Position numbers and translations under genes: made by a program. Below the pieces are notes generated by a model that was not told the origin of the DNA, ran no database searches, and saw nothing but the letters and a program-made list of their open reading frames with translations. From Actinoplanes sichuanensis (GTDB taxonomy: Bacteria; Actinomycetota; Actinomycetes; Mycobacteriales; Micromonosporaceae): a stretch of 64,000 bases of DNA. Positions 1-64,000 of the stretch are shown here, in pieces (position 1 is the first letter of the stretch; each line of letters begins with the position of its first letter). The stretch covers positions 4,340,001-4,404,000 of the forward strand of contig NZ_AP028461.1 of assembly GCF_033097365.1 (NCBI RefSeq), in the 5' to 3' direction.

Positions 1-1279
1 GCCCGGTGGGCACCATGCGGGGCAGGATGACGTCGGCGCTGCGCGGCTTCGCCTTCGGGTCCAGCTTCATCCCGAAGATCGCCTGAACGCGTGGTGACAG
101 CATGTCGGCGGGGTGTTTGATGCCGGGGCGGTATCGCTTGGCGTCGACTTGCAGCGTGTACCAGCCCTTGGCCTTGATCTTCGCGTTGAAGTCGGAACCC
201 CGGCCCTCCCAGTCGGTGCGCCACTGGGATTTGACCACCCTGCGGGCACTGTCGTAGAGCGTCACCTTGGACAGTTCACTGGCCTCGGAGTACATGTCGT
301 AGCCGGGGTCGGTGAACATCAGGGAGGTGTCGAACGCGAGCCTTCCGGGGTTGGAGTACATCCGGGGCAGGCTGCGGCCCGGCCCCCAGCCGGCGTTGAA
401 GAACGATTGGCCGTACGACCGGCCGGCGGTCAAGGTCAGGTTGCGGTTGTCGAAGCCCATCATGGCCGAATCGCCGTTGGTCTCGGTGCCCCACCAGTTC
501 GCCGACAGCTGCCACTTGCCCGGGCTGACGCGGAAGGTGGCGACCGCCGGGGTCTGGCCGGAGAACGCCTGGATGCCGTACCCGGCGTGGCACGAGGAGG
601 TCTCCTCGAGGCGCAGGTCGGACTGGTCGCTGCCGGCCGGTCCGCGCTTGGCCACTGCTTTGAGCGTGGCCAGCGATGAGGTCCGCCAGGTGCGGGTCAC
701 CCCGGCCGGCACGGTCTTGGTGGCCGCCGATACCAGCCACACACTGTTCGTCGTGCTGTTGGACCAGGCGGAGTTGTAGGCGAATTGCAGGCTCTTCGAC
801 GCGTTCGGGATGACGAAGATCTTGCCGGGTGTGTTCCAGGCCCCGATCTCGGTGGACGAGGCCGACGCGTTGGCACAGATCTGCGCTCGCAGTTCCTGGT
901 AGGGCTGGCCGTCGGGCGTCTTGTCCAGGGCCACCTTGATCGCCCGGCCGCGGCGCGCGTCGATCGTGGTGGCGGTCTTGCCGGACACCTTCAGCACCCG
1001 GGCACCGAGCGTGTCGGTGCCGTCCTTGGCCGAATAGATGTCGGTCAGCACTGCGTACTTGCCTTTCGGCAGCGTCTTGGCTTTGAGGCTCGTTGCGGTG
1101 TACTCGGCACCACTGTCCAGGTTGATCAGGCGCAACGGCACCTTGATCTTCGCTCCGGTGCGGTCATATGTGGTGACGGTCAGGGTCGCGGTGGCCGCCG
1201 ACGCTGATCCGGTGGTGGTGAGCAGAGTGACCGGCAGCAGCGTGATGAGGGCCGCCGCCAGCACGGGAAGTCTTCGCAA
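1..1279 (-). CDS. Secreted protein of unknown function (3' end outside window)
   Basis: The visible part is about 426 codons and runs off the left edge, so the C-terminus is missing. I place the start at a TTG at 1279, which gives an N-terminus with two arginines, a hydrophobic stretch and an Ala-rich cleavage region ending SASAA around residue 29, i.e. a Sec signal peptide. The mature part is rich in Ser, Thr, Gly and aromatic residues. It contains Gly-Lys turns such as KGKYAVLTDIYS and SPGKWQLSANWW that look like beta-sandwich strands. I recognise no catalytic motif. A GGGGACGG stretch lies just upstream of the TTG, very close for a ribosome binding site. Codon use is normal for the window. 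An extracellular role is inferred from the signal peptide only. Confidence 0.7.
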   Translation of the reverse strand, partial: MRRLPVLAAALITLLPVTLLTTTGSASAATATLTVTTYDRTGAKIKVPLRLINLDSGAEYTATSLKAKTLPKGKYAVLTDIYSAKDGTDTLGARVLKVSGKTATTIDARRGRAIKVALDKTPDGQPYQELRAQICANASASSTEIGAWNTPGKIFVIPNASKSLQFAYNSAWSNSTTNSVWLVSAATKTVPAGVTRTWRTSSLATLKAVAKRGPAGSDQSDLRLEETSSCHAGYGIQAFSGQTPAVATFRVSPGKWQLSANWWGTETNGDSAMMGFDNRNLTLTAGRSYGQSFFNAGWGPGRSLPRMYSNPGRLAFDTSLMFTDPGYDMYSEASELSKVTLYDSARRVVKSQWRTDWEGRGSDFNAKIKAKGWYTLQVDAKRYRPGIKHPADMLSPRVQAIFGMKLDPKAKPRSADVILPRMVPTG

Positions 1280-1483
1280 AACCGTCCCCGTTCCGATGGA
1301 TCGTGAGGCGGGATCGTAACAGCGATCAAGGCCGATGACCGGTGGCAGACGATGAATCGGCGGACGCACCCGGAGCGCCGTCGCCGACAAACCGCTCGAC
1401 ACGGGGCCGACCTACCCCGCGAACAGTCCGGCACGAAGGCGTCGGGACCGGCCGAGGTCCTGCTTGATTCTCCGCTGTGCGCC

Positions 1484-1574
1484 CGGATCACTCCCGCATG
1501 CGCGGGAAGCAGGCAGCCATTCGAGGGGGACCCCGCACGACTCACCGGATCACCCCCGCGCAGGCGGGGTGATC
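1484..1574. CRISPR. Two-repeat CRISPR relic, type I-E-like repeat
   Basis: Two 29-base units start at 1484 and 1546, both beginning CGGATCAC and both carrying a CCCGC...GCGGG dyad in the middle. The intervening segment (1513-1545) is 33 bases, so the spacing fits the roughly 61-base period of type I-E arrays. The first repeat ends GGGAAGCAG, close to the end I remember for actinomycete I-E repeats. The second has the usual first half but a diverged end (GGCGGGGTGATC), as terminal repeats often do. No third repeat is found one period to either side and there are no cas genes in the window. It could be a chance pair of hairpins, but repeat length, dyad and spacing all agree. The rest of 1280-1640 holds nothing else I can identify. 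Confidence 0.5.
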
Positions 1575-1640
1575 CTCTCCTCGGACCGGCCGCTCTTCGC
1601 CCGTGCCCGAGATCGGGAGTGGACTGCCGACGGATCGGAC

Positions 1641-2162
1641 TCAGTGCCTCACATACAGGTTCAATTCGATCGGCGTGTCATCCGGGTCGAGGTGTTCGAT
1701 GCCGAGGATCAAGAGCGCCCGGCCCGCCCGCCAGGATTCCGAGAAGACGAACGCGAAGGTCTCATCACTACGCTCATGATCTTCGGCACTCACCGGGTAC
1801 CGCCTGGAGAGGGCGGCGACCAATTCACGCCCGATTCGCCGAGACTCCTCGATCTCAGCGGGATAGCCCGCCAACACGGATCGAACATACTCGGAGGACG
1901 ACTCGGGGGCCGACCAATCACCCGCCCAATCCTCCAGAGAGATCTGCAAGGCGACCTCTCCGAGCGCCTCATATCCATGGAGAATGGCGACCTGCAATCC
2001 GCTCTTTTCAAGCCATGACGGGTACGGGGTGGAGCCGGCTCGATAGACCGTCCATCCCGTCCGGCGGAGTTCGGCCGAAAGCTCTGCCGGTTCCCAGTCC
2101 TCGTCCCTGGAGGCGAAGAGGTCGACCGTCTCCAGGACCGTCGCCAGGTCAGGTTGCGGCAT
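1641..2162 (-). CDS. Hypothetical protein, 173 aa
   Basis: The start is ATG at 2162, preceded immediately by AAGGAG, which decides it against longer readings. The product is acidic, soluble and without signal peptide or membrane segments. It is rich in Glu, Trp and Leu (for example EDWEPAELSAEL near the N-terminus and LNLYVRH at the end) and looks like a compact alpha/beta protein. I cannot assign a family; small uncharacterised proteins of this size and composition are common in actinomycetes. It stands alone between the CRISPR-like relic and the divergent secreted peptidase gene. Confidence 0.75.
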   Translation of the reverse strand: MPQPDLATVLETVDLFASRDEDWEPAELSAELRRTGWTVYRAGSTPYPSWLEKSGLQVAILHGYEALGEVALQISLEDWAGDWSAPESSSEYVRSVLAGYPAEIEESRRIGRELVAALSRRYPVSAEDHERSDETFAFVFSESWRAGRALLILGIEHLDPDDTPIELNLYVRH

Positions 2163-2523
2163 CTCCTTCTTCCCTCTCGCGCACACGCGTGCCGAACCGA
2201 AAAAGCTCTCCGCTCGACGTCGGCGGCGATCGCCTCGGGCGGTACGGCACCCGCTGCACCATGACTCGCCGGTTCCTCCAGGCGAGCGTCTCATGCGAAG
2301 GCACGATCAACGGTGCTCCGCGACAGACGAGACCGCGGTTGCCTCCCTGCCCGGGGTCGAGGTCGGCGTAGTTCCGCACGCCACCTCCGCTGTGCTACCG
2401 GGCCGCCTGGGCGACGAGGCGTGACCGCACCTGCGGTGAGCCTGGGCGTCCAGTTGAAGTCCAGTTCCCGTCCAGTGGGCGCCGAGATCGTTGCGGGACC
2501 GACGATCTCGCGGAGAGGACGAC
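2163..2523. other. Divergent intergenic region, 361 bp
   Basis: This gap separates two divergent genes and must carry promoters for both. I see no RNA gene, no clear repeat and no coding remnant. A purine-rich GGAGAGGAC stretch at its right end is the ribosome binding site of the plus-strand peptidase gene. Confidence 0.5.
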
Positions 2524-3705
2524 ATGCGATCACTGAGAAGGTGGCATCTCGGCGGCGGGCTGGCGCTGGCGACGATACTGGCAATCGCGCTCACCGGCGG
2601 TGCGGCACAAGCCGACGCGACCGGCGGTCAAGGCGCGCCGTCGCTACCCGGCCGGGTGGCGACGGCCAGGCCCGGAGTGTCCGTCACGACCCCGGCGACG
2701 AGCCTGCGTGCCGAAAGCGGGCGCTCCTTGGCACGTACACCGGATGGCCAGGGGATCACGCTCGGCAAGCAGCGCAACGGTCCGGCCCCGCACAGGGTCG
2801 AGGCAGGGCCGGATGATCCGCCAGGAGGTCTGGTCTGTGTGCCGTACATCAGCCGGATCGTGACCCCGAACGGCACGGCGTTGTCGCGGGTCGACTATCT
2901 GGCCGAGATCTTGTGCAACTTCTACCTCGCGGGCGCCGGTCAGGCCTACCTGATCGACCGGACCGGCGGCGTGCAGACCAGCAACCAGGTCGTCGCCGCG
3001 GCGCCCGTGTTCTCCTTCGCCAACTCCTACTACGGCGGAAGTCAGGGCGCCGTGTTGATCGACGGGCGGCTCTTCGACGGCGGGCGGCAGCTGGAGATCG
3101 GCTTCGATCTGGTGCTGCAGACGCTGAACGGGGCACCCTGGGGCGGCTGTTTCGCCCTCGCCGCACCGCAACGCTACCTGTCGCCGTGCATCGGCCTGGG
3201 CACTCCCACGCTGCGGGTGTCGGTGGGGTCGGGTGAGTTCGGCAGCGGACTTCCGGCGTACAACCCGGCGGCCTTCATCCGCGACATCCCCGGGACCGAG
3301 CAACTGACCTTCCACGTGGGCGGGCAGTCCGACCCGGCGTCCACGGCCCGGCAGAACATCGTCGACACCGCGGCCGGTTCGCCGGCCAAGACGAGTACGT
3401 TCAGCGACGTCGGCCAGACGGACGTGACCCTGCGGCGCGCGATGCTGGAGGCCATCCTGAGGACCCATCTGATCAACGGCCTCAGCTTCCGGATCACCGC
3501 GATCGCCGGCGGTGACCACAGTGCGACGTCCGCCCACTACTCCGGCAGGGCCTTCGACATCGACCGGATCAACGGCAGTCCGGTCAACGCCTCGAACCCG
3601 TTCAACCAGGCCTTCCGCAACGCCTGCGCCGCCTACGGCGCAACCGACGTGAGGGGTCCGGGCGACGAGGGTCACGCGACCCACATCCACTGCGCCTGGG
3701 ACTGA
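2524..3705 (+). CDS. Secreted protein with C-terminal M15-type peptidase motif
   Basis: The ATG at 2524 follows GAGAGGAC and gives a clean signal peptide (two arginines, hydrophobic core, cleavage near GGAAQADA). Residues 30-90 are low-complexity and Pro/Arg-rich. The middle (about 90-290) has no motif I recognise. The last 75 residues carry SAHYSGRAFDID followed by HATHIHC. This matches the SxHxxGxAxD ... HxH zinc-ligand pattern of the M15 / hedgehog-type DD-peptidase fold, which cleaves peptidoglycan peptides. A cell-wall role outside the membrane is therefore likely; exact substrate is unknown. The length of 393 residues is long for a single M15 domain, so the N-terminal two thirds is an additional uncharacterised region. 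The gene is monocistronic, with a hairpin starting 33 bases after the stop. Confidence 0.8.
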   Translation: MRSLRRWHLGGGLALATILAIALTGGAAQADATGGQGAPSLPGRVATARPGVSVTTPATSLRAESGRSLARTPDGQGITLGKQRNGPAPHRVEAGPDDPPGGLVCVPYISRIVTPNGTALSRVDYLAEILCNFYLAGAGQAYLIDRTGGVQTSNQVVAAAPVFSFANSYYGGSQGAVLIDGRLFDGGRQLEIGFDLVLQTLNGAPWGGCFALAAPQRYLSPCIGLGTPTLRVSVGSGEFGSGLPAYNPAAFIRDIPGTEQLTFHVGGQSDPASTARQNIVDTAAGSPAKTSTFSDVGQTDVTLRRAMLEAILRTHLINGLSFRITAIAGGDHSATSAHYSGRAFDIDRINGSPVNASNPFNQAFRNACAAYGATDVRGPGDEGHATHIHCAWD

Positions 3706-3737
3706 ACGGGTAACGGTGACGGCCGGCAGCCGACCCA

Positions 3738-3769
3738 CCGTGTGGACCGGGCGATGTCGATCCACACGG
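3738..3769 (+). terminator. Hairpin after the secreted peptidase gene
   Basis: CCGTGTGGA (3738-3746) and TCCACACGG (3761-3769) are perfect complements separated by 14 bases, 33 bases after the stop codon of the upstream gene. There is no T-run, as is usual in high-GC actinomycetes, so termination is inferred from position and stem strength. Confidence 0.55.
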
Positions 3770-3820
3770 CGGCCCGGTTGTCCGCGGCGTCGAGGTGCCA
3801 CTCCTTGCACTGCCGGCAGC

Positions 3821-3980
3821 GACGAGAGGGGCGCCTCGATCCGCGAGATCGCCGAGAGCGCCAAGGAGGCCGCCCGGGTCGTCTGGGAGGCGGTGACCGT
3901 CGCCCAGAACACCGACGCGACCTTCTCCGACCGGGATCAGCGCGGAACTGCAGCAGGTCGTCGGCGGGCTCCGTATCTGA
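3821..3980 (+). pseudogene. Methyl-accepting chemotaxis protein remnant
   Basis: Frame 2 reads ASIREIAESAKEAARVV and then AVTVAQNTDATFS, which matches from memory the start of the signalling domain of actinobacterial chemoreceptors. After a frame change, 3936-3980 reads ISAELQQVVGGLRI followed by TGA, which matches the extreme C-terminus of the same proteins. About 150 residues of signalling tip that should lie between the two pieces are absent, along with the sensor and HAMP parts. So this is a doubly damaged relic with an internal deletion and a frameshift. No other chemotaxis gene is in the window. Confidence 0.6.
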
Positions 3981-3992
3981 CCCGGGACGCCG

Positions 3993-5732
3993 TCAGGTGC
4001 CTGCGGGCGAAGGTGTGAGAAGCCGGATGAGCTCGGCGGCGTATCCGTCGAGCAGGCGGGTCTGTTCGGGTGTCGAACGGCCGAGCCGGTGTTGACGTTC
4101 GAGCTGGTCACGGTAGTCACCGAGGGCCCGCACCGCCCGGTCGTAGTGGCGCCGCTGCCGTGCGGGGTCGGTCTGGCCGAGGGCCACGGCGAGGGTCGCG
4201 TCGTCCAGCAGGTGCAGCAACCGTTCGCCGCCGCGCTGGTAGAGGAACGCCGTGTGGTCGCGCAGCAGCTGGGTGGACGGCTGGATCGGGAACTGGGCGA
4301 CGTTCGCGCACAGTTCCCGGCACTGCAGGTCGCGTCCGGCCAGGGAGGCGTGGGCGTCGCGCAGCATCTCGGCGGCGTCGGCCGGCAGCACGTGGCCGTC
4401 GCGGACGTTGCGGGCGGCGGCGATCGTGAACCGGCGCAGATAGGTCTGCCGGTCCGGATACAGCGCTGTCAGGGTGGCCCGGTCGAACGGGATGTGGGTG
4501 CCGTTGAGGAAGCACAGGCCGGTGCCGCCGGGCGGGTTCTCGTTGCTGCCGGTGTCGACGGCGACGGGCACCTGGAACGGGGCGAGTCGCAGCCCGCCGA
4601 GGGCGTTGCCGTGCTGGTCGCGCTGGACGGTCTGGCCGTCGGCGGCGAGGCTGATCAGCGGCGCGGTCGGCGGTGCGATCCCGTGCCGGGTCCAGCGGGT
4701 CAGGTGGTGCATCGCCGCGGACAGCGGGTACCGGTCGGGGCTGCGGCTGCGGCTGGGGCGGGCGCAGTCGTCCCGCAGCGGTGCGGTGGGCTGGTCGCGT
4801 TGCAGCAGGGCGTAGCGGACGGCGAACGAGGCCCAGTCGGAGTGGGAGGTGCCGGCGACGGCCCAGGTGCGCATGCGGTCGGTGTCCGGTTGCAGGGAGC
4901 TGATCTCGTTGGCTGACGGTGGGCCGGTGAACTCGGTCTCGGACAGCACTTTGAACACCGGGATGGGCAGGTCGTCGCGGAGGCGTTCGCCGCCGACGTA
5001 GAGCAGGGCGGCGTCGGCGACCGGGCGGGTGCGGGGTTGGACGGCGTTGACGAACACCGCGACGCGGCCGGCTGATTGGGAGACGCCGGCGGCGACGACG
5101 GTGCTGATCCGGTGCCGTAGTCCGCCGAGGACATCGGTGGTGCGGACCGCTTGCAGGCCCTGGGCGTAGGCGTCGAAGGACAGGGCGTCGCCGGCGGGCA
5201 GGTCGAGGTGGCCGTACCGCTGCGGGTCGAAGGCTTTGAGGCCGAGGACGGGGTGGGTGACGGGGGCGCTCTGCGCGGTGATGCCGACCCAGGCGTAACC
5301 GTCGCGCATCAGGAACTCGTGGGTGCGGAACCAGAGGGCTTCGACGTCGTACTGGCTGGTGGCGTTGAGCCATTCGACGATCACGGTGCCGTTGAACGCG
5401 GCGGGCCGCGCCGGGCGGCGCACGATCATCCGGGTGGTGTAGGGGTGGCCGGTGGAGACGATGTTCGCGGTCGGTGACGGTGCGGGTCGGGCGCCGATGC
5501 CGGGTGCGACCGTCGCGTCGTAGACGTTGGCGTGGCCGCTGTAGAAGTACTCCTGCTCGACGTAGCCGCGGGCGGGCAGGTCCAGGTCGGTGGCGAAGAA
5601 CGGCCGGCCCGGGACGGGGCCGGTGACGGCGGGCGCCGGCACGGTGCCGGGGTGGGGTGCGGCCGTGGCGGGTGCGGGGCCGAGCAGCGCGAGCAGGAGC
5701 GGGATCAGCAGGATGGGCGGGGCTTTTCTCAT
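3993..5732 (-). CDS. Secreted alpha/beta hydrolase (Abhydrolase_10-like)
   Basis: The 579-residue product has a signal peptide (residues 1-25). Its alpha/beta-hydrolase body has a nucleophile elbow GVSQSAGR with the serine near residue 218, the signature of the alpha/beta hydrolase domain family found in secreted actinomycete esterases. An exported WLNATSQYDVEALW block upstream of the elbow is typical of this family. The last 110 residues look helical and less conserved. The ATG at 5732 overlaps the stop of the transporter gene upstream (ATGA), so it is the last gene of the TRAP operon. That position suggests it releases an acid from an ester outside the cell before uptake. A quinate ester would fit the neighbouring enzymes, but the substrate is not visible in the sequence. 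Confidence 0.8.
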   Translation of the reverse strand: MRKAPPILLIPLLLALLGPAPATAAPHPGTVPAPAVTGPVPGRPFFATDLDLPARGYVEQEYFYSGHANVYDATVAPGIGARPAPSPTANIVSTGHPYTTRMIVRRPARPAAFNGTVIVEWLNATSQYDVEALWFRTHEFLMRDGYAWVGITAQSAPVTHPVLGLKAFDPQRYGHLDLPAGDALSFDAYAQGLQAVRTTDVLGGLRHRISTVVAAGVSQSAGRVAVFVNAVQPRTRPVADAALLYVGGERLRDDLPIPVFKVLSETEFTGPPSANEISSLQPDTDRMRTWAVAGTSHSDWASFAVRYALLQRDQPTAPLRDDCARPSRSRSPDRYPLSAAMHHLTRWTRHGIAPPTAPLISLAADGQTVQRDQHGNALGGLRLAPFQVPVAVDTGSNENPPGGTGLCFLNGTHIPFDRATLTALYPDRQTYLRRFTIAAARNVRDGHVLPADAAEMLRDAHASLAGRDLQCRELCANVAQFPIQPSTQLLRDHTAFLYQRGGERLLHLLDDATLAVALGQTDPARQRRHYDRAVRALGDYRDQLERQHRLGRSTPEQTRLLDGYAAELIRLLTPSPAGT

Positions 5733-7027
5733 GGTGGGCTCCCGGGTGGGAAGAACAGGACGGTGGCCGCCGCCAGGACCGGCACCATGATCACAGTGGC
5801 GGCGGCGGCGTAGGCGAAGAAGTGCGGCATGTGGACGCCCCGGTGTTCGGCGACCTCTTTGACCATCAGGTTCGGCCCGTTGCCGAGGTAGGTCAGCGAA
5901 CCCATGATCACGGCGCCGCAGGAGATCGCGGAGAGCAGGTCGGCACCGGTGCTGGTGCCGACCAGGGTGCTCAGGTAGCCGGGATCGTCGATGGAGATGC
6001 CGGACCGTCCGGCGGCGACCGCGGTGAACGCCAGATAGGTCGGCGCGTTGTCGAGGACCGATGACAGCCCGCCGGTGGCCCAGAAGTACTGCCAGGGTTC
6101 GGTCAGGCCGGTGTGGGCGGCGCGGGCGTTGAGGATCAGCAGCGGCTGGGTCATGGTCACGAACACGCCGGCGAAGATGATCGCGACTGAGACGATCGGG
6201 CCGAACCCGAAGTGGTTGGCCTGGTGGACGGCGCGCGGTGTGAGCCGCCAGGAGGCGAACGTGATCGCCCACAGCGCTGCGGCGACCAGCGGTGCCGGGA
6301 GGCGGGCGACGAGCAGAAGAACGACTGCGGCGAGCAGTACGACGTTGCGGCGCCCCTCGACACGCAGCGGCTCGTGGACGATCAGCTGGTCCATCAGGCC
6401 GGTGCCGCGGTCCTGTCGTTCCTCCCGGTTGACGATGAACTGGTCGATCAGATTGAACAGCAGGATCAGGGTGCCGTTGACGAACAGCCACGGCGCCCAC
6501 AGCCGCAGGGTCCAGTCGAATGGAACGCCTTTGAGGTAGCCGAGGTAGAGCGGCGGGTCCCCGATCGGGGTGAGCAGTCCTCCGGCGTTGGCGACGATCA
6601 GGATGAAGAACAGGACGAGGTGTGCCCGTCGTTGCCGGTGGGCGTTGGCGCGCAGGAACGGCCGGATCAGCAGCATCGCGGCGCCGGTGGTGCCGACCAG
6701 GTTGGCCAGCACCGCCCCGGCGGCGAGCATCCCGGCGTTGGCGAGTGGGGTTCCGGCCAGGGACCCGCGCAGGTGGATGCCTCCGGAGATTACGAACAGC
6801 GCGGCGAGCAGCGAGAGGAACGACAGGTACTCGGTCAGGGAGTGACCGAGCGCGGCCGGTCCGCCGTCGTCGGCCAGTAGATGGGCTGCGGCCGGGATCG
6901 TGAACAGGCTGATGATCAGGGCTTTGTGGTGCGGCCGGCTCCACCACGCGGCGGCGAGCACCTCGAGGAGGGCGACGGTGACCAGCAGCAGCACGAACGG
7001 GGCCGCCGACCACAGGGGCGGGTTCAC
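5729..7027 (-). CDS. Sodium:proton antiporter / CitMHS-type transporter
   Basis: A 432-residue polytopic membrane protein with roughly a dozen hydrophobic segments. The stretches GTTGAAMLLIRP and GGLLTPIGDPPLYLGYL match the conserved re-entrant motifs of the citrate-Mg / NhaD-like superfamily often annotated as sodium:proton antiporter. GTG at 7027 is the start; it overlaps the stop of the upstream dehydrogenase (GTGA), and its own stop overlaps the hydrolase start, so all three are translationally coupled. In this operon it may export a by-product, exchange a carboxylate, or rebuild the sodium gradient that the TRAP transporter uses. The sequence alone does not decide which. Confidence 0.8.
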   Translation of the reverse strand: MNPPLWSAAPFVLLLVTVALLEVLAAAWWSRPHHKALIISLFTIPAAAHLLADDGGPAALGHSLTEYLSFLSLLAALFVISGGIHLRGSLAGTPLANAGMLAAGAVLANLVGTTGAAMLLIRPFLRANAHRQRRAHLVLFFILIVANAGGLLTPIGDPPLYLGYLKGVPFDWTLRLWAPWLFVNGTLILLFNLIDQFIVNREERQDRGTGLMDQLIVHEPLRVEGRRNVVLLAAVVLLLVARLPAPLVAAALWAITFASWRLTPRAVHQANHFGFGPIVSVAIIFAGVFVTMTQPLLILNARAAHTGLTEPWQYFWATGGLSSVLDNAPTYLAFTAVAAGRSGISIDDPGYLSTLVGTSTGADLLSAISCGAVIMGSLTYLGNGPNLMVKEVAEHRGVHMPHFFAYAAAATVIMVPVLAAATVLFFPPGSPP

Positions 7028-7863
7028 CGGCCGGTGCGCAGCAATTCGGCGGAGTCGGCGAGCATCGCCGCCGGGACCGCGGGTCGGCCGGTGAACAGTT
7101 CGAACGCGGCGACCGCCTGGTGGACGCTCATCGCCACGCCGGGCAGGGTCGGTGCGCCGGCGGCGCGGGCGGCTCGGAGTAAGGCGGTGTCGGCGGGTCG
7201 GTAGACGAGGTCGGCGACCCACAGATCGGGGCGTAGGCAGCCGGGCGGCACCGGGGATCCGGGGTGGTGGTCCATGCCGACCGGGGTGGCGTTGATGACG
7301 CCGTCGGCGGTGTCCAGCAGGGCGGTGAGGCGGGTGGTCGATGCGGCGGTGATCCCGAATCGGTCGGCGTGCTGCCGGGCCCGGCCGGGTTCGGCGTCGA
7401 CGACGGTGATCTGTCGGGCGCCGAGGGCGAGCAGGGCGTGGGTGACGGCGGCTCCGGCGCCGCCCGCGCCGATCTGGACGACGTGCCGGCGCGGTGCGTC
7501 GGGGAACTGTTCGTGGAAGGCGCGCTGGAAGCCGTACACATCGGTGTTGTGGCCTGTGGTCTTGTGGTCGTCGAAGACGACGGTGTTGACGGCGCCGACC
7601 GTGCGGGCCTGATCGGACAGTTCGTCGAGGTGGGTGATGATCTGCTGTTTGAACGGGTGGGTGACGTTGAGGCCGCGGTAGCCGAGGGTGCGGGCCCAGT
7701 GCAGCAGGGCGGGCAGGTCGTCGGCGCCGAGTCGGTGTCGGTGCGAGTCGATGGTGGTGTAGACGAGTCGGATGCCGTGCCGGTCGGCCTCCTGCTGGTG
7801 CAGCCACGGGGTGTGGGACTGGCCGATGCCGGCACCGACCAGTCCGATCAGCACGTGCTTCAT
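7024..7863 (-). CDS. qsuD: Quinate/shikimate dehydrogenase
   Basis: A 279-residue AroE-superfamily enzyme that oxidises quinate to 3-dehydroquinate and/or shikimate to 3-dehydroshikimate with NAD(P). Visible motifs are the substrate loop GQSHTPWLHQ, NVTHPFKQQ with the catalytic lysine at 72, NTD with the catalytic aspartate at 108, and the nucleotide-binding GAGGAG at 133-138. The loop carries QSHTP where biosynthetic AroE has a SxSP motif, and the overall pattern resembles the catabolic QsuD enzyme of Corynebacterium glutamicum. The ATG at 7863 overlaps the stop of the upstream dctP gene. Its place in a transport operon rather than with aro biosynthesis genes supports a catabolic role. Confidence 0.85.
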   Translation of the reverse strand: MKHVLIGLVGAGIGQSHTPWLHQQEADRHGIRLVYTTIDSHRHRLGADDLPALLHWARTLGYRGLNVTHPFKQQIITHLDELSDQARTVGAVNTVVFDDHKTTGHNTDVYGFQRAFHEQFPDAPRRHVVQIGAGGAGAAVTHALLALGARQITVVDAEPGRARQHADRFGITAASTTRLTALLDTADGVINATPVGMDHHPGSPVPPGCLRPDLWVADLVYRPADTALLRAARAAGAPTLPGVAMSVHQAVAAFELFTGRPAVPAAMLADSAELLRTGR

Positions 7864-8867
7864 CAGGCCGACGCTCGGATGCTCTTGTAGAGCTCCAGGT
7901 CGGCGCCGGTGTAGTGGGTGTTGAAGTAGGCCTCGGCCTTGGCGATGAAGGCCTGTTTGTCGACTTCGAGGACGGTACGGGTGGGGTCGGCCCGCCAGCC
8001 GTCGAGGACCTTGGTGGTCTCGTCGTCGACGCATTTGCGGTTCTCGGCGCGGATGTCGTGGACGGCCTTGGTGAGGGCGTCCTTCTGCGGTTGGCTCATC
8101 TTGGCGAGGGTCTTGTCGGAGACCACCACGTAGTGGGCGCCGACCTGGTGGTCGGTGAGGCTGGCGACTTTGAGGATCTCGTCGAACTTCTGCGCGTGGG
8201 TGGCGACGACCGGGTTCTCCTGGCCTTGGGCGACGCCCTGTTGCAGGGCCAGGTACAGCTCTTCGACGGCGATGGCGACGGCGTTGGCTCCGAGGGCTTC
8301 GGCGTTGGCCAGGAACTGGGGGGTGTTCGGGAACCGGATCTTCAGGCCGGCCAGGTCCTCGGGTTTGCGGATCGGCTTGGTGGCGGTGAAGGTGCGCATG
8401 CCGAAGTACCAGGCGTCGATGATGGTGGTGCCGGTGGCCTTGTTGAACGCGGTGAAGAACTGGTCGCCGTTCTGGTCGACCCATGTGAAGAAGTGGTCGA
8501 TGTCGTTGAAGGCGTAGGCGGCGTCGAGGACTCCGATCGGCGGGTAGGCGGTCGACATGGCCGAGCCGCCCTGCAGGTCGATGTCGATGTCGCCGCTCTG
8601 CACGCTGGCGAAGCGTTCGGCGTCCGGGCCGAGTTGGCTGTTGGGGAACAGGTCGAGGGTGAGGTTGAGGTCCTGTTGGCCTTCGAGGCGCTGCTTGAGC
8701 AGTTGCATGCCGCAGTGGTAGTTGGGTTGGGTCTCCGGCTGTGAGCTGCCGATCTTGAGGGTGATCTGCGGGTTGCCGCCGGTCCCGGTGGTGGTGTCGT
8801 TGCTCTGGGTGGTGCATCCGGTGGCGAGGATCAACAGGATCGCCGTGGCGATCGCGGACCTTTTCAT
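7863..8867 (-). CDS. dctP: TRAP transporter substrate-binding lipoprotein DctP
   Basis: A 334-residue extracytoplasmic solute receptor. The N-terminus has a lipoprotein signal with lipobox LATGC (Cys at 18). The body carries TRAP/DctP features: ITLKIGSSQP at the first strand, a FPNSQLG loop, and the carboxylate-binding region around LKIRFPNTP, where the arginine normally contacts the ligand carboxyl. It delivers an organic acid to DctQM. Stop and next start overlap by ATGA with the quinate/shikimate dehydrogenase, which makes quinate or shikimate the most likely cargo (inference). Eighteen bases separate it from dctM. Confidence 0.9.
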   Translation of the reverse strand: MKRSAIATAILLILATGCTTQSNDTTTGTGGNPQITLKIGSSQPETQPNYHCGMQLLKQRLEGQQDLNLTLDLFPNSQLGPDAERFASVQSGDIDIDLQGGSAMSTAYPPIGVLDAAYAFNDIDHFFTWVDQNGDQFFTAFNKATGTTIIDAWYFGMRTFTATKPIRKPEDLAGLKIRFPNTPQFLANAEALGANAVAIAVEELYLALQQGVAQGQENPVVATHAQKFDEILKVASLTDHQVGAHYVVVSDKTLAKMSQPQKDALTKAVHDIRAENRKCVDDETTKVLDGWRADPTRTVLEVDKQAFIAKAEAYFNTHYTGADLELYKSIRASA

Positions 8868-8884
8868 GGTTGTCTCCCGAATCG

Positions 8885-10165
8885 TCAGAATCCGAGGATG
8901 TGGGGCAGCCACAGCACGACGCCGGGTAGTGCGGTGACCGCGATGAGGACGATCAGCAGCGGGATCAGGAACGGCGCGATCCCGCGGAAGATGACGTCGA
9001 CCGGTTTCCCGGTGACCGAGCTGGTGATGTAGAGGACGCTGCCGACCGGTGGGGTGAGCAGCCCGATCATCAAGTTGATGATCATGACGACGCCGAAGTA
9101 GATCGGGTCGATGCCGAAGCCGACCGCGATCGGCAGCAGCACCGGCACGGTGACCAGGATGATCGCGGTGGCGTCGATGAGGCAGCCGAGGATCAGCAGG
9201 ATGATGTTGACCAGGATCAGGAAGACCCAGGGATTGTCGGAGACGCCGGTGAGGAACTCGGCGACGTCGCGGGAGACGTGGGCGCGGGTCAGGATCAGAC
9301 CGAGCAGTGCGGCGGCGCCGAGGATCAGCATGATGCCGGCGGTGATCGCCGCGGTCTCGCGGGCGGCCTGCAGGATCACCGGGCCCTTCAGGGTGCGGTA
9401 GACGGCGCCGAGGATCAGCATGTAGAGCACGGCGACCGAGGCCGCCTCGGTCGGGGTGAACAGGCCGGACAGGATGCCGCCGAGCAGGATGACCGGCGTG
9501 AGCAGGGGCCCGACGGCGCCGATCGACGCCTTGGTGAACCTGGCCCGGTCGAACGGGACCGACGTGAACTGGGGCCGGCGTGCGGTCCACAGGTAGATGT
9601 AGATGCACAGGCCGGCGGCCATCGCGAAGGCGGGGATCACCGAGGCGGCGAACAGTGCCCCGGTGGAGACGGTGGCGGTGGCGGCGTAGATGACGGCCGG
9701 GATGCTGGGTGGCATCACCGGGCTGATCAGCGAGGAAGAGGCGGTCAGACCGGAGGCGAAGCCGTGCGGGTAGCCGGCCTTGACCATCTGCGGGATCTGC
9801 ATCTTGCCGAGTCCCGCGACATCGGCCAGGGCCGAGCCGCTCATCCAGGAGAAGCCCACGGCGGAGCCGACGTTGACGTATGCCAGGTTGCCGCGCAGTC
9901 GGCCGAGGGCGGCGAGGCAGAACTCGTAGAGCCGGTCGGCGATCCCGAGCCGGTTGGCCAGCACGCCGACCAGGATGAACAGGGGCACGGCCAGCAGCGG
10001 GAAGCTGTTGAGACCGTCGAAGGTGGTCTTCATGGCGAAGCCCGGGGACCGGCCGTCGGCGAGCGCGTACCAGAGGCTGGGGCCGATGAACGCGAGGCCG
10101 ACCGGGACCCGGATCAGCAGGAGGAAGGCGATCGCGGCGCCGACCATCCACAGTTCGAGGATCAT
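8885..10165 (-). CDS. dctM: TRAP transporter large permease DctM
   Basis: A 426-residue polytopic protein with about twelve hydrophobic segments, the usual size for the large TRAP subunit. Family features include GLNSFPLLAVPLFILVG near residue 55, the SSSLISPVMPPSIPAVIY segment, and the second-half counterpart LLTPPVGSVLY. It forms the sodium-coupled translocation channel with DctQ. Its ATG overlaps the dctQ stop by four bases (ATGA), so the two are made in step. TRAP systems handle carboxylates such as dicarboxylates, sialate or aromatic acids. Confidence 0.92.
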   Translation of the reverse strand: MILELWMVGAAIAFLLLIRVPVGLAFIGPSLWYALADGRSPGFAMKTTFDGLNSFPLLAVPLFILVGVLANRLGIADRLYEFCLAALGRLRGNLAYVNVGSAVGFSWMSGSALADVAGLGKMQIPQMVKAGYPHGFASGLTASSSLISPVMPPSIPAVIYAATATVSTGALFAASVIPAFAMAAGLCIYIYLWTARRPQFTSVPFDRARFTKASIGAVGPLLTPVILLGGILSGLFTPTEAASVAVLYMLILGAVYRTLKGPVILQAARETAAITAGIMLILGAAALLGLILTRAHVSRDVAEFLTGVSDNPWVFLILVNIILLILGCLIDATAIILVTVPVLLPIAVGFGIDPIYFGVVMIINLMIGLLTPPVGSVLYITSSVTGKPVDVIFRGIAPFLIPLLIVLIAVTALPGVVLWLPHILGF

Positions 10166-10677
10166 CTCGCCTCCGCCGCGTCGAAGGGTGCGTCGGGGCG
10201 GCCGGCGACGAAGATGCGGACCGTGGCGCGGACCGCGCCGGAGGTGAAGCCGGCCAACGGGACCGTGTAGAGGATCCAGAGCGGGACGCCGAGTGCGGCG
10301 GAGCTGCGGTCGGGGTACATCAGGATCAGGTGGTACGCCTCCCAGGCCAGCAGCGCGCAGATGACCGCGGTGAACGCCGCCGACACCGCTTTGACGATCG
10401 TGAAGGCGACGCCTTTGGCCAGGTAGTCGATGATCTGGATCATGATGTGGCCGTTGTTGCCGATCAGGTAGCCGACCATCACGAAGGTCAGCACGATCAG
10501 CGAGTAGCCGGCCAGCTCCCCCACCCCGGGCCAGTTCAGCGCCGGGACGAATCGGCTGATCACCTGCCACAGAACGCTCACGAAGATCACCACCAGGGCG
10601 ACGACGGCGACCCACAGCTCGGCCGAGCCCCAGGCGCGCAGCGGCGCCGGCTCACGCCACTCGTCGGATGTGCTCAA
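10162..10677 (-). CDS. dctQ: TRAP transporter small permease DctQ
   Basis: About 171 residues with four membrane segments and the tryptophan/arginine pattern LWQVISRFVP typical of DctQ subunits. No ATG is available near the expected N-terminus. TTG at 10677, preceded by GCGAGG at good spacing, is my choice. An earlier TTG at 10725 is possible but would lie inside the IclR-type operator. First gene of the transport/hydrolysis operon, divergent from the IclR regulator gene; the shared operator lies 42 bases upstream of this start. Confidence 0.85.
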   Translation of the reverse strand: MSTSDEWREPAPLRAWGSAELWVAVVALVVIFVSVLWQVISRFVPALNWPGVGELAGYSLIVLTFVMVGYLIGNNGHIMIQIIDYLAKGVAFTIVKAVSAAFTAVICALLAWEAYHLILMYPDRSSAALGVPLWILYTVPLAGFTSGAVRATVRIFVAGRPDAPFDAAEAR

Positions 10678-10716
10678 CGAAAGGACCTCGCTTCCGCCAG
10701 CCAGATGAACCACTCT

Positions 10717-10759
10717 GCGGACCAATTGAACCGCTCAGTGGACTGGGTGTAACGTACGG
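10717..10759. promoter_or_regulatory. IclR-type operator and promoter, site 1
   Basis: The imperfect palindrome GGACCA-AT-TGAACC (10719-10732) is followed, at exactly the same spacing as in the second site at 18359, by TAACGT (10750-10755). A plausible plus-strand promoter is TTGAAC (10726-10731), 18 bases, TAACGT. The stretch GTGGACTGGGTGTAACG is identical to site 2 except for one base. It lies between dctQ and the divergent IclR gene, so it probably controls both. Confidence 0.7.
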
Positions 10760-10859
10760 TCGTCGATCCGTTCTGGCAAGAGGCCGGGTGCCGCCGGTCT
10801 GCGATCCGTGAAATGCAGCAGAATCTCCGGGTAGCACCGGATCGAGAGAGTGGGGCACC

Positions 10860-11630
10860 GTGGAGAAACCGGCCGAGTCCGTCGACCAGCAGGGTGTGCG
10901 CAGCGTCCAGCGCGCCCTGGGCATCCTCGGCCTGCTCACCGACGACCGCCCGATCCTCTCGGTGCGCGACATCGTCGAGGCCACCGGCCTGGCCAAGACC
11001 ACCGTGCTGCGCCTGGTCTCCACCCTGGAGCAGAACGGGCTGCTCTGGGCCACCACCGGCGGCTACATGGCCGGACCCGGGCTGTGGCGGTGGGCGCACC
11101 TGGCCCGGCGCAGCTGGGAGCTGCCGCCGGAGACCCAGAGCAGCATGCGCGAGCTCGCCGCCCGCAACCGCGAGACCGTCAACCTGTACGTGGCCCGCGA
11201 CGTCTACCGGGTCTGCGTCGCCCAGCAGGAGAGCCCACAGCCGTTGCGGCACGTCGTGCAGGTCGGCGACGAGCTGCCGATGTGGGCCGGCGCGTCGTCG
11301 AAGGTGTTGCTGCGCGACGCCGGCCCGGCCCTGCTGGAGCGGATCGCGAAGGGCTCCCCGCACGGACCCGGACACGCCGCCGTGATCCGCGAGTGGATCG
11401 ACGAGACCGCTCAGAACGGCTTCGGCGAGAGCCACGGCGAACGCGAGGAGGGCCTGTCGGCCGTGGCCGCCCCGATCATCGGCCGCTCCGGCACGGTGGT
11501 CGCCGCGCTGTCGCTGAGCGGCCCGACGATCCGGTTCACCCCCGACCGGGTCGCCGCGTTCGCCGCCGACCTGATCGAGATGGCCCGGCAGATCTCCGAG
11601 CGCGGCTTCAACAGCCCGTTCGGCGCCTGA
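10860..11630 (+). CDS. IclR-family transcriptional regulator
   Basis: A 256-residue IclR regulator. It has an N-terminal winged helix (about residues 13-75, with SVRDIVEATGLAKTTVLRL as the helix-turn-helix) followed by the GAF-like effector domain. The C-terminus carries LSAVAAPIIGRSGTVVAALS, typical of the family. GTG at 10860 is the start. IclR proteins commonly control catabolism of aromatic and hydroaromatic acids. Its position between two catabolic operons and the two matching operators make it the likely local regulator, but activator versus repressor cannot be told. It is followed after only five bases by the convergent oxidoreductase gene. Confidence 0.9.
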   Translation: MEKPAESVDQQGVRSVQRALGILGLLTDDRPILSVRDIVEATGLAKTTVLRLVSTLEQNGLLWATTGGYMAGPGLWRWAHLARRSWELPPETQSSMRELAARNRETVNLYVARDVYRVCVAQQESPQPLRHVVQVGDELPMWAGASSKVLLRDAGPALLERIAKGSPHGPGHAAVIREWIDETAQNGFGESHGEREEGLSAVAAPIIGRSGTVVAALSLSGPTIRFTPDRVAAFAADLIEMARQISERGFNSPFGA

Positions 11631-11635
11631 CCCGC

Positions 11636-12628
11636 TCACCGCAGCTCCACGGGTCGTCCGGTGCGCGAGGACGCGTACACCGCCTCGACGATCTCCAGCG
11701 AGGCGAGCGCGTCCCGGCCGGTGACCGCCGGGTCCCGTCCGTCGCGGACCGCCGCCACGAAGTCGGCGACCTGCGCGGCATGGTACGGCTCGAGGTGCTC
11801 GTGGATCTCCGACAGCGGCCGGTCGGCGGGGCCCGGCCGGATCCACAGGTCGGTGCAGCCGGTGCCCTCCGGGTACTCGTTGATCCCGGCCGTGCGCCCG
11901 GCCGCGTCCGACACCCACAGTTGCACGCCCAGCCCCGGCCGGAAGGTGGTGCCGGCATGCAGGGTGGCGATCGCCCCGGAGCCGAACCCGAGCACGGCCG
12001 CCGCGGTGTCCTCGACGTCGATGCCGGAGCGGGGCACCAGCGTGGCGCACCGCCCGGACACCCACGCGGCCGGCCCCATCAGCCGGCACAGCAGATCGAT
12101 GTGGTGGATCACCTGGGTCATCAGCACCCCGCCGCCCTCGCTCGCCCGCCGGCCCCGGCCGGGTTTGCGGTAGTAGGCGGCGTCCCGATTGAGGCGGGCG
12201 GTGATCCCGCCGGTCACCGGGGTGCCGACGGCGGCCCGCACCTGGTCCACGGCCGGCCAGAACCGGCGCTGGAACACCACACCGAACCGGATCCCGGCGG
12301 CCTCGGCGACCTCGATCATCCGCCGGGCCTGTGCCACGTCGAGGGCCAACGGCTTCTCGCACAGCACCGGTACGCCGTACCGCGCCGCCGCCCGGACCCC
12401 GGCCTCGTGGGCCGCGGCCGGCGTGCAGACGGTGACCAGGTCGAGTCCGTGGCCGAACAGCCCGGCCACGTCGCCGTGCGCGTACGGCACCCCGTGGTCG
12501 GCCGCGAACGCCCGCGCCCGCCCGGCGTCCACGTCGGCGACCGCGCACACCGTCACACCGGCCGCCCGCAGTGCGCTCACATGGTTACGTGCGATTCGGC
12601 CGCAGCCGACGATCCCGGCTCGCACCAC
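11636..12628 (-). CDS. Gfo/Idh/MocA-family oxidoreductase
   Basis: A 330-residue NAD(P)-dependent oxidoreductase. It has an N-terminal Rossmann fold (VRAGIVGCGRIARNH, GxGxxA type), the EKP motif (CEKPLALD) with the catalytic lysine, and a C-terminal alpha/beta domain containing THLLC-region equivalent QVIHHIDLLCRL. The start is one of two adjacent GTG codons (12628 or 12625) just after GGAGG. The gene overlaps the upstream aroQ by 52 bases because its own ribosome binding site lies inside aroQ. Family members act on sugars, inositols and related polyols. Here a cyclitol-like hydroaromatic acid or its derivative is a reasonable substrate, but this is inference. Confidence 0.85.
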   Translation of the reverse strand: MVRAGIVGCGRIARNHVSALRAAGVTVCAVADVDAGRARAFAADHGVPYAHGDVAGLFGHGLDLVTVCTPAAAHEAGVRAAARYGVPVLCEKPLALDVAQARRMIEVAEAAGIRFGVVFQRRFWPAVDQVRAAVGTPVTGGITARLNRDAAYYRKPGRGRRASEGGGVLMTQVIHHIDLLCRLMGPAAWVSGRCATLVPRSGIDVEDTAAAVLGFGSGAIATLHAGTTFRPGLGVQLWVSDAAGRTAGINEYPEGTGCTDLWIRPGPADRPLSEIHEHLEPYHAAQVADFVAAVRDGRDPAVTGRDALASLEIVEAVYASSRTGRPVELR

Positions 12629-13056
12629 ACCCTCCCGGCCAGGCCGCGCATCGCGAGCTCGTACACCTCGGCACCGAACCCGGCGAGCAACCCGGTGGCG
12701 GCGGCCGCGGTCAGCAGTCTGCGGTAGAGCGGCTCGCGGGCGAACACGTTGGTCAGATGCACCTCGACGACCGGTTGCCGCACCATCCGCAGCGCGTCGT
12801 AGAGCGCCACCGACCGGGTGGTGAACCCGGCCGGGTTGATGATCACCGCGGCGTCGCCGTCGACCGCCTGATGCACCCAGTCGATCAGCTGCGCCTCGGC
12901 GTTGGACTGTCCGAAGAACAACTCGAAGTCCATCTCACCGGCGAGCGCCCGGCAGCGGGTCTCGATCTGCGCCAGGGTGACCCGGCCGTACAGGTCGGGC
13001 TCGCGGCGCCCGAGCATGTTCAGATTCGGGCCGTTGAGGATCGACAGCCGTCTCAC
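12577..13056 (-). CDS. aroQ: Type II 3-dehydroquinate dehydratase
   Basis: A 159-residue enzyme converting 3-dehydroquinate to 3-dehydroshikimate. It is recognised by LNGPNLNMLGRREPDLYG with the catalytic Arg and Tyr of the flexible lid (about residues 18 and 23), INPAGFTTRSVALYDAL, and EVHLTN with the catalytic histidine. GTG at 13056 overlaps the stop of the PQQ dehydrogenase (GTGA). The C-terminus is about ten residues longer than usual and runs into the next gene. Its place with ALDH, TPP enzyme and quinate dehydrogenase homologues, not with aroB/aroC, indicates a catabolic enzyme on the route from quinate to protocatechuate. Confidence 0.92.
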   Translation of the reverse strand: MRRLSILNGPNLNMLGRREPDLYGRVTLAQIETRCRALAGEMDFELFFGQSNAEAQLIDWVHQAVDGDAAVIINPAGFTTRSVALYDALRMVRQPVVEVHLTNVFAREPLYRRLLTAAAATGLLAGFGAEVYELAMRGLAGRVWCEPGSSAAAESHVTM

Positions 13057-15134
13057 GGCGCCACGACCTCGATCTTCCCGGTCGACCGCGGGCTGGCCGG
13101 GTCGTTGAAGAAGTACTCCCCCGCCCGGTCGAAGGTGTGGGTGAAGGACTCGCCGGGCGCCAGCAGCACGTCGAACAGCCCTTCGAAGAACTGGGTGACC
13201 CCGCGCGGCCCCGCGTTGCCCGGATGGTTGGTGAAGGTGACCGTGGTGCCGACCGGGACTCGCAGGTGGGTGGGGCTCATCGCGGCCACCCCGAACGACT
13301 CGGTGGTGGCGCCGGTGGCACGCCCGATGATCACCGTGTTCGCGACGGTCGCACCGTCGACCGGGGCGCCGGAGACCGGCCGGCGGATCACCGGCGGCGG
13401 GGGCGCGGGTACCGGCCCGAGCGGCCCGTCGAGCGCGAACGCCCAGAGGAAGTCGCCGCGGGGTGCCGAGTTGCCGTACGGGATGCCGGTCCCGCCGGCG
13501 AACACGGCCAGGTACTCCCGGCCACCGGCCTTGTACATGATCGGGCTGGAGCTGATCGCCGCGCCGGTCTGGAACCGCCACAGCTCCCGGCCGGTGCGGG
13601 CGTCCATGGCGAGCAGGTTGCCGTCCGGCTGGCCGATGACCAGCAGGTCGGTGGCGGTGGTGAGGATGCCGTTGCCGTGGGCCAGGGAGTACGGCATCCG
13701 CCGCTTCCAGCGCACCCGGTTGGTGGACACGTCGACGGCCACGATGCCGCCGGTCTGGTACTCCCCCGGTGGCCGCAGCCCGTTCGCGGCCTCGGTCAGC
13801 GAGTGCGCGGCGGCCACATACCCGAATCCGGTGTAGACCAGCCCGGTGCGGTGACTGAACGACAGGTGCGACCAGTCGGCGCCGCCGCCGTGACCGGGAA
13901 TGGACAGGACCGGGACGTCCCAGTGCGGGGTGTAGAGGGCACCCTGGACGTAGTTGGGTACGGCCCGGTTCGGGTCGCCGGGCACCGACGTGCCCAGCGG
14001 CTGGTCGACGACCCGCTGCTCGGTCCAGCCGCCCTGCACCGGGAACGGCTGGGTGGGCCAGGTCTTCTGCCGCGGCTCCTGCGGGACCGGGCGTTCGACG
14101 ACGCCGAGCGGGGCGGTGCCGTCGGTCCGGTCCAGGATGAAGAACATCCCGGACTTGCTGCCGTAGACGACCACCTTGCGCATCCGCCCGCGGATCCGCA
14201 CATCGGCGAGCACCGGCGACATGACGTTGTCCATGTCCCAGATGTCGTGGTGGATCGACTGGAAGTGCCACCGATAGGCACCGGTGCGCAGGTCCAGGGC
14301 GACCAGCGAGTTCGCGAACAGGTTCGACCCGCCGCGCGCCGAGCCGTCCTGGGAGGAGTTGTTGCCACGGGCGTTGCCGAACGTCCAGTACGTCAGGCCC
14401 AACTCGGGGTCGACGGCCGGGTGGATCCACGGGGTGGCCCCGCCCTCGGCCCACGAGTCGCCCTCCCAGGTGTCGTTGCCGAACTCGCCGGGCCCCGGGG
14501 TGCCCCAGAAATGCCACACCAGGTCACCGGTGTGCGCGTCCAGAGCCAGGGCGGCGCCGCGCGGTCCGTCGTTGGTGCCGCAGAACAGCAACCCGTCATG
14601 GTGGACGACCGCCACCTTCTCGATGTTGCCGAAGCCGTCGATCTGCCGTTCCCACGCCACCCGACCGGTCTGCTGGTCGAGGGCGACCACGTAGTTGTCG
14701 TTCGACTTGGTGTAGACGTAGCCGTTGCCGACCGCGACCCCGCGCCTGGTCAGGGCGCCTCTGGTCTGGTCGTACCGCCAGAGGGTGCGGCCGGTGACGC
14801 CGTCGACGGCGATGACGTTGCCGAGCGCCGACTCGATGTAGAGCACCCCGTCGACGGCCACGGCCGTGCTCTGGCTGTTGCCGCTGCGCAGGCCGCCCTC
14901 GACCGAGTTGACCCAGGCGCCGCGCAGACGTCGTACCGAATGCGGGTTGATCTGCTGCAGACCGGTGTAGTTCTGGTTGCCGAGGTTCCCGCCGACCTTC
15001 GGGAAGTCCGCGCCGCCGGGGGTGTCGAAGGCCGCACCACCACCACGACCACTGTCACGGCCGGCGGCGGGTACCGGCACGACGGCGAGCGCTGCGGCGC
15101 CCTTCAACAGATTCCTTCGATCGATGTTCGCCAC
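13053..15134 (-). CDS. PQQ-dependent dehydrogenase with C-terminal cupredoxin-like domain
   Basis: A 693-residue exported protein. The N-terminus has a twin-arginine-like signal (RRNLLKG then a hydrophobic stretch), fitting export of a folded cofactor enzyme. Residues of about 45-560 form the PQQ-type beta-propeller, with repeated AxDxxTGxxxWR blades such as AVDGVTGRTLWRYD and AMDARTGRELWRFQ. From about 585 a cupredoxin-like domain follows (VTFTNHPGNAGPRG ... GEYFFNDPASP). The usual Cys-His-Met copper ligands of that last loop are not visible, so copper binding is doubtful. GTG at 15134 is the start. It probably oxidises an alcohol or hydroaromatic substrate outside the membrane. Quinate is one candidate given the neighbours, but membrane segments typical of PQQ quinate dehydrogenases are absent. 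Confidence 0.82.
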   Translation of the reverse strand: MANIDRRNLLKGAAALAVVPVPAAGRDSGRGGGAAFDTPGGADFPKVGGNLGNQNYTGLQQINPHSVRRLRGAWVNSVEGGLRSGNSQSTAVAVDGVLYIESALGNVIAVDGVTGRTLWRYDQTRGALTRRGVAVGNGYVYTKSNDNYVVALDQQTGRVAWERQIDGFGNIEKVAVVHHDGLLFCGTNDGPRGAALALDAHTGDLVWHFWGTPGPGEFGNDTWEGDSWAEGGATPWIHPAVDPELGLTYWTFGNARGNNSSQDGSARGGSNLFANSLVALDLRTGAYRWHFQSIHHDIWDMDNVMSPVLADVRIRGRMRKVVVYGSKSGMFFILDRTDGTAPLGVVERPVPQEPRQKTWPTQPFPVQGGWTEQRVVDQPLGTSVPGDPNRAVPNYVQGALYTPHWDVPVLSIPGHGGGADWSHLSFSHRTGLVYTGFGYVAAAHSLTEAANGLRPPGEYQTGGIVAVDVSTNRVRWKRRMPYSLAHGNGILTTATDLLVIGQPDGNLLAMDARTGRELWRFQTGAAISSSPIMYKAGGREYLAVFAGGTGIPYGNSAPRGDFLWAFALDGPLGPVPAPPPPVIRRPVSGAPVDGATVANTVIIGRATGATTESFGVAAMSPTHLRVPVGTTVTFTNHPGNAGPRGVTQFFEGLFDVLLAPGESFTHTFDRAGEYFFNDPASPRSTGKIEVVAP

Positions 15135-15145
15135 GCGAGTCCCCT

Positions 15146-16876
15146 CTATTCGAAGATCCCCTGGTAGATGTCCTTGATGTTCCAGTGCCCCGGGGTCGGG
15201 ACCGGTTCGTTGACCATCGGTACGTCGATCACCGCCGGCCGTCGGGCGTCCAGTGCGGCGCGCAACGCGTCACCGAAGTCGGCGGCGCTGGTGACCGGGT
15301 AGCCGTCGGCGCCGCACGCCCGGGCGAGGGCGGCGAAGTCGGGGCTGTAGGGCAGCCCGTCCGGCCCGGTGAAGTCACAGCCGAAACTGCGGCCGAAGTT
15401 CGCCGCCTGCAGGTCGGAGATGGTGCCGTGCGACCGGTTGTTCATCACCACGAAGATCACCGGGGCGCCCTGTTCGACGGCCATCGGCAGCGCCGGCAAC
15501 TGGGCGCCCATGCCGCCGTCACCGACCAGCGCGACGACCGTCCGGCCCGGCTCGGCGATCTGCACACCGACCGCCGCCGCCGGCCCGAACCCCATGGTGG
15601 ACGCCCCGCCCGGGGTGATGAACCGCCCTTCGGCGGGCAGCTCGTAGCACTGCGCGACCCCGTTCTTGTTCCAGCCCACGTCGGTGACCAGCACCGCGTC
15701 GGCGGGCAGCAACGCCCGCAGGTCGGTGAGGATCCGCTCGGGCCGCAGCGGGAACGCGTCACTGGCGCCCCGGCCCCGGCTGTCGGCGAACAGGGTGCAC
15801 CGCGCCCCGGTGATCGTCTCGCGCAGGGCCGCCCGACGGCGCGGCGTCGGATGGTGGGCGTGCACGGCCGTGCTGATCGCCTGCACGGCCCGGGTCACGT
15901 CGGCGACCGCCCCGATGGTGACGGGGAAGCTGCGGCCGATCTCGGCCGGGTCGATGTCGATCTGGATCAGCTTGCCCGGCGGGAACTGCCAGGTGTAGCG
16001 GCGGTCCCAGGAGCTGGCGTCGGTCTCGGCGAACCGGGTGGCCAGCGCGAGCACCACGTCGGCCTCCCGGGTGTGCCGGTTGGTCAGCTCCAGGCCCCAG
16101 AAACCGGGCATCCCGAGCAGCAGCGGATGGTCGTCGGGCAGCGTGCCCTTGGCCATCAGCGAGTGCACCACCGGGATGTCGAGGTGCTCGACCAGTGCCC
16201 GCAGCGCGGCCGGCCCGAGCCCGCGCCGCAGCCCGCCGCCCAGGTAGACCAGCGGCCGTTCGGCGTCGATCAGCAGGTCGGCGATCTGCCCGGCGAGCTC
16301 GGCGGGCAGATCCGGGCGCTGCGGCACGGCCGGCGGGTACCCACCGGCCTCGACAGGGCGGGAGAAGTGGTCCATCGGCACGCTGAGCAGCACCGCACCC
16401 GGCCGCCCGGAGGCCGCCGTCCAGAACGCCCGCTCGGTGTATCGGGCCAGGTCCTCCGGCCGGTGCACCTGCCAGGCCCGTTTCACGAACGGCCGGTAGA
16501 CGGCGCTCTGATCGGCGTCGGCGTGCAGGTTGATCTCCTGGTGCGGATGCCGGCCGAAGTAGTAGGACGGCACGTCACCGGCGATCGCGACCAGCGGCAC
16601 CGAGTCGAGCGCGGCCGTCATCACCCCGGTCACCGCGTTCGTCATGCCGGGACCGACATGCAACAACACCACGCCGGTACGGCCGGTCGCGCGCGCGTAG
16701 CCGTCGGCGGCGTGCGCGGCGGCCTGCTCGTGCCGGGCGATCACGAATCGGATGCGGCTGCGCCCGAGCGCGTCGAGCAGGGCGATGTTGGTGTGCCCGC
16801 AGGTGCCGAAGACGTGCTCGACGCCGTACGACTCCAGTTGCGCGACCATCGCCTCGGCTGCGGTGACCGGGCTCAT
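15146..16876 (-). CDS. Thiamine pyrophosphate-dependent enzyme (acetolactate synthase-like)
   Basis: A 576-residue three-domain TPP enzyme. The activating glutamate lies in IARHEQAAAHAADG near residue 48. A middle Rossmann-like domain carries the LIDAERPLVYLGGG region. The C-terminal cofactor site has GDGGMGAQ and, about 25 residues later, NNRSHG, matching the GDG-N diphosphate/Mg motif. It may decarboxylate a 2-oxo acid or carboligate/cleave an acyl unit; members of this group are not functionally uniform. ATG at 16876 overlaps the ALDH stop (ATGA), so an aldehyde made here could be passed to the ALDH. That pairing would fit a 2-oxo acid decarboxylase, as inference. Confidence 0.82.
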   Translation of the reverse strand: MSPVTAAEAMVAQLESYGVEHVFGTCGHTNIALLDALGRSRIRFVIARHEQAAAHAADGYARATGRTGVVLLHVGPGMTNAVTGVMTAALDSVPLVAIAGDVPSYYFGRHPHQEINLHADADQSAVYRPFVKRAWQVHRPEDLARYTERAFWTAASGRPGAVLLSVPMDHFSRPVEAGGYPPAVPQRPDLPAELAGQIADLLIDAERPLVYLGGGLRRGLGPAALRALVEHLDIPVVHSLMAKGTLPDDHPLLLGMPGFWGLELTNRHTREADVVLALATRFAETDASSWDRRYTWQFPPGKLIQIDIDPAEIGRSFPVTIGAVADVTRAVQAISTAVHAHHPTPRRRAALRETITGARCTLFADSRGRGASDAFPLRPERILTDLRALLPADAVLVTDVGWNKNGVAQCYELPAEGRFITPGGASTMGFGPAAAVGVQIAEPGRTVVALVGDGGMGAQLPALPMAVEQGAPVIFVVMNNRSHGTISDLQAANFGRSFGCDFTGPDGLPYSPDFAALARACGADGYPVTSAADFGDALRAALDARRPAVIDVPMVNEPVPTPGHWNIKDIYQGIFE

Positions 16877-18333
16877 CGGATCGTCTCCTGGTCGCCGTAC
16901 AGCGAGATGCCGCGCAGGAGCAGCGTCTTGACCACCGTGTAGTCGTCGATCATCCAGCGTGGCGACTCGCGGCCGAACCCGGAGTCCTTCACCCCGCCGA
17001 ACGGGACGTGGTCGAGCCGGAAGTTGGACGAGCCGTTCACGACCAGCCCACCGACCTCCAGTTCCCGCCAGGCGGTCACGATGCGGCGGATGTCTTGAGT
17101 GAACAGGCCGGCCTGCAGCCCGTACCGGCTGTCGTTGCACGTCTGCAGGACCGTGTCGAAGTCGTCGTAGGCGATCACGCCGACCGCGGCGCCGAACACC
17201 TCGTCGCGGATCAGTCGGGCGTCCGGCGGTGGCGAGGCCACGACCGTGGGCGTCACCGTCGCGCCGTCGCGGCGGCCGCCGGTGGTGATCGTCGCCCCGG
17301 CCTCGGCGGCCTGCCGGGTCCACTCGACGACCCGTTCGGCGGCGGTGTCGTCGACCATCGAGCCGATGTCGGTGCCGGCGTCGAGGGGGTCGCCGACCGT
17401 CAGTTTCTCCACCTCGGCGGTGAACGCGTCGAGGAACTGCCGGTAGGCGCTGCGGTGCACATACACCCGCTGGACCGAGATGCAGCTCTGCCCGGAGTTG
17501 GAGTAGCCGGTGACCGCGCAGACCCGGGCCGCGGCCGGGATGTCGGCGTCCTCGCAGACGATCGTCGCGGCATTGCCGCCCAGCTCCATGACCAGGCGTT
17601 TGGCTCCGGCGGCACGGGCCACGGCATGCCCGGTGGCGGGGCTGCCGGTGAAGCTGATGACGCCGACCTCCGGTGCCGCGCTCAGCGCCGACCCGACCGC
17701 GCCGCCACCGTGCAGCAGCTGCACCGCCTCGGGCGGCATCCCACAGTCGAGCAGCAGCGCCACGATCGCGGCGGAGGCGGCCGGGGCCTGCGGAGGCGGT
17801 TTGACGATGGTGGTGTTGCCGGCCGCGTACGAGGCGGCGAGCTTGTGCGCGAGCAGGTTCGCCGGTGCGTTGAACGGGGTGATCGCCAGGGCGACCCCGA
17901 CCGGGGCCCGGTGGGTCAGCGCGGTGTTGCCGACCCCGCGCGCCCAGCCGGCGACCGGCAGAACCTCCCCGCCGATCCGGCGCGCCTCGGCCGCGGACAC
18001 GGCGAACGTGTCGGCCACCCGGTCGATCTCCCCGCGCCCGTCCTTGACCGGTTTCCCGAGTTCCAGGGCGAGCAGCCGGGCCAGGTCGTCGCGGCGGCGC
18101 AGGGCTTCGGCGGCGGCCCGCTCAAGAACCTCGGCGCGGGCCGCGGGTGAGGTGCGGGCGACCTGCCGGGCGGCGTGCCGGGCGTAGGCGAGTGCCGTGC
18201 CGACGTCGTGGTCGCCGGCCTGCCGGGCGGAGCTGACGACGGACCGGGTCCACGGGCCGACCCGCTGGTCCTGGGGTCCGTCGTCGACCCACTGCCCGGC
18301 GATCAGGCATCCGGTCACGGTGGTGTGGTCCAT
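16873..18333 (-). CDS. Aldehyde dehydrogenase family protein
   Basis: A 486-residue NAD(P)-dependent aldehyde dehydrogenase. Key residues are visible: Asn in ITPFNAPANL (about 155), Lys in TTIVKPPPQAP (178), Glu in VMELGGN (250) and the catalytic Cys in NSGQSCISVQR (284). ATG at 18333 is preferred over the adjacent GTG because AAGGGATC lies seven bases upstream of it. First gene of the minus-strand ALDH-TPP-PQQ-AroQ-Gfo run. Its start is 27 bases from the second IclR-type palindrome and divergent from the CoA transferase, so both directions are probably co-regulated. Confidence 0.9.
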   Translation of the reverse strand: MDHTTVTGCLIAGQWVDDGPQDQRVGPWTRSVVSSARQAGDHDVGTALAYARHAARQVARTSPAARAEVLERAAAEALRRRDDLARLLALELGKPVKDGRGEIDRVADTFAVSAAEARRIGGEVLPVAGWARGVGNTALTHRAPVGVALAITPFNAPANLLAHKLAASYAAGNTTIVKPPPQAPAASAAIVALLLDCGMPPEAVQLLHGGGAVGSALSAAPEVGVISFTGSPATGHAVARAAGAKRLVMELGGNAATIVCEDADIPAAARVCAVTGYSNSGQSCISVQRVYVHRSAYRQFLDAFTAEVEKLTVGDPLDAGTDIGSMVDDTAAERVVEWTRQAAEAGATITTGGRRDGATVTPTVVASPPPDARLIRDEVFGAAVGVIAYDDFDTVLQTCNDSRYGLQAGLFTQDIRRIVTAWRELEVGGLVVNGSSNFRLDHVPFGGVKDSGFGRESPRWMIDDYTVVKTLLLRGISLYGDQETIR

Positions 18334-18358
18334 CACGATCCCTTCACCGATCCGCTTG

Positions 18359-18401
18359 GTGGTCCATCTGGACCGTTCTGTGGACTAGGTGTAACGTACG
18401 G
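18359..18401. promoter_or_regulatory. IclR-type operator and promoter, site 2
   Basis: A perfect 6-2-6 palindrome GGTCCA-TC-TGGACC (18361-18374) is followed 31 bases from its start by TAACGT (18392-18397), the same offset as at site 1. CTGGAC (18368-18373), 18 bases, TAACGT gives a plus-strand promoter for the CoA transferase gene at 18452. GTGGACTAGGTGTAACG repeats site 1 with one change. The palindrome overlaps the -35 region, so bound regulator would affect polymerase directly. Confidence 0.72.
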
Positions 18402-18451
18402 GCCGCGCCGCCCCCTGGCAATGGGTGATTTTCGATCTATCGAGGGGCCTC

Positions 18452-19624
18452 ATGGCTGACGATCGACCGCTCTCCGGTGTCCGCGTCCTCGACCTGACCA
18501 ACGTCCTCGCCGGCCCCTACTGCAGCTATCACCTGATGCTGCTCGGCGCCGAAGTGATCAAGGTGGAGCGACCGGGCGACGGCGACCTGGCCCGCACCCT
18601 CGGCCCCGAGCCGGCCCTCAACCGGGCCGGAGTCGGCGCCTCCTTCCTCGCCCAGAACGCCGGAAAGAAATCCGTCGAACTCGACCTCAAGGACCCCGAC
18701 GACCGCGCCGTCTTCGAGAACCTGCTGCACGACGCCGACGTCCTACTCGAGAACTTCCGGGCCGGGGTCCTCGGCCGCATCGGCTACCCCTGGCCGACCC
18801 TGCACCGCCTCAACCCGAGACTGATCTACTGCGCCATCTCCGGCTTCGGCCAGACCGGCCCGATGCGCCACGCCCCCGCCTACGACCAGGTCATCCAGGG
18901 CCTGTCCGGAATGATGGCCATCACCGGGACCCCGGACACCGCACCCCAGCGCGTCGGGTTCCCCGCCTGCGACACCATCGGCGGGCTCACCGCCGCCATG
19001 GCCATCGCCGCCGCCCTGGCCGGCCGCGCCCGCACCGGCACCGGCGTGCACCTCGACGTCTCCATGCTGGAGACCTCCCTGTCGGCGATGGGCTGGGCGG
19101 TGTCCAACTACCTGGTCAGCGGGGTGCCGCCGGAGCCGATGGGCGACCAGAACGCCACCGCCGCACCGTCGGGCACCTTCCACGCCGCGGACGGACCGCT
19201 CAACATCGCCGCCAACCGGCAGGAGCAGTTCGAGACCCTCTGCCGTCTCGTCGGCCGGCCCGGCCTGATCACCGACCCGCGCTTCGCCGACCGGGAAGCC
19301 CGCAAACAACACCGCGCCGAGCTGAACACCGCCCTCAACGCCGCCCTGCGCGACCGGCCCGCCCTCGACTGGGAACAACTGCTCTCCGGCGCCGGCGTCC
19401 CGGCCGCCCGCATCCTCACCGTCGAACAGGCCGTCGAACTCGACCAGGTCACCGAACGCGGATTCGTCACCGACCTGCCGTTCCCCGACGACCCGGCACG
19501 CACCCTGCGGGTCACCGGCAACGGCGTGCTCGTCGACGGCCGCCCGCTGCGCCCGACCACCCCACCGCCCACGCTCGGCGAGCACAACAACGACTTCAAA
19601 TCCTCGGAGGTACGGTCGCCGTGA
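18452..19624 (+). CDS. CaiB/BaiF-type (family III) CoA transferase
   Basis: A 390-residue family III acyl-CoA transferase. The start ATG at 18452 follows GAGGGG. The N-terminus GVRVLDLTNVLAGPYCSYHL, then LGAEVIKVERPGDGD, is the family's nucleotide-binding start. PAYDQVIQGLSGM holds the conserved region with the aspartate that forms the acyl-anhydride intermediate. It moves CoA from a donor acyl-CoA to a carboxylate. The stop overlaps the next gene (GTGA), coupling it to the citryl-CoA-lyase-like enzyme. A transferase that makes a CoA ester followed by a lyase that cleaves it is a coherent two-step unit. The acid activated is not known. Confidence 0.9.
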   Translation: MADDRPLSGVRVLDLTNVLAGPYCSYHLMLLGAEVIKVERPGDGDLARTLGPEPALNRAGVGASFLAQNAGKKSVELDLKDPDDRAVFENLLHDADVLLENFRAGVLGRIGYPWPTLHRLNPRLIYCAISGFGQTGPMRHAPAYDQVIQGLSGMMAITGTPDTAPQRVGFPACDTIGGLTAAMAIAAALAGRARTGTGVHLDVSMLETSLSAMGWAVSNYLVSGVPPEPMGDQNATAAPSGTFHAADGPLNIAANRQEQFETLCRLVGRPGLITDPRFADREARKQHRAELNTALNAALRDRPALDWEQLLSGAGVPAARILTVEQAVELDQVTERGFVTDLPFPDDPARTLRVTGNGVLVDGRPLRPTTPPPTLGEHNNDFKSSEVRSP

Positions 19625-20373
19625 GCCAGGACCAGCAAGCCGCCGACTGGTGGGCCACCGCGGTCTCCCGAGTCGAACCGAACGTCATCGAGCTGCGCGG
19701 GCACCCCGTACAGAATCTGATCGGGTCGATGGGTTTCGCCGGAGTGATCTGGCTGATGCTGCGCGGCGAGCAGCCCACCCCCGCCGAGGAGCGCCTCCTG
19801 GAAGCCGCACTGGTCTCGTCGGTCGACCACGGTCCGCACGCCCCCTCAATCGCCGTCGCCCGCATGGCCGCCACCTGCGGCATCGGCCTCAACAACGCCG
19901 TGGCCACCGGCGTCAACCTGCTCGGCGACGTGCACGGCGGCGCCGGCGAGCAGTGCATGCGTCTGCTCGACGAGGTCCGCGACAGCGACGACCCGGCCAC
20001 CGTGGTCACCGCCTGGCGCGCCCGCGACCGCTACCTACCCGGTTTCGGGCATCGTTTCCACACCCGCGACCCGCGCCGCGATCCGCTGCTGACCGCCGTC
20101 GAACGGGCCGTCGCCGACGGTGTCGTCAACGGCTCCCACCTGCGCGCCGCCCGCACCGTCGAACGACTGCTGCACCCGGTACCGATCAACATCGACGGCT
20201 GCACCGCCGTCGTCTACGCCGAACTCGGCTTCCCGCCCCCGCTGGCCCGCGGCCTTTTCGTCCTCAGCCGCAGCGTCGGCATCCTCGCCCACGCCTGGGA
20301 GGAGACCGGCCAGGGCCGCCGCAACAAAGGACCGATCCCGCCGACGATCCAGCCCACCTACACCGGCCCCTGA
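19621..20373 (+). CDS. Citryl-CoA lyase-like (citrate synthase superfamily) protein
   Basis: A 250-residue protein, much shorter than citrate synthase (about 370-430), of the type annotated citryl-CoA lyase. It has LLGDVHGGAGEQCM in the middle and GFGHRFHTRDPRRDPL with the histidine and aspartate that in citrate synthases bind the acid and act in catalysis. GTG at 19621 overlaps the upstream stop. It may split a 3-hydroxy-dicarboxyl-CoA to acetyl-CoA or pyruvate-like products, as the last step after the CoA transferase. Citryl-CoA itself may not be the substrate in this context. Confidence 0.8.
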   Translation: MSQDQQAADWWATAVSRVEPNVIELRGHPVQNLIGSMGFAGVIWLMLRGEQPTPAEERLLEAALVSSVDHGPHAPSIAVARMAATCGIGLNNAVATGVNLLGDVHGGAGEQCMRLLDEVRDSDDPATVVTAWRARDRYLPGFGHRFHTRDPRRDPLLTAVERAVADGVVNGSHLRAARTVERLLHPVPINIDGCTAVVYAELGFPPPLARGLFVLSRSVGILAHAWEETGQGRRNKGPIPPTIQPTYTGP

Positions 20374-20381
20374 GGAGTGAC

Positions 20382-21329
20382 ATGGCAGTCCACCGATTCG
20401 CCGGCGCCGTGGCCGCCGCGCTCACCGCCACCGTCCTGATCAGCGGAAACACCCTGGCCGCCGCACCGATTCGCGGCGCCACGGAGCTGGGCCGCGTCGA
20501 CTACGGCGTCTGCCGCGGCACCGACCCCGCCTGCTACCACGACTGGGGCAACTTCGACCCGGCCACCGACGGATACCGGGTACTCGTCTACAGCCGCACC
20601 GCCGGGCCCCGCCACGCCCACCTCGGCCCGGCCCTGCCGGCCGGCCTCAACCCGCCGTTCACCGCGGCACACGCCGCCCAGAGCGCCCTGGTCAAACTCG
20701 GCGCCGACCACGGTTTCGCCGTCGACTGGACCGAGGACGTCACCCAGCTCAACAGCCCCGCCCGGCTGTTTCGCTACAACGCCGTCATCTTCATGAGCAC
20801 CACCCGCGACACCCTCGACGACCCCGCACAGACCGCGCTGCGACAGTACATCCGCGGCGGCGGCGGCTTCGTCGGCGTCCACAACGCGTTCGGCACCGAA
20901 TACAACTGGCCGTGGTACGAAGGCCTGCTCGGCGGAGCCAACTACTACGACCACGGCGCCAACCAGCCCGGCACGGTCGTCACCGCGAGCCGCCGCGACG
21001 CCTCCACCGGCGGCCTGCCGGCCCGCTGGGACTTCACCGACGAGTGGTACAACCTGGTGCCCTTCCCCTCCGGGGTGCGGGTCCTGGCCCGGGTGGACGA
21101 GTCCACCCTGCCCGACGGCGCCACCGGCGGCAGCGGTCACCCGGGCCACGGCCGCGACCATCCGGTCTCCTGGTGCCAGTACTACGACGGCGGCCGCTCC
21201 TGGGTCACCACCCTCGGCCACTCCGTCGACGCCTGGACCGACACCCCCACCACCGGCGACACGTACTTCACCACCCACCTGCTCGGCGGTATCGAGTCCG
21301 CCATGGGCCGCCGGCCGTTCTGCCGCTGA
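20382..21329 (+). CDS. Secreted ThuA-like domain protein
   Basis: A 315-residue protein with a signal peptide (residues 1-27, cleavage near NTLAAAP). ATG at 20382 lies four bases after GAGGAG. The body is the ThuA / class I glutamine amidotransferase-like fold: YRVLVYSRTAGPRHAH at the first strand, YNAVIFMSTTRDTLDD, and IRGGGGFVGVHNAFGTEY, which carries the GGG-F-GxH signature. ThuA-like proteins are linked to sugar and cyclitol metabolism, often with Gfo/Idh oxidoreductases, and one such gene is present at 11636. Third gene of the plus-strand unit. Its exact activity is unknown. Confidence 0.8.
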   Translation: MAVHRFAGAVAAALTATVLISGNTLAAAPIRGATELGRVDYGVCRGTDPACYHDWGNFDPATDGYRVLVYSRTAGPRHAHLGPALPAGLNPPFTAAHAAQSALVKLGADHGFAVDWTEDVTQLNSPARLFRYNAVIFMSTTRDTLDDPAQTALRQYIRGGGGFVGVHNAFGTEYNWPWYEGLLGGANYYDHGANQPGTVVTASRRDASTGGLPARWDFTDEWYNLVPFPSGVRVLARVDESTLPDGATGGSGHPGHGRDHPVSWCQYYDGGRSWVTTLGHSVDAWTDTPTTGDTYFTTHLLGGIESAMGRRPFCR

Positions 21330-21351
21330 ACAGGCGGACGTCCGCGGCGGG

Positions 21352-24072
21352 TCAGACCGCCGCCGGCACGTCCAGCCGCGCCCGGGTGGCGGCCAGCGCC
21401 ATCCGGGCGTGCTCGGCCGCGCCGACCTGCGCGACCAACTGGGCGCGGGGGATCTCCAAGGCGTACGGGATGCCGGGCGGGAGCGCGGACAGGATGCCGT
21501 CGAGGTCGATGCCCCCCTCGCCCGGATAGAGCCGCTCGAACCGGGCGGTGTGGATCAGCTCCTCGTTGGTCGCCGGCACCCCCGGCGGCGCATCGCAGAC
21601 ATGCGCGAAGTGGAACCACTCGGCCGGCAGCTCCCGCAGGTCCGCGACACTCGACCCGGACCGGGCGAAGTGCAGCAGATCGATCAGCACACCGGCGTTG
21701 CTCTGCCCGGCCGCCCGCAGCACCCTGGTCGCCTCCGCGAGATCCGGCGTCTCGGTCCACGACGGGAACTCCAGGTCGACGGTCAGCCCCAGCGGCCGGG
21801 CCATCTCGCACAGTTGCGCGAACCGGTGCACCTTGCGGGCCCGGTCCGCATCCGGCAACTGGGTGATGACATGCCGGGCGCCGAGTTCGGCACCGGCCTC
21901 CAGGAACCGCTGGAAGTCCCGCGGATCCTCGTCCGGGCCGATCCGGGCCAGCTCGATGTCGAGCACCTCGACACCGGTCGCGGCCAGCCGCACCTTGGTC
22001 GTGCGCATCAGCGCCGGATCGGTGGCGAGCGGATAGTGCGGCTCCTGCGCGGTGACCCGGGTCAGCCGTAACCCGACATACCGGTATCCGGCCGCGGCGG
22101 CGGCCTCCACCAGCTCCGGCGGTGACAGGCTCAGTGCCGTCAGGTGCGCCAGCGAGTAGTCGTGCACCCGCTCGCCGGGGTGAGGTGCGGTGTCGCGAAG
22201 CCGTTGCAGTCGGTGATGCCGGTGCGCGGCCATCCGCACCGGCACCGTCGCCACCGAGCCGTACCCGGCATACCCGTCGACGCGCTGAACCACTTCGAAG
22301 AACAGCCGGGATCCGAGCATCTCGGTGTAGAAGTGCAGGTACTCCCCCGCCTCGTCACTGTCGTAGAGGATCGAATGCTCCCGCAACGTGGCCAGCAGCC
22401 GCGGCGGTGGGGCGAGCCTGGCGTCCAGGTCGTCGTAGTAGTTGTCCGGGATGGGCAGGATGGGTGCGGCGAGCGCGCGCAGAGCCCGGGCGCTGGCGAT
22501 CACGTCGCTGCTGACGAACGCGACGTGCTGCGGACTCGGGGTGCCCGGCGCCCAGCTGCCACGGCGCAGCGGGGCGGTGTTCAGGGTGATCCGTACGGTG
22601 TGCCCGGCGTCGGTCGCCGACCGGCTGCGCAGCAACCCGAACGGGGCCGCGAACTCGGTGGTCGGCCCGGACGCCAGTCCCAGTACCGATCGGAAGAAGA
22701 GCGCCACCTGGTCGAAGTCGTCCACCGACTCGGTCAGGGCGATGTGGTCGGTGGCGGTGATCAGACCGTCTGCCGCGGACACCTCGCCGGTGGGTGCGAA
22801 GTCCGACAGCCAACTGCCCGGGCCGGAACGGCAGAAGAACACCGCGGTCCCGTCCGGCGCCGCCACCGAGCTCAGATCCACCTCTTGCGGCTGCCGGACC
22901 CGCGGCAGCACCGGGGCCAGCAGCCGGTCCGCGCGCTGCGCCGACCGGGCCGGGTCGTCGCTCTCCAGTCCCAGCGCGCAGATCATCGCGGTGCCGGGCG
23001 CCACCCGGCGCTGCGGCGCGTAGTTCAGCAGGATCCGGGCGGCACCCTGCTGCCACAACTCGACCGGCTTGGAGCGGTGCCGGCCGGTCCGGGCGAATCC
23101 CAGCGCGGTCAGCGTCCGCGCCGCCACCGGCCCGGACACCTCGTCGACGGCCAGCTCGGTGAACACGTGCCCACCCAGGCGCGGCGGGGACGGCAGGCGT
23201 ACGTCGCCCGTCACCGCCTCGTTGAGCGCCAGCAGCGACCGCATGCCGTCGATGGCCGCCTGCCGGGGGTCGGCCTGCCGATAGATGTCGTTGAACACCT
23301 CCAGCGACAGTGGCCCGGTATACCCGGTGGCCTGCACCCGGCCGGTGAACGCGGCCAGATCGAACGCGCCCAGGCCGGGGAAGAGCCGGTGATGGCGGCT
23401 CCACTCGACGACGTCCATCTTCAGCCGGGGTGCGTCGGCCAGCTGCAGGTGGAACACTTTGTCACCGGGGATCACGGCGATCCCGGCGAGGTCGTCGTCG
23501 CGGGACAGCACGTGGAAGCTGTCCAGGCACAGCCCGAGGGCCGGATGTCCGGCGCGGCGCACGATGCGCCAGGCGTGGGCGTACGAGCGGACGTGGCGTC
23601 CCCAGGCCTGTGCCTCGTACGCGATGCGCAGACCGCGCCGGCCGGCTCGTTCGGCGAGTTCATGCAGTTGCTCGGCGGCGAGGTCGTCGTCGTCGATGGT
23701 CGCGGCCGATTCCGCCGAGCCGACCAGCATCGTGGTGGCGCCGAGCTGTTCCAGCACGTCGAACTTGCGCTCGGCGCGGCGCAGGTTGCTCCGCAGCAGG
23801 TGTGGTGGCACCGCCTCGAAGTCCCGGAACGGCTGGTAGGCCTCGACGGTCAGGTCCCGGCGCCGGCACTCCTGCCGGATTCGGGCCGGTGACCAGGCCG
23901 AGGCGATCAGGTCACTCTCGAAGATCTCCACCCCGTGGAAGCCGGCGGCGGCAGCGGCCGCGAGTTTGTCCTCGAGGGTGCCGGACAGGCAGGCCGTGGC
24001 GATGGACAGCCGTGGAGGACCGGCGGCGGTCGCCGGTGCCGGGTGGGTGTCGGGACGCTCGTCGATGAGCAT
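21352..24072 (-). CDS. 3-Dehydroshikimate dehydratase fused to HPPD-like and second TIM-barrel domains
   Basis: A 906-residue single reading frame with three parts. Residues 21-285 are a sugar-isomerase-type TIM barrel with metal residues at E153, D184, Q210 and E258, matching 3-dehydroshikimate dehydratase, which makes protocatechuate. Residues about 300-640 are a two-module 4-hydroxyphenylpyruvate-dioxygenase-like (VOC) region with the metal triad TDHIAL, QHVAF and FFEVVQR. Such two-part fusions are known as QuiC1/QsuB-type enzymes. Residues about 655-906 add a second isomerase/epimerase-type TIM barrel, with LTVDLEFPS, GVLIDLLHF, FHFAHVCDAP and YALEIP supplying Glu, Asp, His and Glu. ATG at 24072 follows GGAG. 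Convergent with the ThuA gene. The third domain is not part of the fusion as I know it. Confidence 0.85.
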   Translation of the reverse strand: MLIDERPDTHPAPATAAGPPRLSIATACLSGTLEDKLAAAAAAGFHGVEIFESDLIASAWSPARIRQECRRRDLTVEAYQPFRDFEAVPPHLLRSNLRRAERKFDVLEQLGATTMLVGSAESAATIDDDDLAAEQLHELAERAGRRGLRIAYEAQAWGRHVRSYAHAWRIVRRAGHPALGLCLDSFHVLSRDDDLAGIAVIPGDKVFHLQLADAPRLKMDVVEWSRHHRLFPGLGAFDLAAFTGRVQATGYTGPLSLEVFNDIYRQADPRQAAIDGMRSLLALNEAVTGDVRLPSPPRLGGHVFTELAVDEVSGPVAARTLTALGFARTGRHRSKPVELWQQGAARILLNYAPQRRVAPGTAMICALGLESDDPARSAQRADRLLAPVLPRVRQPQEVDLSSVAAPDGTAVFFCRSGPGSWLSDFAPTGEVSAADGLITATDHIALTESVDDFDQVALFFRSVLGLASGPTTEFAAPFGLLRSRSATDAGHTVRITLNTAPLRRGSWAPGTPSPQHVAFVSSDVIASARALRALAAPILPIPDNYYDDLDARLAPPPRLLATLREHSILYDSDEAGEYLHFYTEMLGSRLFFEVVQRVDGYAGYGSVATVPVRMAAHRHHRLQRLRDTAPHPGERVHDYSLAHLTALSLSPPELVEAAAAAGYRYVGLRLTRVTAQEPHYPLATDPALMRTTKVRLAATGVEVLDIELARIGPDEDPRDFQRFLEAGAELGARHVITQLPDADRARKVHRFAQLCEMARPLGLTVDLEFPSWTETPDLAEATRVLRAAGQSNAGVLIDLLHFARSGSSVADLRELPAEWFHFAHVCDAPPGVPATNEELIHTARFERLYPGEGGIDLDGILSALPPGIPYALEIPRAQLVAQVGAAEHARMALAATRARLDVPAAV

Positions 24073-24153
24073 GGCCGCTCCGCCTTTCAGCTCGGGCACG
24101 CCGCGGTGGACCCGGCACAGCCGAGGTCCACCAGGCGGTCCCAGCGGACCGAA

Positions 24154-24180
24154 TTAATGTACCGGTTAGTTAGTTATAGA
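24154..24180 (-). promoter_or_regulatory. AT-rich promoter region of the dehydratase fusion gene
   Basis: A locally AT-rich block with the tandem TTAGTTAGTTA and the palindromic core ACCGGT lies about 80-110 bases upstream of the start at 24072. It is not related to the two IclR-type operators, so this gene may answer to a different regulator. Promoter elements are not clear enough to assign. Confidence 0.35.
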
Positions 24181-24204
24181 CGACCGCCGCTCCCACCGGA
24201 AGAC

Positions 24205-24651
24205 TCAACGAGCACCGCGGACACGGAGGATCGCGAGGGCGGCGACCCCGGTCAGGACCAGCGCCACCATCCAGACGGCGCGATAACCACCGGTGAGCGC
24301 CACGACCTGACCGGCCATCACCGGACCAAGGGCCTGACCCAGGTTGCCGGCGAGCGCGGCGATCCCCAGGTCACGCCCGGCGGCCTCCCGGTCCGGCAGG
24401 ACGTCGATGAACAGCGCCTGGTCGACCGGCAGGTAGACGCCGAAGGCTAATGCCGGCCAGGTCGGCCTGCACGAACAGGGCGAGCAGCACAGCGGCACCC
24501 TGCATCGAGATCGCCATCAGCGCCGAGGAAGCCACGACCAGCGGCTTGCGCCGGCCCATCCGGTCAAGGTCTAGCCCGCCGGGTTCAGCAACGCCGGTGT
24601 GAAGCATGCAGCCCACGTCAGGGCGAGGAAGAGGTCGACGTTCGATGGCAT
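24205..24651 (-). pseudogene. Major facilitator transporter remnant
   Basis: Pieces of a drug/metabolite MFS protein in different frames. The reading may start MPSNVDLFLALTW at 24651. It then gives DRMGRRKPLVVASSALM (the cytoplasmic loop motif), and after a frameshift near 24455 it gives FGVYLPVDQALFIDVLPD and LGQALGPVMAGQVVALTGG to a stop at 24205. Several hundred codons are missing between the first and second pieces. The 3' piece is still well conserved, so the decay looks recent. Confidence 0.7.
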
Positions 24652-25137
24652 GCACAGCCACACGGCTAAGCCGCGAGGGCGCTCCCCCGGTGTTGTGCGG
24701 TCGTATGCAGCATCGACCCGGGCCTCCAAAGCCGACGAGAGCGTCCACCGGACGCCACTGGCGATGCCGGCACCGACGGCGAACATGCCAATGCCGACAA
24801 GTACCGCCCCGGGGATCTCAGCGAAGTGGGTCAGCGACGGTATCCCCCACCGCAGATACGTTGTGACCACAAAGAGCAGCACCGCTACGCCGGCCGTGAA
24901 CATCCAGGCGACTGCTCGTACCGAATTGGCGGTCTCGATATCGCCTGATCCTGCCGGACCTCGCCGCACATCCTGCCGAAACTCGTCCAGGCCGGTGCGC
25001 CGCTCCGGCGGCACACCGCGATTGAGCCACAACCTCAACATCGCCGGCGCCACCAGATACGCGACCCGGCCACCGACATCCCGCAACGGCGGCCCGGGCG
25101 GCCTGGGTGGCCTGCGGGCCCAGTCGGGAATCTCCAC
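24571..25137 (-). CDS. Hypothetical membrane protein, 188 aa, probably chimeric 3' end
   Basis: GTG at 25137 follows GGAGG. The first 65 residues are Pro/Arg-rich and soluble. Two hydrophobic segments follow (AVAWMFTAGVAVLLFVV and IPGAVLVGIGMFAVGAG), then a loop with Arg and Glu. The last 27 codons read like the first membrane helix of an MFS transporter and end at a TAG within the MFS wreck. So the original C-terminus was probably lost when the two genes were joined. Function unknown. Confidence 0.5.
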   Translation of the reverse strand: MEIPDWARRPPRPPGPPLRDVGGRVAYLVAPAMLRLWLNRGVPPERRTGLDEFRQDVRRGPAGSGDIETANSVRAVAWMFTAGVAVLLFVVTTYLRWGIPSLTHFAEIPGAVLVGIGMFAVGAGIASGVRWTLSSALEARVDAAYDRTTPGERPRGLAVWLCMPSNVDLFLALTWAACFTPALLNPAG

Positions 25138-25645
25138 GCGGCCTCCACACCACGACTGAATGATCACGACACAGCAACACAAGCCCGATCTCGATCATGT
25201 CATCGATGGCGGCACGTTCAAAGGCGGATACCTCTGGATACCACCGAGGCGACCTGGCTTCCATCGCGTACGAAGCAGGGCTGGTCTCTGTTCATCGATG
25301 ACCTTGCCGTCAAACCGGCTCGCCACCGAGCCTCCGCCGAACATCATTCACGTTCTGTTGCGCGATCTGCCCACATAAGACCCCGGAACAGCGTCGGTCA
25401 GCGTCCCGGTGCCCGAACGGTCGGACCGGCCCGCCGGCGCGATCGGCCTCCTTCGAGGACATCGCCGTACCCGCTTGATCGCCGAGCGTGCCGGTTCCGA
25501 ATCCCCAAAACGTGCCGTCCCTCGATCATGACGGCTGCCGATCGGTCGCGCGCTTGTTGGATCAGCCTGTTTTGCCCACTCACGGCGCGGCTCCCCGGTG
25601 CTCTCATCCGGGCCGGGCGCGCCCCTCAACGGTAGGCGCTGAACG
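25138..25645. other. Intergenic stretch of 508 bp without a recognised gene
   Basis: It lies between the damaged membrane-protein/MFS region and the penicillin-binding protein gene. Short open frames exist on both strands (for example from 25160, plus), but none has a ribosome binding site or a recognisable product. The base composition is slightly less GC-rich than the neighbouring genes. The promoter of the penicillin-binding protein should lie in its right third. Confidence 0.4.
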
Positions 25646-28051
25646 ATGAACAGGCAGGAAGATCCGCAGCCGGCCCGAGCCGGCGCCCGTGTACCAGGCC
25701 CGACCGCACCGGTGGGGCGCGCCGCGGTGGGTGCGCCGGCCGGAAGGGCCGCGGTGGGTGGGGTCACCGCACGGGCCGCGGTCCGTCCGGTGCCGCCGAG
25801 TGAGCCGCCCGGCAGTCCGTCGGCGGTCGCCGAGAGCCCGCCCGGCGGCAAGAGGCCCGGTAAACGCAAGAGCAAGGCGGCCAGGAAACGTCGGCGGGCG
25901 AACCTGCTGATCGGCCTCACCGCCGTGCTCGTCATCCTGGCCGGTGGCGGCATCGTGGGCGGCACGGTCTTCTTCGACTCCGTCGAGGTGCCGCAGCCCA
26001 CGGCCGAGGATCAGATGAACGTCATCTACTACGACGGCGGCAGGACGGTGCTGGCCAAGCGGGGGGAGGCCAGGATCAACCTGCCGTATCAGCAGATCAA
26101 CCCGATCATGGCGCACGCCGTCGTCGCGATCGAGGACAAGAACTTCTACAACCACAACGGCATCGACATGAAAGGCATCGCCCGCGCCGCCTGGAACAAC
26201 TTCACCGGCGGCGGCAAGCAGGGTGCTTCGACCATCACCCAGCAGTACGCGCGGCACGTCGCCGAGATCAACGAGGTCACCTACAGCCGCAAGCTACGGG
26301 AGGCGGTGATCGCCCGGAAGCTGGAGTCCAAGTACGACAAGGACGAGATCATGGCCTGGTACCTCAACTTCGTCGACCTGGGCCGGGGCCGTTACGGAGT
26401 CGAGGCGGCCGCGCAGGGTTACTTCGGCAAGAGCGTGTCCATGGAGGCCGACCCGAAGAAGCGGATCAACGCGTACGAGGCGGCGGTACTCGCGGCGATC
26501 ATCCGCCAGCCCTACCCGGACGCCATCACAGGCCACCAGGGGTACGACCCGGACATCAACCCCACCGCGGCCCGGGGTCGCTGGGACGACACCCTCAAGA
26601 ACATGCGCGATCAGGGCTACATCACCCCGGCCGAGTACGACGCGCGCAAGTACCCCACGATCAGCAAGACCAAGGCGGCCGGCAAGAGTTCGGCAGCCGC
26701 CGAGAACGGCCCGGACGGCATGATCGTCCGGCATGTCCGCTACGAGCTGCGGCAGCGCGGCATCACCGACGAGATGTGGGAGAAGGGCGGCCTGCGGGTC
26801 ACCACCACGATCAACGAGAAGGTGCAGAAGGCGGCGGTGGCGGCCGGGTCGCGCAGCAACGCGCAGTCCCCGATGACCAAGGTCTCCAAGAAGTACCAGG
26901 CCGCCGTGGTCGGCATCGACCCCCAGAACGGGCGCGTGCTCGCCTACTACGGCGGCGACTCGCCGACCGGCACCGACTACGCCGGTTACATGGACGGCGA
27001 CGGCAACGGCGTGCTGAACAACGGCGGCCAACCGGCCGGCTCCACCTTCAAGATCTACACCTTGGCGGCGGGTCTGCAGGACGGCGTCTCGTTCGAGACC
27101 CGCTGGAACGGTGAGCTACCCAAGACCGACGGCAAGACGATCAGTAACGCGGGCCAGGACCCGGGCAGAGTGTGCGACACCGGCGGCGGCATCAAGAACT
27201 GCGATCTGCAGACGGCCACCATCAAGTCGTACAACTTCCCGTTTTATTGGATCACCGAGAAGCTGGGAGTCGACAAGGTCCTCGGGGCGGCCAAGGCGGC
27301 GGGCATCAAACACATGTGGACCAACGAGGGCAAGCGGATCGACCTGACGACCGCCTCCCGGTCCGTGCTGAAACGCAGCTTCTCCCCGGAGGCGGGCTTC
27401 GGCCAGTTCCGGATCGTCCCGCTGGAACACGCAGCCGCCGTGGCGACCATCGTCGGGGTGGGCAAACAGCACGACGCCCACTTCGTCAAGGAGGTCAGCT
27501 GGCTCGACACTGCGAGCGGCCAACGCAAGACCGTCAACGACGCCTCGACCGGCAGACGGGCTTTCCCCGAGGACCAGATGTCCGACCTGCTCGGAGTGAT
27601 GGCCGAGATCCCCAAGAGCACCGGCAACTCCCTCGACGGCGGACGGGACTCGGTCGCCAAGAGCGGCACCTGGGAACTCAGCCAGCAGGAATCGGACAAG
27701 AACGGCGACTGCTGGTTCGTCGGCGGCATCCCGCAACTGGCGGCCAGCGTCTGGGTCGGCGAGAAAGCGGATCCGGTCGCCTTGAAAGAGGCCGACGGCG
27801 ACAAGATGTTCGGCTCCCTGACCCCGGCGAAGGTGTGGCGGCAGTTCCTCGACGAGGCCGCCGACGCGATGAAGTGGGACGAGGAGAAGTTCCCGGAGCG
27901 GCAGCACACCGGCAACGCGAAGCATCCCATCGCCAACGGTGTCGAACCGCCGCCCCCGCCGCCGGCGCAGGACCCGCTGATCTGTGCGAATTTCCCCGAG
28001 TTCTGTACCGGTACCAACCAGGACCCGAACCGCCCGCGCGGCGGTCGCTGA
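25646..28051 (+). CDS. Class A penicillin-binding protein (transglycosylase/transpeptidase)
   Basis: An 801-residue bifunctional peptidoglycan synthase. Residues 1-85 are a cytoplasmic Ala/Pro/Arg-rich tail, 86-109 one membrane anchor. The GT51 domain carries AIEDKNFYNHNGID with the catalytic Glu at 163, and GASTITQQYARH at about 193-204. The transpeptidase domain carries the SxxK box in AGSTFKIYT, the SxN box in KSYN and KSGT in VAKSGTWE. The C-terminal tail is Pro-rich. It polymerises and crosslinks cell wall outside the membrane. It is convergent with a beta-lactamase gene across a strong shared hairpin. Confidence 0.93.
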   Translation: MNRQEDPQPARAGARVPGPTAPVGRAAVGAPAGRAAVGGVTARAAVRPVPPSEPPGSPSAVAESPPGGKRPGKRKSKAARKRRRANLLIGLTAVLVILAGGGIVGGTVFFDSVEVPQPTAEDQMNVIYYDGGRTVLAKRGEARINLPYQQINPIMAHAVVAIEDKNFYNHNGIDMKGIARAAWNNFTGGGKQGASTITQQYARHVAEINEVTYSRKLREAVIARKLESKYDKDEIMAWYLNFVDLGRGRYGVEAAAQGYFGKSVSMEADPKKRINAYEAAVLAAIIRQPYPDAITGHQGYDPDINPTAARGRWDDTLKNMRDQGYITPAEYDARKYPTISKTKAAGKSSAAAENGPDGMIVRHVRYELRQRGITDEMWEKGGLRVTTTINEKVQKAAVAAGSRSNAQSPMTKVSKKYQAAVVGIDPQNGRVLAYYGGDSPTGTDYAGYMDGDGNGVLNNGGQPAGSTFKIYTLAAGLQDGVSFETRWNGELPKTDGKTISNAGQDPGRVCDTGGGIKNCDLQTATIKSYNFPFYWITEKLGVDKVLGAAKAAGIKHMWTNEGKRIDLTTASRSVLKRSFSPEAGFGQFRIVPLEHAAAVATIVGVGKQHDAHFVKEVSWLDTASGQRKTVNDASTGRRAFPEDQMSDLLGVMAEIPKSTGNSLDGGRDSVAKSGTWELSQQESDKNGDCWFVGGIPQLAASVWVGEKADPVALKEADGDKMFGSLTPAKVWRQFLDEAADAMKWDEEKFPERQHTGNAKHPIANGVEPPPPPPAQDPLICANFPEFCTGTNQDPNRPRGGR

Positions 28052-28098
28052 TCAGCGGTGATGCGGCGGCACACCTCGTGCCACCGGGTTCGGGTGCT

Positions 28099-28140
28099 CC
28101 GCTGAGCGGGCGCAAGGTTCCCTTTGCGCCCGCCCAGCGG
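28099..28140. terminator. Strong bidirectional hairpin between PBP and beta-lactamase genes
   Basis: CCGCTG then GCGGGCGCAA (28099-28115) pairs with TTGCGCCCGC then CAGCGG (28124-28140): sixteen pairs with one A/C mismatch and an eight-base loop. It lies between two convergent genes, 48 bases after the PBP stop and 72 bases from the beta-lactamase stop, so it can end transcription from both sides. No T-run. Confidence 0.8.
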
Positions 28141-28211
28141 CCGCCCTCTCGAGGCCGATATCGCCGGCGTGGGACTTGGGATCGTCATCCCACGGCAGGC
28201 GACGACCGTAC

Positions 28212-29165
28212 TCAGGTGATCTTTCCTATTACGTACCTCGCGGCCTCGGCGACGAGGGTGTTGTCGGCCGTGGCGTTGCGGCCGGTACGGCTCGACATGA
28301 TGGAGATGAGGACGGGATCGGCGGACGGCGTGGGCCATACGAGGCCGATATCGTTCGCGATGCCGTAGAAGCTGCCGGTGCCGGTCTTGTCGGCCACGGT
28401 CCAGCGACGTGGTACGGCCGCCCGGATCCGTTCCTTGCTATTGAGGTTCTGGTCAGCGCGTTCCATCAGGTCACGGAGGTAGGCGCGGGCATCGCCGGGG
28501 AGTGCGTCGCCCACGACGACCTTGCGATAGTCGGTGCCGATGGCCCGTGCGGAGGTGGTGTCGCGCTGGTCGCCGGGTCGCCAATCCCGGTGCAGGCCCG
28601 GTTCGGTCCGCACGGACCGGGTCACCGTGTCGCCGAGCGTCCGCAGATAGGCCGTCAACTGAGCAGGGCCACCGATCTCGCGCAGCAGGAGGTTTCCCGC
28701 CGTGCCGTCGCTGAAGCGGATCGCCGCGTCGCACAGCTCGTCGAGCGTCATCCCGGTGGCCACCCGATCGCGGGTCTTGACCGAGTTGTTCACGTTCGGA
28801 TCCACATCGGCCTGGGTGAACCGGACGCGTTTATCGAGCCCGGACAGCGAGACGGCATGCAGGACGGCGGCGGCTGCCAGGCCTTTGAACGCCGAGCAGA
28901 ACGGGAACCTGTCGTCGGCCCGGTGCTCGACCGTGACACCGCTGCCGGACGCCACCGCGAACACTCCCAACCGTGCGCCGTACATCCGCTCCAGGTCGAG
29001 GAGCCGCTCGTGACGCTCCGCCGGGCGAGACGCAGCGACCGAGGGTGATGCGGGGGCCGGGGCCGAAGTCGGCTGCTGCTCTGGTCCGGTCGTCTTCTCC
29101 TGTGGCCTGGTGCACCCGGCCACCAGAAGTAATGCGGCACCGATCGCGGCTCTCCGGGTGATCAC
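28212..29165 (-). CDS. Class A beta-lactamase lipoprotein with altered active-site loops
   Basis: A 317-residue lipoprotein (lipobox VAGC, Cys 18). The class A boxes are present as FCSAFK (Ser 91, Lys 94), SDG (152-154) where most enzymes have SDN, EPGLH (188-192) where most have ExxLN, and DKTGTGSFYG (Lys 260). SDG is known from Streptomyces enzymes. A histidine where Asn normally positions the deacylation water is less usual and could slow hydrolysis. It may therefore be a weak beta-lactamase or act partly as a beta-lactam trap. GTG at 29165 is the start, with GGAAGG upstream. It faces the PBP gene. Confidence 0.88.
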   Translation of the reverse strand: MITRRAAIGAALLLVAGCTRPQEKTTGPEQQPTSAPAPASPSVAASRPAERHERLLDLERMYGARLGVFAVASGSGVTVEHRADDRFPFCSAFKGLAAAAVLHAVSLSGLDKRVRFTQADVDPNVNNSVKTRDRVATGMTLDELCDAAIRFSDGTAGNLLLREIGGPAQLTAYLRTLGDTVTRSVRTEPGLHRDWRPGDQRDTTSARAIGTDYRKVVVGDALPGDARAYLRDLMERADQNLNSKERIRAAVPRRWTVADKTGTGSFYGIANDIGLVWPTPSADPVLISIMSSRTGRNATADNTLVAEAARYVIGKIT

Positions 29166-29346
29166 CGGCCACGGCCTTCCGCGCTTTCGACTGTCGACCG
29201 GAACAGCACATCGAAGATCATGCCGAGAAACCTACGGAACCGGATCGAAGAACCGACGCCGATTCCTGCAAAGAAGTCATGAGTCGCCGCTCGGCATTTC
29301 GTTGTGGGTGATCGATCAGCCGGCTTTCATCCCACCGGGTACGTGG

Positions 29347-29916
29347 TCAGCGCGGTTGCGGGGTTGCGGCGGGCGGGCCGACCGGAGGGTCGGCGGCGAC
29401 GTTCATCGCCGCGGCGAGGATGGTCAGGACCGGGATCACCGCTTGGGGGGCGAGGTCGTACTCGCCGCGCCGCCTCTGCTGGATCAGCCCCGCTGCCTGC
29501 AACGCCCGCAGATGGTGGTATAGCTGGCCGCTCGTCGTTTCGCCCTGGATCGCGCCGAGCGCCTCCTGGAGTTCGACGTTGGTACGGCGGCCTTCGCGCA
29601 GCAGCGCTTCCAGTAACGCCAGCCGCGGCAGGCTGCCGAGGGACTCCAGGATGCCCGCGGCCGGCCCCCAGTCCGTCGACAGTAGCTCGGCAAGCGGTAT
29701 CTGCCTGGCCCAGAGCAGTTCCCTGGCGGCCACGTACCCCGCATAACCCACCGTCCCGGGCAGGGACTGATCGTCAGCCTCGCGGCGCCAGGTGTGCAGC
29801 GCCCCCGTCAGTGGGTTCGCACTTCGCGCGATGCGCTCCGGCGCGACGGCGCCGTCGATCCGGCTTTCCAGGTGGGCGATCCGTCGCTCAAGTTCGTCGA
29901 TCCTGTCGTCGCTCAT
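29347..29916 (-). CDS. ArsR/winged-helix regulator with N-terminal coiled coil
   Basis: A 189-residue regulator. Residues 1-22 (DRIDELERRIAHLESRID) form a short coiled coil that could aid dimerisation. Residues about 85-150 are a winged helix (LPRLALLEALLREGR, then GETTSGQLYHHLRALQAAGL), with the recognition helix in SGQLYHHLRAL. ATG at 29916 follows GGAGGCGATC. A perfect 14-base palindrome 19 bases upstream of the start suggests autoregulation. No obvious partner gene is adjacent; the effector is unknown. Confidence 0.82.
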   Translation of the reverse strand: MSDDRIDELERRIAHLESRIDGAVAPERIARSANPLTGALHTWRREADDQSLPGTVGYAGYVAARELLWARQIPLAELLSTDWGPAAGILESLGSLPRLALLEALLREGRRTNVELQEALGAIQGETTSGQLYHHLRALQAAGLIQQRRRGEYDLAPQAVIPVLTILAAAMNVAADPPVGPPAATPQPR

Positions 29917-29934
29917 GATCGCCTCCTACGCTGG

Positions 29935-29948
29935 TCCGTAATTACGGA
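29935..29948. promoter_or_regulatory. Perfect palindrome upstream of the winged-helix regulator
   Basis: TCCGTAATTACGGA is its own reverse complement and lies 19 bases before the regulator's start codon, where a repressor would block transcription. It is the only such palindrome in the surrounding gap, so the regulator itself is the most likely binder. Confidence 0.55.
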
Positions 29949-30047
29949 ATAGCGTATTGGAGCGCGCGATGAAACTGCAACGCCGTCCCGAGAAACACCT
30001 GGGGGCGATCCTCCTGCGACGATCACGGATCCATCCATCACGGGGTA

Positions 30048-30486
30048 GGGCAGCAGGGGCGGCGGGCCCCCTGCTGCCGGGACCCGCCGCGGCGGTACGT
30101 TGTGTCATCGGTCGTCGGAGGGAGAGTGTCGGATGGGAACCCGCACCGAGATCGCGGCGCTCGATCCGAACGCCGACCTGGCCCGCGCCGACTCCCTGGC
30201 CAGGGAGATCTTCGCTGACATCGCCAACAAGTGGGCGCTGTTGATCATCGAGTTCCTCGGGCAGCGAACGATGCGGTTCGGTGAACTGCGAGACGAGATC
30301 GGCGGCATCAGCCACAAGATGCTCACCCAGAACCTGCGAATGCTCGAACACAACGGCCTGGTCGAACGCACCGTGCACCCCACGATCCCGCCCCGCGTCG
30401 AATACACCCTCACCGAGGCCGGCGACGCGCTACGCGCGGTCGTCGACGGCATGTGCGGCTGGACCCAGACGTTCCTGCCCCACATC
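30048..30486 (+). repeat. Direct repeat copy 1 (HxlR gene plus upstream region)
   Basis: This segment and 38490-38930 are nearly identical, in the same orientation, about 8.4 kb apart. I count about a dozen single-base differences across roughly 425 aligned bases, most of them silent. The repeat includes about 75 bases upstream of the HxlR start. Copy 1 continues into the natural 3' end of the gene; copy 2 does not. Confidence 0.85.
30049..30078 (+). promoter_or_regulatory. Hairpin in the leader/upstream region of HxlR copy 1
   Basis: GGCAGCAGGGG (30049-30059) and CCCCTGCTGCC (30068-30078) are perfect complements around an eight-base loop, 55 bases before the HxlR start codon. In copy 2 the left arm is shortened to GGCAGGGG, so the fold is weakened there. 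It could be a terminator of upstream transcription or part of the leader. Confidence 0.4.
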
Positions 30487-30519
30487 GAGAAGGCACGCTC
30501 TAGTCGAGCACCGCAGTAG
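30133..30519 (+). CDS. HxlR-family transcriptional regulator (copy 1)
   Basis: A 128-residue winged-helix HxlR protein. Family features are FADIANKWALLIIEFL, then MRFGELRDEIGGISHKML with the recognition helix, then LRMLEHNGLVERT and the wing VEYTLTEAGDAL. ATG at 30133 follows GGAGGGAGAG. HxlR proteins usually control an adjacent gene in response to reactive or aromatic compounds. Here the last 20 bases overlap the convergent ridA, whose upstream region carries GGTAACC repeats that could be its targets. A second, 3'-altered copy lies at 38575. Confidence 0.88.
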   Translation: MGTRTEIAALDPNADLARADSLAREIFADIANKWALLIIEFLGQRTMRFGELRDEIGGISHKMLTQNLRMLEHNGLVERTVHPTIPPRVEYTLTEAGDALRAVVDGMCGWTQTFLPHIEKARSSRAPQ

Positions 30520-30907
30520 CCTCGATCTCCACCAGGTGCTCGGGTACGTCCAACGCGACGATGCCGAACAGCGAAGCCGGCGGCGTCGCGGTGATGCCGA
30601 GCCGTGCGGCTGCCCGCTGCATGCCGTCGACCAACTGGGGCATCTTCTCCGGCCTCCAGTCCACGACGTGCACCACCAGCTTGACGACGTCGTCGAAGGT
30701 CGCCCCCACCGCGGCCAGCGCCGTGTGCACGTTGACGTAGCACTGCTCGACCTGCGCTGCGAGATCGTCGGCGCCGACCAGCGAACCGTCGGCGGTCCAG
30801 GAGACCTGCCCGGCGACGTGTACGAACCTCGATCCGGTCGCCACCGAGACGTGCCGGTACACACCGGCGTCGGGCAGGCCGGCCGGGTTCACCAGAGTTA
30901 CCGCCAT
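30500..30907 (-). CDS. RidA/YjgF-family protein
   Basis: A 135-residue RidA-family protein, the usual length. The family either deaminates reactive 2-aminoacrylate-type enamines or has related hydrolase roles; it forms trimers in the cytoplasm. Visible features are SRFVHVAGQVSW, DLAAQVEQCYVNVHTAL, VKLVVHVVDW, and LFGIVALDVPEHLVEIEATAV, where the catalytic Arg of active RidA is replaced. The last strand has no SR(A/V) arginine, so it may not be a classical deaminase. ATG at 30907 follows AAGGAG. Its 3' end overlaps that of the HxlR gene. Confidence 0.85.
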   Translation of the reverse strand: MAVTLVNPAGLPDAGVYRHVSVATGSRFVHVAGQVSWTADGSLVGADDLAAQVEQCYVNVHTALAAVGATFDDVVKLVVHVVDWRPEKMPQLVDGMQRAAARLGITATPPASLFGIVALDVPEHLVEIEATAVLD

Positions 30908-30936
30908 GACCACTCCTTTCAGTTGCTTTCAGTTCC

Positions 30937-31012
30937 TTGGTAACCGTAGGAGACCGGCACTGGGCTGGGAAGAAGGCACTTATTAGTAACCGCAGGCACC
31001 TTTTGGTAACCA
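30937..31012 (-). promoter_or_regulatory. Three GGTAACC-type repeats upstream of ridA
   Basis: TTGGTAACCG (30937-30946), TTAGTAACCG (30983-30992) and TTGGTAACCA (31003-31012) lie in the 105 bases upstream of the ridA start. Each is nearly self-complementary around GGTAACC. Repeats of this kind fit an HxlR-type regulator site; the adjacent HxlR protein is the obvious candidate. Assignment is inference. Confidence 0.45.
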
Positions 31013-31102
31013 CTGAACCCGCTGCACGCCGAGGGCCCGAAGGAGGTCCCCGTCGAGGCCGTTCGTCGACCAGCCGCAACGGCATGGTGCGGGGGTGCCA
31101 GA

Positions 31103-31558
31103 ATGCCCGGCATGGATCTGGAGCTTCGACCGATTCGGCGACAGGACGCGTCGAAGCTCGTCGGCTTGCTGAATCAACTGGGATACCCGACCACCGAGGC
31201 ATCGGTGAACGAACGACTCGATCATTGGCTGGACGACCGCTCAAGCTGGCTCATCGGCGCTGACGACGATGGTGATCTGGTCGGTGTCGCGGCACTGCAC
31301 GTCATGCCGATGCTCGAAGTGTCGGGAAAGCTGGGGCGGCTGCTCGCACTGGTCGTCGATGAGCGCTGTCGCGGCCGGGGCGTTGGCCAGGCGCTGGTCG
31401 CGGCCGTCGAAGGGCAGGCCCGCGCCGCGGGCTGCGTGAAGCTGGAGATCACCAGCAGCCGCCACCGAAGCAGAACCCACGAGTTCTACAAGCTCCTCGG
31501 CTACGAGGACATCTGCGTGTCCTCGGCCCGATTCATCAAGGGCCTCGCCGACGATTAG
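31103..31558 (+). CDS. GNAT-family N-acetyltransferase
   Basis: A 151-residue single-domain GNAT. The N-terminus LELRPIRRQDASKLVGLL is the usual first strand and helix. The acetyl-CoA loop is DERCRGRGVGQAL (R/Q-x-x-G-x-G/A), followed by LEITSSRHRSRTHEFYKLLGYE, the final strand and helix. It transfers an acetyl group to an amine; substrate unknown. ATG at 31103 has GGGGG upstream; an ATG at 31112 is an alternative. Isolated gene. Confidence 0.88.
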   Translation: MPGMDLELRPIRRQDASKLVGLLNQLGYPTTEASVNERLDHWLDDRSSWLIGADDDGDLVGVAALHVMPMLEVSGKLGRLLALVVDERCRGRGVGQALVAAVEGQARAAGCVKLEITSSRHRSRTHEFYKLLGYEDICVSSARFIKGLADD

Positions 31559-31604
31559 CCGTTCGCCCCTCGAGGGACGACAAAGAGTCCTACAGCCCGG
31601 GCAC

Positions 31605-31630
31605 GTCGCCCATGCGAAGGTCCGGGCGAC
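31605..31630 (+). terminator. Hairpin after the GNAT gene
   Basis: GTCGCCC (31605-31611) pairs with GGGCGAC (31624-31630) around a 12-base loop, 47 bases after the stop. An overlapping GCCCGG/CCGGGC pairing is also possible. Moderate support only. Confidence 0.4.
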
Positions 31631-31842
31631 TTGTTGATCTCGCCGGCGTTTGTAGAGTCACTCGTCGCTGACATCACTCGGTCTGGTGCGTCTGCTGCGC
31701 CGTGACCTCTCACGGTCTCGCGCCGATTCCCGCGCGCATGCTCGATCGAATCCCACGACTGGATGAAAGTGGCCCAAGACGCCCGCAAGCAGCCGCCGAC
31801 TGCAGACAAGTGCGACTCGGTTCCTCCAATGAGGGAAGCTTG

Positions 31843-31995
31843 CTCGTCAAGTCTTGTGCCACGCCTGTCTCGCCCAGTGACTCCAGCACGGTGACCGGAT
31901 TGTTCATGGAGGTCAGCATGCCCGGATGTTCCTCACCCAGCACCCGGCGTCGCAGTATCAGCTCCTGCTGATGCAGGTCTCGCGCCGCGGCCGGC
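31843..31995 (-). pseudogene. TPR (kinesin-light-chain type) repeat fragment
   Basis: The minus strand reads ARDLHQQELILRRRVLG, then EEHPGMLTSMNN, then VTVLESLGETGVAQDL. This is the repeat unit of the large actinomycete tetratricopeptide proteins, often joined to NB-ARC ATPases. An in-frame TAG precedes it and the reading soon degenerates, so it is an isolated fragment of one repeat and a half. Confidence 0.65.
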
Positions 31996-32058
31996 TAGCC
32001 GAGGCTCGGCGGCATCAGCGGTCCGCGGCATAGCCGTACTCGCTGTTAACATTCCAGC

Positions 32059-32557
32059 ATGTCCGACCACAGGGATAGATATACGTAATTCTCGGAGCGC
32101 GAGGCCTGGAAGGCTCCCTCGACTCCCAGCGTGAGGGGCTGCTCCTGACACTCGAAGGTCTCGACGACGCGGCCCGAACGACCGAAAGCGCTAGCTCGTT
32201 GTCGCTGCTCGGGCTCGTCAAGCAGGCCGCCACCTGGGAGCGCCGCTGGTTCCAAGTCATCGTGGCCGGACGCTGTCTCCCGAGAAGTGGCCCGCCGTCA
32301 TGCCTGAGCCCCGCGACGCCGACATGATGGTCAACGAGAGCGACGCCGTGGACCACTGGGTCGCGTACTACCGGGAACAGATCAAGGAATCCCGCGCCAT
32401 CGTGGCCGCGATAGATCTTGATATCCCGTGCGCGCGGAAAGACATCATCGAGTGCAACGTGCGCTACGTCCTGCTCCACATGATCGAAGAGCCTGCCCGT
32501 CACGGCGGCCCCGCGGACATCATCCGCGAGACCCGCGACGGCACCCGCCAAAGCTGA
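32059..32557 (+). pseudogene. DinB/DUF664-family protein, frameshifted
   Basis: Reading from ATG 32059 stops after nine codons. A second frame gives GLEGSLDSQREGLLL and then SLLGLVKQAATWERRWF. After a shift near 32280 a third frame gives KWPAVMPEPRDADMMV and RYVLLHMIEEPARHGG to a stop at 32557. These pieces are the ordered parts of a DUF664 protein (metal-binding DinB fold, related to thiol-dependent enzymes). An intact member is at 51638. Two frameshifts make it a pseudogene. The rest of 31631-32892 holds no gene. Confidence 0.7.
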
Positions 32558-32678
32558 CCGCTGACCAGATCGACCGGGTCGCGGGCTGTCGGCCAAGAAT
32601 CCGAGCCACCGTCGGTTGGGACGCCGCGAACGAGCGACCCCGCCGATCATCTCGACAAGCCCGACTGGCCCGCAGTCG

Positions 32679-32697
32679 CACTTCATTAAATGAAGTG
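32679..32697. promoter_or_regulatory. Orphan inverted repeat
   Basis: CACTTCAT-TAA-ATGAAGTG is a perfect inverted repeat in a GC-rich surrounding without a gene, which makes the AT-rich site stand out. It looks like an operator of the MarR or TetR type whose gene has been lost or is elsewhere. Confidence 0.35.
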
Positions 32698-32892
32698 GCT
32701 GTTGGTGATGCATGACGGTCGCAGCGAACGAGCGGGCGGTCCGACGGCGGCGCGGTGCCCGTTTCGGAGAAGAAGAGCCGACGGTCGGCGGTGACTGGGT
32801 GCAGGTCCGCGACGGTGACCATCGCGGTGGTCGGCGGGCTCGCGACTTCGCGTTCCCGCCGACCATGATCATCTATCACCCACTCGGGGAAT

Positions 32893-35800
32893 CTACCAGT
32901 ACAGTTCTCCACGCATATCGACTGCTTTGTAGAAGCCCCATGCGCTGAGTTTGCAGGCATCTCGATAGCCGTCGGCGGTCGGCACGCTGGCGCACAGGTT
33001 GTTCGCATCCCAACCGAGGAGCCTGTCGATTACACCTCTGTCCCCCCAGCTGCTGTGGTTGCGGTATCCGAAGTCGTGACGCTGGCAAGCGCTATGGAAG
33101 AACGCCGCGTTGAACCTCAGAACCTTGTCGACCTCGGGTGGCACGCTGCATCCATCGTCATTCCAGTTGAAGTTGTACTCCGACCACTCACCGCCGCTTT
33201 TAGCCTTGGCGGTAGACCAGGCGGAATACGAGTCACTCGTCGCAGCGGTCAGCAGGTGATAGGCCTGCGCCTTCGTCTTGGGCATGAAGATCGAGGACAC
33301 GTCGGAATCGGTTTCCCCTCCTTCGTTGACGACGCGGACCTTGAATGAATACGTCCCTTCCAGGAATTCCTTGACGAACTCGTAATTCGACTCCATGTCC
33401 TCGCGAAAGAGTTCCTTCCAACCGTGCCCGTTGCTCACATACAGCCGGTAGCGGACATATTTCTCCGGGTTCTTGTTCCACTCCGCCTTGACACTGTTGA
33501 CGATCATGTCCGCGAACGAGTCTCGTGTCAGTTTCAGGCCGGTCGGTTTGGAAGGTTTGGGAACAAACGGTGTGGCGGTGACGATGTTCGACGGGGTGGC
33601 GTCGCCGGCGGCGTTGGTGGCGATCACTCGGAACTCGAACTGCTGGAAGTTGGCGATGGCCTGCACGGTGAAGGAGGCATTCGGCACCGCAAATCGAAGC
33701 CGGTTCCAGGTGGCGGCGTTCTTTGCCCGGTACTCGATCCAGTATCCCGCGTTCGCGGTCGAACTCCTGGTCCATGTCAGTTTGACCTGCGCGTTGCCGG
33801 CTTCAGCCGACAGGCCCGACGCGGGCTGTGGGGGTAGTGGCTTGGGCGTGCCGCTGATGATGTTGCTGGGTGTGCTGGACAGGCCCCGGAGGTTCTGTGT
33901 CCAGATCCGGAATTCGTACTGGGTCGCGTTGCGCAGCAGCTTGACCGTGTACGAGCAGCACCCCACCGCGAGGTCGAGCTGGTTCCAGGTACCGCCGACC
34001 GGACGCATCTCGACCACGTAGTTGACCGCGCTGGTGCTGCTGGCGCCCCAGAGAAGAGTGATTTGCCCGTCACCGATGCCGTTCACCTTGAGGTTGCCGG
34101 GTGCTGCGGGCAGGGCCGGCATCGGCTTCGCTGTGGCGGGCTCGGTGGCCTTGCTGGTACCCGCCCATGTCGAGGCGGTCACCTTGAAGTCATATGTGAC
34201 ACCGTTGACGAGGTAATCAGCGGTCATGGTCGTGCCGGTGATCGACAGGGGCAGCAGCTTCCAGGACTCGCCGGCCTTGCGTTGGTAGATGTTGTACGTG
34301 ACGCCGCTGTCGGTGCTGGCCAGCCAGCTGAGAACGACTTTGCCGTCGCCTGCGGTCGCGGTGAGTTTGCTGGGCGGCGCGACATTTCCGGTGGCCTTAA
34401 CCTGGATCGTCGACGTGGCCGGCCCTTCACCGCCCTGGTTCTCTGCGCTGACCTTGTACTCATAGATGTTGTTGATCTGCAGGTACTCGAGGTCGATCTC
34501 GGTCTTGCCGGTCGGGAAGGCGGCCTTCTGGAAAGCCTGGCCGGTCGTGACGTTGCGGTAGTGAACCCAGTAGTTGAAGCTGCCGGACGACGGGGCATCC
34601 CAGTCGAGGTGGATGGCGGCGCCGCCGCTGGCCTTACCGGTCAGGTTCTTCGGCGCTGTGGGCGGGGTGTACTTCGCCGTGGCGCCGGCCACCGCGGACT
34701 GAGGGCCGGCTCCAGTGGCGTTGGTCGCCGCGAACTTGTACTCGTACGCGTGGTTGTGGGTGAGGAACTGGTCGGTGAAGGTGCAGCAGCTGGTCACCGG
34801 GGCACCAAGCTTGACGAACGAGCCACCGGCCGTGGCGTCGCGGCGGTACACGTCGTACCAGAGGTTCTCGCCGGCGTTGGTCCAGGTCAGCTTGATCGTG
34901 CCGTCGGTCTGCGCGGCCGCGGCCAGCCCGGTCACCTGGGCGGGCAAGGCCTGGAATGGCTTGGCCTGCACCAGGTTGCTCTTGGCGGATTCGCCGCCCT
35001 GACTCGTGGTGGTCACCGCGAACTCGTAGGTATGGCCGTTGGCCAGGTATTCCGGCGTGAACGAGCAGCAGGTGGTGACCGGCAGCTGCAGCGCCTTGAA
35101 CGCCTCACCGAGGGTCACGTCCCGTTGGTACACGTTGTACCAGACGTTCGGTGTGGCGCTGGCCGTCCATTCGAGGCTGACCTGGCCGTTGCCCGCAGCA
35201 GCGGTGAGGCCGGTAGCCGCGGCCGGGACCGGGTACCCGGCGGTTGCCTGCGCCACCGCGGAAAGTGGCCCCTCGCCTCCGCGGTTGTCGGCGGACACCT
35301 TGAATTCGTACACGTGATTGTGGGTCAGGAACGCCGCCGTCATGGCCGTGCGGTCCGTTGGAACGCCCAGTTTACGGAATGCCTCTCCGGCGGTCGCGTC
35401 ACGCTGGTAGACCCAGTACAGGACCGGCTGGCCGACCGCAGCCCACGACAGCGCAATCGTTCCGTCCCCGTTGGCGGTGGCCGTTACCGTGGTCGGAGCA
35501 GGCGGCAGGCTATAAGAAGCCGTAGCCGAGGTGGTGAGGGAGGCCGGGGATGAGCCGCCGCCGTGCACGGCGACGACGTGGAACTCGTACTGGTGGTTGT
35601 GCTCCAGCCACTGCAGGTGCTGGCTGGTGGATCCCCTGCCCAGGCGGGTCAGGAAGGTTCGGGTGGTTTCCCCGGCGGTCACGTCGCGCTGATAGATCTC
35701 GTAGTTCCAGGCTTCCGGGACGGCCTGCCAGCTGAGCCGGATGGCACCGAGGGTGTCGGCGACCGCGGTAACCCGGGCCGGCGCGGGCGGCGCGGTAATG

Positions 35801-37194
35801 ACCGGGGTGGCGCTGGCGACCCGGGAGAAGGCGCTTTCGCCGGTGGCGTTGACCGCGGTCACCTTGAATTCGTAGGTGTTCTCGGTGGCGAGCAGGCCGA
35901 TGGTCTGCGATGTGCCGGTGATCGAGGAACTGGCCCGTACGAAGTGAGTCTGACCGGCGCTGGCATTGCGCTGGTAGACGTAGTAGCCGGTGGCGCCGCT
36001 GACGGCCTGCCAAGTCAGCGCCACGCCGCCGGCCGAGTTCACGGTGGCGTTGATCCCGGTTGGCGCGGCTGGGACGGCGGCCGGGTCCGGCGTGGCGGGC
36101 GGCCAGGCAATCTCCACGAAGCGCGGCCGGTAGATGCTGACGTCGGCGAACGTCCGGGTGTCTTCGAGCGTGTTCACGTTGTACGACATCAGGAGCTTGC
36201 CGCTGGGGGCCAGGTTAGGGTGCAGGTGGGCGTCGTAGCTGACGATCGGCTCACCCGGCTTTTGCTCCGGCGTGGTGAACAGGTATTTCGGCGCGTCGAA
36301 CGGCCCAACCGGTGAGGTGGCGGTGTAGATCGGGTACTGAGGGTCGAACAGGGCATTGTTCTCCTGCGTGGCCAGGAGATACTGGTTGCCGACCTTCTGC
36401 ACGCCGAACGCGGTGCCGACCCCGCTGAGAACCTTCGTGGCGTCGGTTTCCGTCGACGACCATGCCGAACCGGTCCAGAACTGCCAGGCCCCGCCGAGCC
36501 CGCCCGCAGGCACTCGCGCGACCTTCGCGAACTTGAGCCCTGAGGTCTGGTCGGTGCCGTACACGTAGGTGTAGGCGCCGTCCTCCAAGATGGCGCCGCC
36601 CCAGGCGTTCTTGGCGCTCAACGGCAGATCCGTGACGTTACTCAGGGTTAGGCTGGGCAGCGCGAACGTGGCCAGCGAAGTCCCGGTGATCTCCATTTCG
36701 AGATTGCCGCTGCCGACCCGCTTGTAGCGGTTGTAGAGGACCTTCAGCGATCCGTTCTCCACGGTCCCGTCGGCGACCCAGAAGAACTCACCGGCCTGGG
36801 CCGGTTTGACGAGTGCTTCGGGCGCCGCTGCGGTTCCACCATGGAGTGTGCTGACCAGTGAGTCACCGCTCTGTACGACGATCGTGTTGTTCACTAGGGG
36901 CGTCCCGGTGGGCCGGCTGCCGTCGGCGTTGACGGTGCCGAGGAACGTGTCGGAGAACAGCCATGCCGTGCGACCGTCCGGCAGTGGCACCGATGCCGTG
37001 GCATCCGCGCCGGTCCAATGGCCACCCGCGTTGCCGTAGGTGGTGAAGAGGTTGTTCAGCTGTCCGGCTACCGAGTTGTCGGCGGCGAACCCAGGCCCGG
37101 CGTCGAGCCCCTGGGCTATTCCTGCCACCGCGAGGACTACGGCGGTCGTGGCGGCCTTCCATCTAAACGCGACGGAGGATCTGATTCTGCTCAT
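32893..37194 (-). CDS. Giant secreted protein: propeller-like head, ten FN3 modules, phospholipase A2 tail
   Basis: A 1433-residue secreted protein. Residues 1-37 are a signal peptide. Residues about 40-370 look like the DUF4185/DUF5005 glycosidase-like beta-propeller (AWLFSDTFLG, MSYNVNTLED). Residues about 375-1310 are ten fibronectin type III modules, several with a repeated VYQRDATAGEAF core and LTHNHVYEFKV end, pointing to recent internal duplication. Residues about 1315-1433 match secreted bacterial phospholipase A2: NDDGCSVPPEVD (calcium loop) and SACQRHDFGYRN with the catalytic His-Asp pair. ATG at 37194 has no clear ribosome binding site. The enzyme should cleave the sn-2 ester of phospholipids outside the cell, with head and FN3 modules probably for binding or reach. 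Confidence 0.85.
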   Translation of the reverse strand: MSRIRSSVAFRWKAATTAVVLAVAGIAQGLDAGPGFAADNSVAGQLNNLFTTYGNAGGHWTGADATASVPLPDGRTAWLFSDTFLGTVNADGSRPTGTPLVNNTIVVQSGDSLVSTLHGGTAAAPEALVKPAQAGEFFWVADGTVENGSLKVLYNRYKRVGSGNLEMEITGTSLATFALPSLTLSNVTDLPLSAKNAWGGAILEDGAYTYVYGTDQTSGLKFAKVARVPAGGLGGAWQFWTGSAWSSTETDATKVLSGVGTAFGVQKVGNQYLLATQENNALFDPQYPIYTATSPVGPFDAPKYLFTTPEQKPGEPIVSYDAHLHPNLAPSGKLLMSYNVNTLEDTRTFADVSIYRPRFVEIAWPPATPDPAAVPAAPTGINATVNSAGGVALTWQAVSGATGYYVYQRNASAGQTHFVRASSSITGTSQTIGLLATENTYEFKVTAVNATGESAFSRVASATPVITAPPAPARVTAVADTLGAIRLSWQAVPEAWNYEIYQRDVTAGETTRTFLTRLGRGSTSQHLQWLEHNHQYEFHVVAVHGGGSSPASLTTSATASYSLPPAPTTVTATANGDGTIALSWAAVGQPVLYWVYQRDATAGEAFRKLGVPTDRTAMTAAFLTHNHVYEFKVSADNRGGEGPLSAVAQATAGYPVPAAATGLTAAAGNGQVSLEWTASATPNVWYNVYQRDVTLGEAFKALQLPVTTCCSFTPEYLANGHTYEFAVTTTSQGGESAKSNLVQAKPFQALPAQVTGLAAAAQTDGTIKLTWTNAGENLWYDVYRRDATAGGSFVKLGAPVTSCCTFTDQFLTHNHAYEYKFAATNATGAGPQSAVAGATAKYTPPTAPKNLTGKASGGAAIHLDWDAPSSGSFNYWVHYRNVTTGQAFQKAAFPTGKTEIDLEYLQINNIYEYKVSAENQGGEGPATSTIQVKATGNVAPPSKLTATAGDGKVVLSWLASTDSGVTYNIYQRKAGESWKLLPLSITGTTMTADYLVNGVTYDFKVTASTWAGTSKATEPATAKPMPALPAAPGNLKVNGIGDGQITLLWGASSTSAVNYVVEMRPVGGTWNQLDLAVGCCSYTVKLLRNATQYEFRIWTQNLRGLSSTPSNIISGTPKPLPPQPASGLSAEAGNAQVKLTWTRSSTANAGYWIEYRAKNAATWNRLRFAVPNASFTVQAIANFQQFEFRVIATNAAGDATPSNIVTATPFVPKPSKPTGLKLTRDSFADMIVNSVKAEWNKNPEKYVRYRLYVSNGHGWKELFREDMESNYEFVKEFLEGTYSFKVRVVNEGGETDSDVSSIFMPKTKAQAYHLLTAATSDSYSAWSTAKAKSGGEWSEYNFNWNDDGCSVPPEVDKVLRFNAAFFHSACQRHDFGYRNHSSWGDRGVIDRLLGWDANNLCASVPTADGYRDACKLSAWGFYKAVDMRGELYW

Positions 37195-37962
37195 TGCTTT
37201 GGGTCACTCACTTCGAAGGGTGGAAGTTGGCGGGGAGTTCGTCCCGAGATAGAGCGCGATGACAGATGCTCTCTACACGCCTCCGGTTTGTGTCGATAAT
37301 CCGAACAGCAACCGTCGTGGCTACTCTCAGGGCGGCTGCATTAGCGAATGGGCTTGTCCGCTCGACAGGGCGGGCTACGTCGTACTATCCGAGGATGATC
37401 GATGTCGTATACATCGGCCGGAGCGCTGATCCTTTTACCCGCTGTGCGGTTAGGTACCGGCGTTGTCGGGAAAATGGGTTCACCCCGGGGTCGCTGACGC
37501 GGTCCATCACCTCCAACCCATGCCCCCCATGCCCCCCATGCCGAGCGTCACCAGACGAGAGACTGACGGATCCGGTGCTGCGACTTGGGAAGATCCTTCA
37601 CATGACAACGAGATCCGACTACAAGGAAGTTCCAGAATCTGATCACGTGGAGATCGCCACAACAAGGGCCTGACCGACCTTCAGCTCTCAATAAGAACCA
37701 GGCGATGAAGCATTAGAGAAAATCGGTCTTAATCGGTGACTGAACCGCGAACGGCAAGCAGCAGGTGACGCGGTAGCGGCGCTCGGTTAACCTTCTTACG
37801 GGAGCCTGAGTCGGCAGCATGGGAGGGCGAGTCAGTAAACGCCTCCATGTGGCCTTGCATGAACGCCTCCTGGCTCTCGGTGAAGTAGACGCTTATCTGC
37901 ACTGTCCTCGGGCATCGGCTGGCGGGCCGGACGCACTCGACGGGCGCTGCCACTTGCTGAAA
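37195..37962. other. Intergenic stretch of about 770 bp
   Basis: It lies upstream of the giant phospholipase gene and is less GC-rich than the neighbours. It contains a short tandem of CATGCCCCC (from 37519) and no gene I can support; frames on both strands lack recognisable products. The promoter of the giant gene must be in its left part. Confidence 0.4.
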
Positions 37963-38079
37963 GACCCGTACGCCTGCGCGATCTTCGTCGGCCACGACGA
38001 GTACTGGGCCTCAGCGATGCGCGACACCGTCGACTCGTTCGTTGACGCCGGTGGGCACGTGGCCCGCTTCGGCGCTGAC
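37963..38079 (+). pseudogene. N,N-dimethylformamidase beta-subunit-like fragment
   Basis: The frame reads CAIFVGHDEYWASAMRD and then TVDSFVDAGGHVARFGA, which is the conserved GHDEYW...FVxxGGxxARF block of the large subunit of N,N-dimethylformamidase-like proteins. The sequence before and after it does not continue the family, so only this internal piece survives, in frame with the following gene. Confidence 0.6.
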
Positions 38080-38118
38080 AAGCCCGAAGACCTACAGCGT
38101 CCCGGAATACTGCTCCTC

Positions 38119-38490
38119 ATGAGTTATGACCTGGCCGTTTGGGAGGGGCCGCAGCCCACGACCGGCGCCGACGCTGATTCGACCTTCGAGCGTCTGTTCA
38201 GCGAATATGTCGAGGACGACCGGCCGACGGAACCGGTCGCATCCGTCGCCGCCTTCGTAGAGGCCCTTCTGGCCCGTTGGCCCGAAGACTCCGAGGACAG
38301 CCCGTACTCGGCGCATATCTTCGCCTCCGGATCGATCGCATACATCACCCTCAGCTACAGCCGGGCCGGCGAGGTGACCCTCTACTCAGCAGAACTGGCA
38401 GCCCGGTTCGGGCTTGTCTGTTTCGACCCGCAAACGGGCTGGTCGCGGCCCGACGCTGGCGGCGAACCCGCCGACCACGGCCGTCGATAG
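38119..38490 (+). CDS. Hypothetical protein, 123 aa
   Basis: ATG at 38119 begins MSYDLAVWEGPQPTTGADAD, the start of a small soluble protein family I have seen in many actinomycetes. Later parts EALLARWPEDSED and AELAARFGLVCFDPQ also fit. A hydrophobic strand followed by a FGLVCFDPQ end suggests an alpha/beta fold. No catalytic residues are recognised. No ribosome binding site is obvious; the relic upstream is in the same frame, which may confuse gene callers into extending it. It ends at the left boundary of HxlR repeat copy 2. Confidence 0.65.
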   Translation: MSYDLAVWEGPQPTTGADADSTFERLFSEYVEDDRPTEPVASVAAFVEALLARWPEDSEDSPYSAHIFASGSIAYITLSYSRAGEVTLYSAELAARFGLVCFDPQTGWSRPDAGGEPADHGRR

Positions 38491-38930
38491 GTCGGCAGGG
38501 GCGGCGGGTCCCCTGCTGCCGAGACCCGCCGCGGCGGTACGTTGTGTCATCGGTCGTCGGAGGGAGAGTGTCGAATGGGAACCCGCACCGAGATCGCGGC
38601 GCTCGATCCGAACGCCGACCTGGCCCGCGCCGACTCCCTGGCCAGGGAGATCTTCGCCGACATCGCCAACAAGTGGGCGCTGTTGATCATCGAGTTCCTC
38701 GGGCAGCGGACCATGCGGTTCGGCGAACTGCGAGACGAGATCGGCGGCATCAGCCACAAGATGCTCACCCAGAACCTGCGCATGCTCGAACACAACGGCC
38801 TGGTCGAACGCACCGTGCACCCCACGATCCCGCCCCGCGTCGAATACACCCTCACCGAGGCCGGCGACGCGCTACGCGCGGCGGTCGACGGCATGTGCGG
38901 CTGGACCCAGAAGTTCCTGCCTTCGCCGCG
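38490..38930 (+). repeat. Direct repeat copy 2 (HxlR gene plus upstream region)
   Basis: Same orientation and about 97% identity to 30048-30486. The match stops near 38930, inside the HxlR gene, where the sequence changes to the antisense of an alcohol dehydrogenase remnant. Recombination between the two copies would delete or loop out the 8.4 kb between them. Confidence 0.85.
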
Positions 38931-38961
38931 TTCGATGCGCTGCAGCAGGGGCTTCATGTAA
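38575..38961 (+). CDS. HxlR-family regulator (copy 2, foreign C-terminus)
   Basis: Same 128-residue length as copy 1 by coincidence. Residues 1-117 are almost identical, but after WTQKFLP the last residues (SPRSMRCSRGFM) are encoded by the complementary strand of an alcohol dehydrogenase fragment. The winged-helix core is intact, so it may still bind DNA; the C-terminal helix used for dimerisation is altered at its end. ATG at 38575 has the same GGAGGGAGAG site. I regard it as a duplicated, possibly functional gene with a scrambled tail. Confidence 0.7.
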   Translation: MGTRTEIAALDPNADLARADSLAREIFADIANKWALLIIEFLGQRTMRFGELRDEIGGISHKMLTQNLRMLEHNGLVERTVHPTIPPRVEYTLTEAGDALRAAVDGMCGWTQKFLPSPRSMRCSRGFM

Positions 38962-39076
38962 CGCTGGACGTGGCATTGGCCGGTGCGCAGGGTCAGGGAC
39001 CGGTTCATCCAGGCGCCGGCCGGGAACTTGTCAAGGAATCCGCCGTAGACGCCGATGACGTGGAATGCGCCAGCAG
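38931..39076 (-). pseudogene. Zinc-dependent alcohol dehydrogenase fragment
   Basis: The minus strand reads AFHVIGVYGGFLDKF, AWMNRSLTLRTGQCHVQRY and MKPLLQRIERGE. This is a well conserved late block of the formaldehyde-dehydrogenase-like zinc alcohol dehydrogenases. Everything before it and the last 40 or so codons are missing; it is cut at 38930 by the HxlR repeat and at about 39076 by the membrane protein gene. Confidence 0.7.
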
Positions 39077-39385
39077 GGTCAGCAGCACCGGTGCCGCACG
39101 TCTCCCTGGCGCGAACAACCGCCGCGCCACAACGATCAGCGCCGCCACGTACACGACGACCGCGACCACGATCCCGACGAGCAAGCCCCACAGGAAGGCG
39201 CCGAGCGCCGCCCAGTCGTTGTCCGCACCCGCCATCTGCGCGGCGCCCACCACGAACCCCGCCACCGTGCCGACCCCTACCCCGCCGGCGAGAACCAGCA
39301 TCGGAGCGGCGGCCAACACCCACAACCGGGTACCCCGCCCAGGGTCGGCCACAGTCACCTCGAACCCTTCCTCAGACCATCTCAC
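39005..39385 (-). CDS. Small hypothetical membrane protein
   Basis: About 126 residues. GTG at 39385 with GGGAG eight bases upstream is preferred over a GTG at 39406. After 20 polar residues come two strong membrane segments (LWVLAAAPMLVLAGGVGVG and ALGAFLWGLLVGIVVAVVVY) with a short loop, then an Arg-rich end. The final 24 codons run out of frame through the alcohol dehydrogenase fragment, so the natural C-terminus has probably been replaced. No family recognised. Confidence 0.5.
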   Translation of the reverse strand: MRWSEEGFEVTVADPGRGTRLWVLAAAPMLVLAGGVGVGTVAGFVVGAAQMAGADNDWAALGAFLWGLLVGIVVAVVVYVAALIVVARRLFAPGRRAAPVLLTLLAHSTSSASTADSLTSSRPAPG

Positions 39386-39525
39386 CAGCGATTCTCCCGG
39401 CGACACCTCCCGAGCGAGTTGACATCGCCGGAGATGCCCGGATCCCGGTCCGGCCCGGCGGAGGGGGCATGGCGCCGCCCGACCCGGTGGCAGCGGGAAC
39501 CGGTCCGGCGACCCCTGGAGTCCAC

Positions 39526-39569
39526 CCGGGCTTGCGCGGGCGGCACAGCCGCCAACCGCGCAAGCCCGG
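39526..39569 (-). terminator. Hairpin downstream of aac
   Basis: CCGGGCTTGCGCGG (39526-39539) and CCGCGCAAGCCCGG (39556-39569) are perfect 14-base complements, with an inner GCGGC/GCCGC pairing. The stem lies 45 bases after the aac stop on the minus strand and is one of the strongest in the window. Confidence 0.8.
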
Positions 39570-39613
39570 CGACACGGTCGATCACGGAAGACGCTTCGTG
39601 CGGGTGGGCCGGG

Positions 39614-41977
39614 TCAGCCGCGGCGCTGGGTCACCCGGTAGGTGTGCAGGTTCGGGTCGGCCTTGATCTGTGCCTCGGTGTACTTGATGGTGTCCCAGCC
39701 CTTCCGCGAGTAGAGCCTGGTCTGATCGGCGTACCAGGGCGAGTTCGGGTCGGTCGACTGGGCATAGGTCAGGATCTGCCGTCCCGACGGGCCGTGCCGG
39801 CCGAGTTCGACGGCCATCACGAACGATGTTCCATGGACGACCTGCGGGTATCCCACGCCCGGCACGAGCGGGTTGGTGATCACGTTGAAGGCGCCGGCCT
39901 CACCCCGGCCGCCGTGGATGGGGATGCGCTGTTCGCCGCGGCTGTCGGTGTGGATGTCGCCCAGCTTCGCGTCGAGCGGGATGCCGGCGAGCCGTTGCAC
40001 GGCGTCGGCGAGCGCTGTGCGTACCCGTGGATCTGTGGTGTTGAGGCGGCGTGGGGTCCGCACCGGGTCGGTGACGTCGAAGGTGTCGGCGAACCTGATG
40101 CCGCCCGCGAGGGCGAACTCGGAGAACAGGTGCGCGCCGCGGCTGTTCAGGTCGACGCGCTCGTCGAAGCCCGACAGCGCCTCGCAGGCCGCGGTGAGGT
40201 CGACGGTGGCGCCGTTCGAGGCGGTCGCGGTCGGCTGCTGCCGGCACAGCGTGACGAGGTCGTCGCGGACGAGTTCGGCGCCGTGCACCCGGTTGCCGAA
40301 CGTGACGTTCCAGAGGCGGGCGGTGGTGAAGCCGGTGCCGGGCAGGCCGTCGGTGCCGGCGAGGCGCTGCTGGATCTGGTCGAGCCCGAGCCGGGTACGC
40401 AGGCTGCGCTGGGTGCGCTCGCTGCCGAGGATCCGTGCGAAGCCCTCCAGCGGCGCGGCCGGGCTGGCCAGCCAGTGGCTGTCGTTGGAGTTGGTGACGT
40501 AGTCGTCGCGGAATCGCACCGGCAGGTTGGCCGGGCCGAGAATGCCGGGGACCGCGGCGTCGGGGTCGGCGCCGAGCGCGCAGTCCGACCGGGAGCCGTC
40601 CAGGACCGCCTGGCCGCTCGAGGCGTAGAGGGGCTGGTAAGGCGCCGGAATGCAGGCGGCCGCGAGCGCGTCGGTCACCCGAGGGACGACCGAGTGATCG
40701 CCGTAGAGCGCTTCGCCGCGGGCATCGGCGGCGATCACGTTGACCCAGGGCAGGAACTGGTGCCGGTCGAGGACCGCCTTGAGCGCTCGGACGTCCTTGG
40801 CCTGGCCCATCCGCAGCCACCCGTCGAAGGCACGGTTGTTACCCGCGTTGACGTCGGTGATGGCGTACGCCGTGGTGGGCGTCCAGTCGAACGTGCCCGG
40901 CACCACGACCACCGGGCCGTAGCGGGTGTCGTGGAAGGTCCGGCTGACCGGGCCGCTGCCGGTCGACACGGTGACCGTGCGGGTGCGCATCCTCTCCGGC
41001 CGGCCGTCGACGTAGTAGGAGGCGGGATCGCCTGGTACGAGGCTGAGGCGATGCCATACGAACCGGCGCGCGGTGGAGACAGTGTGACTCCAGGCGAGCG
41101 TGCCGTTGTGGCCGATCTCGATGAGCGGGTCGCCGATCAGCGCCGCGCCCTCGACGTCGTAGCGGCCGGGCACCTTGAGGTGCATCCGGTAGAACCGCTC
41201 GGCGCCCTGCCACGGGAAGTGCGGGTTGGCCAGCACCATGCCGCTGCCGTTCGTGGTGGCCTGCGCGCCGAGCCCGTAGGCGTTGCTCCCGATGCCCGCG
41301 CTCGCCCCGTCGAGAGCTGCGACGACGGCAGCAGCGTCGGGGACTGTCGAGGCTCGCGCGGGCCCGGCGGCTGTCGGTGGCGTTGCGGTGACGATGCCGT
41401 CGAGCAGGGCTCGGGACCCGGCCCGGACCATGCTGTCCCACGACGTACGCCAGAAGTCGATCTCGGAGAGCGGGCGCACCCAGGCCTTGCCTCGGCACGC
41501 CGGGTCGCTCAGGCGCTGCACGCCGGTACGGCGCAGGAAGTGGTTGTACCCGGCGACGAAGCCGCGGATCTGGTCACGGACGTCGTCGGACGGTGCCCGC
41601 ACACCGTCGCGGCGGCCCTCGAGGAGCCGCTCGGCGACGCGGTCGTCGATCGCCTTGCGGTAGAAGAGGTCGCTGCGCACGTTGGGGTCGTCCGGCCCGG
41701 CCGCGCCGAACCACCGCGACCGCTCACCGTTGGCGGTCACCACACTCTCGGCGATGACGCAGATGTTGTCCTCGGCCTGGACGTACCCGACGCCGAAGCC
41801 GAGGCTGCCGAAGTCGTCGGCGGTGATGTGCGGGACGCCGTAGGAGGCCCGGCGGATCAGAGCCGAATAGCCGCCCCCATGGTGCGTGCCGGAGGCGGGC
41901 GACGGTACGGCTGCACCCGCCACGACCACACCGAATACGACCGTCGCTGCTTTCAGGCGCACGAACAAGGACGTCAC
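39614..41977 (-). CDS. aac: Aculeacin A acylase (penicillin/echinocandin acylase family)
   Basis: A 787-residue Ntn-hydrolase precursor closely resembling the Actinoplanes utahensis aculeacin A acylase that I remember, including MTS start, SPASG cleavage region and ALIRRASYGVPHITADD. Export is followed by autocatalytic cleavage before Ser 231 (GIG/SNAYGLG), giving an alpha chain and a beta chain whose N-terminal serine is the nucleophile. It removes long acyl chains from lipopeptides such as aculeacin and echinocandin; related enzymes also act on penicillin V and acyl-homoserine lactones. GTG at 41977 follows GGAG. An IS607-type tnpB gene ends only 20 bases upstream, so any own promoter must lie inside the element or transcription must enter from it. 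Confidence 0.92.
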   Translation of the reverse strand: MTSLFVRLKAATVVFGVVVAGAAVPSPASGTHHGGGYSALIRRASYGVPHITADDFGSLGFGVGYVQAEDNICVIAESVVTANGERSRWFGAAGPDDPNVRSDLFYRKAIDDRVAERLLEGRRDGVRAPSDDVRDQIRGFVAGYNHFLRRTGVQRLSDPACRGKAWVRPLSEIDFWRTSWDSMVRAGSRALLDGIVTATPPTAAGPARASTVPDAAAVVAALDGASAGIGSNAYGLGAQATTNGSGMVLANPHFPWQGAERFYRMHLKVPGRYDVEGAALIGDPLIEIGHNGTLAWSHTVSTARRFVWHRLSLVPGDPASYYVDGRPERMRTRTVTVSTGSGPVSRTFHDTRYGPVVVVPGTFDWTPTTAYAITDVNAGNNRAFDGWLRMGQAKDVRALKAVLDRHQFLPWVNVIAADARGEALYGDHSVVPRVTDALAAACIPAPYQPLYASSGQAVLDGSRSDCALGADPDAAVPGILGPANLPVRFRDDYVTNSNDSHWLASPAAPLEGFARILGSERTQRSLRTRLGLDQIQQRLAGTDGLPGTGFTTARLWNVTFGNRVHGAELVRDDLVTLCRQQPTATASNGATVDLTAACEALSGFDERVDLNSRGAHLFSEFALAGGIRFADTFDVTDPVRTPRRLNTTDPRVRTALADAVQRLAGIPLDAKLGDIHTDSRGEQRIPIHGGRGEAGAFNVITNPLVPGVGYPQVVHGTSFVMAVELGRHGPSGRQILTYAQSTDPNSPWYADQTRLYSRKGWDTIKYTEAQIKADPNLHTYRVTQRRG

Positions 41978-41997
41978 AGCAGCATCTCCGTTACCTT

Positions 41998-43377
41998 TCA
42001 GTGCGCTTTAGCGAGCACACGGTTGGTAGTCCTACCTTGCGGCGGGACGGTCCCGGTCTGACCGACGAGTGTCGTGCCGGGTTCACGTTTCACGGCCACC
42101 TGCCCGCGTACGCGGGTCTTCTGGTCGGCTCCACGTGCTGCCACCGGGCCACTCCCGGCGGTGTCGAACTCGGCCGCGAGGGCGGCAAGGTTGAGTGCGG
42201 CGTTGCGGTCGCGGTCGATGACCAGACCGCACGCTTCGCACTGGTATTCACGCTCGGACAGGGCCAGCTTGGTTTTCACCGTGCCGCATGCCGAACAGGT
42301 TTTGGAGGACGGATACCAGCGGTCGGCCACCAGCAGCCGGCCGCCGTTCCATCCGGTCTTGTAGGCCAGTCGGCGGCGGATCTCTGCTAACCCGGCGTCG
42401 GCGATGTGTCGGGCGAGTTTGCGGTTGGCGAGCATGCCGGTGACGTTGAGGTCTTCGACCACGATGGTGCCGTGCTCGCGGGCGAGGCGGGTGGTGAGCT
42501 TGTGCAGACCGTCACGGCGCTGGTTCGCCACCCGGGCGTGCGCACGGCCGAGGCGGGCCGCTGCCCGTTCCCAGCGCTTCGACGCCCGTCGACCGGTGCG
42601 CCGGTCCGGGCCGGTCTTACGCGACAGCGCCCGACCCAGCGCACGCATGCGCTGCTGCACGGCCACAAGGTGACGAGGGTTGTCGACCAGTTCGCCGGTC
42701 GACAACACCGCAAGGTGCTTGATCCCGACGTCCACACCGACCACCGATGTGGGCCTGGCCGGGACGCGTTCGGCGCGTTCGATCTCGATGGTGAAGGAGA
42801 CGTGCCAGCGCCCGCCGTCACGCCGCACCGTGGCGGACATGATCCGCGCGGTGCCCGCTTCGAGGCGGCGGGCCAGCTTGCGGGCCGACTCGTGCAGCTT
42901 CAACCGGCCCAGACGCGGGAGCACGACGTGCATGCGGTCCGGCTCGATACGGATCGCTCCGGTGGTGAACCGCACGGATGGTGAGGTGCGGCGGCGGGAC
43001 TTGAACCGGGGAAACCCGACCGGCCGCCCCGCACGCGTGCCCTTGCGGGAGTCGGCCCAGTTCTTCAACCCACGGGCGAGCGCGTCCAGGCCGGTATTGA
43101 ACGCCTCTTTGGACACCTCGCCCCACCACGGCGCCACCTCGGGCTTCGCGGCGTTCCACGCCTTACGCAAACCGGCCAGCGACCACGACAGCGACGGCGT
43201 CAACTGTTCGTCCGGCACACCGTACGAACGTTCCGCGCTCCGCTGGTCCATGACGGCCTTGACCCGAGCGAGTGCCCAGTTATGGGCGACCCGGGCCGCC
43301 CCGGCATGGGCGAGTACATCACGTTCCCGGCCCGGGTTGAGGTCGAGGGCGAACCGGTACGCCTGGATCGTCTTCAC
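41998..43377 (-). CDS. tnpB: TnpB RNA-guided nuclease of IS607 family
   Basis: A 459-residue TnpB with all RuvC residues in place: Asp 216 in VVGVDVGIKHLAVLS, Glu 308 in IVVEDLNV and the DRDRNAA motif at 388-394. The zinc finger CSAC (361-364) and CEAC (380-383) is intact. The N-terminal half is the Arg-rich recognition lobe. TnpB proteins are known to cut DNA guided by a transposon-end RNA, usually made from the tnpB 3' end and the adjoining right end. That RNA would here reach into the start of aac. The GTG at 43377 overlaps the tnpA stop (GTGA). The C-terminal 60 residues are the low-conservation tail usual in actinomycete members. Confidence 0.92.
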   Translation of the reverse strand: MKTIQAYRFALDLNPGRERDVLAHAGAARVAHNWALARVKAVMDQRSAERSYGVPDEQLTPSLSWSLAGLRKAWNAAKPEVAPWWGEVSKEAFNTGLDALARGLKNWADSRKGTRAGRPVGFPRFKSRRRTSPSVRFTTGAIRIEPDRMHVVLPRLGRLKLHESARKLARRLEAGTARIMSATVRRDGGRWHVSFTIEIERAERVPARPTSVVGVDVGIKHLAVLSTGELVDNPRHLVAVQQRMRALGRALSRKTGPDRRTGRRASKRWERAAARLGRAHARVANQRRDGLHKLTTRLAREHGTIVVEDLNVTGMLANRKLARHIADAGLAEIRRRLAYKTGWNGGRLLVADRWYPSSKTCSACGTVKTKLALSEREYQCEACGLVIDRDRNAALNLAALAAEFDTAGSGPVAARGADQKTRVRGQVAVKREPGTTLVGQTGTVPPQGRTTNRVLAKAH

Positions 43378-43961
43378 GCCGGTTCCTCGGTGGCAGCTTC
43401 AACAGCCCGCCGGGCACGGTTCGCGGCAGCGCGACGGCCGTACAGACGCGCACACAGACTCGTCAGGATCTCCGTCACGTCACGGACCAAGTCGTCATCG
43501 ACCTCTGCGGGGTCGACCACCAGCAGGCGACGACCCTGCGCGGTCAGCGCGGCCTCGACGTACTCGGCCCCGAAACGGGCGAACCGGTCCCGGTGCTCGA
43601 CCACGATCGTCGACACGGCAGGGTCACGCAGCAGGGCGAGGAACTCGCGGTGCCCGTCGAGCGCTGACCCGACCTCCGTGACCACCCGGTCGACGCCGAG
43701 TCTCTGCCCGGTGGCCCACACGGTCACCCGGGCGACCTGCCGATCCAGGTCCGGCTTCTGGTCGGCCGACGACACCCCGGCATACACCACGGTCTACCCG
43801 GCCCCGGCCGACGTTCCCGTGACCGGCTCACCGATCATGATGAGACGGCCGATCCGGTAAGTAGGAACGGGCAGCGTCCCGGCCGCGTAACGCCGACACG
43901 CTGTCGCGTACGAGATCCCGGTGGCCGCTGCCCATTCCTTCACATTCACGACGACAACCAT
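43374..43961 (-). pseudogene. tnpA: IS607-type serine recombinase TnpA, amber-interrupted
   Basis: From ATG 43961 one frame gives a MerR-like helix-turn-helix start (VKEWAAATGISYATACRRY), reaches TAG at codon 56 (43796-43794), and continues in the same frame as TVVYAGVSSADQKPDLDRQ, the serine recombinase domain with the catalytic serine. The usual sequence is YARVSS; here the conserved arginine is glycine. HRDRFARFG is the later active-site motif and is intact. A single base change probably created the stop, and the arginine loss is a second lesion. A restart downstream would lack DNA binding. The element can therefore probably not move by itself. Confidence 0.8.
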
Positions 43962-44047
43962 AGCGAGCTAATGAAAACTACTGACAACCGAAACGCCAGC
44001 AGTTGTCAAACCCGTGGATGCGATACCCGGCAGCTCCATCGCGACGG

Positions 44048-44087
44048 GCGGGAGGGCACCGGCCGGCTGATGCCGTGGCCCTCCCGC
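44048..44087 (-). terminator. Hairpin downstream of the sugar dehydrogenase gene
   Basis: GCGGGAGGGC (44048-44057) and GCCCTCCCGC (44078-44087) are perfect complements, 74 bases after the stop of the minus-strand dehydrogenase gene. It would also insulate the IS element from that gene. Confidence 0.65.
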
Positions 44088-44160
44088 GCGCCGCCGAGCT
44101 CGAGGCTGGTCCGGCGACCGTCCACATTCTCTCATCGCGCGCCCGTCGGCGCTGACCGGT

Positions 44161-45366
44161 TCAGATCCGGCCGGCGGGCGGTGGCACTCGTTCGAAGCGC
44201 ACCCGGCTCAGGAATCCCGGCAGGTCGCTGAGCACGTACAACTCCCCCTGCACGTCGACGCCGAAGGCGGTCGGCTGGGTGGGGAACCGGCCGATGGTGG
44301 CGGATTCGTAGCCGCCGCCGGCCTGGGGGCGTACGGCGAAGGCGAGGGTCGAGCAGTAGTCGCTCGCGATGTAGACGCCGCGCGCCTCGGGGGTCCGTGA
44401 TCCCCGGTACACCACGCCGCCGGTGACCGAGCAGCTCTCGGTCATGAAGTGCTCGTACTCGAAGACGGGGTCGACGTAGCGTACGCCCGGGCGGCACTGG
44501 TCCGGGTCGAACACCGGGGTGCCCTCCTTGCAGGACCAGCCGAGATTGGCGCCGCCCTGCCACGGGCGGATGTGGTTGACCTCCTCGATCAGGCCCTGGC
44601 CGACGTCGCCGATCCACAGGGAGTTGTCGACGTCGACGGAGAACCGCCACGGGTTGCGCAGCCCGTAGAGCCAGATCTCGGGTCGGGCGCCCGGCTTGCG
44701 GACGAACGGGTTGCCGGCGGGCACGCAGTAGGGCTTGGCCCCGCAGGCCCGGCCGACGTCGATCCGCACGATCTTGCCGAGCAGGGTGCCGAGGTCCTGG
44801 CCGGATTTGAACGGGTCGTTCGCGTGGCCGCCGTCGCCGGTGGACCAGTAGAGGTAGCCGTCGCGGCCGAAGGCCACCTGCCCGCCGTTGTGGTTGCCGT
44901 ACTCGGCGTGCTCCTGGGTGAGCAGCACCTGCAGCCGGTCCGGGGCGCCGATCGGTAGTCGTGCCAGGGTCAGCGCACCGGCGGGCAGGCTCGTGTAGGA
45001 CACGTAGAGCATGCCGGTGCGTACGAAGTCCGGCGCGGGCGTGATGCCGAGAAGGCCCCGTTCGTTGTCGGACGTGTCGATGCGGGCGGTGAGGTCGAGC
45101 ACCGGTTCGGCCGCCAGTCCGGTGTCGGGGTGATACGAGCGGACGGTGCCGTCCTTCTCCGCGATCAGCATCCGACCATCGGGCAACCCGGTGATCGCGA
45201 CGGGACGTTGCAGACCGAAGGCCACCTGCTCGGAGACGACGGTCAGCTCGGTCAGTGGCACCGGGGCGGCACCGGCCGCCGGCCCGGAGGCGGCCGGCAG
45301 TACGGACGAGACGAGAGTGAGCAGGCCGGCCGTCATGGCGGCCGTACGACAGCGCCATCGCACCAT
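44161..45366 (-). CDS. Secreted PQQ-type glucose/sorbosone dehydrogenase-like protein
   Basis: A 401-residue protein with a signal peptide (cleavage near SGPAAGAAP). The six-bladed propeller of soluble glucose/sorbosone dehydrogenases is shown by LQRPVAITGLPDGRMLIAEK, NERGLLGITPAPDF, HNGGQVAFGRDGYLYWSTGD and EIWLYGLRNPWRFSVD. The histidine and arginine of these motifs sit at the PQQ/calcium site of the family. It would oxidise a sugar or related alcohol outside the cell. ATG at 45366 follows GAGGAG. Single gene; no PQQ synthesis genes are in the window. Confidence 0.88.
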   Translation of the reverse strand: MVRWRCRTAAMTAGLLTLVSSVLPAASGPAAGAAPVPLTELTVVSEQVAFGLQRPVAITGLPDGRMLIAEKDGTVRSYHPDTGLAAEPVLDLTARIDTSDNERGLLGITPAPDFVRTGMLYVSYTSLPAGALTLARLPIGAPDRLQVLLTQEHAEYGNHNGGQVAFGRDGYLYWSTGDGGHANDPFKSGQDLGTLLGKIVRIDVGRACGAKPYCVPAGNPFVRKPGARPEIWLYGLRNPWRFSVDVDNSLWIGDVGQGLIEEVNHIRPWQGGANLGWSCKEGTPVFDPDQCRPGVRYVDPVFEYEHFMTESCSVTGGVVYRGSRTPEARGVYIASDYCSTLAFAVRPQAGGGYESATIGRFPTQPTAFGVDVQGELYVLSDLPGFLSRVRFERVPPPAGRI

Positions 45367-45663
45367 CTTCGGCTCCTCAACAGAGTGATGGATGAATTGC
45401 GGGAGCGCTCCCACCGTACCGTACATCGATGACTGGCGATGGGTGAGTGACCCGGTGCCGAAGGTCGCGGATCTCTTGGTCCGCCTGCCTGGCAGGCCAG
45501 GTCATAAGTGATCGCAAGCGCCCCGGCAACCTCCACCGGGCTTCGCCTCCAGACCCGAAGTCCGGATACGGCCCCGGCGGCAGATTCACCATCGCGCGGC
45601 CGGGCCCGCTGGTACCTGCCCGGGTGATCGACTGACACGAACCCTCGAAGATTCGATGAGCCG

Positions 45664-46713
45664 TCAGCGAGTGGGATAGTCGCGGTCCAGCAGCGCCCGC
45701 CGGGCCGCCTCACGCTCCGGGTAGAGGAAGGCCATCATCACCGCGATCGCCGACTCACCGGGCATCGGCGCATGGCCGTCGACAACCGCCTGAGCGTGCT
45801 GAAGACGTCGGTGCCACCACTGCGCGAACGTACCGGGCGCGACCTCATTCTCGACCCGCCGTACGGAGGGCTGGTGCCACTCGATCAGGTCGGTCAACCG
45901 TAGGCGCAGCAGCATCAGGGTCAGCTCCTCGGCGGTCAGCGGACCGACTGACGGACCCTGCGGCCGGTGCGGCGCCGGTGGGCGCGTCTGGGAGGCGCAG
46001 TCGGTGCGGAAGACCCACACGCCACGGTCGGTCGGCTGCCACGTCCAGATTCGGTCGCGACCGGCAGCGGCATACCGCCTGGCGACGGCGGTCTCCCACT
46101 CTCTGACAAGCCTGGTCGCCTCCGCCGACTCCACGGCACGCTCACGCGCGACCCTCTCGGCCTCGGCGTCGGCTGCCGCGGCCAACGCGTCGATCTCGGC
46201 CAGGACCGGAGCGTACGCGTCACGGGCGGCGGCCATCCGGCGACGGTACTGGTCAAGTGCGGCGCGGCGGCCCTTCGGCGTCCACGGCTCCCGGGGCGCG
46301 AAACGGCCGCCGCGCAGTTCGATCGCGGTGGCTTTCGCCTCGCGGAGATAGGTGATCGCGGCGGTGGCCCACCGGTCCGTCTCGGCCGGCGGTGCCGTCA
46401 CCTGCGTGGTGCGGCGGTGGCCGACGATCAGGTAGTTGTGCTCCAACTCGCTGGAGATCTCCTGGCTGGTGACCGCACGGTACCGGCTCCAGCCGGGTGC
46501 CAACCACAGCCGGTGCTGTTGCTCGCCGAGCTGGTCGGTCCAGGTGACAAGGTGAAATGGCACCACGTCCATCGATCCTTCGTACCATCCTGCCGCCAGG
46601 ATCAGGAACCGGCGTGGTCCGAGACGACTGTTACCGGCATGGTCACGGTGCCATGTGACGACCGGCTCAACCACAGCCGTATCGACGTGCGACAACGGTC
46701 GCAGCGGCTGCAT
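45664..46713 (-). CDS. Hypothetical protein with central coiled coil
   Basis: A 349-residue soluble protein. Residues 150-205 are Ala/Arg/Glu-rich (AEIDALAAAADAEAERVARE) and predict a long helix or coiled coil. The N-terminal part (FLILAAGWYEGSMDVVPFHL, then WLAPGWSRYR) and the C-terminal part (FAQWWHRRLQHAQ, then AFLYPEREAARRALLDRD) are unlike any family I know. ATG at 46713. The 297 bases downstream of the sugar dehydrogenase start, before this gene, hold only a GCCTGCC-T-GGCAGGC palindrome at 45483-45497. It is divergent from the small membrane protein gene at 46874. Confidence 0.7.
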   Translation of the reverse strand: MQPLRPLSHVDTAVVEPVVTWHRDHAGNSRLGPRRFLILAAGWYEGSMDVVPFHLVTWTDQLGEQQHRLWLAPGWSRYRAVTSQEISSELEHNYLIVGHRRTTQVTAPPAETDRWATAAITYLREAKATAIELRGGRFAPREPWTPKGRRAALDQYRRRMAAARDAYAPVLAEIDALAAAADAEAERVARERAVESAEATRLVREWETAVARRYAAAGRDRIWTWQPTDRGVWVFRTDCASQTRPPAPHRPQGPSVGPLTAEELTLMLLRLRLTDLIEWHQPSVRRVENEVAPGTFAQWWHRRLQHAQAVVDGHAPMPGESAIAVMMAFLYPEREAARRALLDRDYPTR

Positions 46714-46873
46714 GATCGGTCTTCGTATACTCCACCTGAGCGGGATTCACCCGGGTTTCGCATCACGCGTGATGTCTCGCAACCGCACGAGGACCTCGGT
46801 CAGCCGCGGTACGCCGTCCGATGCGGCCGTCATCAGTCGCCCTGCCGATGGGGGCCGTGGAAGGAGACCGACT

Positions 46874-47425
46874 GTGGACGGTGCCGAGACCGACGGGTCG
46901 CAGAATCCAGGGCCTGCCACGAACCGCAGCATCGCACGCACCCTGTTCGTCACCCTCCTCGTGGTGATGGTGGCGCCATGTCTCATCGTCTTGAAACCCT
47001 GGCAGAGGATCGGAACACCGGCCACGGTCGTGGTCACCCTCCTGGCCGTCGCCGCGGTCGGCTGGTTCTGCCTGATTCTGCTGCGACACGCGAACGCCAG
47101 GCCGGACTGGTACCAGGCCCGGATCTGGACCACCGTGCCCCAATCGTCGCCCGAACAGGCGGTCACCACCGTCGTGTGCACCGACCTGGTGGCTCCCGGA
47201 CACTTCCGAGACTTCGTCGAGCGGCTCCGACACACACTCGGGGACGGCACCGACGTGGTGTTCGACGTCGAGCCGAGGAGCAAGCAGAACACGGTTCACG
47301 TGCACACCCCGCTCTCCGACGGGCTGGCCGTCCGCTCCGCGGCGATGGACGCGCTGAGATCGATCGGGGTCACCCGCATCGAGCAACGCCCCGAACCCTT
47401 CACCGCGGAGCAGCCGGGCCCGTAA
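46874..47425 (+). CDS. Hypothetical membrane protein, 183 aa
   Basis: GTG at 46874 lies seven bases after AAGGAG, which decides it against longer readings that overlap the divergent gene. Residues 1-22 are polar. Two membrane segments follow (LFVTLLVVMVAPCLIVL and VVVTLLAVAAVGWFCLILL). The C-terminal 110 residues form a soluble cytoplasmic or external domain with an alpha/beta look (VTTVVCTDLVAPGHFRDFVE, then VVFDVEPRSKQNTVHVH). No family recognised. It is convergent with the GGDEF-EAL gene after 30 bases. Confidence 0.75.
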   Translation: MDGAETDGSQNPGPATNRSIARTLFVTLLVVMVAPCLIVLKPWQRIGTPATVVVTLLAVAAVGWFCLILLRHANARPDWYQARIWTTVPQSSPEQAVTTVVCTDLVAPGHFRDFVERLRHTLGDGTDVVFDVEPRSKQNTVHVHTPLSDGLAVRSAAMDALRSIGVTRIEQRPEPFTAEQPGP

Positions 47426-47455
47426 CACGAAACCGCCCCGTCAAAGCGGCGAGAA

Positions 47456-50155
47456 TCAGGCAGAGGTGACCGGCACATCCGTGTCTGCGGTGGTGAGCCG
47501 ATCACGAAAGTGGACGCTGTTCATCGGCCGGGCGAAGTAGAAGCCTTGCGCACGGTCGTAGCCGAGTCGAGCCATGCGGGTCGCCTGTTCTGCCGTCTCG
47601 ATGCCTTCGGCCACCGCCTGCATGCCGAACGCACGCGCCATCTGCGCCACGGCGTCGGCGATGGCGTCTTGGCCGCCGTCACCGACGAAGGAGCGGTCGA
47701 GTTTGATCTGGTTCACCGGGCAGCTGGCGAGCAGGGTGAGTGTCGAGGCGCCGGTGCCGAAGTCGTCCAGGGACAGCCGCACACCCATGGCCCGCAGGTC
47801 GCTCAGGTTGTCGTGGGTCGCACCGCCGCCGACCGCGACTGATTCGGTGATCTCCACGGTCAGCCGTCGGGGCGGCAGGCCGCTGTCGTGCAGCGCCTCG
47901 GCCACCACGGCGGAGAAGCCGACCTCACGCAGCTGCCTGGCGGACACGTTGACCGACACCGTGTGATCGCCCGGCCAGGTCGCCGCCTCGTGGGTTGCGG
48001 CCCGCAGCACCCAGGTGCCGAGTGGGATGATCAGGCCGGTCTGTTCGGCGGTGTCGATGAAGGCGTTCGGGCCGAGTAGGCCGTCGACCGGGTGCTGCCA
48101 GCGCACCAGCGCCTCGGCTCCGGTGATGCGGCCGTCCGGCAACGTGACCACCGGTTGGTAGAACACCACGAGCTGGTCTTCGAGGATCGCCGTCTGCAGC
48201 GCGGCCGCGCGCCGGCTGCGTTCGGCGCCGCGGGCCTCCATACCCGGCCGGTACCGCTCGTACCCGCCCTCGCCGCGTGCCTTCGCCTCGTACATCGCGA
48301 TGTCGGCCTGTCGGAGCAGGTCGCCCGCGTCGTCTCCACCCTGGCCCTCGACCACGCCGAAGCTGGCCCGGACGGTCATCGGCTCGCCGTCGACCACGGC
48401 CGGTTCGAGCAGAACGGTGCTGATACGGGTCAGCACCTGGTCCACGTGCGCGCCGGCGGAGTCTTCGAGGAGGATGGCGAATTCGTCTCCGCCGAGGCGG
48501 GCGACGGTGTCGGCGGGCCGGACGCTGGCTCTCAACCGTTCGGCCACGTGCACCAGAAGCGCATCACCGGCGGCGTGCCCTCGGGTGTCGTTGACGGTTT
48601 TGAAGTCGTCCAGGTCGATCAGCACGACGCTGACCTTTTGATCATGTGCCCGGCCGGTCACCGCTGCGGCCAGCCGCTTGTTGAACAGCGCCCGATTCGC
48701 CAGCCCGGTGAGGGTGTCGTGGCTGGCCTCATAGCTGAGCCGGTCCTGCACGTCACGGGTCTCGGTGATGTCTCGGGCATTGGTGACGATGCCGCCCACG
48801 CTCGGCTCGTGAGTCAGGTTCGCGCTGATCATCTCCAGCCAGCGGTATGTCGCGTCGGCGTGCAGCAGGCGCGCCTGGTAGGTGGCCGTGTTCCCCGGTG
48901 CCGCGGCCACCGCCGCGGCCTGCTCGGCGAACAGGGCCCGGTCGTCGGGATGTACGCGCAGTGCCACGTCGGTGCCGACCAGATCGTGTGGGTGCAGGCC
49001 GAGTACGCCGTGCGCGGCCGGGCTGGCGTAGGTCAGCGCGCCTGAGGGGTCGGTGATGGTGACCATGTCGGTGGAGTTCTGCACCAGCAGGCGGAACCGC
49101 TTCTCCTGGACACCGATCCGGGTGAGCAGGGCGTCGTTCTGCCGGAAGGCGATCAGCTGGCGGATGACCACCAGCATGGTGAGCGTGACCGCGACGGCGT
49201 CGATCAGCGTGCGGTCTCCGTGGCCGGTCAGGTTGTTGTAGATCACCAGGGCGTCGACGGCCGCGATCCCCACGTACGGCATGAGGCTGTAGCCGCGCGG
49301 GGTCCGCTGCGGCCGGTCGCCGGCTGCGGTGTCCACGACCTGGACCCGGGCGCCGACCGCTGCCGTGTACGCGGCGAGTGGGAGCACGAGGGCCAGTAGG
49401 TTGCCCTGGGGTTGTTGCGGCTGCAGGAAGCTGATGGCCGAGCCGAGTCCACCGATCAGCGCCGACGCGCCGATCCAGGAGAGCCCACGCCGGGCGAACG
49501 AGTCGACGCCGGCCAGCACGACCTTGGCGGCCAGGTAGACGCCGTTGAGGCCGGCGCCCATGATGACGATCGCCGAGATCACCCGCCAGGGGGTGATCTG
49601 GCCGTCGGCGAATTGGGCGGACGCGGCGAAGTGCCAGATGAGGAGCCCGGCGGCCGAGGTCAGGGTGCCGAGATCGAGCCGAACTCCGATTCTGCGGGCC
49701 CGACCCCGGGCGCTGAACGGCAGGCCCACCAACGGCACCGTGAGCATGATGCCGCCGATGAGGTGCAGCACGACCGAGGCCGGCAGCAACCAGGTTCCGA
49801 CGCCCCACTCGAAGAGAATGCGCAGTCCGGCGACGGCGATGAACAGGGAGACGCCGGTTTGCGCTGTCCGCCAGTAGCGGCGTACGGCGGGGGCGGATGC
49901 CGGGTCGGTCTGGACTCGTCGGCAGAGCAGCAGGGTGGGGATGATGACCGCGATCATCAGCAGCCAGTTCACCGGGGTGGGCCACAACCGGCCGAGGTGT
50001 TCCTGCAGCAGGAACGCTGTGACGTCGATGATCGTCAGTGCCGTGACGGCCTGGAACGCGCGGTCGGCGAAGAGCGGAAGGCCGGCCGGCGCGTCAGACA
50101 CACCGTTACTATCGACGCGGACGTGACCGAACTGAGAGTCGGACGCCTCCCCCAC
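47456..50155 (-). CDS. Membrane PAS-GGDEF-EAL cyclic-di-GMP protein
   Basis: An 899-residue protein. Residues about 30-335 hold eight or more membrane segments. A PAS domain follows (RFRLLVQNSTDMVTITD ... VTNARDITETRD). The GGDEF domain has an intact RLGGDEFAILLED and the EAL domain intact EALVRWQHP and VAEGIET, with LSLDDFGTG and KLDRSFV. Both cyclase and phosphodiesterase motifs are complete, so it could make or destroy cyclic-di-GMP depending on the signal. GTG at 50155 has GGAAG upstream; GTG at 50101 (start VSDAPAGLP) is an alternative. In actinomycetes this messenger affects development. No partner gene nearby. Confidence 0.9.
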   Translation of the reverse strand: MGEASDSQFGHVRVDSNGVSDAPAGLPLFADRAFQAVTALTIIDVTAFLLQEHLGRLWPTPVNWLLMIAVIIPTLLLCRRVQTDPASAPAVRRYWRTAQTGVSLFIAVAGLRILFEWGVGTWLLPASVVLHLIGGIMLTVPLVGLPFSARGRARRIGVRLDLGTLTSAAGLLIWHFAASAQFADGQITPWRVISAIVIMGAGLNGVYLAAKVVLAGVDSFARRGLSWIGASALIGGLGSAISFLQPQQPQGNLLALVLPLAAYTAAVGARVQVVDTAAGDRPQRTPRGYSLMPYVGIAAVDALVIYNNLTGHGDRTLIDAVAVTLTMLVVIRQLIAFRQNDALLTRIGVQEKRFRLLVQNSTDMVTITDPSGALTYASPAAHGVLGLHPHDLVGTDVALRVHPDDRALFAEQAAAVAAAPGNTATYQARLLHADATYRWLEMISANLTHEPSVGGIVTNARDITETRDVQDRLSYEASHDTLTGLANRALFNKRLAAAVTGRAHDQKVSVVLIDLDDFKTVNDTRGHAAGDALLVHVAERLRASVRPADTVARLGGDEFAILLEDSAGAHVDQVLTRISTVLLEPAVVDGEPMTVRASFGVVEGQGGDDAGDLLRQADIAMYEAKARGEGGYERYRPGMEARGAERSRRAAALQTAILEDQLVVFYQPVVTLPDGRITGAEALVRWQHPVDGLLGPNAFIDTAEQTGLIIPLGTWVLRAATHEAATWPGDHTVSVNVSARQLREVGFSAVVAEALHDSGLPPRRLTVEITESVAVGGGATHDNLSDLRAMGVRLSLDDFGTGASTLTLLASCPVNQIKLDRSFVGDGGQDAIADAVAQMARAFGMQAVAEGIETAEQATRMARLGYDRAQGFYFARPMNSVHFRDRLTTADTDVPVTSA

Positions 50156-50231
50156 CCGGGGATCTTCCGCACATCAGCAGGTCGGACCACTGTTTCGAGT
50201 GGTCACGGGCCGGCGCCGTGGTCGCGCGGTC

Positions 50232-50810
50232 TCAGTTCGGCAGTGCGGGCGTGAGGTGGGCGCGTTCGCCTTGGGCGCCGAAGAGGGTGAGCAGTTCCGC
50301 GGGTTGTGAGTCTGCGCTGCTGATCTGGTGCGGCGTGCGGGTGTCGAACTCTGCGGCTTCGCCGGGCCCGAGCCGGTACTCCTGGTCGCCGAGGATCAGC
50401 CGGACATGGCCGTTGAGGACGTAGAACCACTCGTATCCGTCGTGGGTCTGCAACGTCTTGGTGGTCGCTGCGCCGGCCGGCGGGTAGATCACCTTGTATG
50501 CCTGGATGCCCCCGGGGCGTCTGGTCAGCGGTATCACGGTGAAGCCGGCCCGTTTGACCGGGCGCAGGTGGATACGAGGATCGCCGGTGGGCGGCGCGGC
50601 GACCAGGTCGTCGAGCGGGACGCCGTAGGCGCGGGCCAGCGGAAGCAGCTGTTCCAGCGTGGGGCGCAGCTTGCCGTTCTCGAGACGGGACAGTGTGCTC
50701 GCGGTCAGGCCGGTCTCGGCGGCGAGGGCGGCCAGGGAGATGTTGCGGCTGCGGCGCAGGGTGTGCAGGCGCGGGCCGACTCCCGCGAGGACGTCTTCCG
50801 AGGTGACCAT
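50232..50810 (-). CDS. XRE-family regulator with C-terminal cupin
   Basis: A 192-residue protein. Residues 12-68 are an XRE helix-turn-helix (LRRSRNISLAALAAETG, then LTASTLSRLENGKLRPT). Residues about 110-185 are a cupin (HDGYEWFYVLNGHVRLILG ... LGPGEAAEFDTRTPH) that probably binds a small effector. This domain pair is common for local repressors. ATG at 50810. It is divergent from a small ORF, methyltransferase and DinB gene, with a perfect palindrome between them. Confidence 0.88.
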   Translation of the reverse strand: MVTSEDVLAGVGPRLHTLRRSRNISLAALAAETGLTASTLSRLENGKLRPTLEQLLPLARAYGVPLDDLVAAPPTGDPRIHLRPVKRAGFTVIPLTRRPGGIQAYKVIYPPAGAATTKTLQTHDGYEWFYVLNGHVRLILGDQEYRLGPGEAAEFDTRTPHQISSADSQPAELLTLFGAQGERAHLTPALPN

Positions 50811-50820
50811 CGTTTCATGA

Positions 50821-50832
50821 TGCGGATCCGCA
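50821..50832. promoter_or_regulatory. Perfect palindrome between XRE/cupin gene and the methyltransferase unit
   Basis: TGCGGATCCGCA is its own reverse complement, 11 bases from the XRE start codon and 56 bases from the small ORF start. A second dyad, GTTT-CTGGC-AAAC, lies just downstream at about 50836-50848. Both are likely sites for the XRE protein. Confidence 0.5.
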
Positions 50833-50887
50833 ACGTTTCTGGCAAACCCGCAACGGGGCCGGACATGCTGAGGGCGGAGGTAAAACG

Positions 50888-51004
50888 ATGCCCACAAGCA
50901 CTGGAGTGCACGCCCTCGCGACCGCCGGCCTCACCACGAAGGAGAATCCCGAGTTCCTCACCGCTGAGCTGATGAGGCTCCTCGCGAGCGAGGCGGGCCG
51001 ATGA
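50888..51004 (+). CDS. Short ORF, 38 codons, coupled to the methyltransferase gene
   Basis: ATG at 50888 is preceded by GCGGAGG at good spacing, and the stop overlaps the methyltransferase start (ATGA). The predicted peptide begins MPTSTGVHALATAGLTTKE and ends MRLLASEAGR; it is amphipathic in its second half and has no signal peptide. The strong ribosome site and the exact coupling are better than for random short ORFs. It could be a leader peptide, a coupling device for the next gene, or a real small protein. No homologue comes to mind. Confidence 0.5.
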   Translation: MPTSTGVHALATAGLTTKENPEFLTAELMRLLASEAGR

Positions 51005-51648
51005 CCGAGGCAGTTCGACCCGAGACGTTCTGGGAGCAGCATTACCGAACCCGACACGACGGCGACGCCGCGCGCCCCAACAGGATCCTGACGGAAGTGG
51101 CCGCCACGTTGCCATGCGGCGACGCGCTCGATCTGGGGTGCGGGCTCGGCGGCGACACACTCTGGCTGGCCCGCCACGGATGGCAGGTCACGGCGGTGGA
51201 CATCGCCGGCATCGCCGTCGAGCGGCTGCGGGCGCTCGCCCGGCGATCCGACCTACAGGACCGAGTGACCGTCGAACAGCACGACCTGGCCCGAACCTTC
51301 CCGACCGGGCACTTCGACCTGATCTCCGCGCACTACCTGCACACACCCTTCGCACTGGACCGCACGCGCGTGCTGCGGACCGCGGCGCACGCGCTACGTC
51401 CCGGCGGGCATCTGCTGATCGTCGACCACGGCTCGACCGCACCCTGGTCATGGAACCAGGACCCGGGCGCGCATCACCCCACGCCCGCCCAGATCGCAGC
51501 CCGACTCTGCCTCGACCCCGGCCGGTGGTCCGTCGTACGCGCCGACATGCCGCAACGCCGGGCCACCGGGCCGGGCGGGCAGACCGCCACCGTCGTCGAC
51601 AACGTGCTGCTCATTCAACGACACGAGGGGACACCTGATGCCGCGTAA
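51001..51648 (+). CDS. Class I SAM-dependent methyltransferase
   Basis: A 215-residue methyltransferase. Motif I is ALDLGCGLGGDTLWLA, followed by WQVTAVDIAGIAVERL with the acidic residue that holds the SAM ribose. FDLISAHYLHTPF and LRPGGHLLIVDHG are later motifs. The FWEQHYRTR start resembles the tellurite-resistance/thiopurine type of small methyltransferases. ATG at 51001 overlaps the small ORF; its end overlaps the DinB gene by 11 bases. Substrate unknown; a small toxic molecule or thiol is plausible given the DinB partner. Confidence 0.88.
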   Translation: MTEAVRPETFWEQHYRTRHDGDAARPNRILTEVAATLPCGDALDLGCGLGGDTLWLARHGWQVTAVDIAGIAVERLRALARRSDLQDRVTVEQHDLARTFPTGHFDLISAHYLHTPFALDRTRVLRTAAHALRPGGHLLIVDHGSTAPWSWNQDPGAHHPTPAQIAARLCLDPGRWSVVRADMPQRRATGPGGQTATVVDNVLLIQRHEGTPDAA

Positions 51649-52120
51649 GGACACCGGACCCGCATGGACCGACCCCGGCGAGAAGGACACGCTCGTCGGC
51701 TTCCTCGATTACCTGCGCACCGCGCTCATCGACAAGGTCGCCGATGTGCCGGAGCCCGCCGTCCGCACTGCCGGCGTCGCCTCCGGCACCAACCTGCTCG
51801 GCCTGATCAAGCACGTCACGGCCGTCGAGCGGTTCTACTTCCTCGAAGAACCGATCACCGATATGCGCCGCACCTTCCGGCCCACGCGGGACGAGACCGT
51901 GCAGAGCCTGATCGCCGGATACCGGGCGACCATCGAGCAGGCCGACCGGGTCATCGGCGCTTGGACCGATCTGACCCGGCCCGCGCCCCGCCCGCCGGGT
52001 CGCGGCGCCCTGCCGCCGTCACAGCGGTGGGTGCTCGTTCACATGATCGAGGAGATCGGACGGCACGCCGGACACGCCGACATCCTCCGCGAACAGATCG
52101 ACGGCGCAACCGGCCGGTGA
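51638..52120 (+). CDS. DinB/DUF664-family protein
   Basis: A 160-residue four-helix protein of the DUF664/DinB superfamily. Typical pieces are TLVGFLDYLRTALIDKV, TNLLGLIKHVTAVERFYF and WVLVHMIEEIGRHAGHADILREQIDG. Histidines in IKHV and in MIEEIGRHAGHAD are the likely metal ligands. Some relatives use mycothiol or bacillithiol, so a detoxification role is possible. It overlaps the methyltransferase gene, and a strong hairpin follows 22 bases after the stop. A frameshifted relative lies at 32059. Confidence 0.88.
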   Translation: MPRKDTGPAWTDPGEKDTLVGFLDYLRTALIDKVADVPEPAVRTAGVASGTNLLGLIKHVTAVERFYFLEEPITDMRRTFRPTRDETVQSLIAGYRATIEQADRVIGAWTDLTRPAPRPPGRGALPPSQRWVLVHMIEEIGRHAGHADILREQIDGATGR

Positions 52121-52141
52121 ACCAGTTCGTGAGGTGGTGGT

Positions 52142-52175
52142 CGAGTGCGGTCGACGCTGCCGCCGACCGCACTCG
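52142..52175. terminator. Hairpin between the DinB and MFS genes
   Basis: CGAGTGCGGTCG (52142-52153) and CGACCGCACTCG (52164-52175) are perfect 12-base complements with a ten-base loop. It sits between two convergent genes (stops at 52120 and 52185) and can serve both. Confidence 0.78.
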
Positions 52176-52184
52176 GGAGCACGC

Positions 52185-53663
52185 TCACGGTGCGGAAGTC
52201 TCCGGATCGGGCGCGGCGGTGGTGCGGGGCAGGGCGAGCATCGTGACCGCGGCCAGCAGGTAGGCGGCGACCTGCCAGGGCAGGACCTGGGCGAGGCCGT
52301 GGCCGTACAGCTGTGGGGCGCCCGCGGTCGGTGAGGTGTCGAGGGCGTTGAAGAACACGGTGCCCAGGACCGCGATCCCGGCCGCGCCGCCGATCTGTGT
52401 GACGGTGGACAGCACCCCGCCGGCGGCTCCGGCGTGCTGCCCTGGCACACCGGCCAACACGACGTTGACCAGGATCGGGGCGGCCAGTCCCAGGCCCAGG
52501 CCGCCGAGCAGCAGCGCACCGGCCAGCGGCCGGTAGCCGGGCGTGCCGCCGTCGCGGACCAGCAGCCACAGCAGCCCCTGGGATGCGGCGAGCGTCAGGG
52601 AGCCGGTGACCAGCAGGATCCGGCCTGCTTTCGCCGCGAGGGCCACCCCGGCGCCGGAGGTGAGCATCGAGCCGATGGCGTACGGCAGGATCACCAGACC
52701 GGTCTGCCACGCCGAACGGCCCGTGCCGGACTGCAGGTAGATCGACAGGACCAGGAAGAACGACGACAGGGCGCCGAAGAACAACACCGACGCGGCCAGC
52801 CCGGCGGTGAACGGGCGTACGGCCAGCAGCGCCGGATCGAGGATCGGCTGCCCACCCTCGGCCGCCACCCGCCGCTCCCAGGCGACGAAACCGACGAGCA
52901 GGACCAGGCCCCCGGCCAGCAGCACCCACCCCCACCAGGGCCGGCCCCAGTCGCGGCCCTGGACCAACGGCAGCAGCACCAGCACGACAGCGACCGCCGA
53001 CAGCACCGCACCGGTGAGGTCCAGGCGGGCCCGTTCCGGCGCGGTGGACTCCGGCAGCACCCGGATGCCCAGTACCAGGGCGATCAACGCGACCGGAATG
53101 TTGATCCAGAAGACCGTGCGCCAGCCGAGGCCCCACAGGTCCGCGTCGACCAGGGCACCTCCGAGCAGCGGCCCGGCGACCGCGGCCAGGCCCTGCACCG
53201 CGCCGTAGGCCCCGAACGCCTTGGCCATCGCGGCCGGCGGGAACGACGACCGGATGATCCCGAAGACCTGTGGGACCAGGAACCCGCCCGCCAGTCCCTG
53301 TACCGCGCGTAGCGCGATCAGCGTCTCGGCGGTCGGGGCGAGCGCGCAGGCCGCGGACGCGACGGCGAAGCAGGTCAACGAGACGAGAAAAACCCGACGG
53401 CGGCCGTACGCGTCACCGATGCGCCCGCCGGTGATCAGGCCGGATCCGAGAGCCAGGGTGTAGGCGGCCACCGTCCACTGCAGTTGAGACTCACCGGCGC
53501 CCAAGTCGGCGGCGATGTCCGGGGCGGCGACCGTGACGATGGTGACGTCGAGTAGGTCCATGAACGAGGCGAACAGGACGACCAGCAGGGCGATCGAGGC
53601 CCGCCGGTCGCTGATCGCGGGCGGGTGGGACGCCGAGGTCGCGGCACGAGAACGTGTGGTCAT
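52185..53663 (-). CDS. EmrB/QacA-type (DHA2) MFS drug transporter
   Basis: A 492-residue transporter with about fourteen membrane helices, the DHA2 size. LLDVTIVTVAAPDIAADLG is the motif D1 region, GGRIGDAYGRRRVFL the loop 2-3 motif A, and LRAVQGLAGGFLVPQ and GPLLGGALVDADLWGLGWRTVFWI are motifs B and C. It exports hydrophobic drugs using the proton gradient. ATG at 53663 is favoured. It is divergent from a WYL regulator gene with a strong inverted repeat between the starts, so its expression is probably controlled by that protein. Confidence 0.9.
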   Translation of the reverse strand: MTTRSRAATSASHPPAISDRRASIALLVVLFASFMDLLDVTIVTVAAPDIAADLGAGESQLQWTVAAYTLALGSGLITGGRIGDAYGRRRVFLVSLTCFAVASAACALAPTAETLIALRAVQGLAGGFLVPQVFGIIRSSFPPAAMAKAFGAYGAVQGLAAVAGPLLGGALVDADLWGLGWRTVFWINIPVALIALVLGIRVLPESTAPERARLDLTGAVLSAVAVVLVLLPLVQGRDWGRPWWGWVLLAGGLVLLVGFVAWERRVAAEGGQPILDPALLAVRPFTAGLAASVLFFGALSSFFLVLSIYLQSGTGRSAWQTGLVILPYAIGSMLTSGAGVALAAKAGRILLVTGSLTLAASQGLLWLLVRDGGTPGYRPLAGALLLGGLGLGLAAPILVNVVLAGVPGQHAGAAGGVLSTVTQIGGAAGIAVLGTVFFNALDTSPTAGAPQLYGHGLAQVLPWQVAAYLLAAVTMLALPRTTAAPDPETSAP

Positions 53664-53682
53664 GGCAGGCACCATGGCAACC

Positions 53683-53707
53683 ATGGCGGTCACCGGCTGA
53701 CCGCCAT
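53683..53707. promoter_or_regulatory. Inverted repeat between MFS and WYL-regulator genes
   Basis: ATGGCGGTCA (53683-53692) and TGACCGCCAT (53698-53707) are perfect ten-base arms around CCGGC. The right arm includes the regulator's start codon at 53706, so a bound protein would block both genes in this 42-base gap. CATGGC repeats lie just to the left. Confidence 0.6.
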
Positions 53708-54743
53708 GTCTGCGATCGTGGATTTCGTGGCCGACACCTCCGCACGAATCCTGCGTCTGCTGTCGCTGCTCGAGGCACGCGTCGAGTGGCGCGGCAGTGA
53801 GCTCGCCGCCCGGCTGGACGTGTCGGCCCGGACCTTGCGACGCGATGTCGACACCCTCCGCGAGCTGGGCTATCCGGTCGACGCCGTGATGGGGGCCGGC
53901 GGCGGCTACCGGCTCGGTGCGGGCGGCCGGTTGCCGGCTCTGGTGCTCGACGACGACCAGGCGATCGCGATCGCGCTGGCGCTGCAGACGGCACCGGCGA
54001 CGGTGTCCGGTATCGACGACGCCGTCGCCCGGGCGCTGACCACTCTGCGCCAGGTCATGCCGGCCCGGCTGCGGGCGGCGAGCGAGGCGTTCGAGGTCAC
54101 CTCGCTGCGCAACTACTGGGAGTTCTCCGCCGCCCCGGTGGACGTGGCCACGCTGCGGACCGTGGGTGCGGCCATCCGTACCACCCGGGTGTTGTCGTTC
54201 GACTACCGCGACCCGGAGGGTGTCGTTCCCGATCCGGGCCGGCCGGGTTTCCGCCCGCCCCGCGAGGTGGAGCCGCATCACCTGGTCGTCTGGGCGGGCC
54301 GCTGGTATCTGATCGCCCGCGACCACCGCGACCGGTCCTGGCACACCTACCGGGTCGACCGGATCCTGCCTCGCACGCCGGGCGGCGGCGCGGTGTTCAC
54401 CCCGCAGCCGCTCACCCGCGACGACCTGACCCGCCTGGTGGTTCAGAACCCGAACCGGGGTGACACGCCCGGGCAGTGGCAGTGTGTCGGGTCGGCCGTC
54501 CTCGATCTGCCCGCCGGTGTCGTCGCCCGCTGGGCGCCGGGCGGCTCCGTCGTCGAGCCGGTCGGCGAGGACCGGAGCCGGCTCACCGTCGGCGGCTGGT
54601 CCTGGGCCGGGATCGCGGGTCTGCTCATCACGTTCGACACCGCGCTCAGCGACGTCGAGCCCTCGCAGCTGCGCGACGTCATGGACCAGATCGGCCGGCG
54701 GCTGCGGGCGGCGACGTCGCCTGCCGACGCGGTGGACGGCTGA
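53706..54743 (+). CDS. WYL-domain transcriptional regulator
   Basis: A 345-residue regulator. Residues about 10-60 are a DeoR-type helix-turn-helix (GSELAARLDVSARTLRRDVDTL). Residues about 135-260 are the WYL domain, with VVWAGRWYLIARDHRD holding the W-Y-L triplet, followed by RVDRIL. A C-terminal WCX-like extension completes the usual architecture. It probably senses a ligand through WYL and controls the divergent efflux gene. ATG at 53706 lies within an inverted repeat. Confidence 0.9.
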   Translation: MSAIVDFVADTSARILRLLSLLEARVEWRGSELAARLDVSARTLRRDVDTLRELGYPVDAVMGAGGGYRLGAGGRLPALVLDDDQAIAIALALQTAPATVSGIDDAVARALTTLRQVMPARLRAASEAFEVTSLRNYWEFSAAPVDVATLRTVGAAIRTTRVLSFDYRDPEGVVPDPGRPGFRPPREVEPHHLVVWAGRWYLIARDHRDRSWHTYRVDRILPRTPGGGAVFTPQPLTRDDLTRLVVQNPNRGDTPGQWQCVGSAVLDLPAGVVARWAPGGSVVEPVGEDRSRLTVGGWSWAGIAGLLITFDTALSDVEPSQLRDVMDQIGRRLRAATSPADAVDG

Positions 54744-54780
54744 CGGCGGCACCGACCCGCTTCTCGTCACTGATCAGCGA

Positions 54781-55338
54781 TCAGCCGGAGAAGGCCTCCT
54801 TCTTGCACTGCATCATCTTCTCCGAGCCGGCGTCGCCGAGCGGCCCGATCTTGCCCAGGCCGAACTCGTTGGTGTCACGGTTCTCGATCCGCACGTCGTA
54901 ACCCGCGTCCTTGGCGCACTGGTACCACTCGCGCATGTTGTCCTTGAACTCTGCCGGATCGGCGCGTTTCTGGTTGTCTTCGAACGCCTCGGGGTGCTTG
55001 GACTCGCAGGCTTCGAAGGTCTCCTTCTGGTTCGCCTCCACATCCGCCATGGTGATGCCCTTCTGCAGCATCAGTGTGGCCTGGCCCCGGTAGGACGGGC
55101 CGCCGTTGTCCACCAGGCAGTCCTCCCAGACGCGAGCCATGGCCTGGATTTCGGCGGCGGTGGCGTCGGCCGGGATCACGGGTCGGTCGGCCGCGGCTGC
55201 GGTGTCCGACGGTGCGGCCGTAGTGGACGGCCCGGTCTGCAGCGTGGCCACCCGCGAACCCGACTCGGTGTCGGCAGAACAGCCGGCGCTCAGCAGGACG
55301 AGCGCGGTGAACAGGGAGGCGATGACTTTCTTCGGCAT
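54781..55338 (-). CDS. Hypothetical lipoprotein, 185 aa
   Basis: The signal peptide ends in lipobox LSAGC (Cys 20). A Ser/Thr/Ala-rich linker is followed by a helical domain with conserved-looking cysteines in WEDCLVDNG, FEACESKHP and WYQCAKDAG, plus a final MMQCKKEAF. Four cysteines at such spacing suggest disulfides outside the membrane. ATG at 55338. It is divergent from the response regulator gene, and the repeats between them suggest that the two-component system controls it. Function unknown. Confidence 0.8.
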   Translation of the reverse strand: MPKKVIASLFTALVLLSAGCSADTESGSRVATLQTGPSTTAAPSDTAAAADRPVIPADATAAEIQAMARVWEDCLVDNGGPSYRGQATLMLQKGITMADVEANQKETFEACESKHPEAFEDNQKRADPAEFKDNMREWYQCAKDAGYDVRIENRDTNEFGLGKIGPLGDAGSEKMMQCKKEAFSG

Positions 55339-55360
55339 GGGCGCAGCGTGGCAGAAGACC

Positions 55361-55444
55361 TTTAGATTCCTCTTAGGGTGCCGCCGAGCAGATGTTAAGG
55401 AACCTGTTAGATCTGCGCAGGAAACGGTGCGGGCCACTTATAGT
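55361..55444 (+). promoter_or_regulatory. TTAG direct repeats and leaderless-type promoter of the response regulator
   Basis: TTTAGATTCCTCTTAG (55361-55376) and GTTAAGGAACCTGTTAG (55394-55410) each carry two TTAG/TTAA units 11-12 bases apart, the layout bound by OmpR-type regulators. TATAGT (55439-55444) is a good -10 that ends seven bases before the GTG at 55452, so the transcript should begin at the start codon. A clear -35 is missing, which fits activation by a bound regulator. Confidence 0.55.
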
Positions 55445-55451
55445 CGTCGCC

Positions 55452-56144
55452 GTGCAAGCGTATCTACTGGTCGCCGAAGACGACCCGGCCCAGGCCGAGG
55501 GCCTGCGGCGATATCTGGTCGCCGAGGGGCATGAGGTGCTGGTGGTACACGACGGGCGGGCCGCGTTGGAACAATTCCGTCGCCGGAAACCCGACCTGCT
55601 GGTTCTGGATCTGATGATGCCCGGCGTGGACGGGCTGACCGTGTGCCGCACTCTGCGAAGGGAAACGGAAACCCCGATCCTGATGCTCACCGCGCGTTCC
55701 GACGAGCACGATCTGCTCACCGGACTCGACGGTGGTGCCGACGACTATTTGACGAAACCATTCTCGCCCCGGGAATTGCTCGCCCGGGTCCGGGCCCTGC
55801 TGCGTCGCGGCCGCGCCCACGACACCACCGGCTCCGGTCTGCTGAGCGTCGGCACGCTCGGCGTCGACGTCCACCGCCATGTGGTGCACGACGACGGGCG
55901 CCCGGTCGAATGCACTCCCGGCGAGTTCGCGATCCTGGCCGCCATGGCGGCCCAACCCGACCGGGTCTTCACCCGCGCGCAGCTACTGACCCACACCAAC
56001 GGCGCGGAACGTGACTCGATCGAGCGCAGCATCGACGTACACGTCCTCAACCTGCGCCGCAAGATCGAACCCGATCCGCGGCGGCCGTCGCGTCTGCTGA
56101 CCGTCTACGGCGTCGGCTACAAACTGACCGCGGGAACACCCTGA
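55452..56144 (+). CDS. OmpR-family response regulator
   Basis: A 230-residue response regulator. The receiver has acidic E9/D10, phosphoacceptor Asp 53 (LLVLDLMMPG) and Lys 102 (YLTKPF). The DNA-binding winged helix ends VHVLNLRRKIEPD and LLTVYGVGYKL. GTG at 55452 has no ribosome site but a -10 ending seven bases upstream, so it is probably translated from a leaderless mRNA. Its stop overlaps the kinase start (TGATG). Targets are likely the flanking lipoprotein and the export operon at 57961-61042. Confidence 0.92.
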   Translation: MQAYLLVAEDDPAQAEGLRRYLVAEGHEVLVVHDGRAALEQFRRRKPDLLVLDLMMPGVDGLTVCRTLRRETETPILMLTARSDEHDLLTGLDGGADDYLTKPFSPRELLARVRALLRRGRAHDTTGSGLLSVGTLGVDVHRHVVHDDGRPVECTPGEFAILAAMAAQPDRVFTRAQLLTHTNGAERDSIERSIDVHVLNLRRKIEPDPRRPSRLLTVYGVGYKLTAGTP

Positions 56145-57925
56145 TGGATGTGCCCCGGGTGCCGCTGCATCGCAGCCTCATCTTCCGGTTGCTGGCGGCC
56201 TCACTGACGATCGCCACCGTCGCGGTCGTCGCCACCGCCTGGCTCGCCACGCAGGCCGCCTCGCAGACCATCCAGAAACAGATCGGGCAGTCGCTGAGCG
56301 ACGACAAGAACGTCTACGACGAGCTTCTCGCCCACGCCGCCACCCACCAGGACTGGTCCGGGGTGTCGCCGCTGCTCACCACTCTCGCGGCGAAGATCCA
56401 GCGGCGCATCACGCTGACGACCGACACCCTTCGGGTCATCGCCGATTCGGCACCGGGGCCGTCGCTGGCCGACGCCCGGCCGTCGGCGACCGTCGACGCG
56501 CTGGCGGTGGATGCCGCGCTCACCGGCCGCACGAACCGGATCGACTACCGCATCGTCGGCCCGTACCGGCTCACCGCCGCCGAGCAGCGCAGCATTCGCG
56601 AGCAGCTGACGACGGCGTTGGACTGCCTGCACGACGGGGGCGCCGAGGGTCGGATCGTCAGCGGCCACTTCGGCCGGCCGAAGGTGGCCGTCACGGAGTT
56701 GGGCAAGTTGGACTCCCTGTGCGAGTTGGTCCCGTCGACGGCGAAGAGTGAACAGCGGCCGCTTGCGCAGCTGCGGAGACTCGTCGCCGCGTGTGCGGGC
56801 GAGAAGGACCCCGAGCAGGTCTCCATCGCTGCGGACCTGACGATCAGGATCGTCGATCCGCAGACGTTCCAGAGTGATCCCGCCCGGGAGGCCGAGGCCA
56901 CCGCCTGCCTCGACGGTTCCCTGCGTACGCAACTCGACCCGTATGTGGCACCACCCGCGCTGCTGTTCGTCACCGACCCCGCCGATCCGACCTCCGGACA
57001 GGTGTTTCCGCTGTCGCGGCGGAATCTGATCCGGACCGGCACCGTCACCGCCGTGGTGCTGGCTCTCGCCGTGGTCGTGACGGTCCTGGTCGGTCGCCGT
57101 CTGACCCGGCCCCTGCGGGCGCTGACCGAAGCCGCCCGCCGACCCGACGGCCATCCACGAGTCAAGGTCACCGGCCGCGACGAGATCGGCTACCTCGCCG
57201 CCGCCCTGGACGAGCTGGCCGAGCGCCGCGAGCAGTCCGAGCAGCAGCGCCGCGCCATGGTCAGCGACGTGGCCCACGAACTGCGTAATCCGCTGACCAA
57301 CATCAAGACGTGGCTCGAGGCCGTACACGACGGGCTCGCCACGGTCGACGGGCCGGTGCTGACGCTCCTGCAGGAGCAGACCGCGCAGCTGCAGCACATC
57401 GTTGACGACCTGCGTGACCTCGCCGCCGCCGACGCCGGGACCTTCCGCATGCACCCGGAGGCGACCTTCGTCAACGACGTCGCCGCGCAGGTCGTCGACG
57501 CCCACCGTCCGAACGCCGCGACGGCCCGGGTGGGTCTGGCGACCGAGTTCGACGACGACCCCGAACTGCTGGTGGATCCGGTACGGGTGAGGCAGCTGAT
57601 CGGCAACCTGCTCTCCAACGCCATCCGGCACACCCCACCCGGGGGCACCGTGACCGTCCGGACCAGCACCGGCGACGACCGGTTCGTCCTCGCGGTCGCC
57701 GACACCGGTGTCGGCATCGATCCGGGCGACCTGCCCAAGATCTTCGAGCGATTCTGGCGTACGGACCAGTCCCGCACCCGCCACACCGGCGGCAGTGGCC
57801 TCGGTCTTTCGATCGCCCGCCAGATCGCCGACGCTCACGGTGGTGAGATCACCGTGAGCAGCGAGGTCGGCGTGGGCACCACCGTCACGGTCAGCCTACC
57901 CGCGAGCCACGCCCCGACCGGATGA
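56144..57925 (+). CDS. Sensor histidine kinase
   Basis: A 593-residue membrane kinase. Membrane helix 1 is at about 12-36, a large extracellular sensor at about 37-295 containing several cysteines, and membrane helix 2 at 298-317. HAMP follows, then the dimerisation domain with the phosphorylated His 378 in VSDVAHELRNPL. The ATPase domain has N box NLLSNAIRHT, G1 DTGVGI and G2 GGSGLGLS. The sensor has no family I recognise. It overlaps the response regulator gene and is convergent with the export operon across a short hairpin. Confidence 0.92.
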   Translation: MDVPRVPLHRSLIFRLLAASLTIATVAVVATAWLATQAASQTIQKQIGQSLSDDKNVYDELLAHAATHQDWSGVSPLLTTLAAKIQRRITLTTDTLRVIADSAPGPSLADARPSATVDALAVDAALTGRTNRIDYRIVGPYRLTAAEQRSIREQLTTALDCLHDGGAEGRIVSGHFGRPKVAVTELGKLDSLCELVPSTAKSEQRPLAQLRRLVAACAGEKDPEQVSIAADLTIRIVDPQTFQSDPAREAEATACLDGSLRTQLDPYVAPPALLFVTDPADPTSGQVFPLSRRNLIRTGTVTAVVLALAVVVTVLVGRRLTRPLRALTEAARRPDGHPRVKVTGRDEIGYLAAALDELAERREQSEQQRRAMVSDVAHELRNPLTNIKTWLEAVHDGLATVDGPVLTLLQEQTAQLQHIVDDLRDLAAADAGTFRMHPEATFVNDVAAQVVDAHRPNAATARVGLATEFDDDPELLVDPVRVRQLIGNLLSNAIRHTPPGGTVTVRTSTGDDRFVLAVADTGVGIDPGDLPKIFERFWRTDQSRTRHTGGSGLGLSIARQIADAHGGEITVSSEVGVGTTVTVSLPASHAPTG

Positions 57926-57937
57926 CGCCCGCAGCAC

Positions 57938-57959
57938 CGAACCGGACGGGACCGGTTCG
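57938..57959. terminator. Hairpin between the kinase and export operon
   Basis: CGAACCGG (57938-57945) and CCGGTTCG (57952-57959) are perfect eight-base complements with a six-base loop, wedged in the 35-base gap between two convergent genes. Confidence 0.6.
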
Positions 57960-57960
57960 C

Positions 57961-59166
57961 CTACAACGACAACGCCTCCGTGGGCGGAAGGAGTGCGGCC
58001 CGCGCCGACGGGTAGACGCCGGCCAGCACACCGACGACGACCGCACCGCCCAGCCCGGCCACCGTCGACCACACCGGGATCACCAGCGGCCAGTCGTGCT
58101 GGGCCGCGTACCCGACGGTGGCGAGAGCACCCAGCAGCGTGCCGGCCGCGCCGCCCAGCGAGGCCAGGGCCACCGCCTCGGTCAGGAACTGCCCGCGGAT
58201 CTGCCCTCTGGTCGCGCCGAGCGCCCGGCGCAGGCCGATCTCGCCCCGGCGTTCGAGTACCGAGATCACCATGGTGTTGGCCACGCCGATGCCACCGACC
58301 AGCAGGGCCACCCCGGCCAGACCCAGGAACAGCGACGAGAAGGCGCTCTCGGTGGCGCGCTTGGCCGCCAGCGCGTCCGACGGGCGGCTGACCGTCACGC
58401 CGGCCGGGTCCTGTGGGCTGACGGTCGACGCCAGCACCGCCCGTACCTGCTCGATCGACGGTTCGTCACTCTGCACGTACAGGACGGTGGGGTGGCCGTC
58501 GAAGCCTAGTTCGGTCTGCGCCGTATTCCAGCCGACCAGTACCGACCGGTCGATCTCCGGGAGCAGCGGCACGCCGGCGAGGATGCCGACCACGGTGAAC
58601 CAGCGGTCGCCGATCATCAGTTGCTGGCCGGGTCCCGTGACGCCGAGCCGGGCGGCCGAGACGGAACCGAGCACCGCGGTCGGGAACTGCGCGGTCGCCT
58701 CGTTCAGCCACTGTCCCTGTTGCACCCGGGCGTTGATGGCGGGCAGCAGATCGAGCCGGCCGGCCAACACGGTCAGGCCCGATCCGTCGCGCGGGTCGGT
58801 GCGGTCGGAACGACGTACGACGGTATGGGTGTTGGCGACCGCGCTGGCTTTGCGCACCGGGCCGATCCGCTGGACCATGCCGACCGATTCGGGAGGCAAC
58901 AGCACCGGTGGCTGAGCATCGGGTTGGGTTCGTACTTCGAGCATGTTGGTGCCGAGAGCGGACAGCTCACGCATCAGGGCAGCCTGGCTGGACGCCGGAA
59001 TGCCGGTGACGACGATCATCGTGGCGATCCCGATCGCGATGCCCAACGCGGAGAGCGCTGCTCGCGCTTTGCGAGTGCGGAGACCGAGCAGGCCCAGGCT
59101 GAGTAGGTCGAGCGGGGCGAGCCGGACCGGCCGGGCGGCGGCGGACGCGGCGGTGTCGGTTCTCAT
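57961..59166 (-). CDS. MacB/FtsX-type ABC transporter permease
   Basis: A 401-residue permease. The first membrane helix follows [19 protein letters not shown]. The large extracellular domain runs to about residue 265. Three further helices contain [33 protein letters not shown], the conserved FtsX/MacB block (here in positions of about 285-315). It works with the ATPase at 59163 and the adaptor at 59819 to move peptides, lipids or drugs across the envelope. ATG at 59166 overlaps the ATPase stop (ATGA). Confidence 0.9.
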
Positions 59167-59822
59167 GCCACCCTCCGCCCATCTCTGATCTCGACCTGCC
59201 GGGGCAGGGCGGCCGCGATGTCGCGGTCGTGGGTGATGACCGCGATCGTCGTGCCCTCGTGGTGCAGCCGATAGAGCAGTTCCAGCACCGACTGCCCGGT
59301 TCGGGTGTCGAGCGCGCCGGTCGGCTCGTCCGCGAGCAGAAGCGCCGGGTTGTGCACCAGGGCGCGGGCGATGGCGACGCGTTGCCGTTCACCACCGGAG
59401 AGTTGGTGCGGAAGATGGGCGATGCGGTGCGCCAGACCGACGCGTTCGAGCGCTTCGAGGGCGAGTGGTCGCCGTCGGCGCCGGGCCACTCCCGCGTAGA
59501 GCAGGCCGGTCGCGACGTTCTCGCCGGCGGTGAGCCCGGCCGTGAGGTGGAACTGCTGGAACACGAAACCCAGCCAGCGGCCGCGCAGTGCGGACAGGCG
59601 ACGGTCGGACAGCCCGGCGATGTCCAGTCCGCCCAGCTGGACGGTGCCGGCCGTCGGACGGGCCAGGGTGCCCATGATGTTCAGCAGCGTCGACTTGCCG
59701 GAGCCGGACGGCCCGACGATGGCCAGCATCTCACCCTCGTCGATGTCCACCGAGACGTTGTCGAGGGCGGTCACCCCGCCCGGGTAGCGCATCGACACGT
59801 CGCGTACCGAAAGGACCGTCAT
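59163..59822 (-). CDS. MacB/LolD-type ABC transporter ATPase
   Basis: A 219-residue ATPase with Walker [11 protein letters not shown]-loop FVFQQFHL, signature [15 protein letters not shown], Walker [14 protein letters not shown] and the switch histidine in VITHDRD. This sequence type (LolD/MacB) energises FtsX-like permeases. ATG at 59822 overlaps the adaptor stop (ATGA) and its stop overlaps the permease start, so the three proteins are produced in fixed ratio. Confidence 0.94.
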
Positions 59823-61042
59823 GAGGTGGTCACCACCTCGACGCCCTCGTCGATCCCGTCGCCGGTCACCTCGACCAGGCCCTTGGCGAACAGTCCGGTT
59901 TCGACGCCGACCAGCTTTCCACCGGCGAGCTGGACGCCGTAGCCGCCCTCGCTGAGCGCGACCAGGGCACCCACCGGCACCGCCAGGACGTCCTCTCGCG
60001 TCTCGCCGGCGAGGTCGACCTGCACCGCCGACTGTTCGATCCCGCCCAGGACCTTCGTGCTGTCGAGGGTGACGGTCACCGATCGCCTGGGCTCGGCCGG
60101 TTCGGTGCCGCTCTCGTCGGCCGGCTGCACCTGAGCGCTGACGGCTGACACCTCACCGCGCACCGACGTGTCGCCCGGCAGCCGGACGGTGACCTTGTCG
60201 CCCGCGCGGATCGTGCCCGCCTCCGACACCGTGGCCTCCGCGGTGACCACCCTGACCGTCGAGGTCACCGTCAGCAACGGTGTGGCGGCGCTGTCGCCCT
60301 TCACGGCCATGACCGATTCGATCCGCACACCGCCGGACAGCACCACGACGTCCCCCACGCCGATCGTCCCGGTCACGGGCAGGCCCGTGTCCCGCTGCCA
60401 CCGTTTGAGGGCCGAGATCAGCCCTGCCGTCATCGCTGCTTGACCCCGCTGTACGGTGGCCCGCTCGATCCTGGTCCGCGGCGCGCTCTCGGCACCGGTC
60501 GCCGCATCGTCGTCCCCGGCCGCAGGTTCCGGTGCCGCCTCCACCGGCAGCGGCACCGTACGGGTGACGGTCTCCCCAACCTTCGGTTGGCGGCCGATCG
60601 GGTAGCCCAGAGCCTTCAGATTGGAGGCGACGATATTCACGTCGCGGCCCACCATTCCCCTGTCAAGGGTGCGATAGAGCGGCATCGCGCCGTAGAACAG
60701 CGGCACCGGCTGGTCGTCGGCCCGGAAAAGCTGTTCACCCCGATCGACCGAGGCACCGGTACGCGGCAGCCAGGTGATGACGCCCTCCTTACCGCCTTTG
60801 ATCGGCTGCGCACGGCCGAAGCCGAGAGTGCCGGTCAGTGAGCGAGTGACGATGAGATCGGTCCGGATGACCGCCTCGGTCTGGGCGGCGACCGATTCGC
60901 CGGTCGACGGCTCCGGTCCGTCCCGGCGCGTCATCCAGAGAACGCCGCCGGCGACGATTGCCAGAACGAGGACCGACGCGACGACCCACCTACGGATCCG
61001 GCGCGACGTCGAGGGTTGATCGGATTTCACGACCGCGATCAT
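59819..61042 (-). CDS. Membrane-anchored adaptor (HlyD/MacA-like) of the export operon
   Basis: A 407-residue protein with one N-terminal membrane segment (about 20-37). The chain then shows the biotinyl-lipoyl-like half ([19 protein letters not shown]), a peptidoglycan-binding-like insert ([16 protein letters not shown], then [18 protein letters not shown]) and a beta-barrel end ([19 protein letters not shown]). Actinomycetes lack an outer membrane, so the adaptor probably couples substrate release to the cell wall. ATG at 61042 is the first gene of the operon. A TTAG repeat box like those of the response regulator lies just upstream. Confidence 0.85.
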
Positions 61043-61053
61043 GCCGAATGCTT

Positions 61054-61069
61054 TTTAGAAGCCGGTTAG
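61054..61069 (-). promoter_or_regulatory. TTAG-type box upstream of the export operon
   Basis: TTTAGAAGCCGGTTAG has two TTAG units 11 bases apart, like the box at 55361-55376 near the response regulator gene. It lies 12-27 bases upstream of the adaptor start codon. The match is short, so its role as a response-regulator site is tentative. Confidence 0.4.
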
Positions 61070-61299
61070 CGTCGTCCGGCCCCTTCTGTGCGCCGGCGAC
61101 AGCGCAGCCGCGCGACGCCGCCACCCGACTTCGATAGACTCCCGACCGCCGGATCCTTCGGCAGTCCCCGAGACGAAGGGATGGGTGAATGCTTCTCACC
61201 ATGGTCACGGTCGCTCTCTCGCCCGAGGAGCAGGCCGCGTAACACGCTGCCCGGCCGGCTCCTCGCCATCGATGGTCTTCCTGGCTTGAGGAGCTTGTT

Positions 61300-62496
61300 T
61301 TGCGTGCCCTTCTTTCCGCGCGAATCGGCGCGGACTTCAACCGTCTCTGGACCGCGTCCGCGATCTCGAACATCGGCGACGGCGTCACCATGGCCGCCGG
61401 TCCGCTGCTGGTCGCCTCGATCAGCGACAACCCGTCCCTTGTCGCCGGCGCTGTCTTCGCCCAGCAACTGCCGTGCCTGCTGATCGGCCTGATCAGCGGC
61501 GCGTGGGTGGACCGTGTCGACCGGCGGACCACCGTCGTGGTGGTCGATCTCCTGCGGGCGGCCGCCCTGGCCGTTCTGACCGTCACGATCACCGCCGACA
61601 CGGTCACCATCCCGATCGTCTACCTGGTGGTGTTCCTGCTCGGGGTCGGCGAGACACTGGCCGACAACGCGATGGGCGCCATGATCCCCGCGATCGTCGC
61701 GCCCGAACACCTGGCCGCCGCCAACGCACGGCTCGGCGCCACCTTCAGCATCGGTAACCAGTTCCTCGCGAAACCACTGGGTACCTGGCTGTTCGTGATC
61801 TCCGCGGCGCTGCCGTTCGGGCTGGACGCATTGACCTTCGCCGCGTGCGCCGCGCTGATCGCGGGCGTCCGCCCGGTCCCACCGTCGCAGAACCACGAAC
61901 GGACCTCGCTGCGCCGGGAGATCGGCGCCGGCATCCGCTGGCTGTGGGACCACCGCCTGCTGCGGACCACGGCGATCACCATGGGCGTGGGCAACATCGC
62001 GTTCTGCGCGGCGTTCGCCGTGTTCGTCGTCTACTGCCGCGACCGTCTCGGCCTATCCGAGGTCGGCTACGGCGTCCTGCTCACCGCCTTCGCCGCAGGT
62101 GGACTGCTCGGCGCGGGGGTCGCGGCCCGTCTGAGCCGCCGCTTCGGCAATCCCACTCTGCTGCGCGCCGGACTGATCATCGAGGTGGGGGTCCACCTGA
62201 CGCTGGCGGTGACCACCTCACCGTGGACGGCCGCCGCGGTCCTGACGGTCTTCAGCGTCCATACCATGGTGTGGGGCGTGATCACCGCGACGATCGGCCA
62301 GCGGACGGTCCCCGACCATTTCCGTGGTCGTGTGTCCAGCGTCTACTTCCTGCTGCAGACCGGCGGGGCGGCGCTGGGGTCCCTGCTCGGTGGCATCCTC
62401 GCGGGCGTGTGGTCGATCACCACACCATTCTGGATCGCCGCCGTCGCGATGGTGTTGATCACCGTGTGCGCCTGGCGCCCGCTCGGCGAAGCCTGA
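61300..62496 (+). CDS. MFS transporter (MDR/enterobactin-exporter type)
   Basis: A 398-residue transporter with twelve predicted helices. FNRLWTASAISNIGDGV at the N-terminus and DRVDRRTTVVVVD as the loop 2-3 motif are typical of the MFS_3 (EntS-like) group that exports siderophores or macrolides. TIGQRTVPDHFRGRVSSVYF is the conserved second-half block. TTG at 61300 is the start, with GAGGAG six bases upstream. It is divergent from the export operon and followed by a very strong hairpin. Substrate unknown. Confidence 0.88.
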   Translation: MRALLSARIGADFNRLWTASAISNIGDGVTMAAGPLLVASISDNPSLVAGAVFAQQLPCLLIGLISGAWVDRVDRRTTVVVVDLLRAAALAVLTVTITADTVTIPIVYLVVFLLGVGETLADNAMGAMIPAIVAPEHLAAANARLGATFSIGNQFLAKPLGTWLFVISAALPFGLDALTFAACAALIAGVRPVPPSQNHERTSLRREIGAGIRWLWDHRLLRTTAITMGVGNIAFCAAFAVFVVYCRDRLGLSEVGYGVLLTAFAAGGLLGAGVAARLSRRFGNPTLLRAGLIIEVGVHLTLAVTTSPWTAAAVLTVFSVHTMVWGVITATIGQRTVPDHFRGRVSSVYFLLQTGGAALGSLLGGILAGVWSITTPFWIAAVAMVLITVCAWRPLGEA

Positions 62497-62499
62497 TCG

Positions 62500-62545
62500 G
62501 GTTCCTGAGGTACGGCTTGTCCCGCGTGGCCGTACCTCAGGAACC
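62500..62545 (+). terminator. 17-base perfect hairpin after the MFS gene
   Basis: GGTTCCTGAGGTACGGC (62500-62516) and GCCGTACCTCAGGAACC (62529-62545) are perfect complements with a 12-base loop, starting four bases after the stop codon. This is the strongest single stem in the window. The rest of the 289-base gap to the protease gene holds a short CTTTTGTAC direct repeat near 62703 and no gene. Confidence 0.85.
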
Positions 62546-62785
62546 GCTTCGGATTTGATCGGGGTCGCCCGCGGCAGACACCGGCCCGGCCTGCCGCGGT
62601 GATGGTGTCGGTGGTCCACGGCCATCGTGATGAGCCGGTACGCCCGGGGCCCGTCGACGCCGGCCCCTAACGGGTCTCGACCTCGCCCCGCCGACACAGA
62701 CCAGTCGAACCTTTTGTACCTTTTGTAGCAACTAACCCGATTCCGGGATTGCCCAGTCGTATCCGAAAACAGGCGAGGACAAGTC

Positions 62786-63979
62786 ATGGCTAAATACACG
62801 ATCTTGCGCGATATGAGCCGACAGAACATGGCGGGCCCGTTCGAGGCCGAGATCTCCGAGCGGGAGGGCGCCGTGCCCAGCAGCGCCAGGATCGAGGTCG
62901 AGTCGCTGGACAAGCAGGACGTCCGCACACTCGCTCGCGATCCGCAGGTGCGGGCCATCGCGCCGGTCATGCCGATCACACTGATCCGGCCGGTGGACGT
63001 GGAGGGCGCCCAGCCGGAAGCCGCCGCGGCCGGCCCGACCTGGGGCGTCAAGGCGGTCGGCGCCGACGTCTCGGCCCGCACCGGCGCGGGGGTCACGGTG
63101 TGTGTCCTGGACACCGGGATCGACACCGGGCACCAGGCGTTCAGCGGGGTCACGCTGGTGCAGAAGGACTTCACCGGGTCCGGCAACGGCGACAAGGAAG
63201 GCCACGGCACCCACTGCGCGGGCACGATCTTCGGACGCGACGTCGACGACACCCGGATCGGCGTGGCGCGCGGGGTCACCAGGGCGCTCATCGGCAAGGT
63301 CCTGGGCGACGACGGCAGCGGCAGCACCGACGCGATCCTCAGCGGCCTCCACTGGGCGGCGGTCGAGCAGAGCGCCCACGTCATCTCGATGTCGATCGGG
63401 ATCGACCTTCCCGGTTTCGTACGGCGGCAGGTGGAAGCCGGCATGCCGGCGGATCTGGCGACCTCGGCCGCACTGCAGGCGTATCGGGCGAACGTGCGGG
63501 CCTTCGACGCGTTGATGGCGATGATCCGCAGCCGCGAGGTGTTCGAGAACGGCAGCGTGATCGTCGCGGCGGCCGGAAACGCCAGCCGCCGGCAGGTGAA
63601 TCCGAACTTCGAGATCGGCGTCGAGATGCCGGCCGCTGCGGACGGCGTGATCTCGGTGGCCGCCCTGCAGCAACCGGCCAGGGCCCTGCAGGTCGCCCCC
63701 TTCTCCAACACGTTCGCGAACATCAGCGCCCCCGGTGTCGGCGTCATCTCCGCCCGGCTCGGCGGCGGCCTGATCAGCCACAACGGCACGAGTATGGCCG
63801 CACCGCACGTCGCCGGCATCGCCGCACTGTGGTGGGAGCAGATCCTCACCACCGCGGTGCCCGCCACCACGACTCGCGCCGCGGTGGTCGCCAAGCTGCT
63901 GTCCAACGCGACGACGAACGCCTTCGCGCCGGGTGTCGACCCGGCCGACCGCGGGGTGGGCCTGGTCCAGGCCCCGTAG
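62786..63979 (+). CDS. Subtilisin-like (S8) serine peptidase without signal peptide
   Basis: A 397-residue S8 peptidase with all catalytic motifs: Asp in VCVLDTGID, His in GHGTHCAG, the oxyanion Asn in VAAAGN and Ser in HNGTSMAAPH. An N-terminal segment of about 80 residues (RIEVESLDKQDVRTLARDP) resembles an inhibitor-type propeptide. There is no signal peptide or lipobox, so it may stay in the cytoplasm or leave by another route. ATG at 62786 follows GAGGACAAG. The complete gene ends 21 bases before the window edge; neighbours on the right are not visible. Confidence 0.9.
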   Translation: MAKYTILRDMSRQNMAGPFEAEISEREGAVPSSARIEVESLDKQDVRTLARDPQVRAIAPVMPITLIRPVDVEGAQPEAAAAGPTWGVKAVGADVSARTGAGVTVCVLDTGIDTGHQAFSGVTLVQKDFTGSGNGDKEGHGTHCAGTIFGRDVDDTRIGVARGVTRALIGKVLGDDGSGSTDAILSGLHWAAVEQSAHVISMSIGIDLPGFVRRQVEAGMPADLATSAALQAYRANVRAFDALMAMIRSREVFENGSVIVAAAGNASRRQVNPNFEIGVEMPAAADGVISVAALQQPARALQVAPFSNTFANISAPGVGVISARLGGGLISHNGTSMAAPHVAGIAALWWEQILTTAVPATTTRAAVVAKLLSNATTNAFAPGVDPADRGVGLVQAP

Positions 63980-64000
63980 TCCGCCGGAGCCGTCGCCCGG

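What the first reader, a model, noticed from the sequence alone, without database searches (positions are those of the whole stretch)
32893..37194. Phospholipase A2 displayed on ten fibronectin modules with a glycosidase-like head
Secreted bacterial phospholipases A2 are usually small single-domain proteins. Here an intact calcium loop and His-Asp dyad sit at the end of a 1433-residue chain with a propeller-like head. The modules repeat VYQRD/TAGE and HNHxYEF motifs, as expected after recent duplication. Such a long arm with a binding head and a lipase tip looks like an effector aimed at other cells or at host/fungal membranes.
Basis: partly seen in the sequence, partly recalled or inferred. 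Interest (0 to 1): 0.75.

Follow-up and report, generated by a model that had tools for sequence, protein, structure and literature searches.

The report
Long-armed secreted phospholipase with swappable tip
A bacterium that is probably an Actinoplanes encodes a 1,433-residue protein made of a head predicted to fold like a sugar-cutting enzyme, ten spacer modules and a phospholipase A2-type tip with intact active-site residues; many related actinobacterial proteins keep the head and arm but carry other tips, and it is predicted to be secreted and likely damages the envelopes of other cells.

The parts
32893..37194 (-). Whole gene, 1433 aa plus stop
   Evidence: GC3 0.84
37081..37194 (-). Likely Sec signal peptide (residues 1-38, ending GFA-A)
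   Evidence: read from the sequence; no predictor was run. A database copy, P0002, starts at residue 23
36079..37083 (-). Head, residues 38-372, propeller related to DUF5005 and GH183
36949..37005 (-). Head Asp pair D64 and D82 (18 apart), candidate nucleophile and acid/base
   Evidence: 145 of 145 near-complete heads; spacing as D33/D51 of EndoMA1 and D170/D188 of DgGH4185b
33295..36078 (-). Arm: ten fibronectin type III modules, about residues 373-1300
   Evidence: the tenth module folds as FN3 in the model
32896..33288 (-). PLA2 tip, residues 1303-1433
33025..33156 (-). PLA2 active site: D1347 (Ca site), H1373, D1374, D1390
   Evidence: roles recalled from 1FAZ

Best explanation
The gene encodes a protein with a head predicted to fold like GH183 arabinanases, ten FN3 modules and a phospholipase A2-type tip with intact catalytic residues, which is predicted to be secreted and likely works as an envelope-damaging effector in which the head would engage a wall glycan and the arm would bring the tip to the membrane phospholipids. 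Shown here: the architecture; both predicted folds; conservation of the head Asp pair and of the PLA2 catalytic residues; that relatives keep head and arm while the C-terminal tip is exchanged for other enzymes or unassigned domains (together with the last one or two FN3 modules in the two pairs examined); and that the same PLA2 family sits in RHS proteins. Inferred: secretion through Sec; that the head binds or cleaves a furanoside glycan, possibly arabinan-like, on another cell; that the arm acts as a spacer (10 modules is the commonest number, 80 of 155 proteins); that phospholipid hydrolysis damages the target; and that the targets are other bacteria.
Against: No immunity-like gene beside this carrier, and none called directly after the RHS-PLA2 of L016. 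By the alignment, essential Glu243 of EndoMA1 falls on Ala/Gly/Ser in 135 of 145 heads and Arg198 on Arg in only 14 of 145, so head activity and substrate are uncertain. Tips are strongly clustered on the head tree (30 changes, shuffled mean 87.6), so exchange is occasional. None of the 18 same-genus carriers whose ends I read has a PLA2 tip. No activity, secretion or target was measured. Secreted enzymes with mixed modules are also common in saprophytes (general knowledge).
Confidence: 0.5

Rival explanations
1. Scavenging exoenzyme: the protein degrades dead biomass. The head and arm concentrate the phospholipase on wall debris, and the different tips serve different polymers, as in cellulase-like modular enzymes.
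For: Likely Sec signal only; no immunity gene; tips and extra domains are lytic enzymes of several classes: S8 40, cutinase 5, M4 1, CHAP, SGNH, PLA2; stand-alone head with a signal-peptide-like start in L085; three further short PLA2 genes in the genome.
Against: Ntox44 tips and the same PLA2 in RHS proteins fit effectors better than feeding. A search of the own genome for DUF2961 (GH172) found none, but the control genomes did not ring either, so this is inconclusive.
Confidence: 0.3
2. Self-display: the head docks on the producer's own wall glycan and the arm holds the enzyme outward.
For: Arabinose is reported in walls of Micromonosporaceae (recalled, no call). A long arm fits display.
Against: The family is also in Kribbella, Nocardioides, Nonomuraea and Lentzea (names), whose walls are not all arabinose-rich (recalled). 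The head keeps a catalytic-type Asp pair in 145/145, not needed for anchoring.
Confidence: 0.12
3. Classical kin-directed polymorphic toxin with a cognate immunity protein encoded elsewhere.
For: Swappable C-terminal tips; known toxin domains among the tips. ORFs that look like membrane proteins follow the G010 and G019 carriers; they were not tested.
Against: No immunity candidate beside the window gene or called after the RHS-PLA2 of L016.
Confidence: 0.06

Closest known systems
Streptomyces violaceoruber-type secreted PLA2 (PF09056; 1FAZ/1KP4)
   Different: In 41 of 44 genome loci found with the tip the open frame, stop to stop, is only 143-443 aa; here it is the tip of a 1433-aa chain
GH183/DUF4185 endo-D-arabinanases (EndoMA1)
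   Different: Below the DUF4185 cut-off; third carboxylate and Arg198 not kept; closer to 4HBS, which is titled only a putative hydrolase
Polymorphic toxins incl. Tox-PLA2 (Zhang 2012, PMC3482391)
   Same: Constant front, exchanged C-terminal toxin domain; Tox-PLA2 and Ntox44 are in their list (passages)
   Different: The words fibronectin and FN3 do not occur in the held part of that paper; no immunity gene found here; enzyme-like head
TANFOR polymorphic toxins of Bacteroidetes (PMC7073777)
   Same: N-terminal head, often FN3 domains, swappable C-terminal toxins (passages)
   Different: Different head and phylum, linked there to T9SS; a cognate immunity family is shown there; the word phospholipase does not occur in that text

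Membership tests
Prokaryotic PLA2 (PF09056) | Pfam score over cut-off | tested here: met
   48.1 bits against 29.4
Prokaryotic PLA2 (PF09056) | Ca-site Asp, His-Asp and dyad Asp | tested here: met
   D1347, H1373, D1374, D1390; roles recalled
Prokaryotic PLA2 (PF09056) | PLA2 fold | tested here: met
Prokaryotic PLA2 (PF09056) | Ca-dependent phospholipase activity | not testable with these tools
   needs an assay
GH183 (DUF4185) | five-bladed propeller related to EndoMA1 | tested here: met
GH183 (DUF4185) | nucleophile and acid/base Asp | tested here: inconclusive
   Asp pair with the same spacing, invariant 145/145, both aligned in 4HBS; neither the alignment nor the structure rows show D33/D51 of EndoMA1 opposite them
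GH183 (DUF4185) | third essential carboxylate (E243 of EndoMA1) | tested here: not met
   column holds A 75, G 35, S 25, N 6, E 3, T 1 of 145 by the alignment; in DgGH4185b the corresponding Glu change broadly kept activity
GH183 (DUF4185) | DUF4185 curated cut-off | tested here: not met
   34.7 against 39.5 for the head alone; DUF5005 39.9 against 29.6 is met
Polymorphic toxin system | constant N-terminal part with exchanged C-terminal domains | tested here: met
Polymorphic toxin system | toxin domain shared with other delivery chassis | tested here: met
   PLA2 with RHS repeats in L016, L023; Ntox44 behind an SGNH-type head and FN3 arm in L082
Polymorphic toxin system | adjacent immunity gene | tested here: not met
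   ORFs of 30 aa or more listed downstream, codon structure of the larger ones, gene-like ORFs of 60 aa or more both sides: no candidate on the same strand
Polymorphic toxin system | growth inhibition of competitors | not testable with these tools
   needs an assay
TANFOR toxins | TANFOR domain (TIGR02542) | tested here: inconclusive
   no NCBIfam family matched; whether TIGR02542 is in that library was not checked

The most novel reading that the evidence does not exclude
Actinomycetes own a general wall-breaching weapon: an arabinanase-like head that opens the arabinan layer of rival actinobacteria, a standard-length FN3 boom, and interchangeable warheads (phospholipase, peptidoglycan hydrolase, protease, esterase, Ntox44), one per chain, with no immunity protein because the head restricts the attack to foreign walls.
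Probability: 0.22. Interest if true: 0.85.

Novelty: new variant of a known kind. Interest (0 to 1): 0.6.

Why it matters
It joins two separate stories, GH183-like wall enzymes and polymorphic toxins, in one large actinobacterial protein family, and gives a testable prediction of what the head recognises and why the tips vary. If the head does act on arabinan walls, these proteins would be ready-made, modular enzymes against cell envelopes that are hard to breach. It also gives a route to name the unassigned tip domains (zincin-like and several others) by the company they keep.

Tried and rejected
Recent module duplication: rejected. Insertion or island with an empty site: the gene lies between two HxlR copies (300 nt, 97%). 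I searched 59 genomes of the genus (own included) with each flank and saw no colinear pair in the listed rows: in G044 the two flanks lie about 3 Mb apart, in G041 and G052 on different contigs. So no empty site was shown. Immunity gene: the larger minus-strand ORFs downstream have weak codon structure (GC3 0.64-0.70), and the only gene-like ORF there is an 85-aa plus-strand piece that resembles DUF664 (recalled, not scanned). 'One enzyme per chain': proteins with an extra S8, cutinase or M4 domain never carry one of the five enzymatic tip types (0 of 46 against 75 of 109; Fisher p 7e-18 with relatedness ignored), but independent contrasts on the tree give only 6 pairs, median p 0.125, so it is suggestive only. 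GH172 in the own genome: none, control silent. Head relatives in phage records: none; in plasmid records: 6, all under 40% identity. NCBIfam: no match. Own genome with PF13810: one match, the window head, below cut-off; with A1: the same single head.

Sampling limits: the 155 proteins are P0001-P0156 without P0002 (the window's own second copy); they come from the best 120 rows of 484 and of 279, each after a cut to about 7990 candidates, plus P0003. Several are fragments or look frameshifted (for example P0079, P0126, P0134). 19 tips under 60 aa were not clustered; 16 of 145 near-complete heads had no tip label and were left out of the tree. The names zincin-like (from HExxH), 'CF' beta type and Ig-like are mine, by eye; Pfam gave no significant match to their representatives. 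In one search at most 5 candidates per genome were scored and the match list was cut. The arm row was cut out of frame and is not used.

Print: I found no paper on this architecture in the listings (open-licence PMC only; searches list a part of 130, 28 and 18 papers). I opened four: PMC10509167 (passages and section 8), PMC10115798, PMC3482391 and PMC7073777 (passages). The others were seen as listings only.

Full report
What is there. The gene lies on the minus strand, 37194 to 32893, 1433 codons. The window is G000:C1:4340001-4404000 of a 12.14 Mb one-contig genome. The genus is very probably Actinoplanes: the carrier of same-genus genome G010 is 99.9% identical to a protein named as from Actinoplanes octamycinicus (P0082), and a stretch around another PLA2 gene of the window's genome matches Actinoplanes flavus over 3.7 kb at 82%. 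A second stretch matched Phytohabitans suffuscus best (10.9 kb at 75%) and a third matched none of the 44 loci.

The arm has ten FN3 modules. Ten is the commonest number in the sample (80 of 155). Positions are conserved between species while modules within the chain are at most 51% identical, so the array is old.

The family. A search of 100 genomes (59 of the genus besides the own one) found head plus arm proteins, counted as rows covering the head at E below 1e-60, in 18 of those 59. I read the ends of one carrier from each of the 18 and of further ones in G019, G025 and G028: CHAP in G010, SGNH in G019, no tip in many, unassigned domains in others (CHAP and SGNH by Pfam). None of them ends in PLA2; the PLA2 matches listed for other genomes lie in open frames of 167-320 aa. 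In a sample of 121 genomes of the order, 44 match the head profile at E up to 0.001, many only in part. Protein searches gave 155 non-redundant relatives, the window protein included (limits under Tried and rejected). Of these 136 have a tip of 60 aa or more, in these clusters: HExxH zincin-like 30 (motif in 30 of 30), PLA2 26, beta type 'CF' 19, CHAP 14, Ig-like 12, unassigned 8, 4, 4, 3 and 2, Ntox44 3, SGNH 2, a pair of subtilase-bearing fragments, and 7 singles. Names given by sources include Micromonospora, Actinoplanes, Catellatospora, Dactylosporangium, Hamadaea, Kribbella, Nocardioides, Lentzea and Nonomuraea.

Exchange of tips. On the head tree of 129 rows the tip label needs 30 changes (12 is the least possible; shuffled mean 87.6, none of 200 as low): tips travel with heads most of the time and are exchanged now and then. 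PLA2 alone needs at least 7 changes on starred branches. The clearest case is P0014 (PLA2) and P0018 (zincin-like), both named as Micromonospora: 90% head identity, high identity to about residue 1380, then loss of similarity that takes the last one or two FN3 modules with it. P0031 (Ntox44) and P0037 (Ig-like), with 83% head identity, show the same from about residue 1300.

The payload elsewhere. Of 44 named-genome loci found with the PLA2 tip, 41 have open frames of 143-443 aa, stop to stop; L022 has 735. L016 (Kribbella sandramycini) and L023 ([Actinomadura] parvosata) carry the domain in RHS-repeat proteins, near the C-terminus in L016 and at it in L023. Tox-PLA2 is a listed polymorphic-toxin domain (PMC3482391 passages). 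Ntox44 also occurs behind an SGNH-type head and a similar FN3 arm in G007 (the head there was read by eye), and P0003 has SGNH domains, FN3 and PLA2. So heads are exchanged as well as tips.

Neighbourhood. No immunity-like gene accompanies the carrier: downstream are weak ORFs and an 85-aa piece; upstream a DMFA2_C fragment; beyond these two HxlR copies. After the RHS-PLA2 of L016 the next called gene starts 136 bases on and looks like MreB (by eye). The own genome has one such head and three further short PLA2 genes.

How it most likely works. The chain is secreted, the head engages a wall glycan, the arm spans the distance, and the PLA2 hydrolyses membrane phospholipid. The anatomy and the exchange of tips are shown; secretion, glycan target, damage and target organisms are inferred. 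A scavenging role is the main rival and is not excluded. It works like a polymorphic toxin, but the immunity feature was tested and not met, so I do not file it as one. I found no description of this head and arm chassis in the searches listed, which cover open-licence papers only.

Noticed in passing
window 30046-30345 and 38488-38787: Direct repeat of 300 nt, 97% identical, covering the first 60% or so of two HxlR regulator genes that flank the 8.4 kb containing the carrier.
   Followed up: partly
window 37819-38490: Piece of an N,N-dimethylformamidase beta-subunit-like gene (PF20254 positions 172-214 of 374); looks like a truncated gene.
   Followed up: no
window 32300-32557: 85-aa plus-strand ORF with good codon structure, resembling the end of a DUF664 protein (recalled, not scanned).
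   Followed up: no
window 41998-43790: TnpB-type gene with an overlapping Rfam Transposase-2 RNA (RF03015, 67.6 bits) at 42025-42091, next to a 138-aa ORF that looks like a serine recombinase, i.e. an IS607-type element (recombinase not scanned).
   Followed up: no
L083 (G119:C82:42000-56000): Two head-like domains lie inside an open frame of 20,955 aa in another family of the order; part of it was read.
   Followed up: partly
L085 (G135): Stand-alone head in a 368-aa open frame with a signal-peptide-like start; similar short frames of 361-427 aa in G128, G149 and G156 of the same genus code (not read).
   Followed up: partly
L070 and L071: The large carriers of G028 and G038 both have a divergent or overlapping ORF beside them that looks like an XRE-type regulator (by eye).
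   Followed up: no
P0008, P0022 and 28 others: Commonest tip, with HExxH and in many a later motif like ANLYWGGY; the tip of P0008 matches no Pfam family and P0022 shows no match in its tip.
   Followed up: partly
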